From positions 1-64,000 of the forward strand of contig JAUTCT010000108.1 in NCBI GenBank assembly GCA_030673875.1: DNA of 64,000 nt, read 5' to 3'. The position numbers and the translations under genes are program-made. Below are positions 1 through 64,000 of the stretch, in pieces (the first letter of the stretch is position 1; every line of letters begins with the position of its first letter). The DNA is from Verrucomicrobiota bacterium JB025 (lineage in GTDB: Bacteria > Verrucomicrobiota > Verrucomicrobiia > Verrucomicrobiales > Akkermansiaceae). The notes beneath the pieces were generated by a model that saw only the letters and a list, made by a program, of their open reading frames with translations, was not told the DNA's origin and did no database searches.

Positions 1-154
1 CGCTGCGAAAGACACTCTGCGTGGCCGGGGCTTGCAGCCAGATGAGGGCTGACAGCGCAAGGAGCGGCTTCGGGCGAATGTGCTTTGGTTGGCTCACGAA
101 AAAGGGCGGGGCAGAAGCCATGCATGGTCTCACGCTAAAAGTCTCAGCGCCAAA
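1..154. other. Left edge, no gene seen
   Basis: No convincing reading frame, tRNA or repeat is visible between the window edge and the enolase terminator. The stretch may be the promoter region or tail of a gene lying outside the window. Confidence 0.4.
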
Positions 155-182
155 CAAAAAACGGCGTGCCGAAGCACGCCGT
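155..182 (-). terminator. Intrinsic terminator of eno
   Basis: Read on the minus strand this is a perfect 9-bp GC-rich stem (ACGGCGTGC / GCACGCCGT) with a TTCG tetraloop, followed by a run of T. It lies about 100 bases downstream of the enolase stop, so it should end the eno transcript. Confidence 0.9.
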
Positions 183-278
183 CGAAAGATATGTGGTTAA
201 CGGGTCTCCGCTGAACCCATCCGGTGAAGCCGGATCAATGCGAGCGGGTGCTACCCGCTACAACTTCCCGCCGGGAGC

Positions 279-1637
<1,359 letters not shown>

Positions 1638-1687
1638 TCAAGAGCAATGGCCGAAACGGTCAGCAAATGGCAGAATAGGAGGGAACA

Positions 1688-3526
1688 TCAGGGGTTGTAG
1701 GGACGAATGGCCGTCACCTTTTGGATCTCGATCTGCTCGGTCCCATGATCGCGCACCTCGACCTCGTCGCCAACCGCATGACCAACCAGGGCCTTGCCCA
1801 GCTCCGAGAGGTAGGAAACGATTTTCTTCTCCGGATCGGAATCCCACGCACCAAGCACGGTGACTTCGGATTCCACGCCCGCCTGATCCACCAGCGAGAC
1901 GATGGTTCCGATGTTGACCTGATTTGCATCAGATCCCTTGAAATCGGTGCCGCGCGCCTTGGCGAGGTCGCGTTCGAGTTCGCCCTTGCGATACATCAGA
2001 TACTTCTGCATGTCCTTGGCGGACTTGTATTCGAAGTTTTCCCGCAGGTCGCCGTATGAACGGGCGATGGAAATGTCCTTGGTGTTTTGCGGAATGCGCA
2101 CGCGGATGATCTCGTCGAGCTCCTCCTTGCGCTTCTCCAGACTCTCCCAGGACACCAGAAGCGCCTCTTCCTTGCGCTTGTTGTTGCCACTGACGAGTTC
2201 GCCGGTTTCCGGACGGGCCTTGATGATGCGCGCCATGAGCGACTTTTTCTCAAGTTCGCCGAAGACCGGACAGTCAAGCAGGCGGCGGGAGAAATTGCGC
2301 GCTTCGTGGCTGTCCATCAGGGCCACCAGATCGGTCAGAAGATTCTTGTCGTCACCGAGCAGTGACTGCAGGCGCGACGTCGTCCGGGGACCATCGGAAA
2401 GGTGGTCGTTCTCAAGAAGATTGAGCACCGCGGCACCGACATCCGGCACGAAGACGTCTTCGGCGGCTTTCTTCCGCTCACGACAAATCCAGATGAGCGC
2501 ATCGCCGCCCAGTTCGCGGCGGGCGATGGCGGACCGAAGGTGTTCGAGCAAGGCGGGAACCTCCCCACGGTCGATCAGGAGTTTGGCAATCTCGGTCACG
2601 CCGCGCGCGCCCACTTGGTCAAACACCTGCACGATCCGTTCGACCCATTCCTCGCCGAAGGCATCGGGAAACGCTTCATAGACCGCACGTTGGCGTCCCG
2701 AAGGCAGTGTTCCCACGTCCTCAGTGAGTTTCGTCATTTCCGCTGTCGCGAGCATGTCGGACAAACGCACCGCACTCGGATCGAGTTCGAGCGTCTTGGT
2801 CGAACTGATCACCTCGTCACGGGCGGCGACCAACTGCAGCGCGTGACCCAGCTGCACGCGGGCAGCCTTTTTCGCACCTTCGTCGATGTCTCCGAGCAAT
2901 CGGGCGAGCGCCGACTGGTCCTCATCAAAGGCCCCGATGTCCGCGGCGATGGCTTCAAGCGCCTTGATCATGCCCTTGATGTCCTTCGCTTCTTCAAAAT
3001 CCTCCAGCATCGCCTTGGCCGGACTGAAATCCTCCGCCCGCAGCACGATCGGCTCGGTCCGCTTTTGCGGCACCGCCGCCTTGCGACTCTCACGCAGGGC
3101 TTTCTTGGTCGAATCCCACCACTTCTTGAACTTCTCTTCGGGAATCACCCCTCCGGAAAGCTCTTTCTCCAGAGCATCCGCGGTCAGACTGCCGCCGTGG
3201 CTGTCAATCAGGTGAATCACCATGGCGACCGGGTCGCTCTTCGACAGCTCGCGCAGATCTTCAAGTTGCCCGATCTTCTTCGCGCGGAAATCATCCTCGG
3301 GAATCCACTCGGTCTTTTGAATCGCGAACTTCAGCCCCATCGTCTTCCCGGGGGCGTTTTCAAAATCAATGACCACCTTTTTTCCGGGTAGGTCCCAATC
3401 AGCCACCTTCCCAGCTCCAAATGATTTATGAGTGCAGAAATTTCCGGGAGCAAGTTGGTTAAGTCGCTCTCCGACAGGTTGAGGAATACGGCCGGCTTCC
3501 ACCAGCTTCGCCACGTCAGGATGCAT
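1688..3526 (-). CDS. Large protein with C-terminal GreA/GreB domain
   Basis: The last roughly 150 residues match the GreA/GreB transcript-cleavage family. A coiled-coil tip motif GDLRENFEYKSAK is visible, equivalent to GDLKENAEYHAAK of GreA with its acidic tip residues kept. A C-terminal FKBP-like half with VGHAVGDEVEV follows. The first roughly 450 residues are a helical region I do not recognise; the whole protein is 612 residues, about four times longer than GreA (about 158). Such long GreA-domain proteins are known in chlamydiae and verrucomicrobia. The inferred role is rescue of backtracked RNA polymerase, with an extra regulatory N-terminal part. I chose ATG 3526; an in-frame TTG at 3562 preceded by AGGGA is an alternative start. 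Confidence 0.85.
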   Translation of the reverse strand: MHPDVAKLVEAGRIPQPVGERLNQLAPGNFCTHKSFGAGKVADWDLPGKKVVIDFENAPGKTMGLKFAIQKTEWIPEDDFRAKKIGQLEDLRELSKSDPVAMVIHLIDSHGGSLTADALEKELSGGVIPEEKFKKWWDSTKKALRESRKAAVPQKRTEPIVLRAEDFSPAKAMLEDFEEAKDIKGMIKALEAIAADIGAFDEDQSALARLLGDIDEGAKKAARVQLGHALQLVAARDEVISSTKTLELDPSAVRLSDMLATAEMTKLTEDVGTLPSGRQRAVYEAFPDAFGEEWVERIVQVFDQVGARGVTEIAKLLIDRGEVPALLEHLRSAIARRELGGDALIWICRERKKAAEDVFVPDVGAAVLNLLENDHLSDGPRTTSRLQSLLGDDKNLLTDLVALMDSHEARNFSRRLLDCPVFGELEKKSLMARIIKARPETGELVSGNNKRKEEALLVSWESLEKRKEELDEIIRVRIPQNTKDISIARSYGDLRENFEYKSAKDMQKYLMYRKGELERDLAKARGTDFKGSDANQVNIGTIVSLVDQAGVESEVTVLGAWDSDPEKKIVSYLSELGKALVGHAVGDEVEVRDHGTEQIEIQKVTAIRPYNP

Positions 3527-3598
3527 GTCTGGGAAGATGCGAATCCCACCGACAAAACGCAAGGAATTCCCTTGAAAAATCCTTGGATCGTTTGATTA

Positions 3599-4402
3599 TT
3601 AACGATTTTCCGCAGCCGGAGGAACCACTCTAGGCCGCGGTTTGCGTTCCCAGTCCTTGCGACCTTCCAACGCATGATCGAGCCCCCTCCTCAAGGCCAT
3701 CACCCTGCGCTGCCAACCATCCGGAACTTCCTTCGGGAACCGATGCTCTTCAATCGTCCCCTCAAACAGGGACTTTCCTTCGGGGTCCACGATGCTCACC
3801 TGATAGTTCTTCCCGTCGCGCCAGACTTTCAAGGTTCCTTCATCAGTGGTGTAGCTCGCCGTCTTTTCAGCGAAGTTGACGATCCGCATCGGCCCGCCCA
3901 TTCCGGAGGAAAATACCGCAGCATCGACCAGATCATCCGGAAACGGCCGCCGCCCTTTCGGCGCTTTCCCAAGTTTCACGTCGACCTCGATGTGTTCGCC
4001 AGCCCGAAATGCGGAGAGCTTCACCGTATCCCCGGGCTTGTGCAGCCGCAGCAGTGTCGCCAACTGCGACTCGTTCACCAGCAGCTGATCGTCAAATTTC
4101 CACAGCACGTCGTATTCCTTCATGCCCGCCGTTGCCGCCGGACCGCCGTCGTCGAGCGACCGCACCACAAAGCCAATCCCCTCCGGCAGCGATGGCAGCT
4201 GCACCCGGACCGATGGATCGGCCTTCACCAAATCGATGCCGAACCAGGCACGCGGAGCCTTCTTGCATCCGAGCACCTCAGTCTTGGTGTCGGGCCCGGA
4301 AACGGATTCCTGCACCGGAGCCACCTCCCCGGCAGGAACCACCTCCTCGGCGAATGCCAGCGGCCACACCACAGGCAGTAAAATCAACCAACGCGAGTTC
4401 AT
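3599..4402 (-). CDS. Secreted PDZ-domain protein, third gene of the sigma cluster
   Basis: The 267-residue protein begins with a cleavable signal peptide (hydrophobic LILLPVVWPLAFA, residues 6-18). It contains one PDZ domain around residues 60-150, with the pattern GIGFVVRSLDDGGPAATAG then YDVLWKFDDQLLVNESQL and a peptide-groove strand. The remainder is a small beta-rich region. No protease catalytic triad or HExxH is present, so it is a periplasmic PDZ adaptor or sensor, not a DegS-like protease. It starts one base after the stop of the upstream anti-sigma-like gene, so it is very probably cotranscribed with the ECF sigma factor. The function is inferred from this context. Confidence 0.75.
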   Translation of the reverse strand: MNSRWLILLPVVWPLAFAEEVVPAGEVAPVQESVSGPDTKTEVLGCKKAPRAWFGIDLVKADPSVRVQLPSLPEGIGFVVRSLDDGGPAATAGMKEYDVLWKFDDQLLVNESQLATLLRLHKPGDTVKLSAFRAGEHIEVDVKLGKAPKGRRPFPDDLVDAAVFSSGMGGPMRIVNFAEKTASYTTDEGTLKVWRDGKNYQVSIVDPEGKSLFEGTIEEHRFPKEVPDGWQRRVMALRRGLDHALEGRKDWERKPRPRVVPPAAENR

Positions 4403-4403
4403 T

Positions 4404-4913
4404 TTAGAAAGTGGACACGGGCATCAGGATAAATTCTTCGCGGGGCTCCGAAACCTGCATCACGATCCCGGTTTCCTCATCGAGAAAGCTGTTTTCCCCC
4501 ACCACACTCAAGTGCATCGTCTGCATCGCGGCCCCGTCGTAATCCTCACTCCAGCCGATATCGATCATCGAACTCACCCGGTCGGATTCCCCGACCAGCA
4601 CCACCCCATCGGAAAAATCCACGGAGGCCACCTCAACAGAGCGGTGCTTCTCGGGTGTTCCGTTTCCGGCCAGCCAGATTCCACCCGTCAGAGCGGCGGC
4701 GACCCCGATCCCCATGCCCGTCCGGCGCCACCACGCGGGTCGACCGGCCATCCACGCCCAGCCCGAGACGATTCGTCCCGCATGGCGTTCCACCCGTGGT
4801 GCGTCCGCCGCCAACTCATCGATGATCGCTTCGATCTCGCTCTGCGCCCCCTGGCTCAGCGCGACCGGAACAAGGCGAGCCAGCGCCGCCTCCACTGCTT
4901 CATGGTTAGCCAT
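4404..4913 (-). CDS. Putative anti-sigma factor, single-pass membrane protein
   Basis: The 169-residue protein has a short cytoplasmic helical N-terminus (about 80 residues). A single hydrophobic segment follows near residues 87-102 (GMGIGVAAALTGGIWLAG), and then an extracytoplasmic beta-rich tail. Its gene overlaps the 3' end of the ECF sigma gene by eight bases. Small membrane proteins encoded directly after an ECF sigma gene are typically its anti-sigma factor. I see no zinc-binding HxxxCxxC motif, so it is not a ZAS-type anti-sigma. The assignment rests on topology and position, not on recognised homology. Confidence 0.55.
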   Translation of the reverse strand: MANHEAVEAALARLVPVALSQGAQSEIEAIIDELAADAPRVERHAGRIVSGWAWMAGRPAWWRRTGMGIGVAAALTGGIWLAGNGTPEKHRSVEVASVDFSDGVVLVGESDRVSSMIDIGWSEDYDGAAMQTMHLSVVGENSFLDEETGIVMQVSEPREEFILMPVSTF

Positions 4914-5433
4914 GACGCACCTCCTTCAGCCTGCTCAGTTCGTTGCCCAGTTGCTCCAGCGCGTAACGATAACGTGACGCCGCCGTATTCGGCGAAATCG
5001 CAAGCGCTTCCGAAATCTGCTGAAACGTCAATCCACCCCAGATCTTCATCGTCACCACCTCCCGCAGCTTGTCGCTGAGTTTTTTCACCGCCCCGCGCAA
5101 GATCAACGCCTCCTCATCCTCCTCCATTGCCGGATCCAGCCACACGTCATGGAAATCATTCAGGTAAATCACCGACTCCTCACGCTTCCGCCGCCGCTTC
5201 TCGCTGCGGTGGAGATTCAAACCACAAAATCGAATCGTCGAAAACACCAATGGCAGGTCCGGAGGCACGTATCCCTTGTCCGCCTGATGATTCCACATCC
5301 GGATGATCGCCTCCTGAACCAAATCCTCCGCGTCTTCCCGGGTATTGCTCCATCCGCGCGCAAAAAGCAGCAAGCGTGGCCCATACTCGGCCAGCCAGTC
5401 TTTCCACGCGCTCGCTGCGGATTGCTTCATCAT
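4906..5433 (-). CDS. ECF-type RNA polymerase sigma factor
   Basis: The 175-residue protein has the two-domain layout of group 4 sigma factors. The sigma-2 region includes DAEDLVQEAIIRMW (residues 35-48), the core-binding and -10 recognition segment. The sigma-4 helix-turn-helix lies around residues 115-165, with KLREVVTMKIWGGLTFQQIS and the recognition helix NTAASRYRYALEQL. It heads a three-gene cluster with a membrane anti-sigma candidate (8-base overlap) and a secreted PDZ protein, suggesting response to an envelope signal. Two consecutive Met codons make the start 5433 or 5430. The target promoter is not identifiable here. Confidence 0.9.
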   Translation of the reverse strand: MMKQSAASAWKDWLAEYGPRLLLFARGWSNTREDAEDLVQEAIIRMWNHQADKGYVPPDLPLVFSTIRFCGLNLHRSEKRRRKREESVIYLNDFHDVWLDPAMEEDEEALILRGAVKKLSDKLREVVTMKIWGGLTFQQISEALAISPNTAASRYRYALEQLGNELSRLKEVRHG

Positions 5434-5609
5434 TCGCTTAATGCCTCACGGGGTGATTTTTGTCTGAAAAACCTCGGAACCCATTCCAAAGCCATCCAAC
5501 CACCCGATTTCAACACGTTTTCCCCAAAGTTCCAGCACCACATTGCCAAAATAATGCGCTGTATTTTCGCTTTACTCGTCAGTCCATTTCCCTATGCCCC
5601 CGTCTAGAC

Positions 5610-6542
5610 ATGAGTAAAACCGTTCTTCTATTCTCCGGACAGGGTGCCCAGAAGGTGGGCATGGGCAAGGATTTTGCCGAATCATCCGCCACCTGCGCAG
5701 ACATGGCCGCCAAAGCGGACGAAGTCCTCGGCTTCCCGCTTTCTCAAATCATGTTCGAAGGGCCGGCCGAGGAACTCACCAAAACCTCACGCTGCCAGCC
5801 CGCCCTCTACCTCCACGGCCTCATGGCTCTCGCACTCATCCGCGAAAAACGGCCCCAACTCGAACCCCTCGCCGCCGCCGGCCTTTCTCTTGGTGAATTC
5901 ACCGCCCACGCCGCCGCGGACACCTTCTCATTCGAACAAGGCCTCGAACTCGTCGGCAAACGCGGCACCTTCATGCAGGAGGCATGCGATGCCACCGAAG
6001 GATCCATGGCCGCTCTCATCGGCGGCGACGAAGACAAGGTGCGCGAACTCGCCGCCGAAGCCGACGTCGACGTCGCCAACTACAACGCCCCGGGCCAAAT
6101 CGTCCTCTCCGGATCCATGACCGGAATCGACAAAGCCATCGGACTCGCCAAATCGTTCGGAATCCGCCGCGCCATCAAACTCAACGTCGCCGGCGCCTAC
6201 CACTCCCGGCTCATGCAGAGCGCCCAGGACAAACTCGCCGCCGAGCTCTCCACGATCGAACTCGCCGTCCCCTCCATCCCGGTCATCTGCAACTACGAGG
6301 CCAGCCCGGTCTCCGAAGCACCGGCCATCCGCGCCATGCTTGAAAAACAAGTCACCGGATCCGTCCGCTGGACCGCCTCCATCCAGAAACTCATCGAAAT
6401 GGGCCACACCAACTTCCTCGAACTCGGCCCCGGAAAGGTCATCGCCGGACTCGCCGCCAAGATCAACAAAGAGGCCGTCGTCCACTCCGTGGAAGACATG
6501 GAGAGCCTTGAAAAAGTGCTCGAAAAACTGGCCGAAAACTAA
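5610..6542 (+). CDS. fabD: Malonyl-CoA:ACP transacylase
   Basis: FabD moves malonyl from CoA to acyl carrier protein for fatty-acid synthesis. The 310-residue protein has the family start LLFSGQGAQKVGMG, the nucleophile elbow GLSLGEF with Ser93, the partner His198 in AGAYHSRL, and the C-terminal ELGPGKV motif. The nucleophile motif has Leu where most relatives have His (GHSLGE). An upstream in-frame extension to 5460 exists, but the family begins at ATG 5610. No other fab genes are adjacent. A tRNA-Asp follows 87 bases downstream on the same strand. Confidence 0.95.
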   Translation: MSKTVLLFSGQGAQKVGMGKDFAESSATCADMAAKADEVLGFPLSQIMFEGPAEELTKTSRCQPALYLHGLMALALIREKRPQLEPLAAAGLSLGEFTAHAAADTFSFEQGLELVGKRGTFMQEACDATEGSMAALIGGDEDKVRELAAEADVDVANYNAPGQIVLSGSMTGIDKAIGLAKSFGIRRAIKLNVAGAYHSRLMQSAQDKLAAELSTIELAVPSIPVICNYEASPVSEAPAIRAMLEKQVTGSVRWTASIQKLIEMGHTNFLELGPGKVIAGLAAKINKEAVVHSVEDMESLEKVLEKLAEN

Positions 6543-6629
6543 TCCCCAAAAAAAATCACGAAACATGAAAAAAGATGTTGCGCCAAAGCCCCCCGCTCCC
6601 TAGCTTCCGCGCGCACCCCAACAGGTCAA

Positions 6630-6706
6630 GGAGCGGTAGCTCAGTTGGTTAGAGCGCCAGCCTGTCACGCTGGAAGTCGCGGGTTCGAGTCCCGTCCGTT
6701 CCGCCA
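6630..6706 (+). tRNA. tRNA-Asp (GTC)
   Basis: The full cloverleaf is readable. The acceptor is GGAGCGG/CCGTTCC, the D-arm is GCTCAGTTGGTTAGAGC, and the anticodon stem CCAGC/GCTGG encloses loop CTGTCAC with anticodon GTC. The T-arm is CGGGTTCGAGTCCCG, and the 3' CCA is encoded. It stands alone and is followed at once by a terminator. Confidence 0.97.
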
Positions 6707-6715
6707 CTCCTGACC

Positions 6716-6743
6716 AAAAGACCCCGCCTCCGGCGGGGTCTTT
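6716..6743 (+). terminator. Intrinsic terminator of tRNA-Asp
   Basis: The stem AAAGACCCCGCC / GGCGGGGTCTTT has a TCC loop and begins ten bases after the tRNA CCA end. The A and T runs flanking the stem make it usable in both directions. Confidence 0.9.
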
Positions 6744-7171
6744 CGTTTGGTGGGTGAGGCTTCTGAAAATGGAACAAGCGCTTCCTTGCAATTGCCGTCC
6801 GGGCCGCCCCCCGCATCCGCAACACTGGCCCGCTTCCACCCCGCCCGGGCACCCCGGTTCACGCCTTGCCCCGCTCGTTGTGCGGCGGCTATTCATGACA
6901 CGTCGATCCTCCGGCTCCCGCCCCCGCTCGCACCTCCATCCACACGCTCGACCCTCCGCATAGGCCGCAGTCTTTGCCCATCGCGGAATTCCCATCCGCG
7001 CTTGATGCATGGATCGACTGTTTCGCCATCCGGGCAAACCGTTGCATGAGGCGTTCGTCAGCCCGTCACCCGGACGCAGCAGACACGCTCGCCCGACACG
7101 TGATTCCGTCGACCGCCCCCACAAGAAGTTGAACACCCCCCAGGTCGGCGCGCCCTGCCGGGCACACAACG
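6744..7171. other. Intergenic region, no gene seen
   Basis: About 430 bases lie between the tRNA-Asp terminator and the terminator of the EF-hand gene. Several open frames cross it but none shows protein-like composition, a start signal or a family motif. The longest minus-strand frame runs through the tRNA antisense and is judged spurious. Confidence 0.6.
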
Positions 7172-7198
7172 AAAAAGGGGCGCCTTTCGGCAGCCCCT
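7172..7198 (-). terminator. Intrinsic terminator of the EF-hand gene
   Basis: On the minus strand GGGGC-T-GCC pairs with GGCGCCCC around a GAAA loop, followed by TTTTTC. It lies about 45 bases downstream of the EF-hand gene stop. Confidence 0.8.
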
Positions 7199-7243
7199 CG
7201 TCGTCGTCGATCAGATCAACGGAATCGTTTCAGCGGTTAGCGA

Positions 7244-7975
7244 TTACAACTCCTCGAATGCCTCGAGGGCCCGCTTTCCTTTTCCTTTGCCCTTTCGCTG
7301 CCCCTCCGGCCCCATCTCTTCCGGCCCCATTTTCTCCGGCCTCATCTCTTCCGGCCTCATCTCTTCCGGCCTCATTTCCTCCGGCCTCATTTCCTCCGGT
7401 CCCATCTCCTCGGGCCTCTTGCCGCCTCGCCAGCCACGTTCACGCTCGGCAGGCCGCTTGGGACGGTCGGTCGGCGTCACTTCCCCGTCACCATTCGTAT
7501 CCAGCTTCATGAAGAGCTCGACCACCTTTTCGGCCGGCAATTTTGCCGCCAATTTGCCTTTCGTGAACTCCTCCAGACTCACTCCACCGCTCTTATCCAG
7601 ATCCATCTCCCAAAGCCTCTGCAGTGGATGACCACCCGGTGCCTTCGCGAGTTTCCCCATTTCACGGCGGTCCAGCATCCCATTCTTGTTCTTGTCCAAG
7701 CGCTCGAACAAACGTCTGCGGTTCTCTTCCGGCACCTTGCTCACCCGCTTCATTTCACTGAATTCCTCCCACGTCAGCATGCCATCACTATCCTTGTCCG
7801 CAGCCTTCCACACCTCGGCGAACTTCGCCATCTGTCGGCGATAGGGAGGAGCCCCCTCCGGTCCCTCCGCGCTATCCAGGCCATCACGACCCTCAGGTTC
7901 ACGATCAGGCCCCGCCAAAGCCACTGAAGGCAGCAGGAATCCCGCGATTATGAAGTAAACAGAGATTGTTTTCAT
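7244..7975 (-). CDS. Secreted EF-hand calcium-binding protein
   Basis: The 243-residue protein has a signal peptide (ISVYFIIAGFLLPSVALAG). Four EF-hand-type calcium loops are visible: DKDSDGMLTWEEF, DKNKNGMLDRREM, DLDKSGGVSLEEF and DTNGDGEVT, roughly between residues 50 and 160. The C-terminus is low complexity: about eight PEEMR/PEEMG pentapeptides followed by a GKGKGK basic tail. The pentapeptides are encoded by near-identical 15-bp DNA repeats (about 7303-7416), so copy number may vary between strains. The role is unknown; secreted EF-hand proteins are common in planctomycetes and verrucomicrobia. ATG 7975 was chosen because it begins the signal peptide. Confidence 0.85.
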   Translation of the reverse strand: MKTISVYFIIAGFLLPSVALAGPDREPEGRDGLDSAEGPEGAPPYRRQMAKFAEVWKAADKDSDGMLTWEEFSEMKRVSKVPEENRRRLFERLDKNKNGMLDRREMGKLAKAPGGHPLQRLWEMDLDKSGGVSLEEFTKGKLAAKLPAEKVVELFMKLDTNGDGEVTPTDRPKRPAERERGWRGGKRPEEMGPEEMRPEEMRPEEMRPEEMRPEKMGPEEMGPEGQRKGKGKGKRALEAFEEL

Positions 7976-8083
7976 CGGCAAATGAAGGTTTTGTATGCCC
8001 ACCACGCGGGCGCATCAATCGATAAACTCCGCAATCCGGCAAAAGTTGCGGACTAACGGCCCCCCTCACCCGACTCCACCACC

Positions 8084-8989
8084 ATGCACATCCACGACAT
8101 CCTCGCGAGTTCGAAACCGTCTCTCTCGTTCGAGTTTTTCCCACCTCGGAGTGAACGTGCATCCGAAGAACTCTACCAAACCATCCGCGAACTGGAGTCC
8201 CTCGCCCCCTCATTCGTCTCCGTCACCTACGGCGCCGGCGGCACCACCCGCGAACTCACCCACGACCTCGTCGTCCGCATCAAGCAATCCACCTCCATTC
8301 CTCCGGTCCCCCACCTGACCTGCGTCGGCCACACCGAATCAGAGGTGATGACCATCCTCAACCGCTACGCCAGCGCCGGCGTCTCGAATATCCTCGCGCT
8401 CCGCGGCGACCCACCCAGCGACAAACCCGACTACGACTGGTCTCAGGGTGATTTCCGCCACGCCGCCGACCTAGTCCGGTTCATCAGGAAATTCAACGAT
8501 TCCGGCATCCACCCGGACCCGCGGGGCTTCGGAATCGGAGTCGCCGGCTTCCCCGAAGGACACCCGGGCACCCCCAACCGTGTCCTCGAAATGGACTACC
8601 TCCGGGCGAAAATCGACGCAGGCGCCGACTACATCTGCACCCAGTTGTTTTTCGACAACCATGATTTCTACGATTTCCAGGACCGCTGTCGGCTCGCCGG
8701 AATCAACGTCCCGATCATCGCCGGAATCATGCCCGTCACCTCGCTCTCCGGAATGAAACGCATGGCCGAACTCGCCGCCGGCGCACGCTACCCAGCCAAA
8801 CTCATGCGCTCACTGGCCCGCGCCAAGGGGAAACCGGAATCAGTCGAAGCCGTCGGCATCCACTACGCCGCCGAACAATGCGCCGACCTGCTCAACCGCG
8901 GCATCGACGGGATCCACTTCTACACCCTGAACAAAAGCAAGGCGACCGAGGAAATCTACCACTCCCTCGGCCTCGACGTCAGTTCGTAA
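8084..8989 (+). CDS. metF: 5,10-methylenetetrahydrofolate reductase
   Basis: This flavoprotein reduces methylene-THF to methyl-THF for methionine synthesis. The 301-residue length is typical of bacterial MetF. Recognisable family segments are SFEFFPPRS near residue 15 (with the catalytic-region Glu), SVTYGAGGTTRE near 48, HLTCVGHTESE near 75, NILALRGDPP near 100 and the flavin and folate barrel to the C-terminus (GIHFYTLNKS). No methionine biosynthesis neighbours or SAM riboswitch are visible upstream. Its 3' end overlaps the convergent downstream gene by 11 bases. Confidence 0.95.
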   Translation: MHIHDILASSKPSLSFEFFPPRSERASEELYQTIRELESLAPSFVSVTYGAGGTTRELTHDLVVRIKQSTSIPPVPHLTCVGHTESEVMTILNRYASAGVSNILALRGDPPSDKPDYDWSQGDFRHAADLVRFIRKFNDSGIHPDPRGFGIGVAGFPEGHPGTPNRVLEMDYLRAKIDAGADYICTQLFFDNHDFYDFQDRCRLAGINVPIIAGIMPVTSLSGMKRMAELAAGARYPAKLMRSLARAKGKPESVEAVGIHYAAEQCADLLNRGIDGIHFYTLNKSKATEEIYHSLGLDVSS

Positions 8990-10649
8990 CCGCCGACTCA
9001 TGCTGACGCATCTCATAGAGGTGCTCGGCCTGCTCCACCGTCAGATCGTAGAGATTTCCCTTCACCGGAACATCAAGTCTCACCCGGCCGGTTTCCGGCA
9101 CCACCGGATACTGCTGCTGCAGCCGATGCGCGCGTTCGAAGACGTCACCCGGCACTTCCAATTCGAAGTTCCCTTCATACATCATCATGCGGGACATGCG
9201 CTCGGAAGCTTGCCGCTCCAGCTGGCGCAGTGCGAAATTCGTGCTCAAACGGTCGAATAGCGACTGCGACCCCTGCCCCTGACCTTCCTGAATTCGCTTG
9301 GTGGCGAGCGCGGCGCTCTTGAGTGACATTTCCATCCCCTCATCGTCGTCATCATCCTCACCGTAAGCCATCGCCTCCTCCTCGATCGCGAACAGGGGCG
9401 AACTCTCCGAACCGCTTCCCTTCGCCACCGCCTGCCGCACCTCGTTCTGGGTCGGCTGCCGGACTTCCAGTTCGCCCTTCAGCGTGACGAGCTCACCAGC
9501 CTTGAGATCCAGCCCCCTCAGCTCCAGCCCCCCATCGATCGTTTTCAACGAAAACACCCCCTCGTCGAAGTCCACCCGGTGGTAGTTGCGGGAAAAATCG
9601 ATAATCGAGAGTGCCTTCAACAAATGGATCCGCTCGCGCAGTGAAATCACGTCCTCCCCATCCAGAATCACGTCGCCATTGAAACCAACCCCACTCGGCG
9701 AGTTGGTCGAACCAAACACCTGGAAATCCCCGGACATGGTGCCCTCGACAAACGACCGTAACGCCGTCGGCACGATCCGGCCAATATCCAATCTCCGCAA
9801 CTTCACCTCACCCCGCAGATCCGGCCGCGCCCCGGCAAGCAACTTCAATCCCGAAAAATCGACCGTGCCGTCAGTGCCGATCTGCTTCATCCGGGCGGTC
9901 TCAAAGGTGATCCCCTCCGGCGTGCACAATGCCGTCAGCTTGACGATTCGCAGCCTCCGCAACCAATTCTGATTGAACTCCCCCCCCTCGAACGAAACCC
10001 GCCACCCCTCGCCAACCTTCTGCACCTTCAACAGACTGGACTCGATCCCGCCGCGCGTGCGGTCCGAAAAACCCCAGCGGATCGTCGCATCCGCAACCGT
10101 GAAGGTCTGCAGGTCCATCCCCTCCCAATCCCGGAATACCGCGTTCTTCAGGTTCTCCGCCGACGCCGCGTCATCCGTGCCAGCACGCAAATCCATATCC
10201 AGCCGGAAAATCGAAATATTTCCCGGTTCCCATTTGCCGACCAATCCATCCACCAGACTCATCTTGGCCCGGATGTTCCTCGCCTCCATCGTTGAGAAAA
10301 ACGTGCCCTCCCCGCCGTCGGCCGCCAATCGGCTGATCTCCATCATGCCATTGGCCCGGTTGAATCCCTTCATCTGAACCTCGGTCGCCGAGAGACCCGC
10401 CTTGAATCCCTCCTTCATCTGGTCCTGAAACATCTCGGAATCCGGCCGCTTCAGCAGGTAAACCCATGTGCCAATCGCCACAACCAGCAGGAAAACCGCC
10501 ACCCGGCTCGCCAATTTCAACAAATGAAACATGGCCCGCCCCTTTGTCCCGGTGTCGGCCAGCGAATACCGCAATTGAAACCAAAATCCCTGCTTCGCCA
10601 CCCAGTGGTTCAGACGGTCGTTGAAATCTTGCAGTTGTTCATGTTCCAT
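8979..10649 (-). CDS. Membrane-anchored AsmA/DUF748-like protein
   Basis: The 556-residue protein has one transmembrane helix near residues 50-70 (ASRVAVFLLVVAIGTWVYLL) and a long extracytoplasmic part. That part is made of beta-strand repeats such as GLKLLAGARPDLRGEVKLRRLD and LELRGLDLKAGELVTLKGELE. This pattern resembles AsmA-like and DUF748 proteins, which act at the inner membrane-periplasm interface in lipid or outer-membrane homeostasis. An acidic stretch DDDDDEG sits near residue 455. I judge the family by fold pattern only. ATG 10649 is preferred over an upstream in-frame start at 10721. It is divergent from scpA, sharing a 103-base promoter region. Confidence 0.6.
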   Translation of the reverse strand: MEHEQLQDFNDRLNHWVAKQGFWFQLRYSLADTGTKGRAMFHLLKLASRVAVFLLVVAIGTWVYLLKRPDSEMFQDQMKEGFKAGLSATEVQMKGFNRANGMMEISRLAADGGEGTFFSTMEARNIRAKMSLVDGLVGKWEPGNISIFRLDMDLRAGTDDAASAENLKNAVFRDWEGMDLQTFTVADATIRWGFSDRTRGGIESSLLKVQKVGEGWRVSFEGGEFNQNWLRRLRIVKLTALCTPEGITFETARMKQIGTDGTVDFSGLKLLAGARPDLRGEVKLRRLDIGRIVPTALRSFVEGTMSGDFQVFGSTNSPSGVGFNGDVILDGEDVISLRERIHLLKALSIIDFSRNYHRVDFDEGVFSLKTIDGGLELRGLDLKAGELVTLKGELEVRQPTQNEVRQAVAKGSGSESSPLFAIEEEAMAYGEDDDDDEGMEMSLKSAALATKRIQEGQGQGSQSLFDRLSTNFALRQLERQASERMSRMMMYEGNFELEVPGDVFERAHRLQQQYPVVPETGRVRLDVPVKGNLYDLTVEQAEHLYEMRQHESAVTN

Positions 10650-10752
10650 GATTGATCTTGCGCAAAGGCGGCGCGAGTAAAGCCTCCCTCTCACCGCGAG
10701 GCGAGGGAAAATTGCTCGCACCCGAACACACCATCACCTACCACCGCCCCAC

Positions 10753-11538
10753 GTGGAAACCAACGACTACAAAGTCCGCCTCGAAATCTTCGAAGGCCCG
10801 CTCGACCTCCTGCTCTACCTCATCAAAAAGGACGAGCTCGACATCCACTCGATTTCCATCGAGCGCATCACCAAGCAGTATCTCGACTACATCAACACCT
10901 TCAAGCTCCTCAACATCGACCTCGCGTCCGAATTCATCGTCATGGCCGCGAACCTGATGTATCTCAAGAGCCGCACGCTCCTCCCCAAAACCGAGCAACC
11001 GCCCGAGGAAGACGCCGAAGACGATGATCCCCGCTGGGAACTCATCCGCCAGCTCATCGAATACAAGAAATTCAAGGACGCGGCCGGATTCCTCTCCCTC
11101 AAGGAAATGGAACAGGAAGGCCATTTCGCCCACCAACCCGAAGCCGCTCCCCTCCCCACCGACGAACCGCCGGCCCTCGCCGAGGCCAATATCTTCGACC
11201 TCATCCGCGCCTTCCAGAACGTCCTCAAACGCTTCGAAGAAGCCCACGACTTCGGTGACATCGTCGACGACCGATACACGGTATCAGACAAAATCGACCT
11301 CCTCCTCGAAAACGTCGAACCCGGCGAATCCCGCCGCTTCGAGGAACTCTTCCAATCCGCCACCACAAAATCCGAGGTCATCGTCACCTTCCTCGCCCTG
11401 CTCGAGCTCATGAAACTCAACCAATTCGTCGTCATGCAGAACGAATTGCTCGGCGATATCGTCATCGAACGCCGCACCATCAAAGCCACCAACGCGCTCG
11501 AGGCGGTCGAAACCGGCGCCGACCTGGAAACGGAATAA
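10753..11538 (+). CDS. scpA: Segregation and condensation protein A (kleisin)
   Basis: ScpA is the kleisin that links SMC heads and helps condense and segregate the chromosome. The 261-residue protein starts with the diagnostic N-terminal helix YKVRLEIFEGPLDLLLYLIKK. It continues with the conserved SEFIVMAANLMYLKSRTLLP region near residues 55-78. It ends with the C-terminal winged-helix VIVTFLALLELMKLNQF near 215-235. A GTG start at 10753 is used. The usual partner gene scpB is not adjacent, since the next gene is infA on the other strand. Confidence 0.95.
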   Translation: METNDYKVRLEIFEGPLDLLLYLIKKDELDIHSISIERITKQYLDYINTFKLLNIDLASEFIVMAANLMYLKSRTLLPKTEQPPEEDAEDDDPRWELIRQLIEYKKFKDAAGFLSLKEMEQEGHFAHQPEAAPLPTDEPPALAEANIFDLIRAFQNVLKRFEEAHDFGDIVDDRYTVSDKIDLLLENVEPGESRRFEELFQSATTKSEVIVTFLALLELMKLNQFVVMQNELLGDIVIERRTIKATNALEAVETGADLETE

Positions 11539-11564
11539 TCCGCTAGAGAAAATCATCCGCCGGC

Positions 11565-11700
11565 CAGAAGGAATCAATCGGCCGGAGAAAAAGGAATCAC
11601 CCGCCCGGGACAGGCAGCCACCACAGACAAACGGGACCGGGCAGACTGACGCAAACGGGACAGGGCAAACTGACCCTGCTAACGGGCCGGATCCGGCCCG
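11565..11700. repeat. Degenerate short repeats and an 18-bp palindrome downstream of scpA
   Basis: The gap contains two diverged copies of a 24-base unit (ACAAACGGGACCGGGCAGAC-TGAC-like, around 11616-11674). It then contains a perfect palindrome CGGGCCGGATCCGGCCCG at 11683-11700. The convergent scpA and infA transcripts both run into this area. The palindrome lacks a T run, so a terminator role is only possible. Confidence 0.5.
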
Positions 11701-11755
11701 GATTTCAACACCGACCAGCCCCGATCCATCGCCGGGAACCGTCGGCACGCGGGCC

Positions 11756-12058
11756 TCAGCCCATCCGGAACACAATCCGCGCTTTCGTCAGATCGTAGGG
11801 AGACATCTCCATCCGGACCTTGTCTCCGACCACCAGACGAATGAAACGTTTCCGCATCTTCCCGGAAATGTGGGCGAGCACCTCGTGCCCGCTCTCCAGC
11901 TTGACACGAAACATCGTGCCGGCGAGCACGGAAGAAATCTCGCCATCGACTTCCACCGCCTTTTCCTCGCCATCCTTGTTGACCTTCTTGGGTGGTCCGT
12001 AACGGTTACTTCGTTTAGTCGAGCGGCGGCGGCGTCTGTTCTGTGGGCGCGGAGGCAT
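11756..12058 (-). CDS. infA: Translation initiation factor IF-1, N-terminally extended
   Basis: IF-1 binds the A site of the 30S subunit during initiation. Residues from about 35 to 100 form the single S1/OB domain: [20 protein letters not shown], then [19 protein letters not shown] and the canonical [19 protein letters not shown]. The protein is 100 residues, about 28 longer than usual IF-1. The extra part is an N-terminal tail rich in Arg, Lys and Asn ([12 protein letters not shown]). ATG 12058 follows a GGAG-type site; if translation began later the tail would be lost, but no good internal start exists before the OB fold. Confidence 0.93.
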
Positions 12059-12289
12059 AATGGAGGTTGATAAAACTGCCGGGGGAACACTCAGCGACCA
12101 TCCGCTGATCCGCCGACGCTTCATATACTACCGCCAAGAATCAAACCAGCAAACCAAAAAAATGCGGATTCCAGCCTGCGGATTGCTTTTCTCCTTCACA
12201 CGCGCTTGCCAAGCCGCCGCCTTCCAGCCAACTTCCACCGCGTCACAGCTCGCAACATGCGGCTTTTAAAACCTCGCATTCCTACTGTC

Positions 12290-13666
12290 ATGCCCGAGAT
12301 CACCGAACAAGAACTCCCTGCCAACCTTAAACCCCTCTGGCTCAAGTCGCTGACCGCAGTCCAAGCGTCTAACCTCGACTACGCAATCACTCTGATCCAA
12401 GGGGTCCTCAAAGAGTGTCCTGGATTTCTCGATGGCCGCAAGCTGCTGCGTAAATGTGAAATCCAGATTTCCGGAGGCGCAAAGAAAAAGGGCCTCTTCG
12501 GCGGCGGCATGGGCACCATGAAAATCCAAAGCCAAGTCAAGAAGGACCCGCTTGCAGGCCTCGCCTTGATCGAAAAGGAACTCGAAAAAGACCCCTCAAA
12601 CGAAGGCGCCAACGAACTGCTCTTCGATACCGCGGTGAAACTCGAAATGCTCGAAACCGCCGCCTTCGCACTCGAGACCATCCGGGAACAAAAACCCGAA
12701 AACTCCAAACTTCTCCACAAACTCGCCGCATTCTACCTGGCCAACGAACAGCCGGACAAGGCGTCCGAAGTCTTCAACGACATCATCAAACACCACCCCA
12801 CCGACGGCGTCGCCATCAAGGGATCCAAGGACGCCTCGGCACGCGCCTCGATGATGAAACAGCGCTGGGATGAAAACGCCAGCATGAAGGACCTCATGCG
12901 CGACAAGGGCGAGTTCGAGGAAATCGAAAAAGCATCCCGCACCGGCCTCACTCGCGACCAGCTCGAGGAACGCCGCGACGGCATCATCGCAAAATACAAC
13001 GAGAACCCCAACGACCTCAAAACCGTCAAGGACCTCGCCGGGATCTACGAACAACTCGAGGACTGGCACAACGCACAGTCATTCTATGAGTGGGCACACT
13101 CACTGAGCAACGGTGACAGCGCCCTCGCCAACAAGGCATCCGCCATGAAGGACAAGGCGATCAACACCGACCTCAAGGCCCTCGAAACCGCTGTCGCCGC
13201 AGATCCGGACAACGCCGAACTCAAGGCCGCCCTCGACGCTCGCCGCAAGGACCGCCTCGCAGAACAGGTCGAGGAAGCAAAACGCCGCGTCGACCAGAAC
13301 CCCACCGATCCCCAGCTCCGCTTCGAACTCGGATCCGCTCTCTACGCCTGCGGAGAATTCAGCGATGCCATCCCGCACCTCCAGCAAGCCACCCGCAACC
13401 CGCACATCCGCACCAAGGTGCTGCTGCTGCTCGGCCGGACCTTCAAGGCAAAAGGCATGCACGACCTCTCCATCAAACAACTCTCCGACGCCCTCGAAGA
13501 CCTCACCGCCATGGACACGACCAAAAAGGAAGTGCTCTACGAAAAAGGCCTCATCCACGACGAAGTCGGAGACAAACAGGCCGCGCTCGACTGCTTCAAG
13601 CAGATCTACGAGGTCGACTACGGATACCGCGACGTCGCTCAGCGCGTGGAGTCCTCCTACTCCTGA
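12290..13666 (+). CDS. TPR-repeat protein
   Basis: The 458-residue protein has no signal peptide. It consists of tandem tetratricopeptide helices, for example FLDGRKLLRKCEIQ, ANELLFDTAVKLEMLETAAFA, LRFELGSALYACGEFSDAIPHL and VLLLLGRTFKAKGMHDLSIKQL. Charged segments rich in Lys and Glu separate the repeats. It probably acts as a cytoplasmic scaffold; the partner is unknown. I chose ATG 12290 (MPEITEQELP) because the upstream extension is not protein-like. It is divergent from infA. Confidence 0.75.
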   Translation: MPEITEQELPANLKPLWLKSLTAVQASNLDYAITLIQGVLKECPGFLDGRKLLRKCEIQISGGAKKKGLFGGGMGTMKIQSQVKKDPLAGLALIEKELEKDPSNEGANELLFDTAVKLEMLETAAFALETIREQKPENSKLLHKLAAFYLANEQPDKASEVFNDIIKHHPTDGVAIKGSKDASARASMMKQRWDENASMKDLMRDKGEFEEIEKASRTGLTRDQLEERRDGIIAKYNENPNDLKTVKDLAGIYEQLEDWHNAQSFYEWAHSLSNGDSALANKASAMKDKAINTDLKALETAVAADPDNAELKAALDARRKDRLAEQVEEAKRRVDQNPTDPQLRFELGSALYACGEFSDAIPHLQQATRNPHIRTKVLLLLGRTFKAKGMHDLSIKQLSDALEDLTAMDTTKKEVLYEKGLIHDEVGDKQAALDCFKQIYEVDYGYRDVAQRVESSYS

Positions 13667-13714
13667 TTCCCACCCCTGCGCATTGCGCACCCATCTCCAC
13701 CCTCACCCCCGCAC

Positions 13715-14218
13715 TCAGCGGGGCGTCAGGGTGATGCGGTGGCGGTCATAGCGGTCGTCCGGTCGGAACAACCAGCCCGGCTGACGGTCCACCACTTCAT
13801 AGCCGGTGAGCATGAACATCGGCAGAAACCGGTTGCTGTTTGGATCATACGCATCCTCCCCGGTATAGTAACCACGGATCCGATACTCCGTGTTGTGATC
13901 GAATCCATACCGCCCCCCGGCTGGCCCGTCCTCCGGCAAACGGTCGGGCGCGAGTTTCTTGTCCTCCCGCATCATCACCAGCTTGGCCCGGCTCCATGAC
14001 TGCCTCGGCTTGCGGAGATACCCCCAAAAACGCGTCTTCTCCACATAGTAGCGGCGACCGTAGAAAAAATCTCCCGTCGGCTCCGATGCGATCCGCGCGT
14101 CGCGTTCTTCCTGGGTCGGCCCGCCCATGTTCCCGGCACCCATCGGACTCGTCCCACACTGCGTGAGTGTCACGCATGCGGCCACAAGCGGAACAACGGC
14201 AAGAATTCGCATCAACAT
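13715..14218 (-). CDS. Putative lipoprotein
   Basis: The protein of about 167 residues starts with a lipoprotein-like signal (MLMRILAVVPLVAAC), with a lipobox VAAC at Cys15; a second Cys follows at LTQC. The mature part is rich in Arg, Tyr and Gly, for example FFYGRRYYVEKTRFWGYLRKP and GRYGFDHNTEYRIRGYYTGEDAYDP. I do not recognise a family. Three Met codons (14239, 14218, 14212) are possible starts; 14218 places the charged residue just before the hydrophobic stretch. Confidence 0.6.
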   Translation of the reverse strand: MLMRILAVVPLVAACVTLTQCGTSPMGAGNMGGPTQEERDARIASEPTGDFFYGRRYYVEKTRFWGYLRKPRQSWSRAKLVMMREDKKLAPDRLPEDGPAGGRYGFDHNTEYRIRGYYTGEDAYDPNSNRFLPMFMLTGYEVVDRQPGWLFRPDDRYDRHRITLTPR

Positions 14219-14285
14219 GACGGAACCCATATCCGCCACATCCCCTCCCGGGCAAGCCCGGAGAATGGCAAACCAACGGAAATCC

Positions 14286-15326
14286 CTAACGAAATTCCTC
14301 GTCGAACGAACGATCCGTCACCACCCAGTCCGCGGCAACCACCCGGCTGATCTCCACCTGCCTCGATTGCCCCCCCTCGACCCGCCGGACCTCCACGGTC
14401 ACCCGCTGCAGTCCCCCGACCCTCGACAGCCCTTGCTTGCTGATGCCGAAAATACGCTCCAGCGCCCGATGTTGCGCGCTATTCCGCCGACAATAGCCAT
14501 ACAGCTTTGTCTCCTCCATTTCCGGACTGGCTACCGTATAGGCCACCCACTCGGACTCATCAATGAATGCCGCGTTGAAATAACTGTCCTTCGCCACCAC
14601 CACCCGGGCGACGATCGAATCCGCCTTCCCCTCGAAAAACTCGTGCCACGACGGCTCGGTCTTGCGCGCAAACGCACCAAAATCGACGAGGCGGCCGCCA
14701 CTCTCATCCGGAACCAACATCACCAACCGGTATTTCATGCTTCCCTCGTACGAACTGTTGACCAGCACGCTCTCCATCAACACCCCGTTCACATCCAGCA
14801 AGCCCGACCACTGCATCCCCTTCACCTCTCCGTCCACGGTCTCCAGATTCTCCAGAAATTCCACCACCTCGTCACCCGTTTCCCCGTCCAGCCGGAAATG
14901 CCCGGCAATCAACTCCGGATCCCTCACCGCAAGCGCCTCCTTCACGATCGCCAGGGCCTCATCCTCAGGAAGGGGAATGAAGGTGTTTGAAATCCCCTTC
15001 TCCACCACCAGCCGCTCCTTCTTACCGGACAGCTCCTCCTTTTCCCCCATCTCACTCCTCAGCCAGATCAACAACACCACCCCCATCACCCCAACCGCAG
15101 CCAGCCCGACAATCACCGACCATGCGATCAACACCAGCCTCCTCCGCTCGCCGGCCTTCCCGCCCGATTGCCCGTGCCCGCGCTTCCTCCGGTGGTGGTG
15201 CCTGCCCTGGTCCTGCTGGCTCACCCTGGACATGCGGGCCACCTTGCCAATAGCCGGATCGTCACCCGGTGACCGTTCGTATCGATGGCGCCCCGCAACG
15301 GAGCGTTGAATGTGACGACTGCTCAT
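14286..15326 (-). CDS. Single-pass membrane protein, distant paralogue of the 17936 gene
   Basis: The 346-residue protein has a basic His/Arg-rich cytoplasmic N-terminus (about 65 residues). One transmembrane helix follows near 66-90 (LIAWSVIVGLAAVGVMGVVLLIWL). The extracytoplasmic part has about 250 residues with the pattern RLVDFGAFARKTEPSWHEFFEGKA, then KDSYFNAAFIDESEWVAYTV and VVAADWV near the end. The C-terminal domain aligns by eye with that of the zinc-ribbon protein at 17936-19408 (LVDWPTFVEF, HFAKFAEG, ATDWL). The function is unknown. The 5' end is uncertain because upstream sequence is low complexity. Confidence 0.65.
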   Translation of the reverse strand: MSSRHIQRSVAGRHRYERSPGDDPAIGKVARMSRVSQQDQGRHHHRRKRGHGQSGGKAGERRRLVLIAWSVIVGLAAVGVMGVVLLIWLRSEMGEKEELSGKKERLVVEKGISNTFIPLPEDEALAIVKEALAVRDPELIAGHFRLDGETGDEVVEFLENLETVDGEVKGMQWSGLLDVNGVLMESVLVNSSYEGSMKYRLVMLVPDESGGRLVDFGAFARKTEPSWHEFFEGKADSIVARVVVAKDSYFNAAFIDESEWVAYTVASPEMEETKLYGYCRRNSAQHRALERIFGISKQGLSRVGGLQRVTVEVRRVEGGQSRQVEISRVVAADWVVTDRSFDEEFR

Positions 15327-15706
15327 CTGGGCCCAAACCTACTAACCTCCACGCCGAATCGGCAAGCCTGCAAACCACCGAATCGACACAGGGCGATCAA
15401 GTTAGGGAGAAACGCTTGATCAGCTCGGCAGCAGAACCACTGACTGCACTGAATTCACTGATGGTTCTCTGCCTGAGAAGGCATGGTGCTCCGAAGGTCT
15501 CGCGAGTGGGGACTTCTTCACCCCCAAAGGTCTTAAAAATCAGTAAAATCCGTCTAATCAGTCTGAATCTGTGGTTCTTATTGGCGCTTCTTGAGTGGGT
15601 GGTTCCTTAGCTTGATCGCCCTGCGAATCGGCAGCTCCGCAAACCGCGACTTCTCCCGATCACTTCTCCGCTTGGCAGACCGCCGCCCACGGACGACACT
15701 CCCGCC
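15327..15706. other. 380-base intergenic region with a small inverted-repeat element
   Basis: No protein-coding frame is credible. From 15433 to 15578 the sequence is bounded by AGAACCAC and its inverse GTGGTTCT. It ends with degenerate 9-10 base repeats around 15537-15575 (AATCAGTAA, AATCCGTCT, AATCAGTCTG, AATCTGTGG). The base composition is lower in GC than the neighbours. It may be a small dispersed repeat. Confidence 0.45.
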
Positions 15707-16561
15707 ATGCCCCGCATCGCGATCACACTCGGCGATCCCGCCGGAATCGGACCGGAAATCATCGACGCCGCCATGCGCTCCGGCCAGCTTCCATCCGGCT
15801 TCGAATTCACCATCCTCGGAGACCGCGGCACCGCCATCCCCGGCAAACCGGACCATCACTCCGCCAGCGCCGCCCTCGCCGCCCTCGATCAAGCGGTCGA
15901 ACTCCTCAAATCCGGCGACGCAGACGCCGTCGTCACCGGCCCGGTCTCAAAAGAAGGACTCCAGTCCGTCGGCTTCGACTTCCCCGGACAAACCGAATAC
16001 TTCGCCAGCGCCTTCGGCATCACCGACTTCGGCATGATGCTCACCGGCCCGCACCTGACCGTCGGCCTCGCCACCATTCACGAAGCCATCCACGACGTCC
16101 CCCGCCTCCTCACCAAACAACGGATTGTGAGGATATCGAAACTCTCCGCCGCCTTTCTCAAACGTCGCGGCATCGCCTCCCCGCGGATCGCCATCGCCGG
16201 CCTCAACCCCCACGCCAGCGAAGCCGGAGCCTTCGGCAACGAAGAACAAACCATCATCTCACCGGCCATCGCCGAACTCCGGGAGTCCGGCGAAGCCGAA
16301 TTCTCCGGCCCGGGCGTCCCCGACGCCATCTTCCGCGATGCCGCACAAGGCCACTACGACGCGGTCATCGCCATGTATCACGACCAGGGCCTCATCCCGC
16401 TCAAACTCCTCGATTTCGAAAGCGCGGTCAACGTCACCCTCGGCCTGCCGAAACCCCGGACCAGCCCGGACCACGGCACCGCGTTCGCCATCGCCGGCAA
16501 GGGCATCGCCGACCCCTCATCCATGATCGCCGCCATCCGGCTCGCATGCGAAGTCGCCTGA
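15707..16561 (+). CDS. pdxA: 4-hydroxythreonine-4-phosphate dehydrogenase
   Basis: PdxA catalyses the NAD-dependent oxidation step of the DXP-dependent pyridoxal phosphate pathway. Family motifs are clear: ITLGDPAGIGPEI (residues 5-17), VVTGPVSKEGL, the metal His in ATIHEAIHDV, GLNPHASEAGAFGNEE, the metal His in MYHDQGLIPLK and SPDHGTAFAIAGKGIAD near the C-terminus. At 284 residues it is about 45 shorter than E. coli PdxA (329), with the loss spread over loops rather than the active site. It lies convergent to the MFS gene and has no other pdx gene nearby. Confidence 0.93.
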   Translation: MPRIAITLGDPAGIGPEIIDAAMRSGQLPSGFEFTILGDRGTAIPGKPDHHSASAALAALDQAVELLKSGDADAVVTGPVSKEGLQSVGFDFPGQTEYFASAFGITDFGMMLTGPHLTVGLATIHEAIHDVPRLLTKQRIVRISKLSAAFLKRRGIASPRIAIAGLNPHASEAGAFGNEEQTIISPAIAELRESGEAEFSGPGVPDAIFRDAAQGHYDAVIAMYHDQGLIPLKLLDFESAVNVTLGLPKPRTSPDHGTAFAIAGKGIADPSSMIAAIRLACEVA

Positions 16562-16572
16562 GTCCCCCCAGC

Positions 16573-17805
16573 CTATTTCCTCCCGCCACTCACGGGCGCA
16601 CCCTTGTAGGTCAGCGCAAACACCACAAAACACAGCGCGGACATTCCCGCCAGCGCGGCCCAGAACAACGCCCATCCCTCTCCATCCGGCGTCACCAGCA
16701 CCCGCCGCAGCCACCCGCAAACCAAGGTCCCGATCAAGGGCCCGACCCCGGCACTCACCACGGTCAGCAAACCCTGCGCCTGCGCCCGCAGCCCCTTGTC
16801 CACCCGCCGATTCAAAAACACCTGAGCCGTGATGAAATAGAACGTATAAACCACACCGTGCAGCGCGATCCCCAGCACGTGCCAACCACACCACCACGTC
16901 ACCCCGGCCCACGCGCTGAACACAAACCTCATCACACCAAGACCGATCGCCCACATCAACACCACCTTCACCCGGTAGCGCGTCATCGCCGCACCCACCA
17001 CCAGCATGCAGCCGACCTCCACCAATTGCGCGATCGTCATCGTCCCCGCCGGACGTTCGTCACCCAGCACCATCAAAAACTCCGGGCCATACATGTAAAA
17101 CGCCGCCAGAGGCACGGAAAACGCCGCAGTCACACCGAAGAACACCGCATGGTCCCGCTGCTTCATCAACCCGAACGCACCCAGCCCCAACCGGTTCTTC
17201 CAACTCCGCCCCGTCCCCGGAGGAGGCGTTTTCGGCAACAACCGGAACGCCATCCCCGCGGCAATCAAACGGCAGGCCGCCGCCGTATAGCCCGCCCCCA
17301 CTCCGGCGTCCGCGTGCAACACATAACTCACCAGCCAACCACCCGCCATCCACCCCACGGTCCCCGCCACCCGGACCCTCGGAAACTCCCGCTCCGCGTC
17401 CTCCAGATTCGCCAGCGAAATCGTTGTCAGCAAACCCCACGTCGGCGCCGAAACCAACGAGGCAACCATGAACCACCCCACAAACCACCACTCGCTCCAT
17501 CCCAATTCCAGACAACGAAACGCACACCCGAGCGCCACCGCACAAACCAACGAACACCAGCCGAACAACTTCTCCGCCGCCACATTGTGATCCGCCAAAC
17601 CGCCGACAAGCACCGGTGAAATCAGCGCCGCCACCGGAATCATCAGGAAAACCAGCGGAACCCACTCACCCATCCCCCGCGCCGTCAGCGCGTTCGTCAG
17701 CGCCGGAGTCCAACTCCCCGGACCCATCGCGTGAAAAAAGAACGCCAGCGACAACCCGACAAACACTCGCCTTGAATCAACGCCTGTGCGCGCTCCGTGA
17801 ATCAC
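16573..17805 (-). CDS. MFS transporter, nucleoside-symporter-like
   Basis: The 410-residue hydrophobic protein has about twelve transmembrane segments in two six-helix halves. An inner loop at about residues 205-225 contains the charged stretch SWKNRLGLGAFGLMKQRD. The first helix SLAFFFHAMGPGSW and the GGLADHN motif after helix two resemble the NupG/XapB nucleoside:H+ symporter and related sugar-permease families. The substrate cannot be read from the sequence. The start is GTG 17805, with a second in-frame GTG at 17766 preceded by AAGG as an alternative. Confidence 0.8.
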   Translation of the reverse strand: MIHGARTGVDSRRVFVGLSLAFFFHAMGPGSWTPALTNALTARGMGEWVPLVFLMIPVAALISPVLVGGLADHNVAAEKLFGWCSLVCAVALGCAFRCLELGWSEWWFVGWFMVASLVSAPTWGLLTTISLANLEDAEREFPRVRVAGTVGWMAGGWLVSYVLHADAGVGAGYTAAACRLIAAGMAFRLLPKTPPPGTGRSWKNRLGLGAFGLMKQRDHAVFFGVTAAFSVPLAAFYMYGPEFLMVLGDERPAGTMTIAQLVEVGCMLVVGAAMTRYRVKVVLMWAIGLGVMRFVFSAWAGVTWWCGWHVLGIALHGVVYTFYFITAQVFLNRRVDKGLRAQAQGLLTVVSAGVGPLIGTLVCGWLRRVLVTPDGEGWALFWAALAGMSALCFVVFALTYKGAPVSGGRK

Positions 17806-17935
17806 GCACTGCCTCTATCCCACCCGCCCGATTTCGCAAAGCCCAATAAGAAATCCCCGAAATCCCGCCGGAACCTCAGGCATCGACAATCCGTGCATTC
17901 CTGTTATTCTCAGCTACCGTTCCACCAATCTCTCA

Positions 17936-19408
17936 ATGGCTGAAGTCATCCAGTTCCAATGCCCCGCCTGTGGCACCTACCTGCGCCTCCCACTTGAAAT
18001 GGCCGCCTGCCAAGGCCCATGCCCTACCTGTGGAACCCAAATCGTCGCCCCCGACCCCACCCGAGGAATCGCCGCCCACCTCCATCTCGCCGCCGCCACA
18101 CAACCCCAGACCACCCGGCCGTTCAGCGAATCACCGCCCATCATCCCGCCGACCCCGGACCGCCCCGCCCATCCCCCAACCGCCCCTCAACCCTCTCCTC
18201 AACCCTCTCCTCAACCGGCCGATCCCCGCCAAGCCACCGGGCCTTTCGAGCCCCCCATCAGCGCTCCCCCGCCCGCCACTCCCGGCGCCGTCGAACCCAC
18301 CCCGCCGGCACCTCCCACGGCTCCCGCACCGGACGACCACCCCGCACCACCCACCGCTCCCGTTCAGGCCACGGCTCCCGCAACACCCCGGGAAAAAACC
18401 GTCAAACTCGAACTCCCGCCGCCGACCCAGCCGATCAAGGATACCGATCGCGAACCCCCGACCGGGCCAGCTCCCAAGCTCCGGCGATCCAGCAAAACCA
18501 CCACCGCCCTCCTGCTCCTCCTCACCGGACTCATCTGCCTCGTCATCGGCTACGCGCTCGGACTCAATGCCCACCGCCTGAAACCCGCACCGGCCGACGT
18601 GATTCCACCGCTTGGTGCTGAAACGGCTTTTCCTGCCCAGCCTGCCGCACAGGACCCCGCCCCAACGCCCGCCGTGGAAACCACCACTCCCGAAGTCGTC
18701 CCCGAGCCAACCCCTGCCCCCGCCCCCGAACCCACGCTGGAAACTCCCCCTCCCGCCACACCGGCAAAGGCAAGTGATGCGGCCGAAGCCGTCTTGCAAG
18801 CCTTCCTCCAGGCCCCGGACTGGGCATCCCGCAGCGCCTACGTCCTCCAACCCGAAACAATGAGGGAGGCCATGGAATCCTACTCCCATCAGGAAGACGA
18901 CGGACCAACCGCATTCGAATCCGTCTCCATCGTCAACAGCTACACCGACAAAGACACCGGCAACACCCTCTTCATCTACAAGGTCGTCACCAAACAACAC
19001 CCGGAAGGATTTCCCGCCGCCGTCGCTGAAACCAACGGCGGTTGGCTTGTCGACTGGCCGACCTTCGTGGAGTTCCGCGACGACCACTTCGCAAAGTTCG
19101 CCGAAGGCCCGGCCGACCAGACCGGCAGGTTCCACCTCATCGTCAGCGCCCCGCCAGCCGTGCGCGCGGAGAAAACCCAGAACCAGTATTTCGTCTCCTA
19201 TCTGCTCGATCCACCGCTTCCCGACCGCCAGCACATCGCCTACGTCCGCAAAGACTCCACGATTCAGGCAACCCTCGCCGCGTCCACTCAGGCCGGCGCC
19301 GTCTTCGCCCCAGTCCTCGAACTCACCAAACGCTCCACACCCGACGGCAGAACCTATCTGGAAATCACCGAGATCCTCGCCACCGACTGGCTTCCGAGAA
19401 AACTCTGA
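17936..19408 (+). CDS. Zinc-ribbon, proline-rich membrane protein
   Basis: The 490-residue protein starts with a cytoplasmic zinc ribbon: CPACGTYLRLP then CPTCG, four Cys between residues 9 and 33. A long Pro/Thr/Ala-rich linker of about 140 residues follows, including PQPSPQPSPQP repeats. One transmembrane helix comes next near residues 188-206 (TALLLLLTGLICLVIGYALGL). A second Pro-rich region leads to a globular extracytoplasmic domain of about 215 residues. That domain resembles the C-terminal domain of the protein at 14286-15326. The layout suggests a membrane protein with a nucleic-acid or protein-binding head inside the cell. No family assignment is possible. Confidence 0.7.
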   Translation: MAEVIQFQCPACGTYLRLPLEMAACQGPCPTCGTQIVAPDPTRGIAAHLHLAAATQPQTTRPFSESPPIIPPTPDRPAHPPTAPQPSPQPSPQPADPRQATGPFEPPISAPPPATPGAVEPTPPAPPTAPAPDDHPAPPTAPVQATAPATPREKTVKLELPPPTQPIKDTDREPPTGPAPKLRRSSKTTTALLLLLTGLICLVIGYALGLNAHRLKPAPADVIPPLGAETAFPAQPAAQDPAPTPAVETTTPEVVPEPTPAPAPEPTLETPPPATPAKASDAAEAVLQAFLQAPDWASRSAYVLQPETMREAMESYSHQEDDGPTAFESVSIVNSYTDKDTGNTLFIYKVVTKQHPEGFPAAVAETNGGWLVDWPTFVEFRDDHFAKFAEGPADQTGRFHLIVSAPPAVRAEKTQNQYFVSYLLDPPLPDRQHIAYVRKDSTIQATLAASTQAGAVFAPVLELTKRSTPDGRTYLEITEILATDWLPRKL

Positions 19409-19420
19409 TTCCCCCCACCA

Positions 19421-19467
19421 CTCTGGTTCCCGCCATTCTGGTTCCCGCCACCTGGTTCCCACCACCT
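19421..19467. repeat. Short degenerate tandem repeat
   Basis: Three to four imperfect copies of a 14-16 base unit (CTGGTTCCCGCCATT and close variants) lie just after the stop of the zinc-ribbon gene. No function is suggested. Confidence 0.6.
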
Positions 19468-19547
19468 CCAGCGGGTGAATTCGCCAGCCGGATCGGCATC
19501 CGCGAACTCAACGCACGGACCCGGTAACTCCCCACCGCCCGGCACAA

Positions 19548-19581
19548 TAAAAAACCGCCCGTGTTCGAAAACACGGACGGC
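19548..19581 (-). terminator. Intrinsic terminator of rpoA-rplQ
   Basis: On the minus strand GCCGTCCGTGTT and AACACGGGCGGT form a 12-bp stem with one G-T pair around a TTCG loop, followed by TTTTTATT. It lies about 35 bases downstream of rplQ. Confidence 0.92.
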
Positions 19582-19614
19582 TTGTGATTCGTTCAGTGAC
19601 GAAGCCAGACTGGC

Positions 19615-20052
19615 TCAGCCGGCTTTCTCCTCAGCGGCCACTTCCACGGTCGCTTCGGATGCATTCTCTTCACCTTCAAGGTCGTCGTCGGCTACCACAC
19701 GGTCAACCCACTCAATGTAGGCCATCGGTGCGGAGTCCGCCATGCGGGCGCCCAGCTTGGTGATCCGGCAGTAGCCACCCATCCGGTCGGCCGCCGCAGG
19801 TGCGACTTCGGAAAAGAGCATTTTCACCATGTCCTTCTGGCGCAGGTAGGAGACGGCCTGACGGCGGGCGTGGAGATCTCCACGCTTGCCGAGCGTCACC
19901 AGTTTCTCCGCAACAGGACGCAGGGCCTTCGCCTTCGCCAGAGTGGTCTTGATCCGGCCGTGCTCGATCAGGCTGCACGCCAGGTTGGAAAGCATCGCCT
20001 TGCGGTGCGAGGCGTTGCGTTTGAGTTTTGCGGTTTTACTACGATGTCTCAT
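19615..20052 (-). CDS. rplQ: 50S ribosomal protein L17
   Basis: L17 lies near the exit tunnel of the large ribosomal subunit. The 145-residue protein opens with [20 protein letters not shown], the family signature, followed by [19 protein letters not shown]. The core ends near residue 115. The last roughly 25 residues are an acidic Glu/Ala tail not found in E. coli L17 (127 residues). It is cotranscribed with rpoA, the usual arrangement, and is followed by a strong terminator. Confidence 0.97.
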
Positions 20053-20078
20053 CGGTGCTTCCTTGTTCTAAATTGGGG

Positions 20079-21161
20079 TTATTCGTCGAGGTTCTGGGCG
20101 ATCAGGTCGGCAAGACCAACCGGGGCCTCGTCTTCCGCACCGAGGCGTGGTCCGCGGGCAGCGGGCGACGGTCCGGTCAGCAGCGAGGGATCGAAGGACA
20201 TTCCGAGGCCCAGGCCAAGCTCGACAAGCTTGTCCTTGATCTCGTTGAGCGACTTCTTGCCGAAGTTGCGGTATTTGAGCATCTCCGCCTCGGACTTCAT
20301 CGCCAACTGACCCACACTCGTGATGTTGGCGTTGTTGAGGCAGTTTGCGGCGCGCACCGAGAGTTCGATCTCGTTGACACTCATGTTCAGAAGTTTCTTC
20401 AGTGCGGCGTTCTCCTCGCTGGATTCGGCCGGCGCTTCCTCGAAGTCCACTGCGTTCTCGTCGTAATTGACGAACACGTCGAGGTGGTGGCGCAAAATCG
20501 CCGAACTCTGAAGCAGCGCATCCTGCGGGGTGATGCGACCGTCGGTCCAGATGTCCAGAACCAGCTTGTCAAGGTCGGTCACCTGACCCACACGTGCGGC
20601 TTCAACCGCATACTTCACCCGGGTCACCGGGGAGAAAATCGAATCAATCGCAATCACGCCGATCGGCTGGTCCTTGCGCTTGTTCTCGTCGCCAGTGGAA
20701 AAACCACGGCCGACACGAACTTCAAATTCGCAGTCGAACTTCACCTTCTTGTCCAGCGTGCAGATCAACTGGTCCTTGTTGACCACTTCGTAAAGATTGT
20801 CTTCCTGAATGTCTCCGGCAGTGATCGCACCTTCCTTCTCGACCTTGATGGTCAGGATGCGCGGCTCCTTGTCGTTGTGCTTGAACTTCACCTTCTTCAG
20901 GTTGAGCACAATGTCGGTGACATCTTCCACCACACCCGGAAGGCTGGAGAATTCGTGCTGAACGCCCGCAATCCGGACGGAAGTAATGGCCGCGCCTTCC
21001 AGTGAGGAAAGGAGAACGCGACGAAGCGAGTTGCCAATGGTGTGGCCGTATCCGCGCTCGAATGGCTCGGCGACGAATTGGGCGTAGGTATCCGAGGCGG
21101 TTTCCTCGTTGCGAACGAGGCGGTTCGGGAGCTCGAAACGAGCAAGTTTGACTGCTGACAT
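20079..21161 (-). CDS. rpoA: DNA-directed RNA polymerase alpha subunit
   Basis: Alpha dimerises to nucleate RNA polymerase assembly. The 360-residue protein has the N-terminal assembly domain with GYGHTIGNSLRRVLLSSLEG near residues 38-57. The C-terminal domain is at about 260-330 with LSVRAANCLNNANITSVGQL and RNFGKKSLNEI, which contact UP elements and activators. A tail of about 35 residues follows. The genes for S13, S11 and S4, commonly upstream in the alpha operon, are absent, so rpoA-rplQ forms a separate unit. Its leader contains a terminator-like hairpin. Confidence 0.97.
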   Translation of the reverse strand: MSAVKLARFELPNRLVRNEETASDTYAQFVAEPFERGYGHTIGNSLRRVLLSSLEGAAITSVRIAGVQHEFSSLPGVVEDVTDIVLNLKKVKFKHNDKEPRILTIKVEKEGAITAGDIQEDNLYEVVNKDQLICTLDKKVKFDCEFEVRVGRGFSTGDENKRKDQPIGVIAIDSIFSPVTRVKYAVEAARVGQVTDLDKLVLDIWTDGRITPQDALLQSSAILRHHLDVFVNYDENAVDFEEAPAESSEENAALKKLLNMSVNEIELSVRAANCLNNANITSVGQLAMKSEAEMLKYRNFGKKSLNEIKDKLVELGLGLGMSFDPSLLTGPSPAARGPRLGAEDEAPVGLADLIAQNLDE

Positions 21162-21185
21162 ATGGATGTTGGTTGGCCGGGTTAC

Positions 21186-21225
21186 CCTCCTGACGGGCGA
21201 AAAAACCCGCTGGGCGGGTTCTTCG
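21186..21225 (-). promoter_or_regulatory. Terminator-like hairpin and Shine-Dalgarno in the rpoA leader
   Basis: On the minus strand AACCCGC/GCGGGTT forms a tight stem followed by TTTTTTCG, ending about 40 bases upstream of the rpoA ATG. No minus-strand gene precedes it, so it lies in the rpoA leader. The AGGAGG at 21186-21191 follows, 24 bases from the ATG, which is further than usual. A CCTCC at about 21226-21230 could pair with it. Confidence 0.55.
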
Positions 21226-21410
21226 GAGGACCTACGGCGTGCTTGAATTGCCCGCGAGCGGCGAATAAAGGACGGTCTAATGCCCCTTGCAAAGCATTAT
21301 TTCGCGTTTTTTGGCCAAAAATTTCCAGATTTAGCCGCCAAAGTGAAAAAATCGCTAGAATTTCTAGCAGAGCAAGTCCATAAAAGAGATGCACTCAAAC
21401 TAAGCTCCCG

Positions 21411-21674
21411 ATGAAATCAAAGAAAAATCTAACTCGTTTCACTTACGAAAACGCAGCCTTCGAAGGATGGCGTCTGTGCATCAGCCGTGCGGGCACGACA
21501 TTCACTCGCTACTTCCCGGACAAAAAGTTCGGTGGTGGCAAAAAGTCACTCGCCGCCGCAGAGAAGACCCTCGGGGAACTCAAGGAAATCCTCGAGAACT
21601 CCCGCCGCGTCGATGGCAAGCTCAGCGCGACCACCATCAAAAAGGCCGAAAAACTCCTGGCCAACGCCGTCTGA
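21411..21674 (+). CDS. Small basic protein with AP2-like strand pattern
   Basis: The 87-residue protein has predicted beta-strands in its first half (GWRLCISRAGTTFTRYFPD) followed by a GGGKKS turn. An amphipathic helix SLAAAEKTLGELKEILEN comes next, and the protein ends with a Lys-rich helix. The three-strand-plus-helix layout with Arg and Trp resembles AP2-type DNA-binding domains, but this is a guess from pattern. The gene follows an AT-rich promoter region and is well separated, so I consider it real. Confidence 0.6.
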   Translation: MKSKKNLTRFTYENAAFEGWRLCISRAGTTFTRYFPDKKFGGGKKSLAAAEKTLGELKEILENSRRVDGKLSATTIKKAEKLLANAV

Positions 21675-21742
21675 TCCGCCTCCTGCCCCCGCCAGGGGAA
21701 TCCCCCCCTTGCACCATGCCGTGATTCGGTCAATTGGTGTCC

Positions 21743-23167
21743 ATGGACGCAGAAACCCGACCGGCCATCCTCTGGCTCCGACGTGATCTCAGAATCACTG
21801 ACCACCTGGCACTCGCCAGCGCGGCCAGGCAACGCACCCCCGTCATCCCTGTGTATGTGGTGTCCACATGGCGGGACAACCACGCGTGGACCGGTGACAA
21901 ACGCCAGCACTTCCTCTGTGAGTGCCTCGCCAGCCTCGCCCACAGCCTGGAACAACTCGGAGGACGCCTGATCATCCGCCGCGGGGATCCCGTTGCCGAA
22001 ATCGAGACCCTCGCCAGCGAAACCGGCGCCGCATCCGTCCACTTCACCCTCGATCCCGACCCCTTCGGAAGATCCACCGAAACCCGCCTGCGGGAATCCT
22101 GCAGACGCCTCAAGCTCGAATGCCACGGACACCACGACACCACGCTCCACCAACCCGACGAAATCCTCAACCAAAGCGGACGGCCCTACCGGGTCTTCAC
22201 CCCCTATCTGAAAAACTGGCTGTCGCGCCCCAAAGTCCCCCCTCTCAAGGCCCCGCGCGAGATCCACACCCCCGCCGGAATCCACTCCCTCCCGCTCCCG
22301 ACCCTCGCATCCTGGGATCTCCCGCCGCTCCATGCCACCCTCCCCGCAGCCGGTGAAAAAGCCGCGAAAGCCCGGCTCCGGAACGCCTGCTCAAAGCTCA
22401 TCCAACACTACGACGCCCGGCGCGACTTCCCCGGACTCGACGCCACCACCCGGATCTCCCAGGACCTCCGCTTCGGGCTCCTCTCGATCCGCACCGTCTA
22501 CCAGACAGCCGTGCGCGCCCGCCAATCCGCATCGCCGGCCGCCGCCGCCAGCATCGACACCTTCATCTCCGAACTCGCATGGCGCGAATTCTACTTCGCC
22601 ATCCTCCACCACTTCCCCGATATCCTGAACACCGAATTCAACCCGAACTGGCGCGGCATCCCGTGGCGCGAACCCGGCCCCGGATTCGACGCCTGGAAAT
22701 CCGGATGCACCGGCTTCCCCATCGTCGATGCCGGCATGCGCGAACTGCTCGCCACGGGCTTCATGCACAACCGCGTCCGCATGATCACCGCCATGTTCCT
22801 CACCAAAGACCTCCATCTCGACTGGAAACTCGGCGAGTCCCACTTCATGCGCCACCTCATCGACGGGGAAATCGCCTCAAACAACGGCGGCTGGCAGTGG
22901 TCCGCCGGAACCGGCGCCGACGCCGCACCCTACTTCCGCATCCAAAACCCATGGAGCCAGAGCGCACGCTACGACAGCGATGGCACCTACATCAAAAAAT
23001 GGATCCCCGAACTCGCCGGCACCCACCCGTCCCAGTTCCACCAAGCGCCGAAAACCGGCACGCCAATCGCTTCTGGTTACCCGCTGCCAATCCTCGACCA
23101 CAACACCGAACGCAAGGTCACGCTCGACATCTTCAAGCGCCACCGCGAACAAACCAACCACCAGTGA
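21743..23167 (+). CDS. phrB: Deoxyribodipyrimidine photolyase
   Basis: This is a light-driven repair enzyme that splits cyclobutane pyrimidine dimers. The 474-residue protein begins with the antenna-binding Rossmann domain (ILWLRRDLRITDHLAL, then VIPVYVV). Its C-terminal FAD domain carries the class I signatures: FISELAWREFYFAILHHFP, CTGFPIVDAGMRELLATGFMH split across 318-345, the MHNRVRM motif and NNGGWQWSAGTGADAAPYF. These place it with class I CPD photolyases rather than cryptochromes. ATG 21743 is preferred over TTG 21734. It stands alone without a regulator. Confidence 0.95.
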   Translation: MDAETRPAILWLRRDLRITDHLALASAARQRTPVIPVYVVSTWRDNHAWTGDKRQHFLCECLASLAHSLEQLGGRLIIRRGDPVAEIETLASETGAASVHFTLDPDPFGRSTETRLRESCRRLKLECHGHHDTTLHQPDEILNQSGRPYRVFTPYLKNWLSRPKVPPLKAPREIHTPAGIHSLPLPTLASWDLPPLHATLPAAGEKAAKARLRNACSKLIQHYDARRDFPGLDATTRISQDLRFGLLSIRTVYQTAVRARQSASPAAAASIDTFISELAWREFYFAILHHFPDILNTEFNPNWRGIPWREPGPGFDAWKSGCTGFPIVDAGMRELLATGFMHNRVRMITAMFLTKDLHLDWKLGESHFMRHLIDGEIASNNGGWQWSAGTGADAAPYFRIQNPWSQSARYDSDGTYIKKWIPELAGTHPSQFHQAPKTGTPIASGYPLPILDHNTERKVTLDIFKRHREQTNHQ

Positions 23168-23298
23168 CGCTTGGCGGCCACCACTTGCCAACTACCGCCA
23201 TCCACTTGCCGCTTGCGGAATCGCCCCCCGCCTCATAGGTCCATCGACCATCAGCCAGCCTGTCCTCCCCCCCGCCACTCCCCGAAACTCCCCCACTC

Positions 23299-24213
23299 AT
23301 GAACCACCAGAAAAGAGGCATTCTCGTCACCGGCTCCCACCGATCCGGCACCACTTGGGTCGGTCGCATGCTCAGCCTTCCGGACAACGTCGTCTACATC
23401 TTCGAACCCTTCAGCCTCGAAGTCTCCACCAAAGTCATCCCCTACTCGTTCCAACACTGGTTCCCCTACATCCACGACCTCCCGGATTCCGAGGCCTTCT
23501 ACCGGGCCATGGATCAGGCAATCCACTTCAAATACGTCCCCCCCCCGGCACCGGATCTCCCCACTCATCGCGCCCTGAAATCCGTCGTCAAAGGCCACCT
23601 CAAAAACGCCCTCTACCGCTCGCGCGGACACCTGCCGCTGCTCAAGGACCCGCTCGCCCTGTTCTCCGCCAAAGACCTCGCCACCAGATACGACCTCGAC
23701 GTCGTCTGCATGATCCGCCACCCGCTCGCATTCTGCTCCAGCCTGAAAAAATGGGACTGGAAATTCCCCTTCCAGCACCTCCTCAACCAATCCCGCCTCA
23801 TCGAACACCGCTTCCAACACCAGGCGGAACGCATCGAACACTTCGCGACCACCGAACAACCCATCGTCCATCAGGCCGCCCTGCTCTGGAACCTCTTCCA
23901 CCACGTCATCCGCGCCTACCAGCAGGAACACCCGGACTGGCACTACCACCGCCACGAAGACATGGTCGTCGACCCCGTCGAAACCTTCGAATCCCTCTAC
24001 CAAAAACTCGGCCTCGGCTTCACCCCCCATATCCGCGGACAACTCAACGCCTCACTCTCGGCAAAATCCGGCGAAACCTCCGACGCCGGATTCAAGGCAA
24101 GGAACGCAAAATCCGTCACCCAAACCTGGAAATCCAGGCTCAACGACGACGAAATCAACCACATCCTCGACGAAACCGCCGAACTCCGGGCCCACTTCTA
24201 CCCCGAAGGCTGA
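23299..24213 (+). CDS. Sulfotransferase family protein
   Basis: The 304-residue protein starts with the PAPS-binding loop GSHRSGTTWVGRML (residues 12-25), equivalent to the 5'-phosphosulfate-binding P-loop of sulfotransferases. A later segment DVVCMIRHPLAFCSSLKKW (about 134-152) matches the 3'-phosphate-binding region with its Arg and Ser. It should transfer sulfate from PAPS to a hydroxyl or amine of an unknown acceptor, possibly a surface glycan. It has no signal peptide. No PAPS synthesis genes are adjacent. A sulfatase is encoded 14 kb away. Confidence 0.85.
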   Translation: MNHQKRGILVTGSHRSGTTWVGRMLSLPDNVVYIFEPFSLEVSTKVIPYSFQHWFPYIHDLPDSEAFYRAMDQAIHFKYVPPPAPDLPTHRALKSVVKGHLKNALYRSRGHLPLLKDPLALFSAKDLATRYDLDVVCMIRHPLAFCSSLKKWDWKFPFQHLLNQSRLIEHRFQHQAERIEHFATTEQPIVHQAALLWNLFHHVIRAYQQEHPDWHYHRHEDMVVDPVETFESLYQKLGLGFTPHIRGQLNASLSAKSGETSDAGFKARNAKSVTQTWKSRLNDDEINHILDETAELRAHFYPEG

Positions 24214-24329
24214 CCCGCCGCGCAAAGTTCCCCCCACCGGCCCCATCCGCACCAAGCCCGGAAAATCCCCTCAAAAATTCGCTCAACGCGGAGTTTGTCA
24301 TTTTCAAAAAGACGCCTACACTCCGCGCC

Positions 24330-26210
24330 GTGAGCGATTCTGAAAATCCACTCAGCGGATTGGGTAACTTCACCCTTGGCCCCTCGTGGGCACGCGCGTC
24401 GGACTCTAACAAAGAGAAAAACACCTATTCATCCAAGCCTGGCAAATTCAAGGACCGGGGCGAAGACCGGCGGGACAACCGCCGCGACGACCGCCGGACC
24501 GGAGACCGCAGGCGCGATGACCGTGGCGACGGCCGGCGCCCCCAGCGCGGACGCGGACGCAAGTTCGACGATCGCCGTGACGGACCGCCACCACGCCGTG
24601 ATTCCCCGCCCGCGGAGGGAGTCAAAGTCACGCTCAATCCAGACCAGAAAGCCGTGCACCTCATCGCCAAGGAAGTGCAGCAGGTCGCCCGCGTCTACTC
24701 GCTTTTTGACATCGCCAAAACACTCCTCGCGGAACGCAAGCGCACCCGCGCCCTCTTCCAGGTGGAAAAAGGCAAGCCCGCGCTCTTCAAGAGCAAGCTC
24801 GACGACGCCCTCTTCCTCACCCGCGCCGAAGCACTCCGCTACCTCTGGAACTCGGATCTCCGCGACCGGTTCCTCAAAGAGGAAACCGTCGAAGTCGAAC
24901 CACCAAGCGGCAACTTCCAACTCGTCGCCCGCTGCGGCATGTCCGGTGAATGGCTCGGCCCGCCGAACTTCCACGCCTACCAGACCAACCTCCACCGCAT
25001 CCACCGCGAGCGCTTCTCCCACCTCCCGTTCGCCGTCTACAGCGCGAAAGTCCGCACCGAACGCAGCGAGGAAGCCGTCAACCAATGGCTCGAAGCCATG
25101 ACGAAAAAGACCCGCTGGCGCCTCAAAACCGACGAGGAACAAAAACGCGAGGCCGCCGCCGAAGCCGCCGCAATAGCCGCCGAAACCGAAGCAGCCCAAG
25201 CGGAAAACAAAGCCGAAACCCCGGCCGGACCAGCACCGGAAACCACAACGCCCGAAACCGCCAGCGCCGACACAACGCCCGAAACCACCCAGGCACCTGC
25301 CCCGGAAGAAACCCCGGAGGCACCCCAGCCCACCGAGGAATCAGCGGCAGAAACCACCGCTGAAACCCCGGACGAAACCACTGCCGAAACTCAGGACGAA
25401 ACCACCGCCGAAACTCCGGACGAAACCGCTGCCGAAACTCAGGACGCACCTGCCGCAGACGACTTCACATGGTTCGACGATCAGGCCCAGGCAGAACGCG
25501 CCCTCGCGGATTACGCCTTCGACCTCGCGTTCAAGGAAACCCGGACGGCCGAAGTCTCCAACTCCGTCAAACCCGGCAGCCTGTCACCGGCGCTGTTCAC
25601 ATCGCTAAAAAACGCCTCGATCCACGTCCGCCGCCACCCGGCCATGCTCATCCCGGCCATCTGCCGCGCCGTCGAGGCCGAACACCTGCCCATCTTCAAA
25701 CGCAAGGGCAAGCTCCTCACCGGCCCGGCACGCCCACACCCGCTGCCGAAGAACGCCACCCTCGCAGAGCGACCCGGCGTCATGGTCGAATGGATCCGCG
25801 CCAACAGCCCGGCGAAACTCGAAGGCCTCTGGAAAGCAGTCCTGCCGGAAGGCGCCACCGCGCCGCCATCCGAATACGCCGCCGACCTCTTCTGGCTCCT
25901 CCAGCAAGGGCACATCCTCCTCTTCACCGACGACACCCTCGTCGTCCAGGAAGTCCGCGAGCAACCCCAGGCGAAAAAGAAATCAGCCAAACAGCAAAAG
26001 GACCGTGGAGACCAATCCTCCACCAAATCCAGCGACCAAGCAGCGGGGAAAACCAAAGGAACCTCCGCGAAAAAACAGACCGCGGATGACTTCGAACAAG
26101 ACGAACGCATCGTCAAAAACAACAACCGTTGTATCGCTGGCGCCCCGCGCCGCATCATGGGCACGCGCGACCGGGTCATCATCGGCCGCCGTCGTTTCCT
26201 CAACCCCTGA
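24330..26210 (+). CDS. Large low-complexity protein with Arg/Asp-rich N-terminus
   Basis: The 626-residue protein begins at GTG 24330 (VSDSENPLSG). Residues about 30-95 are dominated by Arg, Asp and Gly (DRRDNRRDDRRTGDRRRDD), as in some RNA-binding proteins. A globular region follows (about 100-270, GVKVTLNPDQKAVHLIAKEV, then LFLTRAEALRYLWNSDLRDRF). An acidic Glu/Thr/Pro linker has repeated ETTAETPD-like octapeptides (24-bp DNA repeats near 25350-25446). A second globular region (about 375-545) and a Lys-rich tail complete it. I do not recognise a family. The longer reading frame upstream of 24330 is a shadow of two other genes. Confidence 0.7.
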   Translation: MSDSENPLSGLGNFTLGPSWARASDSNKEKNTYSSKPGKFKDRGEDRRDNRRDDRRTGDRRRDDRGDGRRPQRGRGRKFDDRRDGPPPRRDSPPAEGVKVTLNPDQKAVHLIAKEVQQVARVYSLFDIAKTLLAERKRTRALFQVEKGKPALFKSKLDDALFLTRAEALRYLWNSDLRDRFLKEETVEVEPPSGNFQLVARCGMSGEWLGPPNFHAYQTNLHRIHRERFSHLPFAVYSAKVRTERSEEAVNQWLEAMTKKTRWRLKTDEEQKREAAAEAAAIAAETEAAQAENKAETPAGPAPETTTPETASADTTPETTQAPAPEETPEAPQPTEESAAETTAETPDETTAETQDETTAETPDETAAETQDAPAADDFTWFDDQAQAERALADYAFDLAFKETRTAEVSNSVKPGSLSPALFTSLKNASIHVRRHPAMLIPAICRAVEAEHLPIFKRKGKLLTGPARPHPLPKNATLAERPGVMVEWIRANSPAKLEGLWKAVLPEGATAPPSEYAADLFWLLQQGHILLFTDDTLVVQEVREQPQAKKKSAKQQKDRGDQSSTKSSDQAAGKTKGTSAKKQTADDFEQDERIVKNNNRCIAGAPRRIMGTRDRVIIGRRRFLNP

Positions 26211-26341
26211 GCAATGGAAGGGGCCGAATCGACGGCTCGTTGAGCAAAAATCGCTCCACCAGTCAGAAAATTCAGGAAACTCAATCATCAGGTATTGACG
26301 CCAACCTCGCCCCATGATTCAACCCTCTCGACCCGCTACAA

Positions 26342-26431
26342 GGAACGGTGGCTGAGTGGTCTAAAGCACATCCTTGCTAAGGATGCGTACCGGAAACGGT
26401 ACCGAGGGTTCGAATCCCTCCCGTTCCGCCA
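26342..26431 (+). tRNA. tRNA-Ser (GCT)
   Basis: This is a class II tRNA. The acceptor is GGAACGG/CCGTTCC and the anticodon stem CATCC/GGATG carries anticodon GCT. A long variable arm CGTACCGGAAACGGTACCG follows, then T-arm GAGGGTTCGAATCCCTC and encoded CCA. Its 3' half is the left end of the 206-bp tandem repeat. Confidence 0.96.
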
Positions 26432-26842
26432 CGACCCCCGCCCGACTCGTTCGGGCGGGGGTCGTGGCGTTTTACGGCAGGGACAAGCCCCCTAACGCCC
26501 TGCGTCCAGGGTTCGACTGCCTCCGCCGAAAGCCTGCCCCGCAGGCGAACGGCAAGCACCTCTCCGGGCCTCCGGAGGAGGAGGCCCGCACCCCGCAGAG
26601 CCGGAGCGGAGCGACGGCAATCCCTCCCGTTCCGCCACGACCCCCGCCCGACTCGTTCGGGCGGGGGGCGTGGCGTTTTACGGCCGGGCCAAGCCCCCTA
26701 ACGCCCTGCGTCCAGGGTTCGACTGCCTCCGCCGAAAGCCTGCCCAGCAGGCGAACGGCAAGCACCACTCCGGGCCTCCGGAGGAGGAGGCCCGCACCCC
26801 GCAGAGCCGGAGCGAAGCAACGCCAATCCCTCCCGCCCCGCC
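26413..26842. repeat. 206-bp tandem duplication starting in the tRNA-Ser 3' end
   Basis: Unit 1 (26413-26618) and unit 2 (26619-26824) are identical except for eight substitutions. A diverged third start follows at 26825-26842. Each unit opens with the 19 bases AATCCCTCCCGTTCCGCCA, the tRNA-Ser T-arm and acceptor end. It then holds a long terminator-like hairpin (CCCCCGCCCGA/TCGGGCGGGGG) and two further perfect hairpins (GCCTGC/GCAGGC and GGGCCTCC/GGAGGCCC). No protein frame is credible. The rest of the gap to 27007 shows nothing recognisable. Confidence 0.9.
26431..26466 (+). terminator. Terminator of tRNA-Ser
   Basis: A near-perfect stem ACGACCCCCGCCCGA / TCGGGCGGGGGTCGT starts at the CCA end of the tRNA and is followed by GGCGTTTT. 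A slightly mutated copy recurs 206 bases later. Confidence 0.75.
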
Positions 26843-27007
26843 CTGACATCACCCTGACCTCATCCGCGCTCTGCTCACGGGCATGGCAGTCTCTGTTCCG
26901 CTCATCCGCAGCCGCTCCAGACAGTGCCGGAGCAGCGCAAATCAACAATCCCCCCTTCCACACAAGGCAGGCTCACCGGCCTCCGCCCGATCGCCTCAAG
27001 AGCTCGC

Positions 27008-27307
27008 TCAAGCCGGCTTCTTCGCCGGAGCCTCGCTCTTCTTCCCGGACTTCTTCGGCTCCGTTTTCGACGCCTTCTTCCCGGACTCCTTGTCCGCTTT
27101 CGCTCCATCCTTGTAGGACTTCGAGCGATAGTCCGTTTCATAGAATCCGGAGCCTTTGAATATGATTCCTCCGCCCGTTCCGAGCAGACGTTTCACCTGA
27201 CCGTCACACCCCTCCTCACGGCAATCCGTGAGCTTCGCATCGTTCATGCTTTGAAACACCTCAAAGACGGTCCCGCATTTCTGACATTTGTAATCGTAGG
27301 TCGGCAT
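27008..27307 (-). CDS. FmdB-family zinc-ribbon protein
   Basis: The 99-residue protein starts with the FmdB signature MPTYDYKCQKCGTVFEVFQSM, then CREEGCDG, giving four Cys for a zinc ribbon in the first 45 residues. GGGIIFKGSGFYETDY follows, typical of the family. The last roughly 35 residues are Lys/Ala/Ser-rich and disordered. FmdB proteins are putative regulators of unknown mechanism. ATG 27307 is the family start. It is divergent from hprK with about 100 bases between. Confidence 0.9.
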   Translation of the reverse strand: MPTYDYKCQKCGTVFEVFQSMNDAKLTDCREEGCDGQVKRLLGTGGGIIFKGSGFYETDYRSKSYKDGAKADKESGKKASKTEPKKSGKKSEAPAKKPA

Positions 27308-27408
27308 GGCTTTGTAGGCAGGGCTTTTAGCACGAAAATCCGCCCGCGCAACCCCGCGATATACGGTTTTAGCGTGCCCCCGCCGTCCCGTTCTGCTTGC
27401 TTCCTCCC

Positions 27409-28362
27409 ATGCCACCTCGCGCGAAAACCGTTGCCTCGATCACCAACGAACAATTTTTCGAAAGCCACTCTGAGGCCCTCGGCCTCACCCTGCTCAGCGA
27501 AAAGGCCGGCTTCGATCGCCCGATCCGCGAACCCGCCATGAACCGCCCCGGCCTCGCCTTCGCCGGATTCTTCTCCTACTTCGCCCCCAAACGCGTCCAG
27601 GTACTCGGCAACTCCGAACTCTCCTACCTCCGCAAACTCCCCGACGCCATGCGCGTCGACCGATTCCGCCGCGTCTGCGCAAGGGACATCCCCTGTTTCG
27701 TCGTCGCTCGCGGAAACAAAATCGACAACAGCCTCATGGAGGTTGCCGCCGAATTCGAAATCCCCGTCTTCGGCACCAACCTCGTCACCATGAACTTCCT
27801 CAACTCCGCCACCATCCGGCTCGAACACGACTTCGCGCCCAGCATCACGCTCCACGGATGCATGGTCGACATGCGCGGCGTCGGCGTCCTCATCATCGGC
27901 AAAAGCGGATCGGGAAAATCAGAAACCGCCATCGGCCTCCTCGAACGCGGCGCCTCCCTCGTCGCCGATGACATGGTGCGCATCAAATACGTCGGCGGCG
28001 ACCTCACCGCCACCTCACCCGACCTCTCGCGCGGATACATGGAAATCCGCGGCATCGGCATCATCAACGTCGCCAACCTCTACGGCCTCGCCTCCATCCG
28101 GCCGTCGAAACGCCTCGACCTCGTCGTCACCCTCAAACCCCACACCGACATGAACGAAGTCGACCGCCTCGGACTCCAGCAAAAACGCTACGAGATTCTC
28201 GGCCAGAAGGTCCCTCATGTCGAAATCCCCGTCGCCGCCGGCCGCGACACCGCACGCCTCGTCAGCATCGCCGCCCTCGACATCCAGCTCCGCGGCCTCG
28301 GCTACAACATGGCCGACGAATTCAACCAGCGGCTGCTCGACCACATGGCCGAGATCAAATAA
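27409..28362 (+). CDS. hprK: HPr(Ser) kinase/phosphorylase
   Basis: HprK phosphorylates and dephosphorylates HPr on Ser46, coupling sugar status to transcription. The 317-residue protein has an N-terminal domain to about residue 130. The C-terminal kinase domain has the P-loop LIIGKSGSGKSETAIGLLE at about 161-179 and SLVADDMV. The HprK signature MEIRGIGIINVANLYG lies near 207-222, and PVAAGRDTARLV toward the end. No ptsH or other PTS gene lies in this window, so its partner is elsewhere. ATG 27409 is preferred over 27397. Confidence 0.95.
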   Translation: MPPRAKTVASITNEQFFESHSEALGLTLLSEKAGFDRPIREPAMNRPGLAFAGFFSYFAPKRVQVLGNSELSYLRKLPDAMRVDRFRRVCARDIPCFVVARGNKIDNSLMEVAAEFEIPVFGTNLVTMNFLNSATIRLEHDFAPSITLHGCMVDMRGVGVLIIGKSGSGKSETAIGLLERGASLVADDMVRIKYVGGDLTATSPDLSRGYMEIRGIGIINVANLYGLASIRPSKRLDLVVTLKPHTDMNEVDRLGLQQKRYEILGQKVPHVEIPVAAGRDTARLVSIAALDIQLRGLGYNMADEFNQRLLDHMAEIK

Positions 28363-28376
28363 CCCCGGCCCGCCGC

Positions 28377-29942
28377 TCACTCACCGTCGGCCTTCACCCC
28401 TCGCCCCTGCTTGAGCCACGCTTCGATCTCGGCGGCCTTCAACTGCGCCTGCCGCGAATAGTCGATCGACTCACCGAGAATCCTCGCCGCCTCCTGCGGT
28501 GCATGGAATCCCATCGAGTTCTCCGCATTCACAAAATCCAGCCGCCACTGGGCTTTGCGCTGCAGCTCGAGCGCCGCTTGCAGCTCTGCGCCGGTCGCAC
28601 CCGCCTGCTTTGCCTCCACAATCGCGCTGAGCATCTCGTCCACCGCCACACCAGCCCGGCCCATCAGCGCGTGACTGCGGTCCTGAATCGCCGTCACCCG
28701 CGCGAGCAGCTCGTCTTCCGGATACGGGTGGCAGGTCTGGCACGACCGGGAAATATTGAGCAGCGGACTGCGCACCCAGTGGTCGGACACCTTCGTCGCC
28801 CCTTCACGCTTGTAGGGCATGTGGCAGTCCGCACAGGAGACCCCGCTGCGCGCGTGAATCCCCTGGCTCCACATCTCAAACTCCGGATGCTGCGCCTTGA
28901 AGATCGGCGCCCCCGTCTCCGCATGCACGAAGTCGACAAACGCAGACCCGTCCGGAAACGTCGTGTTCTCGAGCGTCTTCTCGATTTGTTCCACCTTCAG
29001 TCCGCGATCCCACGGGAAGAACAACGTCGTCTTCGGACCGCAGTAATACTCCACATGGCACTGGGCGCAGGCGAAGGTCCGCATCTCCTGGCGCGTGGCA
29101 TCCACGTTCGGATCATACGGCTTCTCCCGCTTCCCCTGGCGCCAGCGCTCCACACTCGGCAAATGCGGCACCGGATCCGCACTCTCCGCCAACGCCCGGA
29201 TCCCCCGTGCGAAACCCGGCCGCGTCACCCGCAAGCTCATCGTTTCCGGGTCGTGACAGTCCACGCACGACACCGGATGCGCGTCACCCAGCTGGTGTTC
29301 CGTCCCCTTCCCGGCAGGCGTCCCGTCCGGCGTCTTCTCCATCATCGCAAACGCCTCCCCATACGGAATCGTGCTCATCCGCTCGAACCCCTTCGTCACC
29401 GCCGGCCAGTCAAACCCGTCGGCGTCCGCCAGCGTCTTGCCCTCCGCCTCCAGCCCCACGCGCCGCCACGTCGGCACCACCGACGCATGACAATGCAGAC
29501 ACGCCCCCGGTTGGGCCATCTCCGTCACCCGCTTCGAATGCGTCTGGTCATACAGCATGAACGCGTGCCCCCGCCGGTCGCGGAAATCGACCGAAAACGC
29601 ATACCCCAGAAACATCCGCCGCAACCACGGGTCCCGCTCGATCCTCGACTCCGGAATCGCCCCTTCCGAACCGCCGTAGCGCGTGTGCGTTTCATCCACC
29701 GTCCGCATGTAGGCGTCATACTGGCGCGGCCAGTTCTTGCTCCACTGCACCGGATCCGTCGTGTGTTCGGTGACCTCCACCAACCTCGTATAGACGTTCC
29801 GGGACTCACTCTTGCGGGTGAAAATACTCATCACCAGCATCGCGATTCCAAACATCACGAGGCCCGAAACGATGGCGATTCCGAGGAACCACTTCATGCC
29901 CAGCGTGCGTGCGGGAGGGGTGTTGTTTTCGTGAGTGCTCAT
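28377..29942 (-). CDS. nrfA: Cytochrome c nitrite reductase (ammonia-forming), CXXCH type
   Basis: NrfA reduces nitrite to ammonium with six electrons. The 521-residue protein has an N-terminal membrane segment (residues 17-41) and five haem sites: C148xxCH, C226xxCH, C292xxCH, C370xxCH and C401xxCH. Family landmarks include [11 protein letters not shown] (catalytic Tyr region, 292-302) and KAQHPE (349-354, calcium ligands and catalytic His). The first haem, normally CXXCK and catalytic, is CLHCH here, as in the minority CXXCH clade of NrfA. It lies 30 bases after nrfH. Translation and haem loading require a cytochrome c maturation system encoded elsewhere. Confidence 0.94.
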
Positions 29943-29972
29943 GGCGGTTTACTTGGTCGGTTCAATGGGTTG

Positions 29973-30470
29973 TCAAAATCTCGCCCCGTGGCCCACTCCA
30001 CGGTGGCAGTGCACGCATTGCAGGGTCTCCGCGCCTACCGAGCGGGACCCCGTCACGAGTTCGTGCACAAACCCCTCGTGGCAGCGGATGCAGGATGCCT
30101 GCAGGATGTCCGCGTTCCGCTCCTTGATCTGGATCGGCTCGTGAAAATCCATGAAAGTGAACCCTTTGGAATGCCAAAACCCGTTGTCGGCCTTGGCGAT
30201 GTATTTCGGGATGAAATCGTGCGGCAGATGGCAGTCCGCGCAGGTCGCAGCCTGATGATGCCCGCTCTTCTGCCACGAATCATACTGATCGTTCATCACA
30301 TGGCAGTTCGCGCACGCCCGCGGGTCCTTGGAGAAATAACTCAACCCCTCACCGTAATCGAAGGCATAGAACCCAAGCCCGCCCGCCGCACCGAGAAATA
30401 CGGCCGCAATCACCGCAAGCGGCTTCCAGGGAATGACGGGCAAAGGCTTCACATGCGGCAAACTCCTCAA
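29973..30470 (-). CDS. nrfH: NrfH-type tetrahaem quinol dehydrogenase
   Basis: NrfH anchors NrfA to the membrane and passes electrons from menaquinol. The 165-residue protein has one transmembrane helix near residues 17-36. Its four haem motifs are C53xxCH followed by Met59 (CANCHVM, the Met-ligated first haem), C77xxCH, C127xxCH and C152xxCH. It is immediately upstream of nrfA, the standard nrfHA order. Together they make a two-gene nitrite ammonification module without nrfBCD. Confidence 0.93.
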
Positions 30471-30682
30471 GCTCCATGCTTAACCTTGTTTCACCACCCG
30501 AGGCAAGACAATGCGTCTGCCGCAGCACCATCACCGCACCGTCGAACCGCCCGATGCGCCGCTCCCACGGCTCCCTAACACCTCCTCCAGTCCGCCGCCC
30601 CGGCGGCCGGATGCCCCCCCCCATCGCCGTCCTCACCCCGTCCGGTCTGCCGGTCTGCCGCCGCACCGCCCGACCCACCGGC

Positions 30683-31192
30683 TCAGTAGCCGTTGGAGAG
30701 CCTGGAAACCAGTGCCACCGCCGCCCGTCCGAGCGCTTCCGGCAGGGCGTTGTTGCGCGCCGACTGCAGGTTCGAGGAAACAAACAACTGACTGGAGCCG
30801 GACGACTGCCCGGAAGCCAGAATCTTCGTCGGATCCTTGCCATCCCGCAGCGTCCATCGCAGCACCACCACGTTCGAAAGCTCCTCCGGCAACAACGTGT
30901 CGTAGCGCGAGCCGCGGATCGTGGAATACGAGATCGAATCCACCTTGCCCTCGAGCACCGCATCGGCCTCGCCCACCCGCTTGATCTGATAGGTCCCGTC
31001 ACGCACGAAGGCATTGGCAACCGCAGACGTCGCCAGAGCCTCGGCCCGCGGATGCAGGGTCTCGTTGCCGAACATCGGCACGGCCACCGTCTCAATCCGC
31101 TCAAGCGCCGCCGGCTTCACTCCTCCGAGCTGATAGCCGGCGCAGGAAACCAGCGCAAAAAGCGGCGCGGCCAGGCATGCAAATAATCTCAC
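30683..31192 (-). CDS. lptE: LPS-assembly lipoprotein LptE-like
   Basis: LptE plugs the LptD pore that inserts LPS into the outer membrane. The 169-residue protein starts at GTG 31192 with a lipoprotein signal ending in LVSC (Cys17), followed by AGYQLGG, the typical start of mature LptE. The family pattern IETVAVPMFGNETLHPRAEALATSAVANAFVRD is visible in parts through residues 33-65. It follows bamD by 20 bases. LptD itself is not in the window. The symbol is by family resemblance. Confidence 0.8.
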   Translation of the reverse strand: MRLFACLAAPLFALVSCAGYQLGGVKPAALERIETVAVPMFGNETLHPRAEALATSAVANAFVRDGTYQIKRVGEADAVLEGKVDSISYSTIRGSRYDTLLPEELSNVVVLRWTLRDGKDPTKILASGQSSGSSQLFVSSNLQSARNNALPEALGRAAVALVSRLSNGY

Positions 31193-31212
31193 TGTGGTTT
31201 GGGGTTGGGGGC

Positions 31213-32151
31213 TTACTCGCCTAGCTCGGCCAGCCGGGCCTTCGCCTTGTTGTGATAGTCGCCGTGCGCCGTCCGTTTGACGATGTCCCGGTAATACACC
31301 TTCGCGGCCTCGGTCTTGCCGGACTTCCGGTAAAACTCGGCAATCTCATAGGATTTCTGCAGGTCCTTGCCATCCAGATTCTTGATCAACTGACGCGCCT
31401 CCGCATTCCGCGAGTGCCCCGGATACTGCAGCAGGTAGTCGTTGAACGCCTCCTTGGACAACTCGAGATTCGCCTGGTTCTGGTTGCCGCGCTCCGCCTC
31501 CTCCATGTAGAGCTGGCCGACCCGGAAAAGCGCCTCGGGTGCCTCCGGCGCGCCCGGCTGGTCCTCGACGAGCCGCCGATACGCCGCGATCGACTCCTTC
31601 GTCTTCTGCTTCGACTCGTAGAGCTCGCCAATCGTGAACTGCACTTTCGACGCATCCCGCGAGGCCGGCGCGTGGTCACGCACCTTGCCGAGCATCTCCA
31701 CGGTCTTTTCCAGCGAAATCCGCGTCTTCAGGCCGAGGAAATTCGACTTCACATCACCCTCCGCCGCGCGCTGCGCCATCGCCGTCTGCCTTGCCAGCGC
31801 CTTGGAATAAAGTCCGCTCCCCTGGAAGGTGCCCAGAAACTTGTCATAGGCCTCGAAGGCATCCTCAATCTCGCCCCGCTGCTCCAGCAACTCAGCCTGG
31901 CGGAAGCGCGCCTGCGCCGCCGACGGGCTGAACGGATAACGGTCGGCCATTTTCCGGTAGTCCTTGATCGCCCGCTTCGTCTTCCCCTGGTCATCGGCGG
32001 CCTTGGCCTTCTGATAGAGCGCCTCGCCCTTGGCCGTCGCCTCAAGGGTGTTTCCCGCCAGAGTCGGAACGTCGGAACTCCCGCCACACGAAACAATGGT
32101 GCCGGCGACGGCAACGGAAAGCAGAAGGGAAACAATCAACCGGGGACTCAT
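31213..32151 (-). CDS. bamD: Outer-membrane assembly lipoprotein BamD-like
   Basis: The 312-residue protein has a lipoprotein signal with lipobox IVSC (Cys22 from ATG 32151). Five or more TPR-like helical pairs follow, for example ALYQKAKAADDQGKTKRAIKDY, RFRQAELLEQRGEIEDAFEAY and FTIGELYESKQKTKESIAAY. This matches BamD, the essential TPR lipoprotein of the beta-barrel assembly machine, although YbgF-type TPR proteins are an alternative. It sits between proC and lptE on one strand. A start at 32163 is also possible. Confidence 0.75.
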   Translation of the reverse strand: MSPRLIVSLLLSVAVAGTIVSCGGSSDVPTLAGNTLEATAKGEALYQKAKAADDQGKTKRAIKDYRKMADRYPFSPSAAQARFRQAELLEQRGEIEDAFEAYDKFLGTFQGSGLYSKALARQTAMAQRAAEGDVKSNFLGLKTRISLEKTVEMLGKVRDHAPASRDASKVQFTIGELYESKQKTKESIAAYRRLVEDQPGAPEAPEALFRVGQLYMEEAERGNQNQANLELSKEAFNDYLLQYPGHSRNAEARQLIKNLDGKDLQKSYEIAEFYRKSGKTEAAKVYYRDIVKRTAHGDYHNKAKARLAELGE

Positions 32152-32203
32152 GACACGAAGCATAATTCGATAGACGCTCTGGGAAAGTGTAAAAAACGCC
32201 GAA

Positions 32204-32992
32204 TCAAGCGCCCAATTCCTTCGCGCGTTCGGTGGCCGCCGCCACCGCCTCAATCAACGCGGAACGCACCCCGGCACGCTCGAGTTCCGCCACCCCGGCA
32301 ATCGTCGTCCCACCCGGAGAGGTCACCATGTCCTTCAACTCGCCCGGGTGCTTGCCGGTCTCCAGCACCATCGCCGCCGCACCCAGCATCGTCTGCGCGG
32401 CCAGACGGGTCGCCTCCGCCCGCGGCAGGCCGGCTTTGACCCCCCCGTCGGAAAGCGCCTCAATGATCACATAGCCATACGCCGGACCGCTGCCCGAAAG
32501 CCCGGTCACCGCATCCATCAGCTTCTCAGGCACGTTCACCACCACGCCCACCGAACCCAGCAGCAGGCTCGCCGTTTCCGCATCCGCATCCGTTGCCTTG
32601 CCGCCCATGCAAAATGCCGCCGCCCCTTTGCCCACCAGCGCCGGCGTGTTCGGCATCGCCCGGATCACCCGCGTGTGCACCCCGGCCGCCGCCTCCAGCG
32701 CATCCAGCTTGCATCCGGCTGCCACCGAAATCACCAGCCGCGGACCGTCGGCAAGACTGCCCACCGCAGCCGCCACATCCCATGGCTTCGTGCACAGCAG
32801 CACCACCTCGCAATCCGCGAGCGCCTCCGTCGTCTCGGCCACCTGACCGCCGGTTTCCGCCGCGAATGCCTCGCGCGCCGCAGCGACCGGATCAACTCCC
32901 GTCACGTCTGCAGAATCCACCACTCCAGCCCGAACCGCGCCTGCAACAAGCGCTGTTCCCATTTTGCCGCATCCGATGACACCAAGCTTCAT
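32204..32992 (-). CDS. proC: Pyrroline-5-carboxylate reductase
   Basis: ProC makes proline from pyrroline-5-carboxylate with NAD(P)H. The 262-residue protein has the dinucleotide-binding start KLGVIGCGKMGTALVAG and LLCTKPWDV. The substrate-binding RAMPNTPALVGKGAAAF lies near 111-127, and the C-terminal signature runs GLSGSGPAYGYVIIEAL to DMVTSPGGTTIAG. It is upstream of bamD by 52 bases and may share a transcript with bamD and lptE. Confidence 0.96.
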   Translation of the reverse strand: MKLGVIGCGKMGTALVAGAVRAGVVDSADVTGVDPVAAAREAFAAETGGQVAETTEALADCEVVLLCTKPWDVAAAVGSLADGPRLVISVAAGCKLDALEAAAGVHTRVIRAMPNTPALVGKGAAAFCMGGKATDADAETASLLLGSVGVVVNVPEKLMDAVTGLSGSGPAYGYVIIEALSDGGVKAGLPRAEATRLAAQTMLGAAAMVLETGKHPGELKDMVTSPGGTTIAGVAELERAGVRSALIEAVAAATERAKELGA

Positions 32993-33076
32993 GCCGGGAC
33001 CCTATGCCCGAACCGCACGACCTTTCCAGCGTCATTTTACTTGGTCCCCCAGCCGGGAAATGTCCATGTTGCGCCC

Positions 33077-34765
33077 ATGAGAAATTGGCTCCTGCTCTCC
33101 CTCGCATTCCTGATGCCCACGCTTCTCGCCGCGGACACCCCACCGGAGGACCAGCCATCCGATGAACCGCCCGGAATCGAAGCCTCCATCCCCGAGCCCG
33201 TGAAGGCACTCGGAAATCCGGCCATGATCGAATTCCCCTACGGAGTGAAAATGGCGGTCACCGCATCGTCCAAGGAAGCCCAGGATCACGTCCTCCAGGG
33301 GCTCAACCACCTCCACGGCGGCTGGGAATTCGAAGCCAGCAGACACTTCGCCGCCGCCATGCGCCTCGACCCCGAATGCCTCCTCGCCCACTGGGGCATG
33401 GTCATGTCCCTGCTCAACCCGTCGCCCGAAACCGGCCCCGCCCGCAACGCCGCCACCGACCGCCTGCTCATGCTCGTCGAGGCCGGCAAGGGAAGCGAAC
33501 TCGAACGCGGCTACGTCTACGGCCTCATCAAATACATCAACGACGGCCCGAAAGGCGCCGCTGCCGCATTCCGCAAAGTCGCGAAAAAATTCCCCAACGA
33601 ACTGCAGGCCAACGTCTTTGCCGCACTCTTCAGCCGCGGCGGATACGACCCCACCGGCGAGCCCACTCCCGACCAGGAAGCCGCCGAAGCCCTCCTCCTC
33701 AAACTCATCGAGGAACACCCCAAAAGCCCCCTCCCCCTCAACGCGCTCCTCTTCATCCGCGCCGAGGCCCCCGATCTCTCCGGCTCCCTCGAACTCGCCC
33801 GCAAACTCACCCGTATTTCCCCGAGCTACCCACCCTACTTCCACCTCCTCGGCCACTACGAATGGCGCAGCGGTGAATACGCCAGGGCCGCATCCGCCTT
33901 TGGCCGCGCGTCCGATTTCTACAACACCTGGATCAACACCAACAACGCGTCCGTCGCAGACTGCCCGCAGTGGATCAAATCCGAATGCTACCGCATCGTC
34001 TCCATCTTCTCGAAAGGCGATTTCGAAACCGCCTACGTCTCCGCCCAGCGCGTCGCATCCATCGAACTCCCCGCCGACCGCCCGTCATCACCCGGCAGCC
34101 GCTACCTCATGTGGGACGCCAAAACCCTGCCCGCCCGCCTGCTCATCTCACGCGGGTCCAAAGGCAGTGCCGCACAAGCCGCAAAATCCCTCCCCAGCCC
34201 CGACCAGGTCGAGGCATTCCGCAAACACTCGCTCGCCTACTGGTGGATCGACGGACTGCGCTTCGTCATCGAAGCCCAGCGCCTCATCGACGCCGGCGAC
34301 CTCGACGGCGCCCGCGAGGTCGTCGCCGCCCTCACCCTGCACGGCGAAAGCATGACCAAAACCCAGAATGCCGCCATCGCCAGCGGCGAGCGCTCATCAT
34401 GGATGCGCTCGTTCCGCGCCCTCGAAGTGCTCGCCAGCGAAGCCCGCGGCCGACTCGCATCCGCCGGCCCCGCATCCCTCCGTTCCGCCGCCTACAACTG
34501 GTTCGCCTCCGCCGCCGACCGCCAGCAACCGGAGCCCATGATGTTCCCGCCCATGATCCTCAACCCGATGCCAAACCGCCTCGGCGAATACTTCCTCACC
34601 ACCAAGGAACCCGAAAAAGCCGTCGAAGCCTACCAGCGCGCGCTCAAGGCATTCCCCAACCACACGCTCTCGCTGCTCGGCCTCAAAATGGCCTACCAAG
34701 CCGCCGGGGACGCAAAAGGCGTCAGCGATATCGAATCCCGCCTCAAGGAACTCCGGTCAAACTGA
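33077..34765 (+). CDS. Secreted TPR-repeat protein
   Basis: The 562-residue protein has a signal peptide (NWLLLSLAFLMPTLLA). Tandem TPR helices follow, for example HVLQGLNHLHGGWEFEASRHF, RYLMWDAKTLPARLLISRG and EKAVEAYQRALKAFPNHTLSLL near the C-terminus. A region around residues 100-140 (DPECLLAHWGMVMSLLNPS) is typical of TPR proteins that recur in planctomycetes and verrucomicrobia without known function. It is likely periplasmic. It is divergent from proC. The longer upstream frame is the proC antisense. Confidence 0.75.
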   Translation: MRNWLLLSLAFLMPTLLAADTPPEDQPSDEPPGIEASIPEPVKALGNPAMIEFPYGVKMAVTASSKEAQDHVLQGLNHLHGGWEFEASRHFAAAMRLDPECLLAHWGMVMSLLNPSPETGPARNAATDRLLMLVEAGKGSELERGYVYGLIKYINDGPKGAAAAFRKVAKKFPNELQANVFAALFSRGGYDPTGEPTPDQEAAEALLLKLIEEHPKSPLPLNALLFIRAEAPDLSGSLELARKLTRISPSYPPYFHLLGHYEWRSGEYARAASAFGRASDFYNTWINTNNASVADCPQWIKSECYRIVSIFSKGDFETAYVSAQRVASIELPADRPSSPGSRYLMWDAKTLPARLLISRGSKGSAAQAAKSLPSPDQVEAFRKHSLAYWWIDGLRFVIEAQRLIDAGDLDGAREVVAALTLHGESMTKTQNAAIASGERSSWMRSFRALEVLASEARGRLASAGPASLRSAAYNWFASAADRQQPEPMMFPPMILNPMPNRLGEYFLTTKEPEKAVEAYQRALKAFPNHTLSLLGLKMAYQAAGDAKGVSDIESRLKELRSN

Positions 34766-35107
34766 CCGCCAGCCCCACCCGCCACGAAAAGGAAAAGGGT
34801 GACCGCTGTGCCGGCAATGGCGCTGTGAGCCACGTTCCGTAAGCTCGATAGGTGGGGTCGCCCGTTACCCTCGGCCGTCCTGTAAAAGGCGTGACCTCAG
34901 ACTCAGGGGTAATGACCCCGATTTTGTAACATCGGTTCGGGCCAGCTACCAACAATCGCACACAGCAGTCGAAGCGGGATACTACTCCCCGCCCCCCCGT
35001 TCGCAATTGAAAAGAAAAAAAAGAATCCGCTTTCCAAAATCCCCTTTCAGTGTTCCCAGCCCACTTTTCACTGTGCCGGACCACTCTCGCCACCTAGTAA
35101 CACCCCC
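34766..35107. other. Intergenic region with weak hairpin
   Basis: No gene is visible. A small hairpin GGGGT-AATG-ACCCC at 34916-34929 followed by GATTTTG could weakly terminate the TPR gene. The 3' part (34990-35060) is purine-rich then AT-richer and probably carries the promoter of the protease gene; no confident -35/-10 pair is seen. Confidence 0.4.
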
Positions 35108-36322
35108 ATGAAAACACCCGCCACGTGGCTCGCACTCGCCACCCTCGCCTGTGCGGAGTCCGCCGTCCCGCCGGATCCGGACGAAGCCGCATACCCGGCC
35201 ATCGAACGCTTCGTCACCGTGCTCGAATCCGTCCGCAAACGCCACCCGGACGCCGACCTCCTCGCCTATGACCGGCTCGTCAACCACGCCCTCGAAGGCA
35301 TGCTCGCCAGCCTCGACCCCCACTCGTCGTTCATCCATCCGGAAATGGCCGCCGCGCTCGATGACAACCCCGAACTCGACACCACCATCCCGTCGCTCGG
35401 CATCACCTTCGGCCTCCGCGACGACGGACCATACCTCATGGCAGTCGCTCCCGGCAGCGCCGCCGACAACCAGCACATCGCCACCGGATCCAGCCTCATC
35501 GAGATCGACGGCAAACCCGCAACCAGCGCCACATTCCACGACTGGCTCGGCGCCCTCCACCGGCCCGCCGGAGCGCTCACCACCCTCACGATCAAGTCAC
35601 CGGCCTCCCCCAAACTCACGACCCACACCCTCACCCACCGCCTCATCGAGGAACGCTCCGTCACCGACGCCAGACTCTGGAACAAACACACCGGCTACCT
35701 CCGCCTCGCACGGTTTGGCAACGCATGCGCGGCGGAAGTCGAGGCCGCTCTCGACGAACTCGAGGACTCCGGCATGACCTCGCTCGTCCTCGACCTCCGC
35801 GGCAACCCCGGCGGCGACCTCGCGGAAACCGTCCGGATCATCGGCCTCTTCACCCCGCCCGCCACCAATGCCGTCACCATCCGCACCCGCGGCGAAGGCG
35901 AAGAAACCCTCACCACACCCGACCGCCAACGCCGCAAACGCAGCTACCCCGTCGCCGTCCTCATCGACCGAGACTCCGCATCCGCATCCGAACTCACCGC
36001 CGGCGCCCTCCAGGACCTCAAGCGCGCCACCGTCATCGGCGAGACCAGCTACGGCAAGGGCTCCGTCCAGAACATCATCCCCATGGGCGGCGGCACCGCA
36101 CTGCGCCTCACCATCGCCACCTACCACACCCCGTCCGGCAAAACCCCGCACCGCAACGGCATCACGCCCGACCTCGCGGTGGAAATTGACGACCTCACCC
36201 GCACCAACTACCAGGACGTCCGGCGCATCGACACCCTGCCGCCGGACCGCCGCAAGGAACTCGCATCCTGGACCGACCCGATCTTGCAAACCGCCCTCGA
36301 ATCCCTCACCACCCAACCATGA
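35108..36322 (+). CDS. C-terminal processing protease, S41 family
   Basis: The 404-residue protein is a Ser-Lys periplasmic protease of the CtpA/Prc family. It has a short signal sequence, an N-terminal helical region with [15 protein letters not shown] (about 62-76), a PDZ domain (about 95-160) and a catalytic domain. The domain has [13 protein letters not shown] (225-237), the nucleophile Ser in [15 protein letters not shown] (about 289) and the general-base Lys in [11 protein letters not shown] (about 317). It is a little shorter than typical CtpA because the C-terminus is compact. Its stop overlaps the rnhA start (ATGA), so the two are translationally coupled. Confidence 0.92.
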
Positions 36323-36801
36323 AACGCGTCACCATCCACACCGACGGCGCCTGCAAGGGCAACCCCGGCCGCGGCGGCTACGGCGCCGTCCTCGTCTTCG
36401 GCAAACACCGCAAGGAACTCGCCGCCGGATACCGCCAGACCACCAACAACCGCATGGAACTCCGCGCCGCCATCGCCGCACTCGAAATCCTCAAGGACCC
36501 GTGCGAAATCGACCTCCACTCGGATTCCAAATACCTCGTCGACGCCATCAACAAAAACTGGGTCCGCGGGTGGATCAAACGCGGATGGGTCAAGTCGGAT
36601 AAAAAACCCGTCAAAAACCCCGACCTCTGGAAACGCCTGATCGCCGCCATGGAACCCCACAAGGTCCGCTGGCACTGGGTCAAGGGCCACGCCGGACACA
36701 CCGAAAACGAACGCTGCGACGAACTCGCAAACATCGCCACCGCATCCGGCCACCTGCAGGAAGACACCGGCTTCGAGTCCGGCTCCGGGACACTCATCTG
36801 A
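36319..36801 (+). CDS. rnhA: Ribonuclease HI
   Basis: RNase HI cuts the RNA strand of RNA-DNA hybrids. The 160-residue protein shows all four metal ligands: Asp in [12 protein letters not shown] (residue 8), Glu in NNRMELRAA (47), Asp in LHSDSKYLV (69) and Asp in ENERCDELA (132). The Trp-rich basic handle [24 protein letters not shown] is present in parts at 80-103. It overlaps the upstream protease gene by four bases. Confidence 0.97.
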
Positions 36802-36891
36802 GCCGGAAACCACCCACCCGGCACCCCGCATCCACCGGCCCTCGACTTCCATCGTCGCCAACGCCCGCCATCCGTGCCAGGCTGGCAGCCA

Positions 36892-38055
36892 ATGAAACTC
36901 ATCGCCGCCATCCTCGCCGCGTCCTCACTCGTGCTGGCCGCCGCCGAACCACCACCGACCCTCGCCATCGGCTCCCAAGCCCCCGCCTTCGCCCTCCCCG
37001 GCACCGACGGAAAAACCCACCGCCTCACCGATTTCGCCGCCGCCCGCGTGCTCGTCGTCATCTTCACCTGCAACCACTGCCCGGATGCCAATGCCGCCGC
37101 ACCGCGCATGGCCGCACTCGACGCCCGCTACCGTGACAAGGGCGTCGCCTTCGTCGCGATCAGCGGCAACCACCCCGCCGCCATCCGCCCGGATGAACTC
37201 GGATACTCGCCCTACGACGACTCGTTCGATGACATGAAACCCTTCGCCGCGGAAAACGGCTGGCAGTTCCCCTACCTCTACGACGGCGACAAACAGGACG
37301 TCACCACCGCCTACGGCGCACAAGCCACGCCCCATGTCTTCGTCTTCGATGAAACGCGCACGCTCCGCTACACCGGACGCATGGACGACAACCGCCGCAA
37401 ATTCGGCCCCGCCGGGAAAAGCTACCTTGCCGACGCCATCGACGCCCTGCTCAACGGCGCCAAGGTGAACCCGGAAACCACCCGCCCCTTCGGCTGCTCC
37501 ACCAAATGGATCTGGAAACGCGACAGCGTCGCCAAAGACCAGGAAAAATGGGAGTCCCTGCCCGTCACCCTCGAAACCCTCGACGCCAAAACCGCCGCCA
37601 TCCTGCGCCAAAACACCACCGCCAAACTCCGCGTCATCAACCTCTGGTCGACCACCTGCGGCCCCTGCGTCTCGGAATTCCCCGAACTCGTCGAAACCTC
37701 ACGCCGCTTCCAGAACCGCCCGGTCGAAGTCGTCACCATCAGCCTCGACCCCATCGAATCCAAACCCGCGGTCCTCGAGTTCCTCAAGTCCCGCCACGCC
37801 GCCCTGCCGGCACCCACCGCTAAAAGCCTCAAAAAGGAATCCAGGACTTCGAACCACTACATCTATCAGGGCAACCCCGACCACCTCGCGGAGGCCATCG
37901 ACCCGGACTGGCAGGGCGCCCTGCCGCTCACCGTCGTCGTCGCTCCCGGCGGCGAACTCGTCTGGCGCACCAACGACGAAGTCGACCCCTTCACCCTCCG
38001 CTCCCACATCGTCAAATGGCTGCGCCAATCCCACGCCGCCAACCCCGATTTCTGA
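36892..38055 (+). CDS. Secreted protein with two thioredoxin-like domains
   Basis: The 387-residue protein has a signal peptide (IAAILAASSLVLAAA). A first peroxiredoxin/AhpC-like domain has FTCNHCPDANAAAP at about 55-68, with CNHC in place of a CxxC. A second TlpA-like domain has NLWSTTCGPCVSEFPEL near 249-265, a classical CGPC redox site. The fused pair suggests a periplasmic thiol oxidoreductase, perhaps serving disulfide reduction for cytochrome c assembly, though no haem genes are adjacent. ATG 36892 begins the signal peptide. Confidence 0.8.
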   Translation: MKLIAAILAASSLVLAAAEPPPTLAIGSQAPAFALPGTDGKTHRLTDFAAARVLVVIFTCNHCPDANAAAPRMAALDARYRDKGVAFVAISGNHPAAIRPDELGYSPYDDSFDDMKPFAAENGWQFPYLYDGDKQDVTTAYGAQATPHVFVFDETRTLRYTGRMDDNRRKFGPAGKSYLADAIDALLNGAKVNPETTRPFGCSTKWIWKRDSVAKDQEKWESLPVTLETLDAKTAAILRQNTTAKLRVINLWSTTCGPCVSEFPELVETSRRFQNRPVEVVTISLDPIESKPAVLEFLKSRHAALPAPTAKSLKKESRTSNHYIYQGNPDHLAEAIDPDWQGALPLTVVVAPGGELVWRTNDEVDPFTLRSHIVKWLRQSHAANPDF

Positions 38056-38094
38056 AATACTAGGCCGGCATCCCGTGTATTCCATAGTTACCCG

Positions 38095-39963
38095 ATGAAA
38101 GCCCTTTTCACCCTTCTCCTCGCCTGTCTCGCCGCCACCTCAGCCCTGCTGGCAGCCGACCGCCCGAACATCCTCTGGATCACCGCCGAGGACGCATCGT
38201 GGAACTGGTTCGGCTGCTACGGCAACCCGCAGGCGTCCACCCCGCGCATCGACCGACTCGCCGCCACCGGCATCCGCTTCGAACGCGCCTACTCCAACGC
38301 CCCGGTCTGCGCCGTCGCCCGCTCGACCATCCTCAACGGCGTCTACGCCCCCACCCAGGGAACCCAGCACATGCGCAGCCGCCACCCGATCCCCGCGTCG
38401 ATCAAGCCCTACGTCACCCACCTCCGCGAGGCTGGCTACTACTGCACTAATAATTCCAAAACCGACTACAACTTCCGCGGCAGCGACAAGGACCTCTGGG
38501 ACCAGTGCTCCAAAAAAGCCCACTACAAAACCCGTAGCAAAGGACAGCCGTTCTTCTCCATCTTCAACCTCACCAGCTCCCACGAAAGCTCGCTCTTCCC
38601 CGAAAAAATCGCCACCAACCGCAAGCGCGGAGAAATCCCGCAATCCCCGCGGATCAAGCCCGCCGACGTCGACCTCCCGCCCTACCTCCCAGACCTCCCG
38701 GAGATCCGCAACGACATCGCCACCTACCACGACGTCATCAGCCTGCTCGACAAACAGGTCGGCGAAATCCTCGACGAACTCGAGGCCGCCGGCCTCGCCG
38801 ACGACACCATCGTCTTCTTCTACAGCGACCACGGCGGCATCATTCCGCGCGGAAAACGCTACCTCGAAGACACCGGCACCCGCGTCCCGATGCTCGTCCA
38901 CGTGCCGGAAAAATGGCGGAATCTCGCCCCCTTCGCCAACGGCACCAGCCAGCGCGAACTGGTCGCATTCATCGACCTCGCACCCACCCTGCTCTCGCTC
39001 GCCTGCGTGGACAAACCAGCCTACATGCAGGGCCGCGCATTCCTCGGATCCAAACGCCAGAACCCGCCGCAAGACGACATCGTCTTCCTTTACGCCGACC
39101 GCTTCGACGAACTCTACGGCATGCGCCGCGCCATCACCGACGGCAAATACAAATACATCCGCCACTTCACCCCCGCATTCCCCGCCGCCCCATACAGCTA
39201 CTATCAGTTCGGCCAAGCCGGCTGGTCGGCATGGCAATCCGCATGGAAAAACAAGCAACTGACACCCGGATTCTCCGCCATCTGGGAATCCCCGCAACCC
39301 GTCGAACGCCTCTACGACCTCACCAACGACCCGCTCGAAACCCACGACCTCTCGAACCTGCCCGCACACGCCGGCCGGCTCGCCGCCATGCGCGGCCGCC
39401 TGATGCAAACCATGGCGGACACCCTCGACACCGGCATCATCCCGGAACCGCTCTTCGCGGAACTCAAGCCGGACCAACCCATCGCCGACTACGCCGCCAG
39501 CCACCGGCGGGAATGGCCCGCACTCGTCGAGTTCGCCTTCACCGCCACCGCCACCGCCGGCCGCTCCGCCGACCTCCCGCTCTTCATCCGCAAGACCCGC
39601 TCGGCCGACCCCATCGTCCGCTACTGGGCCATCCAGGGCTGCATCACCCTCGGCAATCACGCCGCAGCCGCGTCCGACACCCTCACCGGACTGCTCGCCG
39701 ACCCCGCCTCCGTCAACCGCGTCGCCGCCGCATTCGCCCTGCACCAACTCGGACACCGGGACACCGCCATCGATGCCCTCGTCGCCGAGCTCGACAAGGT
39801 CACCGGCGAATTCTCGGAGCTCAACCTCATCAACACCTTCGTCCGCCTCGATGCCCAGTCGGAAATCCCCGCAAGCTGGGTCACGCGCACCCTCGCCAAC
39901 AAGGACGGCAAATCCTACCTCAGCCGCTTCGCCAGCCAGCTCAAGGACCCCAAAACGCACTGA
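38095..39963 (+). CDS. Secreted sulfatase, S1 family
   Basis: The 622-residue protein has a signal peptide and starts its mature domain with RPNILWITAEDASWNWFGCYG, the metal-binding opening of arylsulfatase-type enzymes. The site expected to carry formylglycine is Cys72 in APVCAVARST. The canonical signature is C-x-P/A-x-R, so Val replaces Pro. YSDHGGIIPRGKRYLED (about 242-258) supplies the second metal motif. HEAT-like repeats occupy roughly the last 140 residues (VRYWAIQGCITLGNHAA). The substrate is unknown; such enzymes desulfate polysaccharides. It needs a formylglycine-generating enzyme, not seen here. Confidence 0.9.
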   Translation: MKALFTLLLACLAATSALLAADRPNILWITAEDASWNWFGCYGNPQASTPRIDRLAATGIRFERAYSNAPVCAVARSTILNGVYAPTQGTQHMRSRHPIPASIKPYVTHLREAGYYCTNNSKTDYNFRGSDKDLWDQCSKKAHYKTRSKGQPFFSIFNLTSSHESSLFPEKIATNRKRGEIPQSPRIKPADVDLPPYLPDLPEIRNDIATYHDVISLLDKQVGEILDELEAAGLADDTIVFFYSDHGGIIPRGKRYLEDTGTRVPMLVHVPEKWRNLAPFANGTSQRELVAFIDLAPTLLSLACVDKPAYMQGRAFLGSKRQNPPQDDIVFLYADRFDELYGMRRAITDGKYKYIRHFTPAFPAAPYSYYQFGQAGWSAWQSAWKNKQLTPGFSAIWESPQPVERLYDLTNDPLETHDLSNLPAHAGRLAAMRGRLMQTMADTLDTGIIPEPLFAELKPDQPIADYAASHRREWPALVEFAFTATATAGRSADLPLFIRKTRSADPIVRYWAIQGCITLGNHAAAASDTLTGLLADPASVNRVAAAFALHQLGHRDTAIDALVAELDKVTGEFSELNLINTFVRLDAQSEIPASWVTRTLANKDGKSYLSRFASQLKDPKTH

Positions 39964-40117
39964 CCGCCCCGCGCGTCGGCACCCCGTGTGGCGCGCCGGC
40001 CGGGAATCACTGGCGCACCGGCTGCTTGTTCGCTACAGTTCGCCGCACAAGTTCACGCCGATCAAAGGCATCCATCTCGGCCGCTTCGCTGGCAGCCCCG
40101 CATCCCGCACTTCCATC

Positions 40118-40966
40118 ATGAATACGCTCCGCATCACCCTTCTCGCCCTGTGCTCCTTGCTCCCGATCACGCCCCTTCAGTCCAGCGAAGTCGATCAAAC
40201 GCTTCACCTGCCGTTGAGGGTCCACCTGATCACCGGCGCCGAGATGGTGAGGGAAACCACAGGCCCCGATGGCAAGACCGAGCAAACCGTGATGAACATG
40301 CCGGTGACGGTCGAAGCGGCAACCGCCATCATCGAGCAGGTGAACGCCATCTGGGCGCCCGCCGGAATCAATTGGGTCACCCGCCCGGAAGAGGGCGGCG
40401 GTGGCATCCTGATGGAAAAGGCGGGGGGAGACGGCATGTCCGCGGAACGCCGCGACACCCTGGCCAGAAAAGTCGTCGGCAGAATGCGCGGCAGTAAAAT
40501 CCGCTACATGGATCTGGTGTTTCCCGCCCTCGCGGACCCGGCGAACAACGAGACCATCGGCAACGACGGAAGATTCAACCGGCAAACCCCGGAAATGTAT
40601 CACCTCTACCTGTTTCCCTACGTCGGACAGACCCTGCAGGGAACCGCGAAGCTGCCGGGTTGCTTCGCCGTCGTCGGCGTCTTTTCGGACAAGAAACCGA
40701 ATCAACCGGGCTACCCGAAACCCCGCCCCCACCTCGTTTCCGGCAAAGCCGAACCGGTGTTGTCGATACCGAATTTCCCCGCCGCCGGCTGCCTCTCCGC
40801 GACCATCGCCCACGAACTCGGCCACAACCTGAGCCTGGTCCATGTCGATGAAGGCATGGAGGACAACCTCATGAAAGGCCGCGTGAAACTCCGCCTCGGA
40901 CCGAACCAGATCAAACAAGCCAGAACCCAGGCGATGAAGGGACCACTGGTGAAAGCCAACCACTGA
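40118..40966 (+). CDS. Secreted zinc metalloprotease, metzincin-like
   Basis: The 282-residue protein has a signal peptide (ITLLALCSLLPITPLQSS). Near residues 227-241 is ATIAHELGHNLSLVH, an HExxH followed by a third His spaced as in metzincins (HExxHxxSxxH; Ser replaces the usual Gly). A Met in EDNLMKGR about eleven residues later could form the Met-turn. The middle (VEAATAIIEQVNAIWAPAGI) is typical of small secreted reprolysin-like proteases. The upstream part of the open frame is not coding. No propeptide or adaptor is obvious. Confidence 0.75.
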   Translation: MNTLRITLLALCSLLPITPLQSSEVDQTLHLPLRVHLITGAEMVRETTGPDGKTEQTVMNMPVTVEAATAIIEQVNAIWAPAGINWVTRPEEGGGGILMEKAGGDGMSAERRDTLARKVVGRMRGSKIRYMDLVFPALADPANNETIGNDGRFNRQTPEMYHLYLFPYVGQTLQGTAKLPGCFAVVGVFSDKKPNQPGYPKPRPHLVSGKAEPVLSIPNFPAAGCLSATIAHELGHNLSLVHVDEGMEDNLMKGRVKLRLGPNQIKQARTQAMKGPLVKANH

Positions 40967-40983
40967 ACCACCGCCAAATTCCC

Positions 40984-41571
40984 ATGTGGGACCAACGATA
41001 CAACAGTGAGGAATATGCCTATGGCACGGCGCCGAACTCGTTCCTCGCCCAACACGCGGACTCCCTCGCCGGCCCGGTGCTCTCGCTCGCCGAGGGAGAA
41101 GGACGCAACGCCGTCTTCCTCGCCACCCTCGGATTGCAGGTCACCGGCGTCGACGGCTCGGCAGTCGGGCTCGCCAAAGCCCGCAAACTCGCGCACTCAA
41201 AAGGCGTCACGATCGAAACGCTCGTCGCGGACCTGGCCCATTACGAACCGCCCGAGGAATGCTATCGATCCGTCGTTTCAATCTCCGCGCATCTTCCCGG
41301 CGACGTCCGCGCACGCCTCTATCCGTTGATCGAACGCAGCCTCAAACCCGGCGGCATCTTCCTGCTGGAAGAATACACCAAAGACCAGATCCCACGGGGC
41401 ACCGGCGGCCCCAGGGACCCCGACAGGATGACGTCCTCGGTGGATCTGGAAAACGCGTTTCCAAACTGCGACATCGTGCTTTCCCGGCAGATCGAACGCG
41501 AGGTCACGGAAGGCATCTATCATTCCGGCATGGCATCCGTCGTCCAGTTCATCGCGAAAAAGAAGGCCTGA
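40984..41571 (+). CDS. SAM-dependent methyltransferase
   Basis: The 195-residue class I methyltransferase begins MWDQRYNSEEYAYGTAPNSF. It has the SAM-binding motif SLAEGEGRNAVFLA at about 34-47 (G-E-G-R-N), the acidic VTGVDGS at the end of strand 2 and a C-terminal LKPGGIFLLEEY. The pattern resembles TehB/tellurite-resistance and thiopurine-type methyltransferases. The substrate is unknown. It starts 17 bases after the protease gene and may be cotranscribed. Confidence 0.88.
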   Translation: MWDQRYNSEEYAYGTAPNSFLAQHADSLAGPVLSLAEGEGRNAVFLATLGLQVTGVDGSAVGLAKARKLAHSKGVTIETLVADLAHYEPPEECYRSVVSISAHLPGDVRARLYPLIERSLKPGGIFLLEEYTKDQIPRGTGGPRDPDRMTSSVDLENAFPNCDIVLSRQIEREVTEGIYHSGMASVVQFIAKKKA

Positions 41572-41590
41572 AAATCACCCGGCCCTCGCC

Positions 41591-41618
41591 GCAACCCGCA
41601 GCAACCCGCAGCAACCCG
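41591..41618. repeat. Short 10-bp tandem repeat
   Basis: About three copies of GCAACCCGCA lie just downstream of the methyltransferase stop. Confidence 0.7.
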
Positions 41619-41719
41619 GCGCCAACTCCAACCATCCCGACAATCGCCCGGCTCCCCCTTGCTCCCGGTGCCGCCGGCCCCGCAGCACCACCACCCCGGG
41701 AGCCCCTGCGGATCTCCCC

Positions 41720-41917
41720 GCACCACGCACCACGCACCACGCACCACGCACCACGCACCACGCACCTCCCGCCTCCCGCCTCCCGCCTCCCGCCTCCCGC
41801 CTCCCGCCTCCCGCCTCCCGCCTCCCTCCTCCCTCCTCCCGCCTCCCGCCTCCTGCCTCCTGCCTCCTGCCTCCTGCCTCCCGCCTCCTGCCTCCTGCCT
41901 CCCGCATCCTGCCTCTC
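41720..41917. repeat. Heptanucleotide tandem array
   Basis: Six copies of GCACCAC pass directly into about 26 copies of GCCTCCC/GCCTCCT, nearly all in 7-bp register (one local irregularity at 41762-41770). The minus strand is G-rich (GGGAGGC repeats), which could form a G-quadruplex. It is not a protein-coding stretch; frames through it are just repeat readings. It ends 21 bases before the TetR promoter region. Confidence 0.92.
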
Positions 41918-41937
41918 AACATTTCTCAACTTTCCAA

Positions 41938-41966
41938 TTGTGACTGACCGGTCAGTTTTGTAACAC
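41938..41966 (+). promoter_or_regulatory. TetR operator within a candidate promoter
   Basis: A perfect 14-bp palindrome ACTGACCGGTCAGT (41943-41956) lies 20 bases upstream of the GTG start of the TetR gene. A possible -35 TTGTGA (41938-41943) and -10 TAACAC (41961-41966) are 17 bases apart, so the operator fills the spacer, a common TetR autorepression layout. The -10 is weak. The start codon lies within about ten bases of the -10, so the mRNA would be almost leaderless. Confidence 0.7.
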
Positions 41967-41975
41967 CCCGCCGTC

Positions 41976-42578
41976 GTGAGCAAGCGGACCATCAACAAGC
42001 GGGAAAAGCGCGCGGCCATCCTCAAGGCCGCCGCGGAGGCCTTCAAAGGCCGTCGCTATGACGAGGTGAAACTCGACGAGATCGCCCGCAACGCCGGAGT
42101 CGGCAAAGGCACCCTCTACCTGTATTTCGAAAACAAGGAAGAGCTGTTTGTCGCGCTGGCATGCGACGGAGCCACCGGGGTCGCCGCACGGATTCGTGCG
42201 ATCGCGGATTCCGCCGGCAGCTATCGCCAGCGGCTGTTCAGCTTCGGCCGGGAGTTTTCCGAATTCGCCGGCCAGCGCCACGGTTTGATCCGCCTGCTCG
42301 AACAATCGCCCTCCCCCACCCTGACGGAAAAGATGCACACCCAGCACGCCGAGGTGAAAAAGGCGGTGCTCCACCTGTTTGAACAGGGGATCAAAGAGGG
42401 AGCACTGCGCGACGACCTACCGCTCACCACCATGGAATGCATGCTGATCGGCGCGCTGTTTTTCCGGGTCCGCATGCTCGAACGCACCAACACCCGGGTG
42501 GAGGTCGAATCCATCCTGAACTTCTTCTGGAATGCCGCAGCAGTGGAAAACCAACCGCAAGCCCACTCCGATGCCTGA
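41976..42578 (+). CDS. TetR-family transcriptional regulator
   Basis: The 200-residue repressor has an N-terminal helix-turn-helix, KREKRAAILKAAAEAFKGRR then VKLDEIARNAGVGKGTLYLYF (about residues 33-53). The C-terminal ligand-binding domain is helical (LIRLLEQSPSPTLTEKMH). GTG 41976 is the start. It should bind the palindrome just upstream and control itself and the MATE pump encoded 72 bases downstream on the same strand. The ligand is unknown; it is likely a pump substrate. Confidence 0.93.
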   Translation: MSKRTINKREKRAAILKAAAEAFKGRRYDEVKLDEIARNAGVGKGTLYLYFENKEELFVALACDGATGVAARIRAIADSAGSYRQRLFSFGREFSEFAGQRHGLIRLLEQSPSPTLTEKMHTQHAEVKKAVLHLFEQGIKEGALRDDLPLTTMECMLIGALFFRVRMLERTNTRVEVESILNFFWNAAAVENQPQAHSDA

Positions 42579-42650
42579 CCCGCAGCCAGCTCGCCACCAC
42601 CGCCAGCCCCTCTTTCCGTCCCACCCAACCCCTTTCACGCCAAGCACCCC

Positions 42651-44012
42651 ATGAGTCCCCTTCTTACTGGAAGCGTTCATCGCCACCTCGTCCGCCTGAC
42701 CCTGCCGGGCATCGCGGGTGCGTTCGCAATGATGGTGTTCAACCTCACCGACACCTGGTTCGTCTCGCGCCTCGGCACCGAGGAACTCGCCGCCATGGGC
42801 TTCACCTTTTCGGTGGTGATGATCGTCGGCGCCCTCGCCATCGGCTTCTCGGCCGGCGCGGCATCGATCACCTCGCGCGCCCTGGGCGCGGGCAACCGCA
42901 GCCTCGCCCGCCGCACCGTCACGGACGGCTTGATCCTGACCATTCTCGGCACCGCCCTGGTGAGCGCCACCGGACTCCTCCTGCTCACCCCGGTCTTCTC
43001 CATGCTCGGTGCCGAGGGACGGGTGCTCGCCCTCGTCCGCGAATACATGCAGGTCTGGTTCATCGGCGCGGTCTTCGCCATTCTGCCGCCGGTCAGCGAT
43101 GGCTGCCTGCGTGCCGCCGGCGACATGGTCCGCCCGGTGCTCGTGATGATCGCCTGTGCCATCCTCAACGTCATTCTCGACCCAATCCTGATCTTTGGGT
43201 GGGGACCGGTGCCCGCACTCGGCATCAAGGGCGCGGCCATCGCAACCGTCGCCTCCCGCGGACTGGGCGCCGCCGCCTCGTTGCTGATTCTCCACCACCA
43301 CCACCGGCTCATCGCCTGGCAACTGCCGCGCATTCGCCAGGTGCTCCACTCGTGGCGCGAAATCATCCGGCTCGGCATTCCCGCCGCGCTCACCCAGGCG
43401 CTCACCCCGGTTGCCCAGGGGTTCTGCATCCGTCTCGCCGCCGGAGTCGGCGGAGTGCAGGCCGTCGCCGCCATGGCCACCGGCACCCGCATCGAGACCA
43501 TCGTCTTCATCATCTCCTTGTCCTACTCGATGGCGATCGTGCCCTTCGTCGGCCACAACTACGGCGCCAACGCCCACGACCGGGTGCGGAAAGCCCGCCA
43601 GATCAGCGTCCGCTTCGCCTTTTTCTATGCCGGCACCACGCTCCTGCTGCTGCTCCCCACCGCCCGCTGGATCTCAGGCTGGTTCAGCACCGACCCCACG
43701 GTGGTCCGGATGAGCGTCATCTACCTGCTGGTCGCCACGCCCGGACATGCGGGCCTCCACATCAGCACCTGGCTTGGCCAACTGCTCAACGTGATCGGCA
43801 AGCCGAAACCGGTGCTCATCATCAGCTTCAGCCGGGTGTTTGGCTTCATCATGCCGCTCAGCCTGCTCGGGATCAGCCTGCTCGGATTCACCGGACTCGT
43901 CGGCGGAGTCGCGCTCGCCAACCTGGCCGCCGGCGCCCTTGCCTACTTCCTCACCCGCCGCCAACTGCGGCGCAAACATCCCGCCACCACGCCATTACCC
44001 GCACTGACTTGA
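42651..44012 (+). CDS. MATE-family multidrug efflux transporter
   Basis: The 453-residue membrane protein has twelve transmembrane helices in two homologous halves. The opening SVHRHLVRLTLPGIAGAFAM is typical of NorM/DinF-type MATE proteins, with the FNLTDTWFVSRLG motif near residues 30-42. LDPILIFGWGPVPALGIKGAA follows after helix six. It exports cationic compounds using a Na+ or H+ gradient in known relatives. It probably forms an operon with the TetR gene. The C-terminus is slightly extended with Arg/Lys/Pro residues. Confidence 0.93.
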   Translation: MSPLLTGSVHRHLVRLTLPGIAGAFAMMVFNLTDTWFVSRLGTEELAAMGFTFSVVMIVGALAIGFSAGAASITSRALGAGNRSLARRTVTDGLILTILGTALVSATGLLLLTPVFSMLGAEGRVLALVREYMQVWFIGAVFAILPPVSDGCLRAAGDMVRPVLVMIACAILNVILDPILIFGWGPVPALGIKGAAIATVASRGLGAAASLLILHHHHRLIAWQLPRIRQVLHSWREIIRLGIPAALTQALTPVAQGFCIRLAAGVGGVQAVAAMATGTRIETIVFIISLSYSMAIVPFVGHNYGANAHDRVRKARQISVRFAFFYAGTTLLLLLPTARWISGWFSTDPTVVRMSVIYLLVATPGHAGLHISTWLGQLLNVIGKPKPVLIISFSRVFGFIMPLSLLGISLLGFTGLVGGVALANLAAGALAYFLTRRQLRRKHPATTPLPALT

Positions 44013-44123
44013 GCCAATCCCCAGCCGTCACCCGCCACCCGTCACCCGAATTCCGACCCGCCGGCGCCCAGGCAGCCGGGCCTGCCACTCCACCGCGCCC
44101 CACGCAGCCATCCCGGATCCCGC

Positions 44124-44152
44124 AAAAAACCCGGAGCCGAAGCCCCGGGTTT
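44124..44152 (-). terminator. Intrinsic terminator, HAD gene (also faces MATE)
   Basis: On the minus strand ACCCGGGGC and GCTCCGGGT pair around TTCG with one mismatch, followed by TTTTTTG. The convergent MATE transcript meets the same stem from the other side. Confidence 0.85.
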
Positions 44153-44178
44153 GTCGCAAATTCAGTATCGAAAACCGC

Positions 44179-44796
44179 TCACGCCACCGAGGAAACCAGC
44201 GGCGTGGGAATCGTCAGCACCTGCATGCCGGCGCGTTGCGCGGCCATGATGCCCGCCGGCGCGTCATCCAGTGCGAGACATTTGGCAGGATCCACGCCCA
44301 GCAACTCGGCCGCACGCAGAAACACTTCCGGAGACGGCTTGCCCTCCTTCACGTCATCCGCCGTGACCACCTCGTCAAACCAATCGGAAATCTCTACCGC
44401 ACGCAGTGACTTCTCAACCACCATCCGCGAACCACCGCTCGCCACCGCCATCGGCACCTTGCCGCGCAGGCTTTCGGCGAATGCCGCCACCTCGTCGATC
44501 AGCGTCAGACGGTTCAAGCGCTTCAGAAACGCCTCGCGTTTCGCAAAGGCCACCTCTTCCGGATCAAGCTTAAGGTCATACTCGTCGTTGAGCTCGACGA
44601 CAATGTCGCGGGTCGGCCGGCCGCCCATCGCCATGAATACGTCTTCCTTGAAAACGCCTCGCGCTCCATAGACGGACAAGGCGTCACACCAGGAGTCAAG
44701 GTGAGCGGGCATGGAATCGATCAATGTGCCGTCGCAATCAAAGATCACGGCATCAAATCCGGAGGAAGGAAACGAGAAGGGTCCAATTGTGGCCAT
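44179..44796 (-). CDS. HAD-family phosphatase, beta-phosphoglucomutase-like
   Basis: The 205-residue protein has all HAD motifs: the nucleophile in VIFDCDGTLIDS (residues 18-29), Ser in AVASGGSRMVVEKS, Lys in EGKPSPEVF and the acidic pair in CLALDDAPAGIMAA. A helical cap follows motif 1, as in subfamily I enzymes of the beta-phosphoglucomutase/phosphatase group (YniC, YqaB). The substrate is likely a small sugar phosphate, unproven. It is monocistronic with its own terminator. Confidence 0.92.
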   Translation of the reverse strand: MATIGPFSFPSSGFDAVIFDCDGTLIDSMPAHLDSWCDALSVYGARGVFKEDVFMAMGGRPTRDIVVELNDEYDLKLDPEEVAFAKREAFLKRLNRLTLIDEVAAFAESLRGKVPMAVASGGSRMVVEKSLRAVEISDWFDEVVTADDVKEGKPSPEVFLRAAELLGVDPAKCLALDDAPAGIMAAQRAGMQVLTIPTPLVSSVA

Positions 44797-44825
44797 CAGC
44801 GAAGGGAGGTGGGGATTCTATCGGA

Positions 44826-44844
44826 GATTGCAAGGAGTGCAATC
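44826..44844. promoter_or_regulatory. Inverted repeat upstream of the HAD gene
   Basis: GATTGCA-AGGAG-TGCAATC is a perfect 7-bp inverted repeat with a five-base spacer, 30 bases upstream of the HAD phosphatase ATG. It could be an operator. The rest of the 288-base gap to 45084 is AT-rich around 44870-44945 and shows no gene. Confidence 0.4.
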
Positions 44845-45084
44845 GCCGGGGCGACATAGGGAGTCCCTTGTGAAATAGCAAGAGTTGCATGAAGAAACTT
44901 TCACTTCCTCATAAGTATTTCTTATCTATAGCAATTCAGTTTAATCCCCTCCCATCACCCGACACCACCCCCCCAAATGAATGGGGTGCGGGCATGCATT
45001 CAAGCCCGACACAAGCAGCCACAAAACCGCGCATCGACTGCCGGCATGCCATCAATCACTCAACTCTGATAACCCAACAGACCC

Positions 45085-46476
45085 CTACAAACGCACGGTC
45101 TGGTCGCGGTAGGTTCCCGCCGGGACCACCTTGGTCTCGGCACCATCGTTCTCAATCACCACATCCCCTTCGATCACCACCCCCATCGCAAACTTCACCG
45201 GCCCGCGGATCGCCAGCGAACGGCAGTTCAGCAATCCGGGAACCCCCAATTCTTCCAGCGAATCCACCAACTTGTATTCATCCGAAAGTGAAATCACCGG
45301 CGGCCGACCTTCCCGGGACGCCTGCAGGCGCACCTGGCCGTTCTCAAGCACCTCATAGGCATCCGATCGCAGCGCGAGCAAATCCCCCGTCGTCTTCACC
45401 GGCGCGAACCGGCTCCGCGGCACGTCGATCGCCAGCGAACCATCAAAACACTCGATCGCCGCACCCATCGCGATCTCCAGCTGGATCACCTTGGTCGACG
45501 CCTTGTCGCGCGGATCCACCGTCTTGTTATTGCGGATCATCGGCAGCGGCAGCACCCCCGCATCCGCCTCCAACTGGGCTTTCAGTTTCTCCAGATTCAG
45601 CCACAGGCTGTTGGTGTTGAAATACTGGTGCCGGTCGATGTTCTGGAATTCCTCCACATCCTCGTCCGGACATTGCGCCACCTCACGCAACAACAAGCGC
45701 CCGTCGGATTTCCGCCGTGCCAGATGCCCGCCCTTGCGGTCCGCCGCCGTCCTCCGCGTCACCTCCATCATGAACGGTGCGTCGGAATCCGCGAAATACT
45801 TCAAGATCGCCGGATCCAGAATCGCCCCCAGATTGTCCGAGTTGGAAACAAACGCATAGCGCACGCCCTCATCCAGCAACCGGTCGAGCCAACCGCTCCC
45901 CACCAATGCCGGATACAGGTCCCCGTGGCCCGGCGGACACCATTCCAGCGCCGGATCCGCCGGCCATGCCACCGGCTCCAGAGTCGCCGCATCGATCTTC
46001 GGAATCTGGTTCTGCATCAGCTCCACCTCGTTCGCGTCCGCGAACCCCTCGCCCGCATACTTCTCCAGATAGCCGAGCGTGTCTCCGCTCGTGCTGAAGC
46101 TGTTCATCAACAACAACCTCACATTCGCACCGCTCGCCTCGCGCAACCCGAGAATCTGCCGCACCATCAAATCGAGGAAATTCACCCCCTCGCGCACCCC
46201 CAGCAAACTTTTCGGCCCCTTCAGGCCCATGCCCGTCCCGAGACCGCCGTTCAGCTTGATCACCACCGCCTTGCCGAGCAACGCGGCATCCGCCTCCCCG
46301 CCGCCATCCAGCGACTCGAGCGATGCCAGCCCCTCCGACGGCGAAATCGTCTCCTCCGGGATCATTCCCGACTCATTGCGGAGCAACGCATCGTAGTTCC
46401 GGCGAAACGCGCGAATTGCGGCATCACCCATCCCGGCGGCGGTCATTTTTTTCTCGAAAACAGTGAAATCTCCCAT
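45085..46476 (-). CDS. UTP:glucose-1-phosphate uridylyltransferase family, eukaryotic type
   Basis: The 463-residue protein belongs to the UDPGP family, which makes UDP-sugars. The nucleotide-binding signature KLNGGLGTGMGLKGPKSLL lies near residues 71-89. Also visible are LLLMNSFSTSGDTLGYL, WCPPGHGDLYPALVGSGWLD, FVSNSDNLGAILD and NTNSLWLNLEKL, all typical of plant/yeast/animal UGPase and absent from bacterial GalU. It probably supplies UDP-glucose or UDP-GlcNAc for surface polysaccharides. ATG 46476 (MGDFTVFEKK) is the homologous start. The gene is divergent from hisA. Confidence 0.93.
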   Translation of the reverse strand: MGDFTVFEKKMTAAGMGDAAIRAFRRNYDALLRNESGMIPEETISPSEGLASLESLDGGGEADAALLGKAVVIKLNGGLGTGMGLKGPKSLLGVREGVNFLDLMVRQILGLREASGANVRLLLMNSFSTSGDTLGYLEKYAGEGFADANEVELMQNQIPKIDAATLEPVAWPADPALEWCPPGHGDLYPALVGSGWLDRLLDEGVRYAFVSNSDNLGAILDPAILKYFADSDAPFMMEVTRRTAADRKGGHLARRKSDGRLLLREVAQCPDEDVEEFQNIDRHQYFNTNSLWLNLEKLKAQLEADAGVLPLPMIRNNKTVDPRDKASTKVIQLEIAMGAAIECFDGSLAIDVPRSRFAPVKTTGDLLALRSDAYEVLENGQVRLQASREGRPPVISLSDEYKLVDSLEELGVPGLLNCRSLAIRGPVKFAMGVVIEGDVVIENDGAETKVVPAGTYRDQTVRL

Positions 46477-46584
46477 AGCGAATCCTTGGCTGGTTAGCGC
46501 CGGAAAACTGGGACAATCCAGCCCTCCGGTCACGCCAAAAAAGTCATCGACCCTCCCCCGCCCCAACGCCATCCTCCGCCCGCC

Positions 46585-47367
46585 ATGACCCGCTTCCGCC
46601 CGTGCATCGACCTCCACCAGGGAAAAGTCAAACAGATCGTCGGCGGCAGCCTCCGCGACCACGGCGACGGCCCGCGCGAAAACTTCGTCTCCGACCAGCC
46701 GCCCGCATGGTTCGCCTCACGCTTCCGTGCCGACAACCTCACCGGCGGCCACGTCATCAAACTCGGCCCCGGCAATGAAGACGCCGCCCGGCAAGCCCTC
46801 GCCGCATGGCCCGGCGGCCTCCAGCTCGGCGGCGGCATCCAGCCCGCAAACGCCGCCGAATGGCTCGACGCCGGCGCATCCCACCTCATCGTCACCTCGT
46901 GCCTCTTCAGCCCGGCCGGCGAATTCCTGCCGGAAACCCTCGCCGCACTCGTCAAGACCGTCGGCGCGGACCGGCTCGTCATCGACCTCTCCTGCAAACG
47001 CAGCGCCACCGGCTGGACCGTCGCCATGAACCGCTGGCAAACCCTCACCAACCTCGAAGTCACCCACGCCACCCTCGACCTCCTCGCACCCTCCTGCGCC
47101 GAGTTCCTCATCCACGCCGCCGATGTCGAAGGCCTCTGCATGGGCATCGACGCCGAACTCGTCTCCCACCTCGGCCAATGGGGAAAACTCCCCGTCACCT
47201 ACGCCGGCGGCGCCGCCACCATGGACGACCTCCGCCTCGTCGATCAGGCGGGAAACGGCCGCGTCGACGTCACCGTCGGCAGCGCGCTCGACATCTTCGG
47301 CGGCACCGGCGTCGCCTACCGCGACCTCGTTTCCTGGAATGCCAGACCGTCCGGCCCGGCTACTTGA
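46585..47367 (+). CDS. hisA: HisA isomerase, eukaryotic (HIS6) type
   Basis: HisA isomerises ProFAR to PRFAR in histidine synthesis. The 260-residue protein opens RFRPCIDLHQGKVKQIVGGS, as in yeast HIS6. It continues HVIKLGPGNEDAARQALAAWPGGLQLGGGI and ends DVTVGSALDIFGG. This is the eukaryotic-type branch rather than the common bacterial HisA. Catalytic Asp9 in CIDLHQG is present, and Asp174 in HAADVEGLCMGID is likely the second. No other his gene is nearby. Confidence 0.9.
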   Translation: MTRFRPCIDLHQGKVKQIVGGSLRDHGDGPRENFVSDQPPAWFASRFRADNLTGGHVIKLGPGNEDAARQALAAWPGGLQLGGGIQPANAAEWLDAGASHLIVTSCLFSPAGEFLPETLAALVKTVGADRLVIDLSCKRSATGWTVAMNRWQTLTNLEVTHATLDLLAPSCAEFLIHAADVEGLCMGIDAELVSHLGQWGKLPVTYAGGAATMDDLRLVDQAGNGRVDVTVGSALDIFGGTGVAYRDLVSWNARPSGPAT

Positions 47368-47585
47368 GGGCACATCCGGCAACCCGGCGTCCGGCGACGC
47401 AAGCATTCAAATTCAAGGCAAGCCGCGACGAGGAAGTGAATAGCCATTCACCACCGAGGTGCAACGCAGCATTGGGGTTGAAGGCGCTGCGCCCGCAACG
47501 GCGGCACTTACCTTTCCTCGGCGAAGCCGCTCCAATCAACAGCACCAAACTCTGCCGCGGCGGGTGTTGGGGTGCCGGATGGGCC

Positions 47586-48341
47586 CTAGAGCTCCTTCAC
47601 CTTCACATTCCGGAAGCGCACCACGCCACGCTTGCCGGCGTGCACCTGCAGGCCGATCGCCCCCTTCAAATACTGGCCGTCCTCCAGATTCGCCACCGGC
47701 AATCCGTTCAGCCACGTTTTCAGGCTCTTGCCCTTGGCGAGAATCGTCAGCCGATTCCATTCACCCTCCTTGAGGGCGGCCCGCGCCTCCTTGTGAGCCT
47801 CCAGCCACACCGGATACTTCCAGCCGCCATCGCTCTGCCAATAAAGCCCGCCCGACCAGTTCCGGTTCGCACTGTTGCTGAACCCCTCCATCTCGGCCTG
47901 CGGGCCATACACCACCTCGATCTCCCGCCCGCCCTTCTTCTCCATCCTGCGCTGGGCGCGGAACATCACCCCGGAATTCATCGGCGACTCCCACTTCACC
48001 TCCACCGTGAAGACAAAATCCGCGAAATCCTCGCGCTCCGTACACAAATACGTGCTCGGCTGCCCAGCCACCGTCCGCCCGATGATCTCGCCACCGTCCG
48101 CCTCAAACTCGCACTTGCCCCCGCGCGACACCCAACCGTCCAGATCCTTGCCGTTATACAAACTCGTGAAACCGTCCGCCAACTCCGGCTCCGCGTCCGT
48201 GTTCAACATCGCCTTCTCCGGCGCTACCACCGGATGCTTCTCATACTGACCGATGAACTTCTTCTGGCTCTCGGAAATTTCATTCCCGAACGCGAGCGAC
48301 GCGAGGGCTAGCCATGCAATGGCGGATGTCGTGGTTTTCAT
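47586..48341 (-). CDS. Secreted DUF1080 (3-keto-disaccharide hydrolase-like) protein
   Basis: The 251-residue protein has a signal peptide (TTSAIAWLALASLAFG). A short linker follows, then the DUF1080 jelly-roll domain: GFTSLYNGKDLDGW near residues 59-72, then DFVFTVEVKWESPMNSGVMFRA, the EVVYGPQAEM segment and the ending GAIGLQVHAGKRGVVRFRNVKVKEL. DUF1080 domains, now linked to 3-keto-glycoside hydrolysis, are highly duplicated in planctomycetes and verrucomicrobia. It is monocistronic on the minus strand. ATG 48341 begins the signal peptide. Confidence 0.88.
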   Translation of the reverse strand: MKTTTSAIAWLALASLAFGNEISESQKKFIGQYEKHPVVAPEKAMLNTDAEPELADGFTSLYNGKDLDGWVSRGGKCEFEADGGEIIGRTVAGQPSTYLCTEREDFADFVFTVEVKWESPMNSGVMFRAQRRMEKKGGREIEVVYGPQAEMEGFSNSANRNWSGGLYWQSDGGWKYPVWLEAHKEARAALKEGEWNRLTILAKGKSLKTWLNGLPVANLEDGQYLKGAIGLQVHAGKRGVVRFRNVKVKEL

Positions 48342-48627
48342 GATTGTGATGGAAAATGCGGTTGCTGCTGGGAGATGCGCTTGCTTCTGCCCCACGGAGG
48401 TCCCACCGCGGCCGAACCTGCCAACCGGAATACGCCAATTGGCACCCGCACATTTCGCCAATCGCCCCCCGAAATCAAGAATTCCCTCCTTCCCGCCCCC
48501 CTCCTCTCCACCCCCGCCGACAAATCATCCGCATTTCATGTGATCTTTCCGTCACATTCTCCGGATCCGTTATTGACGCGGCGGCCTCACGGGCGTTTGT
48601 TCGAACTCTTTCTTAATACCCATACCC
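48342..48627. other. Divergent promoter region of the DUF1080 gene and korA
   Basis: 286 bases separate the two divergent genes. It should hold both promoters. I cannot point to a confident -35/-10 pair; no gene or hairpin stands out. Confidence 0.4.
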
Positions 48628-50472
48628 ATGAGCGAAACTCAGCGCGGATTCCGCGAGATGAAAGCAGTGGTCGTCCGGTTTGCCGGTGACTCCGGCGACG
48701 GCATGCAAATCGTTGGTGAACGATTCACCGATGCCTCCGTCACAGTTCCAAACTCGATCGCCACCTTCCCGGACTACCCGGCGGAAATCCGCGCCCCCAT
48801 CGGCACCATCGCCGGCGTCTCCGCATTCCAGGTCCACTTCGGCAGCGAAACCGTGCTCACCCCGGGTGACGAACCGGACGCCCTCGTCGCCATGAACCCC
48901 GCCGCCCTCAAAGTCCACCTCGACGACCTCGTCGAAGGCGGCCTGCTCATCGCAAACTCCGCCGCATTCACCGAGGAAAACCTCAAAATGGCCGGCTACG
49001 ACGCCAACCCGCTCGACGACCCCGAAATCAAACGCAAATACGACGTCATCCCCGTCAACATCACCAACCTCGCACTCGAATCCCTCAAGGACAGCGAACT
49101 CAGCCAAAAGGACAAACTCCGCACCAAAAACTTCTTCGCCCTCGGCTTCACCTACTGGGTCTACGGCCGCCCGCTCGACCCCACCATCGACTTCATCAAC
49201 GCCAAGTGGAGCCGCAAACTCCCCGACGTCGCCGCCGCCAACACCAAGGTCCTCAAGGACGGCTACTTCTTCGGTGAAACCACCGAAACCGGACGCAACC
49301 GCTACATGGTCGCCCGCGCATCCGTCGCCCCCGGCACCTACCGCAAGGTCTCCGGAAACGAAGCCACCGCCCTCGGCCTCATCGCCGCATCACGCAAGGC
49401 CGGCCGCCCGCTGCTGTTCTCAGGCTACCCCATCACCCCGGCATCCTCCGTCCTCGAATCCCTCGCTGAATACAAACACTTCGGCGTCAAAACCGTTCAG
49501 GCCGAAGACGAAATCGCCGCCATCGGCGTAGCCATCGGCGCCAGCTTCGCCGGCCAAATCGGCGTCACCGGAACCTCCGGCCCCGGCATGTGCCTCAAGT
49601 CCGAATTCATCGGCCTCGCCATCTCAACCGAACTCCCGCTCGTCATCATCAATGTCCAGCGCGGCGGACCCTCCACCGGCCTGCCAACCAAAACCGAACA
49701 ATCCGACCTGCTCCAGGCACTCTGCGGCCGCCACGGTGAAAGCCCGCTGCCCGTCGTCGCCGCAAACTCCCCGTCGGATTGCTTCCGCGCCGCCTTCGAA
49801 GCCACCCGCATCGCGCTCAAGTTCTCCACCCCGGTCATCCTGCTCTCGGACGGCTACCTCGCCAACGGCTCCGAACCATGGAACATCCCCGACGAAAGCG
49901 AACTGCCGGACATCTCCGTCCCGTTCGCCGACCCGGACAAACCCTACGCGCCATACGCCCGCGACCCGGAAACCCTCTCCCGAACCCTCGCCATCCCCGG
50001 CCAGCCGAACCTCGAACACCGCATCGGCGGCCTCGAAAAAAATGAATCCGGCAACATCAGCTACGATGCCGACAACCACTCCAACATGACCCGCCTCCGC
50101 GCCGAAAAAGTCGCCGCCGTCGCCAAATCCCTGCCACCTCTCAAGGTCAACGGCGACCGCACCGGCAAACTCCTCGTCGTCGGCTGGGGCGGCACCCACG
50201 GCGCCATCCACTCCGCCGTCCAGTCGCTCCGCGCCGAAGGCTTCGAAGTCAGCGGCACCAACATCCGCTACATCAACCCGCTCCCCGCCGACCTCGAAGA
50301 ACTCATCAACGGCTTCGACAAAGTCCTCGTCCCGGAACTCAACACCGGCCAGCTCAGCATGATCCTCCGCTCCCGCTTCCTCGTCGACGCCAAGTCGCTC
50401 ACCAAAATCAAAGGCCGCCCGTTCAAGGTCAGCGAAATCCGCGAAGCCATCCTCAACCAACTCAACGACTGA
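48628..50472 (+). CDS. korA: 2-oxoglutarate:ferredoxin oxidoreductase, gamma-alpha fusion subunit
   Basis: With KorB this enzyme oxidises a 2-oxoacid to its acyl-CoA, reducing ferredoxin. The 614-residue chain is the fused form. The first roughly 190 residues are the gamma domain (VVRFAGDSGDGMQIVGERF). From about 235 comes the alpha pyrimidine-binding domain (FSGYPITPASSVLESL, QAEDEIAAIGVAIGASFAG). The C-terminal transketolase-like domain has LLVVGWGGTHGAI and VPELNTGQLSMILR. Substrate preference (2-oxoglutarate versus pyruvate) is inferred from fusion type and the korB pair. korB follows by six bases. Confidence 0.95.
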   Translation: MSETQRGFREMKAVVVRFAGDSGDGMQIVGERFTDASVTVPNSIATFPDYPAEIRAPIGTIAGVSAFQVHFGSETVLTPGDEPDALVAMNPAALKVHLDDLVEGGLLIANSAAFTEENLKMAGYDANPLDDPEIKRKYDVIPVNITNLALESLKDSELSQKDKLRTKNFFALGFTYWVYGRPLDPTIDFINAKWSRKLPDVAAANTKVLKDGYFFGETTETGRNRYMVARASVAPGTYRKVSGNEATALGLIAASRKAGRPLLFSGYPITPASSVLESLAEYKHFGVKTVQAEDEIAAIGVAIGASFAGQIGVTGTSGPGMCLKSEFIGLAISTELPLVIINVQRGGPSTGLPTKTEQSDLLQALCGRHGESPLPVVAANSPSDCFRAAFEATRIALKFSTPVILLSDGYLANGSEPWNIPDESELPDISVPFADPDKPYAPYARDPETLSRTLAIPGQPNLEHRIGGLEKNESGNISYDADNHSNMTRLRAEKVAAVAKSLPPLKVNGDRTGKLLVVGWGGTHGAIHSAVQSLRAEGFEVSGTNIRYINPLPADLEELINGFDKVLVPELNTGQLSMILRSRFLVDAKSLTKIKGRPFKVSEIREAILNQLND

Positions 50473-50478
50473 ACCGCC

Positions 50479-51510
50479 ATGTCCACCGACCTCCAAGACA
50501 TCCCCGCCGCCCCCAAACTCAGTCGCAAGGACTTCGTCGCACCCAACGACGTCCGCTGGTGCCCCGGTTGCGGCGACTACGCCATCCTCAACTCGCTCCA
50601 GCGCACCCTGCCCGAACTCGGCATCCCCCGCGAGGACTTCGTCATCATCTCCGGAATCGGCTGCTCCAGCCGCTTCCCCTACTACATGAACACCTACGGG
50701 TTCCACACCATCCACGGCCGCGCCCCGACCGTCGCCACCGGCGTGAAAACCGCCAACCCCAAACTCTCCGTCTGGATCATCACCGGCGACGGCGACGGCC
50801 TCTCCATCGGCGGCAACCACCTGCTCCACCTCCTCCGGCGCAACGTCAACGTCAACGTCCTGCTCTTCAACAACCGCATCTACGGACTCACCAAGGGCCA
50901 ATACAGCCCCACCTCGCCGATCGGAACCAAAACCAAAACCACCCCCGCCGGCTCCGTCGACAACCCGATCAACCCGCTCGTCTTCGCCCTCGGCGCCGAA
51001 GCCACCTTCATCGCCCGGACCTACGACAAAAACCCCAAACACATGGTCGACACCTTCAAGGCCGCCCATGAACACCAGGGCGTCTCCTTCGTCGAAATCT
51101 TCCAAAACTGCGTGATCTTCAACAACCACACCTGGGACCCCGTCTACAGCAAGGAAAACCGCGACGACGAACTCCTCCACCTCGAGACCGGCAAACCACT
51201 CCTCTTCGGCAAAAACAACGACAAGGGCATCCGCCTCAACGGACTCGCCCCGGAAATCGTCAACACCGCAGACGCCAATCCCGGCGAAATCCTCACCCAC
51301 CAGCCGGACCTCCCCAGCCCGCTCTACTCCGGCCTGCTCGCCACCCTCGGCCTGCCGGATTTCCCGACCCCCATCGGCGTCATCCGCCAAATCCAGCGGC
51401 CCACCTACGAGTCCCTCATCGACGACCAGATCACCAGCGCCCAATCCAGCAAAGGCACCGGTTCATGGAAGGAACTCCTCCATGGCAACTCCACCTGGAC
51501 CGTGGAATAA
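50479..51510 (+). CDS. korB: 2-oxoglutarate:ferredoxin oxidoreductase, beta subunit
   Basis: The beta subunit binds thiamine diphosphate. The 343-residue protein has RWCPGCGDYAILNSLQRTL at 28-46 and ISGIGCSSRFPYYMNTYGFH. The ThDP motif TGDGDGLSIGGNHLLH is near 109-124, with NNRIYGLTKGQYSPTSP after it. All are conserved for the two-subunit KorAB group that lacks its own iron-sulfur ferredoxin domain beyond the beta-bound cluster. It is translationally close to korA. Confidence 0.95.
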   Translation: MSTDLQDIPAAPKLSRKDFVAPNDVRWCPGCGDYAILNSLQRTLPELGIPREDFVIISGIGCSSRFPYYMNTYGFHTIHGRAPTVATGVKTANPKLSVWIITGDGDGLSIGGNHLLHLLRRNVNVNVLLFNNRIYGLTKGQYSPTSPIGTKTKTTPAGSVDNPINPLVFALGAEATFIARTYDKNPKHMVDTFKAAHEHQGVSFVEIFQNCVIFNNHTWDPVYSKENRDDELLHLETGKPLLFGKNNDKGIRLNGLAPEIVNTADANPGEILTHQPDLPSPLYSGLLATLGLPDFPTPIGVIRQIQRPTYESLIDDQITSAQSSKGTGSWKELLHGNSTWTVE

Positions 51511-51551
51511 CCCGCCCATTCAGCCGCAGCCTGCCCGCGGCCGCCTCATTT

Positions 51552-51599
51552 CCCTGCAAACTTCCGGCAACCATTGCTGGAAAACAGACGTTTGCAGGG
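51552..51599 (+). promoter_or_regulatory. Large stem-loop just before the pseudopilin gene
   Basis: CCCTGCAAAC and GTTTGCAGGG form a perfect 10-bp outer stem. Inside it TTCCGGCAA and TTGCTGGAA form a second 9-base inverted pair with one mismatch and a CCA loop. The structure ends five bases before one possible start (51605) and 14 before another (51614). It lacks a T run, so it may be a translation control structure rather than a terminator of korB. Confidence 0.6.
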
Positions 51600-51604
51600 T
51601 TAGA

Positions 51605-52315
51605 ATGAACCCAATGCCTGAAACCCGTTGCCGTTGCAAACCCTCAGCCGGTTTCACGCTCGTCGAACTCCTGGTCACGATCCTGATCATTGCGATCCTC
51701 GCGGCTCTCAGTTTCATGGGCGTGAACCGCATGATCGAAAACGGCCGCAAGGTGCAAACCCTCGCCATCTTCCGCGACTTCACCGTCGGCATGACCATGT
51801 TCGAGTCCGACTACACCCGCCCGCCGGTCCCCACCTCCAAGCGCGACACCGGATGGGACACCATCTACGGCGACCCCGGCGGTTTCTACTCCAACAAGTT
51901 CCTCGTCTCCGTGCTCGCCGGCGAAGACAAGGACTACCCCTTCGGCGGCGAAAACTTCACCACCAGCTCAGTCAACCCCAGGGAGGAATCCTACATGATC
52001 TTCCCGCTCGCACCCGACGGCAAAAACGGCGTCGGCACCGACGGCATCCTCTATGACGCCTGGGGATTCGAAATCATGGTCGCCATCAACGGCCTGCTCT
52101 CAAACAACCCCGAGGACGAACTCGTCGACTTCAACGGCGGCCAGAATGACCGCCGGCTCCACACCTGGGGCCTCGCCGAATACGTCGAAACAAAACCCGA
52201 CGAACAATCGTTCGTGCTCTGGTCCTACGGCAAGGACAACAAAAAAGGCGACGACGCCGAATCCTACGGCGAAGTCGTCCCGCTCAAGGGCTCCGGCGAC
52301 GTCATCTCATGGTGA
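51605..52315 (+). CDS. Prepilin-type protein (pseudopilin)
   Basis: The protein of about 236 residues has a short leader and the type IV prepilin cleavage motif AGFTLVELLVTILIIAILAAL (G/F junction with Glu at +5). The hydrophobic N-terminal helix follows, then a globular domain with YDAWGFEIMVAINGLL and GLAEYVETKPDEQSF. Pilins of this shape, resembling type II secretion GspG-like proteins, are numerous in verrucomicrobia. It follows korB by 94 bases. Its stop overlaps the convergent deaminase gene by 14 bases. Starts at 51605 and 51614 are both plausible. Confidence 0.85.
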   Translation: MNPMPETRCRCKPSAGFTLVELLVTILIIAILAALSFMGVNRMIENGRKVQTLAIFRDFTVGMTMFESDYTRPPVPTSKRDTGWDTIYGDPGGFYSNKFLVSVLAGEDKDYPFGGENFTTSSVNPREESYMIFPLAPDGKNGVGTDGILYDAWGFEIMVAINGLLSNNPEDELVDFNGGQNDRRLHTWGLAEYVETKPDEQSFVLWSYGKDNKKGDDAESYGEVVPLKGSGDVISW

Positions 52316-52757
52316 CAACACCCGCCATCTCCGGCTTCGGATAATCGGTGATCCGCGCCAAACGCACGCCATAGAGCTCCGCAATCTCGTCCGCATCGGA
52401 CTCACAATAGACATCCGCGTAATAGATCTCCTCAATCCCATACGCGCACAGCGTCTGCATGCATGAAGTGCACGGCATCGTCGTCGTCGCCACAATCCGC
52501 GCCTCCCCCCGGCGAAACAAACTGCACAGGTTCACCTCGGCGTGCAGCATGAACTTCTGCCTCGCCTCGCGGTCGTCCCAAAACCCCGGCGGCGGATCAA
52601 ACCCCGGCGCCAAGCCGTTGTATGCCGTGCCGATCACCCGGTTGTCCCCGTCCAGCGCGGCAGCCCCCACCTTCCGGTAGGGATCCTCCGAACGCAGGCT
52701 CGCGACGTGCGCCAGAGCCATCGCGTATTGCGGTATCGTCAGTCGTTGCTGCCCCAT
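52302..52757 (-). CDS. Deoxycytidylate deaminase-like protein
   Basis: The 151-residue protein has the zinc-dependent deaminase signature: HAEVN near residue 83 (His and catalytic Glu) and PCTSCMQTLC near 107-116 (two Cys ligands). Earlier parts YAMALAHVASLRSEDPYRKVG match dCMP deaminases (ComEB type), which make dUMP for thymidylate synthesis. The long upstream frame is antisense to rarD; ATG 52757 gives the correct start. It is divergent from rarD. Confidence 0.85.
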   Translation of the reverse strand: MGQQRLTIPQYAMALAHVASLRSEDPYRKVGAAALDGDNRVIGTAYNGLAPGFDPPPGFWDDREARQKFMLHAEVNLCSLFRRGEARIVATTTMPCTSCMQTLCAYGIEEIYYADVYCESDADEIAELYGVRLARITDYPKPEMAGVVTMR

Positions 52758-52844
52758 GCCCGGAGCATGACCACCCGCCGCCGTTTCCTGCAAGCGATCA
52801 CTTTTCGCTTCGTTCCCGGCCCGCACTCGCCCACCTTCCCGCCC

Positions 52845-53720
52845 GTGACCCAACAACGCGCCGGAGCCCTCTCGGCCCTCACCGCCTTCAGCCTGTGGGG
52901 CGTGTTCCCGGTATTCTGGAAACAACTCGCCTTTCTCCCCGCTCCGGACATCGTCGCATACCGCACCATCTGGTCGCTCGCATTCCTGCTTCTCATCCTC
53001 ACCGTCCGCCGCGAACTCCGCCCGCTCGCCACCGCCCTCAGCTCGAAAAAAACCGTCCTCTGGCTGTTCGTCTCCGGCTCCCTGCTCGCCGCCAACTGGA
53101 TCCTCTACGTCTGGGCCACCGTCAACGGCCACATCCTCGAAGGCGCCCTCGGCTACTACCTCACCCCGTTCCTCAACATGCTCTGCGGCGCGCTCTTCTA
53201 CGCCGAACGCAACAACCGCCTCCAGGTCGCCGCCATCGCCATCGCCCTCACCGGCGTCGCCATCCAGCTCCCCACCGTCGGCCATTTCCCGTGGATCGCC
53301 CTCTCGCTCGCCCTCACCTTCTCGATCTACGGCCTCTGCAAAAAAGCCGCGCCACTCGACTCCCGCATGGGCATCACCGCGGAGACCCTCCTGCTCGTTC
53401 CCGCCGCCATCCTCTGGCTCACCCTCCGGCCCGCACCGGAATCCGCCGCCGCCGGCTTCTCACCCGGCCAATGGCTCCTCATCGCCGGAACCGGCCTCGC
53501 CACCACCCTGCCGCTGCTGTTCTTCGGCCACGCCGTCCGCCACATCCGCCTCACCACCATCGGCATCATCCAGTTCATCGCCCCCACCCTCCAGTTCCTC
53601 TCCGGCTGGCTGATCTATGGCGAACCGCTGGGCAACGCCCGCCTATTCTCGTTCATCCTCATCTGGACCGCCATCGCCATCTACGCCGCAGGCGCCGTCA
53701 GACACCGCCCGCAATCGTGA
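52845..53720 (+). CDS. rarD: EamA-family permease RarD-like
   Basis: The 291-residue protein has about ten transmembrane helices in two EamA halves. It opens QQRAGALSALTAFSLWGVFPVFWK, typical of RarD, with YRTIWSLAFLLLIL, WILYVWATVNGHILEGALGYYLTPF split across 80-105 and FIAPTLQFLSGWLIYGEPL near the end. Its substrate is unknown in all bacteria. I prefer GTG 52845 because the protein then begins at the family start. ATG 52767 would add 26 residues with a Tat-like TRRRFLQAI stretch and leave only nine bases to the divergent deaminase gene. Confidence 0.85.
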   Translation: MTQQRAGALSALTAFSLWGVFPVFWKQLAFLPAPDIVAYRTIWSLAFLLLILTVRRELRPLATALSSKKTVLWLFVSGSLLAANWILYVWATVNGHILEGALGYYLTPFLNMLCGALFYAERNNRLQVAAIAIALTGVAIQLPTVGHFPWIALSLALTFSIYGLCKKAAPLDSRMGITAETLLLVPAAILWLTLRPAPESAAAGFSPGQWLLIAGTGLATTLPLLFFGHAVRHIRLTTIGIIQFIAPTLQFLSGWLIYGEPLGNARLFSFILIWTAIAIYAAGAVRHRPQS

Positions 53721-53771
53721 GATCCGCGCATTCCTCTTGCCGTCGCCCCCCGTCTGCCTTACTTCCCATCC

Positions 53772-54476
53772 ATGCTAGATGAAGTCCGCGCATTGTTGAT
53801 TCTCCAGGACCGCGACCGCCGCATCCTCGACCTCGAAAACGACCTCGATCGCCTGCCGCTGGACGAAGCACGCGCCACCGCAAAACTCGCCGCGGACGAA
53901 GCCGCCGTCAAATCCGCTCACGCTGCCATCATCGACTGCGACATCCGTCTCAAGAAAATCGAACTCGACGTTCAAACCCGCAAAACCACCATCCAGCGGC
54001 TCAAAACCCAACAGTTCGAAACCCGCAAAAACGAGGAATACCAGGCCCTCGCCCAGGAAATCGTCCGCTACGAGAAACAAGTCGACGAACTCGAAACCGC
54101 GGAACTCGAACTCATGGAGGAAATGGACGCCCTCAGGGAAAAGGAATCCCAGGCCAAGGCCGCGCTCGCCAAAACCAGCAAGTTCGTCGATGAAGACATC
54201 GCCGCCATCAAACAGCGCCACCAGCAAAACCAGAACGCCCTCGACGAACTCCGCGCGGAACGATCCAATCTCACCGCCAACATCCCCACCGACGTCATCC
54301 AGCTCTACGAACGGCTGATGAAAACCAAGGACGGAGTCGCCGTCGCCCCGCTCGACGCCAACAAATGCGGCGGCTGCCACATGAAACTCATCCCGTCCAC
54401 CATCGTCGGCGCGCAGAACGCCAACGAAATCACCCGCTGCGAAGACTGCGGCCGCATCCTCTATCAACCGGAATGA
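53772..54476 (+). CDS. Coiled-coil protein with C4 zinc ribbon
   Basis: The 234-residue protein is mostly a long antiparallel coiled coil (residues 5-175, Glu/Lys/Ala-rich heptads such as RYEKQVDELETAELELMEEM). It ends in a zinc ribbon CGGCHMKLIPSTIV followed by CEDCGRILY. This matches the zf-RING_7/CT398-like family found in chlamydiae and many bacteria, which binds RNA polymerase or flagellar partners in some species. The exact role here is unknown. Confidence 0.85.
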   Translation: MLDEVRALLILQDRDRRILDLENDLDRLPLDEARATAKLAADEAAVKSAHAAIIDCDIRLKKIELDVQTRKTTIQRLKTQQFETRKNEEYQALAQEIVRYEKQVDELETAELELMEEMDALREKESQAKAALAKTSKFVDEDIAAIKQRHQQNQNALDELRAERSNLTANIPTDVIQLYERLMKTKDGVAVAPLDANKCGGCHMKLIPSTIVGAQNANEITRCEDCGRILYQPE

Positions 54477-54488
54477 TCCGGCCCGGAT

Positions 54489-56642
54489 TCAGTTCCCGAT
54501 AAACTCGCTCCGGACCTCCTCAAGCACCACCAGCCAGTTCATCATGAAAATCGGCGGCAGCTCCGCCGGATGGGCGATCGGCTTCAGATTCACCGTCACC
54601 CGATCCGCACTCAGCGTGGTCCCGCTCAAGGTCTTCGAATCCAGCGGCCGGATCGGATTCTCCTCGTCCTCACTCGCCAGCGAGCCCACCTGGCCCTCGA
54701 CGTCCACCGCATACGGGTCGACCTCCACCCCGTAGCGCTTCTCCGGCGCGAAAATCGAACATGGCGGGTAATACGAACCGGACGCCGGCGTATAACCCGA
54801 AGGCGGCGAAATCGGCACCACATTGAAATCATCGCCAATGTAGGTCCGCAGGTTCGTCACGATCGAAAACCCCTTGGTGAACGAGGAAAGGTCGCTGCAC
54901 TCCAGCAGCACCAGCCCGAAATCCAGATCCGTGCACGGGATCGACGGCTTGCTGAGATTCAGACTGCCGGTCGATGCCGAGTAGTCCACGTTCACCACCA
55001 GCGAATGGTTCACGTCCGTCGCGTCCGCATCCAGCGTGACGAGGAAATCCTCGAACCGCTCCGGAAACACCGCGATGCACATCTTGCCGGAATCCAGTTC
55101 CTTTACCTCGAACGGATAACTCGGACGGTAGTAGCCGGCCTTGAACGTCCCCACCTTGGGGTCACCGAACCGCGCGTTGTTGAATTCCACCACCCCAGAC
55201 ACACTCGTCTGATACGCCCAGGATTTGTCATCACCATACGCGACGTCCACCACCGAATCTCCGAAATCATAACTCTCGTTCTCGTTACAAACATACGTGT
55301 AGTCCGACGGCAGCTCGTCGCTGTCGTCGGTCAAGAGCGGAATATCGATCTCCTTCCGCTCCCCATCCTTCAAATAGGAAAACCGCAACTCGGTCGGCGT
55401 CTGGTTCATCTGGCTCACCACATCCACAATATCCAATCGCATCGCACACTGCAGCGCACCGATCGAATAGTCGTTCCAGCTGGTCGTGGAGATCGTGTCG
55501 GATTCCTCTTCGTGCGAAAATCGATCAAAGTAATCCGCCCCCCGGTTGATCGGAATGAATGCCACCCTGCCGCTCTCCGACGCCAGCGATACCGGGAAAA
55601 ACGTCCCCTGCGTCAGCAGATAGTCCTCCCTCAACCCGGGCGCAAACGGACTCGACGAAAACGACTGCCCGCCAATGCTCGTGTCGTCGGACAACGTCAT
55701 CCCGCGCCGGCTCGCCAGCGCGTTCAATGACGTCTCCCCCTCGACCACCGCCTTGCCGGCGAACACCCCGCCGGTGATGTTCACGTTCCCCCACGCCTCG
55801 CCGGACTCGAACTCCCCGAGCGACATGAATGCCGACGCGGAAATCGCCAGTTGCGAGGGAACCTCATAAATCGACAACACGAAGTCCCGGTCCGTCACCG
55901 CGATCCCCGTCACCTCGTCGTCATGATCCGCCACACTCATCGAAAACGCCCACCAGTTCCGCTTCGCCACAAACGGATCGCCGGGCTGCGCGTAGCCGAA
56001 ATTGATCTGCGGATAGCTCAGCAGATTGTACAACGGATAGTCATCCACCGACGCCCCCACGGAATCCTGCGCATCCGCCCCGTAATACTTGTCGTGCGAA
56101 ATAATCGGAAAGTTGTCATCCTTCCCGTAGGTGGTGCTGTTGTCATAACTCAGCGGCACAGGAAAACCCTCGCCCAGGCTGTTCTTCATCCCCCGCGTGA
56201 TCCGGCTCCCGCTGTCATATGGCTTGAAGATATTCTCATAATCATCCAGATCCGCGTCACCGACGTTCGCGACGATCGAATCCGGCTTGTTCAGCGAGTC
56301 ATACAGCTCGGTGGACACCGCCTTCCTCACGTTCGCCATTTCCAGCGCATCCTCGTAAATCGTCTCCCACCGCAACGGATTCTTGGTGCTGCTGTTCGAA
56401 TTCGAGTTGTGGACCATCGCCCGGATCGCCCGGTTCGGCGTGATCGCCACCATCGCCCGCAGGATCGCATCCTCCTTTTCCGCGTAGTCAGCCTTCAGCA
56501 CGACCTTCGCCTGCACCTCGTGGGCCGTCATCGCACGCTGGTAGGCGGCCAGCGTCAACAAGGTCAGAATCAGACCGGTGCCCAGCACCAGCGCATACGA
56601 AACGTAACCGGGCTGACCGGCTCTGGAACGGGTGATCTTCAT
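54489..56642 (-). CDS. Large pseudopilin-associated protein, GspK-like position
   Basis: The 717-residue protein has a short basic leader and one N-terminal hydrophobic helix (GYVSYALVLGTGLILTLLTL, about residues 11-30). It lacks the Glu at +5, as GspK does. A very long extracytoplasmic part rich in Ser, Asp and Tyr follows (SYDNSTTYGKDDNFPIISHD). It overlaps the preceding pseudopilin gene by four bases (ATGA). Position after GspI- and GspJ-like genes suggests it caps a pseudopilus. No known domain is recognised in the globular part. Similar large proteins occur next to pilin genes in Verrucomicrobia. Confidence 0.65.
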   Translation of the reverse strand: MKITRSRAGQPGYVSYALVLGTGLILTLLTLAAYQRAMTAHEVQAKVVLKADYAEKEDAILRAMVAITPNRAIRAMVHNSNSNSSTKNPLRWETIYEDALEMANVRKAVSTELYDSLNKPDSIVANVGDADLDDYENIFKPYDSGSRITRGMKNSLGEGFPVPLSYDNSTTYGKDDNFPIISHDKYYGADAQDSVGASVDDYPLYNLLSYPQINFGYAQPGDPFVAKRNWWAFSMSVADHDDEVTGIAVTDRDFVLSIYEVPSQLAISASAFMSLGEFESGEAWGNVNITGGVFAGKAVVEGETSLNALASRRGMTLSDDTSIGGQSFSSSPFAPGLREDYLLTQGTFFPVSLASESGRVAFIPINRGADYFDRFSHEEESDTISTTSWNDYSIGALQCAMRLDIVDVVSQMNQTPTELRFSYLKDGERKEIDIPLLTDDSDELPSDYTYVCNENESYDFGDSVVDVAYGDDKSWAYQTSVSGVVEFNNARFGDPKVGTFKAGYYRPSYPFEVKELDSGKMCIAVFPERFEDFLVTLDADATDVNHSLVVNVDYSASTGSLNLSKPSIPCTDLDFGLVLLECSDLSSFTKGFSIVTNLRTYIGDDFNVVPISPPSGYTPASGSYYPPCSIFAPEKRYGVEVDPYAVDVEGQVGSLASEDEENPIRPLDSKTLSGTTLSADRVTVNLKPIAHPAELPPIFMMNWLVVLEEVRSEFIGN

Positions 56643-57169
56643 AACTGCATGGTTCCCGAATAGGTGACCTCTTCCCCCTCTGGTCCGGTGATGACCATCC
56701 GGAGAACCCCCTCGTCCAGCACAAACTCGATGTTCGCCGCCTTGTTGGAAATATACCATTGCGGATCACCGAGCGGCCCGCTCGACGGAACAATGTAGTA
56801 ATACAGCGCCTCACCCTCCCCGATGTCGTGAAACGCCAGCAGCGCGGCCCTGACCGTGCCATCCGGCTGACGGTAGTTGAGAACCACCACCGGAGACGCA
56901 TCCGAGCGCGGATTGTCACCGTTCAGCGCGTCCTCCAGCGACGCGTGCAGCCGGAACCGCTCCGCCCGGCCCACCAGCTTGCTCACATGCAGGCTGATCA
57001 GCGGCGCCTCCTCCATCAGAAACGACTGCGTCCGGTACATCCGCAGAAACGCCAGCTGCTGGTTGAACAGCGCGATGATCATCGCCGCCACCGCCATGCC
57101 CAGCGACATCGCGATCGTCAGCTCGATGATCGTGAACGCCCTGCCAATCCGTCGCTTGCCTGTTTTCAT
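56639..57169 (-). CDS. Pseudopilin, GspJ-like
   Basis: The 176-residue protein has a basic leader (MKTGKRRIGRA) and the prepilin segment FTIIELTIAMSLGMAVAAMI with Glu at +5, then a beta-rich globular domain (RLHASLEDALNGDN, VVVLNYRQPDGTV). The residue before the cleavage point is Ala, not Gly (RA/FTIIE), which prepilin peptidases tolerate less. It overlaps the next gene by four bases and the previous pilin gene by four, indicating tight translational coupling. Confidence 0.8.
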   Translation of the reverse strand: MKTGKRRIGRAFTIIELTIAMSLGMAVAAMIIALFNQQLAFLRMYRTQSFLMEEAPLISLHVSKLVGRAERFRLHASLEDALNGDNPRSDASPVVVLNYRQPDGTVRAALLAFHDIGEGEALYYYIVPSSGPLGDPQWYISNKAANIEFVLDEGVLRMVITGPEGEEVTYSGTMQL

Positions 57170-57609
57170 TGGGAACGAATCACGGTTCGGGATTTCACAT
57201 ACTCACGGGAACCCACCGAGTAGGTCAACACGCTCTGCACCTGCCAGATCTTCATCGCCGCGGGATTCACGTCCTCCGTCCCGCTCCCGCCGTCGATCGG
57301 ATAGTTCTCGCTGTCGGCAAACCTCGTCCTCGTCACCGTCCCCGTTACCGCTTCCCCGCCCGGCAGCCGCCCCACCGTCACGTCCTCGCTGTCCGTCTCC
57401 GGAAACGCCGGCCATGGCGAATCCTCATCAAGCAGGTCTTCAAATGGAATCCGCTCCGAATACGCCCGCTCGTAGGTCAGATACGCGTCGGACAAGGTCT
57501 GCTGGATCACCCACTGCCTCGGCTGCAGCAGATTGAGCGACAACTTCATCAGCACCAAACCCAGGACCGTTAGGATCGAAAGCGACAGCATCGCCTCCAT
57601 CAGCAACAT
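57166..57609 (-). CDS. Pseudopilin, GspI-like
   Basis: The chain from ATG 57609 is 147 residues and starts MLLMEAMLSLSILTVLGLVL, closely like GspI (G-M-T-L-L-E). The Glu falls at +5 if cleavage is before this Met. Just upstream, in frame, is the basic leader-like stretch IVRPRGGFRKARTFRRG, but no ATG, GTG or TTG is available for it; an ATT at 57660 is possible. A GGAGGGG sits upstream of an internal ATG at 57600. The true start is unresolved. It leads the GspI-J-K-like trio. Confidence 0.7.
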   Translation of the reverse strand: MLLMEAMLSLSILTVLGLVLMKLSLNLLQPRQWVIQQTLSDAYLTYERAYSERIPFEDLLDEDSPWPAFPETDSEDVTVGRLPGGEAVTGTVTRTRFADSENYPIDGGSGTEDVNPAAMKIWQVQSVLTYSVGSREYVKSRTVIRSQ

Positions 57610-57666
57610 CCCCCTCCGGAACGTTCGCGCCTTGCGAAAACCCCCGCGCGGCCTGACAATCCGGCC

Positions 57667-58263
57667 ATGCGAAAGAGCCTTAGCAAATGGATTCTGGTGG
57701 GAATTCTCGTCGCCACCTCCTCCGCTCCGCTCGCGGCACAGTCCGTCCTCTCGCCTCCCTACGGTCTGCGATGGGGAGATTCTCCGGAAAAATTGATTAC
57801 TTGGGCTGGCAAGCATTCGCTCGACATTAACATTTTCCTCCCTGCCGATCAAACTGGATTGCGGGTATTGACGATCAAACCCAAATCCGGATTTCTGCCG
57901 GGCACCAAAGCCTCGGCCATCGAGGGCCGTTTCCTCACCGGCAAGCTGTTCGAACTGACCGTGCACTACAGCGACCCACAGGCCTCGGCAGATCTGATGG
58001 AATCGAGATTCGAGGAACTTCGCAAACAAGTGGCCCTTGAGCACGGCAAGCTGCGCACCAACCAGCAGCAGCGGACGGTGAAGGATCAGTTTGTAACTCG
58101 AACTCAGTCGTTTCATCGGGAACCCGTGACGGGATTGTTTCTTCTTCTGGCGTTTTCGGAGGTGGAGGATCTGCTACGAAAGTCCTCCGAGGCCCGCTTC
58201 TCGCTGATCTACCGGAACGACAATTTCCGCAAGGATCTGGAGACGGAACTGGCAAAACCGTGA
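57667..58263 (+). CDS. Secreted protein of unknown function
   Basis: The 198-residue protein has a signal peptide (WILVGILVATSSAPLAAQS). It continues with PPYGLRWGDSPEKLITWAGKH, a pattern seen in small secreted proteins that monitor or bind in the periplasm. The rest is mixed alpha/beta with no recognised motif. It is the only plus-strand gene in the pseudopilin block and starts about 55 bases from the divergent pilin trio. Function unknown. Confidence 0.7.
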   Translation: MRKSLSKWILVGILVATSSAPLAAQSVLSPPYGLRWGDSPEKLITWAGKHSLDINIFLPADQTGLRVLTIKPKSGFLPGTKASAIEGRFLTGKLFELTVHYSDPQASADLMESRFEELRKQVALEHGKLRTNQQQRTVKDQFVTRTQSFHREPVTGLFLLLAFSEVEDLLRKSSEARFSLIYRNDNFRKDLETELAKP

Positions 58264-58317
58264 ACGGTGCACTAGGGGGAAGGAGCGTTTCATTTCAATG
58301 GGTCGTCGGAATCGGAA

Positions 58318-58485
58318 TCACCGGATCGCCCCCGCAGACACTCTGCAGATGGCTGCTGGAATCGGGGGAAAACCATCCGGGGTGATTCTCAGATCCGGCA
58401 CAGGATAGCGGATAAACCCACCTCGTGTAATCCCCGCGATCGCGGTATCCGCCGGCACCCGGATCGCGCGCCACGCGGACGGCAT
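58318..58485 (-). CDS. Possible small ORF downstream of the DPBB-like gene
   Basis: A 55-codon frame starts at ATG 58485 with PSAWRAIRVPADTAIAGITRG and a Pro/Ile-rich end. Its composition is more protein-like than the surrounding shadows, but no ribosome-binding site is visible. It could also be the remnant of a longer tail of the upstream gene. The rest of the 58264-58504 gap shows nothing. Confidence 0.2.
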   Translation of the reverse strand: MPSAWRAIRVPADTAIAGITRGGFIRYPVPDLRITPDGFPPIPAAICRVSAGAIR

Positions 58486-58504
58486 TTCGGAGCGCCCGGC
58501 CCCG

Positions 58505-59299
58505 TCAGTATCCCGAGGAACCGACTCCGCCGGCCCAATCGAGCCACGGCCCCGCCGGCACCAGCGACTCATCCACAAACCGCCACTCCACATGCGCGCC
58601 ACTGTCCATGCCCAGGAAGTCGCGCACCGCCGGGCTGACGTCGATCCCGGCACTCTTGTTGCGATTGCGCCTGGGCTTCTCATTGCCGAACACATACTGC
58701 CAGTGGTCCACCTCGAATGGCCCCACATCCTCCCACTGGGCATAACACACCCTGCCGTTCAGATGCACCGCCACCCACTTGCCATGGCAAACGGAAAGAC
58801 CGTCCCCCCGGTAATCCCGCCAAAACCACGGAATCACCTCGGAGGCCTCGGGCCGGTGCACGCCCCCCCGCGCCACATCATTATACGGCAGGGCAATGTA
58901 AAACGGATTCAACGCCGGGGTAAACCCGGACGGACACCAGCCCCGCCGCACATCGGGATCGTCGTAGCCGCCGAAATTCGCCATCCAGTTCTGGTCCCAC
59001 GCGCTGCTCGTATTCGGCGTCGGATTATTCTGCGTCGGCTGCTCGCCCACCCAGAACACCGTGGCCACGATGTTCCGCTTCCACGGCGTCCCCGCCCGCA
59101 TCCGCTCGGAATCATTCTCAATCACGATCCGCGCCGTGTCCGGAACCCCGAACGGATCACTCAGACTAGGAATGGCCTCGCGCCGGTTCTCCAGAAAATC
59201 CCCGTGAACCTCCGCCAACCGGTCGCTCAACAACCCTCCGGCCGCCTGACCAACGACCAAACAATGGACAATAACAACAACGAACCGCACGAATTTCAT
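58505..59299 (-). CDS. Secreted protein with double-psi-barrel-like C-terminus
   Basis: The 264-residue protein has a signal peptide (FVRFVVVIVHCLVVGQAAG). The C-terminal third has CYAQWEDVGPFEVDHWQYV, then AGIDVSPAVRDFLGM and HVEWRFVDE. This reads like a double-psi beta-barrel (RlpA/expansin-type) with its conserved D-x-G-P-F and D-x-S-P-A-V-R-D. Such proteins bind or cleave peptidoglycan or glycans. The N-terminal region is unrecognised. It is on the same strand as the secreted protein genes upstream. Assignment is by motif reading only. Confidence 0.6.
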   Translation of the reverse strand: MKFVRFVVVIVHCLVVGQAAGGLLSDRLAEVHGDFLENRREAIPSLSDPFGVPDTARIVIENDSERMRAGTPWKRNIVATVFWVGEQPTQNNPTPNTSSAWDQNWMANFGGYDDPDVRRGWCPSGFTPALNPFYIALPYNDVARGGVHRPEASEVIPWFWRDYRGDGLSVCHGKWVAVHLNGRVCYAQWEDVGPFEVDHWQYVFGNEKPRRNRNKSAGIDVSPAVRDFLGMDSGAHVEWRFVDESLVPAGPWLDWAGGVGSSGY

Positions 59300-59517
59300 G
59301 ATGCTCAGACAACTCTCGGAACACATCACCTCGCCTGTCTCCTCACCGGTCTTCCGAAGATGCTTCAACACTATGAATTTTCCGGATTCCTTAACAAGAC
59401 GATTCTCACCGCAGAACCCAGTCCGCCAACCCAGCGAACCGCAACAACCCGATGCGCCCGCAATGCCTGCGCAACGCGCCGCCATCCGGCCTGCCGCAAC
59501 CGCTCATTCCCCCGCCA

Positions 59518-60552
59518 CTACTCGATCGTCGTGAACGACCCCTTCATCTCGATGGTCCGGTCAACCTCGAAGGTCACGAAATCAAGCCGGTCAATCCCGA
59601 ACGGAGTCGAAGTCAGCAACTCCATCGTCCAAACCCCGTCTTCGGTAATCGCCGAATCCCAGTCATCAATCACCAGAACCCGGTCGTTCGGCACGGAATC
59701 ATAAACCGAAAGAAACGATCCGGCGATCACCTTCCCCTCGGTTCCAAGTGCCTCCTGCCCTTTGTAAACCTGCGCATACGTCTGGGAATCAGGATACAGA
59801 TCGTTTAGGGTCAACGTGATCTCGGGAACCTTGAAGGTGAACTCCTCGCCTGACTCAATGCCCGCTATCTCCCCGTCCGCCACCGGCCAGATCTGCACGA
59901 ACATCGACGCCAATTGAGACTCGTTGGCTTGGTAGTCTTCCAGCGAATACACCGAGAACCGCTCCTCACCACGCACCTTGGTCCGGTCCGATCCCGGAAT
60001 CGCGGTCACCTCGTAACTCAATTGGTAGGTCGCATTCTCGGTCAAATACCGCTGGTCCAGCAGGGTCGCCTGATCCCGATCAATGCCCACGCCAGAGCCA
60101 TCCGTCCCGTAGGACTGCACGTGCCGCAGCAACTTCACCATCGTCGCCGCCTCCTGCACGTCCTCGCCCGGCTCCACCATCCCCTCCACGGAAACATTCA
60201 CAATGAACGGCCGGTCGGCACGCGTCCGCGGTATCGCGTTGAAGGTATTCTCGTCCTCGGTCGTGATGCTCACACTCGCCATCGGCACATAGGTCCCGAC
60301 ATACTTGCTATCCAGCAAATAGACCGTCAGTGGATCGGCTTTCACCGTCCAGAGCTCGAACCGTGCTCCTCCCGGATCAATCGCCAGTCCCGACTGAGAC
60401 TCCCCCTCTTCAGCAACGCTGACATCCCAGATCACATTGGTCGGCAGCTGCACCTGCCGGAGAAAATTCGTGTAGTCGTCGCCTGCCTGACCACGCGCAT
60501 CCGTGCAAAACACGACCAAGGCCGCGGCGATCATCTGGGTTGCTGCTTTCAT
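59518..60552 (-). CDS. Secreted protein in the pseudopilin block
   Basis: The 344-residue protein has a signal peptide (MIAAALVVFCTDARGQA). It has an acidic, beta-rich mature part such as VYLLDSKYVGTYVPMASVSI and EITLTLNDLYPDSQTYAQVY. No domain is recognised. Its ATG overlaps the stop of the upstream gene by four bases, so the two are coupled. The role may be in the extracellular structure built by the neighbouring pseudopilins; this is inferred only from position. Confidence 0.65.
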   Translation of the reverse strand: MKAATQMIAAALVVFCTDARGQAGDDYTNFLRQVQLPTNVIWDVSVAEEGESQSGLAIDPGGARFELWTVKADPLTVYLLDSKYVGTYVPMASVSITTEDENTFNAIPRTRADRPFIVNVSVEGMVEPGEDVQEAATMVKLLRHVQSYGTDGSGVGIDRDQATLLDQRYLTENATYQLSYEVTAIPGSDRTKVRGEERFSVYSLEDYQANESQLASMFVQIWPVADGEIAGIESGEEFTFKVPEITLTLNDLYPDSQTYAQVYKGQEALGTEGKVIAGSFLSVYDSVPNDRVLVIDDWDSAITEDGVWTMELLTSTPFGIDRLDFVTFEVDRTIEMKGSFTTIE

Positions 60553-61079
60553 TGTTCCGTTTCGGTTGAGGCTTCCTCCTTGGCTTCAAGCACGGAGATC
60601 GGCCCACCCATGTAGGTCGCCACCACGAGGTTCCGGCTCTTCGAAATCCGATCCCGCTCCTCCTCGGCGATCAACTCGTTTCCCTCAGCCTGGGGCCGCG
60701 ACACCTCAACCGTCGTGATCCAACCACGGTTCAGCCGGTAAAACTCCGCCCACCGGACAATCCTGCTGCCGGGCGCCAAATTCATCCGCCCCCGCACTCC
60801 CGCCGGCGCGGAAAGAATCGCGCGCTTCGGCACGAGCGTCGCCAGCCCCTGGAAACAAACCACGTCGGATTGCTCGAGCAGATTCACCGGCTTGTTGACC
60901 TTCGAGGGGTCCTCCCCCTCCGACGGTTCGAGCTTGGCCATCGGATTCGCCTGCTCCATCCTGCGCATCCGCTCGACCAATTGCTCGTGGGAAACCGCAT
61001 CGCGATACCGCTTTGTCTTTTCTCCGGCATTGCAGACCAGCGGTAGCAAGACGAGCAGCGCCAATAGTGAACGTTTCAT
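60549..61079 (-). CDS. Secreted protein, coupled to the 59518 gene
   Basis: The 176-residue protein has a signal peptide (SLLALLVLLPLVCNAG). A helical charged segment (HEQLVERMRRMEQANPMAKL) follows, then a beta-rich domain with VVCFQGLATLVPKRAILSAP and an acidic C-terminus. No family is recognised. The four-base overlap with the next gene indicates an operon. It starts 48 bases after the stop of the gene at 61127-61990. Confidence 0.65.
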   Translation of the reverse strand: MKRSLLALLVLLPLVCNAGEKTKRYRDAVSHEQLVERMRRMEQANPMAKLEPSEGEDPSKVNKPVNLLEQSDVVCFQGLATLVPKRAILSAPAGVRGRMNLAPGSRIVRWAEFYRLNRGWITTVEVSRPQAEGNELIAEEERDRISKSRNLVVATYMGGPISVLEAKEEASTETEQ

Positions 61080-61126
61080 CTGGGTTTCGGAACTTCTGGT
61101 TTCTCAATAGACGGCCGGCATGACCG

Positions 61127-61990
61127 CTATTTCTCGTCGTCAATCGTCGGATCGGTATCCAGGTCGATGAACGGCGCGTTGCCCGGGTTGCTCGAATCGA
61201 TTCCGTCGATGTTGTTGCCGTGTCCGTTGTTGCTCTTCGCCTCCGCCTTGAAGGTCACCAGCAACACCAGATCCTGAAGGTCGTAGCCCGAATCCGACAT
61301 CTGCGAATCATAGTGGGTCAACTCCATGAAAACAATCACGTCCATCGGACCGATCTCAACCGCACCCGTCGAATCAAGGTATGGCTTGAGAAAACTCTCG
61401 AGCGTCGGCGCCGTGTGCATCGGCGTGGTCGTGGGCGGAATCTCGCCGTCCACCAGCGTGCGTACGTTCAGCGTCCCCGAGGAGGAACTGAACCACGGAC
61501 CCCAACTACGATTATAATAGTACCGACCGCCGAACTGGAGCGTGTCGTTCTTCTTCATCGACGCGCTCCAGACGACCTCGTCCGGATCCACGTCGTCGTT
61601 GGTGCCGTAAAAAATCCGCTCGTATCCATCACCGTCGTAGTTGATCCGGCCTTCGGTCGGCACAAAACTGTAGGTACTTCCGCTTCCGACGGTCACACCC
61701 GCACCGAGCACCCGGACCTCGCAATCGAGCTTCTCGGTCGCCACCAGCGTGTTGCCGTTCTCAATGTCGAGGTAGTCCTCCACCACGGAAGGATAGTTGA
61801 TCCCCCACGTCAGCGTCGGCTTGGTGCCCGTCTGCACAACGGTCGGATAGGCACTGATCCATCCGGATGGCATCGATGGAACGGTCGCATCATTGTCGCT
61901 GCCATTTGCAACAGCCACGAATCCGGCCAGCAGTGCAACGAACCCGGAGTGAAAGACAATACTCCTGTTTTTTGTTAGAAAGTGGGACAT
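61127..61990 (-). CDS. Secreted acidic beta-rich protein
   Basis: The 287-residue protein has an N-terminal hydrophobic signal (VFHSGFVALLAGFVAVANG). A Ser/Tyr/Asp-rich mature domain follows, with YPTVVQTGTKPTLTWGINYP near residues 48-67, resembling an Ig-like or adhesin strand pattern. GRYYYNRSWGPWFSSSSG and a very acidic tail (DLDTDPTIDDEK) come later. It leads the run of secreted genes on the minus strand. Function unknown. Confidence 0.65.
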   Translation of the reverse strand: MSHFLTKNRSIVFHSGFVALLAGFVAVANGSDNDATVPSMPSGWISAYPTVVQTGTKPTLTWGINYPSVVEDYLDIENGNTLVATEKLDCEVRVLGAGVTVGSGSTYSFVPTEGRINYDGDGYERIFYGTNDDVDPDEVVWSASMKKNDTLQFGGRYYYNRSWGPWFSSSSGTLNVRTLVDGEIPPTTTPMHTAPTLESFLKPYLDSTGAVEIGPMDVIVFMELTHYDSQMSDSGYDLQDLVLLVTFKAEAKSNNGHGNNIDGIDSSNPGNAPFIDLDTDPTIDDEK

Positions 61991-62115
61991 GATGTGGGAA
62001 GGTTGGAATTGATTGGGGGGCGATCAATGCAGCCCCTTTATACTCCACTTTGGACACCGAAGAATTACGAGATCGCGTATTATTCACTACGCAGTCGCGT
62101 ACCCGCCCCGCGCCA

Positions 62116-64000
62116 TCACCCCGCCCCGGTCGCAAAACGCTTCTCCAGCTCCCGCATCCCGAACTCACTCATGGTCGGCCTGCCGTCCGCACCACAATAC
62201 GGCAGCTCGCATCCGAACAACTCCGCCAGCAAGGCCTCGACCTCACCAAGCCGCGGCTCGACATGCCGCGCCGCCCGCTTCGCCATCAACCGCGCCACCC
62301 GCTCGCCCGCAAATCGACCGCCGGCCGCCGGATCGTGCAACAACTCGTCCAACAACCCGCCCACAAACTCCCTCGCATCCACCACCCCCAGACACGCGGG
62401 CAGCGCCCTCACCTGCACGGTGTTGCCGCCGAATGGCTCAAGCTCGACCCCCGCCTCACCCAGCGCAATCCGCTCCCGCATCACCAGATCCAAATCCCGC
62501 GGATCCAGATCCAGCAACACCGGAACCAACAACGGCTGCACCACCACCTCACCACCTTGCCGCCCCAGCAGCTGCTCGAAATAAATCCGCTCCTTCGCCG
62601 CCTTCGGGTCAAACAGCACCAACCCGTCCCCGCTTTCCATCACCACAAACCGCCGCCGCAACAACCCCATCACCCGAAACCCCGGAACCACTCCGGCACT
62701 CGTATCCTCGGCCTCACCCATCGCCGCAATCTCCTTCCGAATCCAATCACCCAAATCCTCCTGCGGCGCAGCAAACGCCGTCGCCACCGGAACCGGCACA
62801 GGGACAGGCACCGGAACCACACCTTCCACACCTTCCACACCTTCCACACCTTCCACACCTTCCGCACCTTCCGCACCTTCCGCACCTTCCGCACCTTCCG
62901 CACCTTCCGCACCTGCCGCACCTTCCGCACCTTCCGCACCTGCCGCACCTGCCGCACCTGCCGCACCTGCCGCACCTGCCGCACCTGCCGCACCTGCCGC
63001 ACCTGCCGCACCCATGCTCTCGACAAGCGGCACCAGCTCCCGCTGCGATCCACCGCCCCCACCAGACGCCAGCCGCCGCAGCCCCTCCGTCACCGACTCC
63101 ACAATCGCCTCCCGCAAATCCAGTGGCCGATGCAACCTCACCTCCCGTTTCGCCGGATGCACGTTCACATCCACCAACGCCGGATCCAGATCGATCCACA
63201 ACCACGCCGCCGGATGCAGTCCGCCGGAAACCGCCCCCTTGAACCCCTCCGCCAAGGCCCGCGAAATCACCGCGTCCTCCACCGGCCGGCCATTCAAAAA
63301 CACGAACTGATGCCGCCTGCCCTTGCGCGCATGACTCGCCGGCAGCACGAAACCCTCCACCGAAACCCCGTTCCCGTGCGTCAGCGGCAAGCTCACCAAC
63401 TCCCCCGCAAGATCAGCCCCCAGCAACTGCCTCACCCGGTCCACCGACTTCTCCACCGCCGGCAAATCAAACACCTCGCGCCCGTTCCGCCTCAACCGGA
63501 ACCTCACCCGCGGCACCGCCAGCGCATGCAAGCGCATCTGGTGCTCCACATGCGCCGACTCCGTCGATTCCGCCCGGAGAAACTTCTTCCGCGCCGGCAT
63601 GTTGAAAAACAACGCCTTCGCCTCAATCACCGTGCCCGGCGCACAACCCGCGTCCCGCACGTCCCGCAGCTTCCCACCATCCACCACAATCTCCGTGCCC
63701 GCCACCGCATCCGCCTCCCGCGTCACCATCCGGAACCGCGAGACACTCGCAATGCTCGGCACCGCCTCCCCACGAAACCCCAGCGTCCTGATCTCTGCCA
63801 GATCCCCCACCTCCCGCAACTTGCTCGTCGCATGCCTCTCCAGCGAAAGCAGCGCATCCTCCCGGCCCATCCCGCAGCCGTCGTCGCTCACCCGGATCAG
63901 CCCCGCACCACCACGGTCCACATCCACCCGCACCTCCCGCGCCCCTGCATCGATGCTGTTCTCCACCAATTCCTTCACCACCGATGCCGGACGTTCCACC
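62116..64000 (-). CDS. mutL: DNA mismatch repair protein MutL, 5' end outside the window
   Basis: MutL couples MutS mismatch recognition to strand removal. About 20 N-terminal residues lie beyond the window. The GHKL ATPase motifs are intact: [11 protein letters not shown] (about 11-21), [11 protein letters not shown] and [11 protein letters not shown]. The linker holds 21 glycine triplets (Gly-Ala-Ala, Gly-Ala-Glu, Gly-Val-Glu) at about residues 330-392, encoded by 9-bp repeats, then [10 protein letters not shown]. The C-terminal dimerisation domain keeps [16 protein letters not shown], where active nucleases have DQHAAHE. The zinc motifs CPHGRP and AC-K-A also look altered (CGADGRP). This suggests a MutL without endonuclease activity. 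Confidence 0.95.
62824..63012 (-). repeat. 9-bp minisatellite within mutL (21 units)
   Basis: Reading the plus strand there are four TTCCACACC, six TTCCGCACC, one TGCCGCACC, two TTCCGCACC and eight TGCCGCACC, with no interruption. Every unit is nine bases, so copy-number change keeps the mutL frame. Confidence 0.97.

Follow-up and report, generated by a model that had tools for sequence, protein, structure and literature searches.

An in-frame 9-bp tandem array in the disordered MutL linker of a Verrucomicrobiota bacterium: a coding minisatellite, probably tolerated and not special to mutL

Does an array of 9-bp units inside mutL set the mutation rate of its bearer, or is it a minisatellite that the protein tolerates? 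The question is raised by a stretch of 64,000 nucleotides (the window) at the start of contig JAUTCT010000108.1 of Verrucomicrobiota bacterium JB025, whose genome (G000; 4.65 Mb, 167 contigs, 93.5% complete) has as its best named relatives mostly metagenome assemblies of Akkermansiaceae. Very probably, the array is a coding minisatellite made by unit duplication in a disordered linker, which is tolerated and is not a device special to mutL.

The window ends within mutL, which lies on the minus strand. The coding part in the window occupies positions 62116–63999, with the stop codon at 62116–62118, and the start codon falls outside, at about contig position 64059; from there the frame is unbroken and its product has 647 residues. 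The initial annotation had named the gene mutL, and this is borne out by a TIGR00585 match of 439 bits (cut-off 180) and by Pfam domains on both sides of the array: the matches of the N-terminal ATPase half, including DNA_mis_repair (residues 190–307), end at residue 307, and MutL_C covers residues 445–577. The host protein is thus MutL, with an N-terminal GHKL ATPase and a C-terminal dimerisation domain in a single frame, and the array, at residues 330–392 of the product (P0001), lies in the linker between the two, as annotated. In an AlphaFold2 model built from 33 aligned sequences, pLDDT is below 50 across residues 315–435, and the linker that holds the array is predicted to be disordered. 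The domains on either side mostly reach pLDDT values of 80–97, with a dip to 54–66 at residues 51–80; the modelled N-terminal domain matches the MutL structures 9n2k and 1b63, and the modelled C-terminal domain the Bacillus subtilis MutL structures 3kdg and 3kdk.

The array measures exactly 189 bp (62824–63012, minus strand), that is, 21 units of 9 bp, free of indels and in perfect register. The annotated run of 21 uninterrupted units therefore stands, yet it is made up of three kinds of unit: in the mutL frame, on the minus strand, nine are GGTGCGGCA (GAA), eight GGTGCGGAA (GAE) and four GGTGTGGAA (GVE), in the order 8A-2E-1A-6E-4V, or (GAA)8(GAE)2(GAA)1(GAE)6(GVE)4. They encode 63 residues, (Gly-Ala/Val-Ala/Glu)21, with glycine at every third place, in agreement with the glycine triplets first described, and with no proline. 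A degenerate 22nd unit, GGTGTGGTT, follows (62815–62823, minus strand), and a short Val-Pro alternation adjoins it (62785–62814, minus strand). Tandem Repeats Finder (TRF) reports 62820–63012, 21.4 copies and 97% matches with a score of 295, against a top score of 87 among 600 shuffles (300 dinucleotide and 300 codon) of the mutL part within the window, array letters included. With head-to-tail, in-frame units and a length that is a multiple of three, the array is a coding minisatellite.

Several features of the array bear on how it arose. Like units cluster: adjacent units differ in kind four times where 13.3 would be expected, and 1 of 100,000 shuffles gave so low a value. Codon use is uniform inside the array and differs from that outside it: glycine is GGT at all 21 places, against 16 of 61 outside, where GGG is commoner; glutamate is GAA at 12 of 12, against 4 of 50 elsewhere in the part of the gene that was read; and GCA, the alanine codon at the unit's third place, occurs nine times in the array against 3 of the 63 alanine codons outside. 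The GCG and GTG of the array are common outside it too. Third-position GC is 0.33 in the array and 0.80 outside. Moreover, each of the two types of unit-to-unit change replaces a residue, and none is synonymous. The order of the blocks and the uniform codons fit the copying of DNA units, as had been proposed, and not long selection on the protein stretch, an indication rather than a proof, as the events are few. The exact unit pair (GGTGYGGMA twice) is found at a single place in its own genome, and for this unit a mobile or dispersed element was rejected on that ground; the pair is present in 3 of 72 other genomes of the genus, and the reversed control of the pattern has six matches in the own genome. 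When two mismatches are allowed the unit pattern gives 63 matches against 61 for its reversed control, so that it is non-specific once loosened; one single 18-base near-match to the unit lies on contig C38. Secondary structure as a driver was also rejected, because a 143-nt part of the array has an ordinary folding energy on either strand (z = −1.04 for the G-rich strand, z = 0.04 for the other).

The linker was compared across a set of 73 genomes of the genus, one per species, of which 68 matched the MutL query and 64, with both domains, were counted. Those dropped were G004 and G012 (weak matches, E 7e-5 and 9e-4), G006 (C-terminal part only) and G043 (domains on separate contigs); G032, in which the C-terminal frame is broken, and G046, with a TGA within the C-terminal match, were kept as read, and named loci repeating the same contigs were counted once. 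With query residues 308 and 434 as its limits, linker length ranges from 41 to 125 residues with a median of 63 (n = 64), and the window and G033 share the longest linkers, at 125. The array of the window is absent from the other 63 linkers, and G031, whose N-terminal part is the most similar (88–89% identity), has an array-free linker of 73 residues. Strong tandem arrays occur in 4 of the 64 linkers (scores 52–171, next best 15), which may exceed the background. In the linker of G033 a strong 9-bp array is built from a different unit, which codes for Pro-Gly-Gln, and the tree requires two separate origins for this array and that of the window. The sister genomes G049 and G051 (support 100/99) have four and three copies, respectively, of a 30-bp unit in the mutL linker; tandem copy number there has thus changed between close genomes. 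The array studied here may itself be unstable. Among loci L053–L119, taken as outside the genus although not checked singly, the best tandem score in 50 loci is 13 and the linkers measure 37–182 residues; a trend between the genus (scores of at least 52 in 4 of 64) and other bacteria was not retained, as the numbers are too small.

The array stands ahead of an 11-residue linker motif (62743–62775, minus strand) that has counterparts in many relatives, and it does not disrupt this motif, which fits tolerance. The pattern [PVIHGAS]Q[PRSAEQK]x[LFMI] is found in 55 of the 64 linkers; 500 shuffles gave a mean of 8.2 and at most 16. The pattern was shaped on the same linkers, and a stricter, earlier one fitted 29 of 64; in 53 of the 55 linkers the match lies 12–48 residues ahead of the C-terminal domain. 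Some forms, QPALPL and QRELPL among them, are presumably similar to Hda-type clamp-binding peptides. A dispersed short repeat close to GACGGTCACAGACCGCCGCTACA also occurs within the mutL linkers of G049 (L121), G051 (L127) and G054; at up to two mismatches it has 100 matches in G033 and 26 in G054 (none in the reversed control), and none in the own genome of the window.

Arrays with short units are found elsewhere in the same genome. A sample of 705,666 bp (41 stretches, including the window) holds 23 arrays with a period of at most 60 and a score of at least 100, five of them of period 7 and three of period 9, and the mutL array has the top score (295, next 284). The sample is not random: it joins the window to stretches on contigs already listed by the unit-pattern or Collagen searches (C103 and C127 through the latter, C108 as the contig of the window) and to the first bases of contigs C1–C21 without C5, and so favours contig ends. 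In the window, adjoining 7-bp arrays (CGCACCA, 6.9 copies, and CCTCCCG, 21.6 copies) at 41719–41915 are flanked by two genes named by eye from their translations, one for a methyltransferase-like protein and one for a TetR-like regulator, and a 206-bp tandem duplication (2.1 copies, 95% matches) is present at 26413–26842. Positions 69–1122 of locus L209, on contig C5 of the same genome, form a CRISPR-like array with a repeat close to GCTTCAATGGGACCGCGCCTGTGAAGGCGCGGAAAT.

Within the genus, 36 of 73 genomes have Pfam Collagen matches; among named control genomes the figure is 3 of 14. Of 20 stretches surrounding glycine-rich or collagen-like matches, 18 of which come from relatives, 14 contain a 9-bp array (TRF score of at least 90) and one an 18-bp array; among seven stretches read as proteins, six of the 9-bp arrays lie inside the protein frame. 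Since 9-bp arrays occur in other genes of the relatives, mutL is not special in this respect. In two small proteins (G064 and G048) the array stands between two halves that are similar by eye, with helix-turn-helix matches in one, and an array protein of G025 has no family match. In four look-alike proteins of VWA/TPR type (G037, G064, G051 and G058) the arrays are near the C-terminal end; Pfam finds TPR in three of the look-alikes (over the cut-off in one), VWA in one and nothing in the fourth. The arrays of these four proteins (loci L172, L174, L183 and L184) have 9- or 18-bp units and give Asp-Gln-Lys and Asp-Ser-Lys triplets.

We infer a process of copying with a near-neutral effect on repair. 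Probably, a single 9-bp unit was duplicated by replication slippage or unequal recombination, which would have started the array and then lengthened it, in a linker that is hypervariable and predicted to be disordered. Steps of nine bases would preserve the frame and a floppy linker would bear the extra residues, and the array would persist for these two reasons. MutL most likely works about as before, on a longer tether, and the array is probably one case of a habit, shared by this genome and its relatives, of growing 7- and 9-bp arrays; it looks recent and tolerated. A core DNA repair protein has a natural tether range of 41–125 residues within one genus, with arrays of at least three unrelated units, and these linkers offer natural variants in which an effect of length on mismatch repair could be sought.

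A side result bears on how DNA is nicked during mismatch repair in this genus. MutL proteins of the endonuclease type carry the motifs DQHAxxExxxxE and CPHGRP. Neither is found in the MutL of the window, where the 12 residues in place of the former (62575–62610, minus strand) read DPKAxxExxxxE and CGADGRP (62176–62196, minus strand) takes the place of the latter. Across the genus, D-P-[K/R]-A replaces DQHA in 64 of 64 proteins (K in 54, R in 10, H in none); the D of the first motif is kept in all 64 and each Glu in 60. The C and H of CPHGRP are at their places in none of the 63 proteins with letters there (one row being a gap), and a Cys stands one place before the C in 63 of 64. From these residues, the MutL of the genus seems to lack the endonuclease site. 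A MutH match was found in none of the 73 genomes, the E. coli control being detected, and MutS domain I in 70 of them. Two deeper Verrucomicrobia loci (L060 and L061) keep DQHA, and a single MutH match turned up among 189 genomes sampled from the order, in a genome of the same family (G145:C93:32037-32354). QPLLVP (62521–62538, minus strand) is a putative clamp-binding motif, by its place in the C-terminal domain. Our searches of the literature on MutL and MutH in Verrucomicrobia, on MutL without endonuclease and on minisatellites in Verrucomicrobia returned nothing useful.

Against a tolerated minisatellite stands the proposal of the initial annotation that the array is a graded mutability dial, in which in-frame changes in unit number would alter linker reach and thereby, in steps, repair efficiency and mutation rate. 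Part of its ground is firm: the unit is of 9 bp and the frame intact, so a change in length would stay in frame, the linker has 125 residues against a median of 63, and tandem copy number in the mutL linker differs between the sisters G049 and G051. Moreover, yeast MutL-alpha is reported to be sensitive to its linkers, which, when shortened, lengthened, scrambled or swapped, give mild to severe repair defects, with a short critical stretch (PMC6393296). In E. coli, however, cutting the MutL linker from 100 to 60 residues, i.e., by 40%, reportedly gave no mutator phenotype, although roadblock bypass was lost in vitro (PMC6902014); in addition, linkers of 41–125 residues are natural within this one genus and the arrays are not special to mutL. 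What holds for the linkers of E. coli or yeast may not apply here, because the nicking route in the genus may differ, given the degenerate MutL motif and the MutH not found. The supposition that MutL guards its own array is not supported either. According to one study, mismatch repair mainly targets bulges of 1–4 bp, the contraction of the 15/18-bp tolA repeats is RecA-dependent with no significant effect of mutS, and the same lack of effect is cited for 28 loci with units longer than 5 bp (PMC3477136); the range of MutS is likewise given as up to four nucleotides in another (PMC8235422). A 9-bp unit should therefore largely escape mismatch repair, which weakens the feedback on which a dial would draw. 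Nor is the parallel drawn with the 6-bp repeats of Salmonella and E. coli a close one: those repeats are reported to form part of the lid that covers the ATP pocket and to act as an on/off switch, the loss of a unit giving a defective allele (PMC2955026), and the present array (residues 330–392) lies past the end of the N-terminal domain match (307), outside such a lid. We therefore consider a graded dial very unlikely. Its further form, a self-adjusting control in which unit number drifts in frame, each length has another repair efficiency and lineages with differing mutation rates coexist, is very unlikely indeed. If true, the on/off mutL switch of Salmonella would have a graded, reversible counterpart in a genus whose MutL is seemingly without an endonuclease site and in which MutH was not found. 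If linker length did affect repair, an in-frame mutL repeat would provide gradual control of the mutation rate, on which we found no paper in a literature searched without most subscription journals.

Two other readings concern the stretch itself. In one, the Gly-X-Y stretch would form a collagen-like triple helix through which MutL chains associate. Pfam Collagen (PF01391) does match residues 331–387 with 32.2 bits (cut-off 27.2), a match that follows from the glycine at every third place. In collagen-like proteins, however, the X and Y positions are rich in proline and hydroxyproline, and the 63 residues of the array hold no proline; the region is, moreover, disordered in the AlphaFold2 model, and Gly-X-Y triplets are numerous in just one of the 63 other linkers, that of G033. 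Since MutL proteins are also reported to act mainly as dimers (PMC12733681), we regard a triple helix as extremely improbable. In the other, the unit number would have been created or collapsed in assembly, as might happen in a draft of 167 contigs in which 4 of the 23 sampled arrays reach a contig end. The mutL array, however, lies inside a 78-kb contig with the frame intact on both sides, and the variant units limit the longest exact repeat in the array and 60 bp around it to 70 bp, so that short reads could resolve it; an artefact is thus highly improbable. The existence of the array is safe and the exact number of units less so, as it rests on the draft assembly.

A coding minisatellite, probably tolerated, in the MutL linker can be set beside three known systems. 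Like the array, the tolA repeats of E. coli (PMC3477136) are in-frame coding repeats confined to one segment of a conserved protein, and the frame is kept when copy number changes. The tolA units, however, are of 15/18 bp, and their strain variation, contraction rate and stress phenotypes have been measured, whereas the mutL array is known from sequence alone. The 6-bp switch of Salmonella and E. coli (PMC2955026) is likewise a tandem repeat within mutL in which a change of unit keeps the frame. It consists, in contrast, of three units in the lid of the ATP pocket, where the loss of one yields a defective MutL, and the present array of 21 units lies in a linker predicted to be disordered. Lastly, MutL variants of E. 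coli (PMC6902014) and of yeast (PMC6393296) resemble it in that the length of the same linker differs; those variants were engineered, whereas the lengthening seen in the window is natural and has been read from the DNA only.
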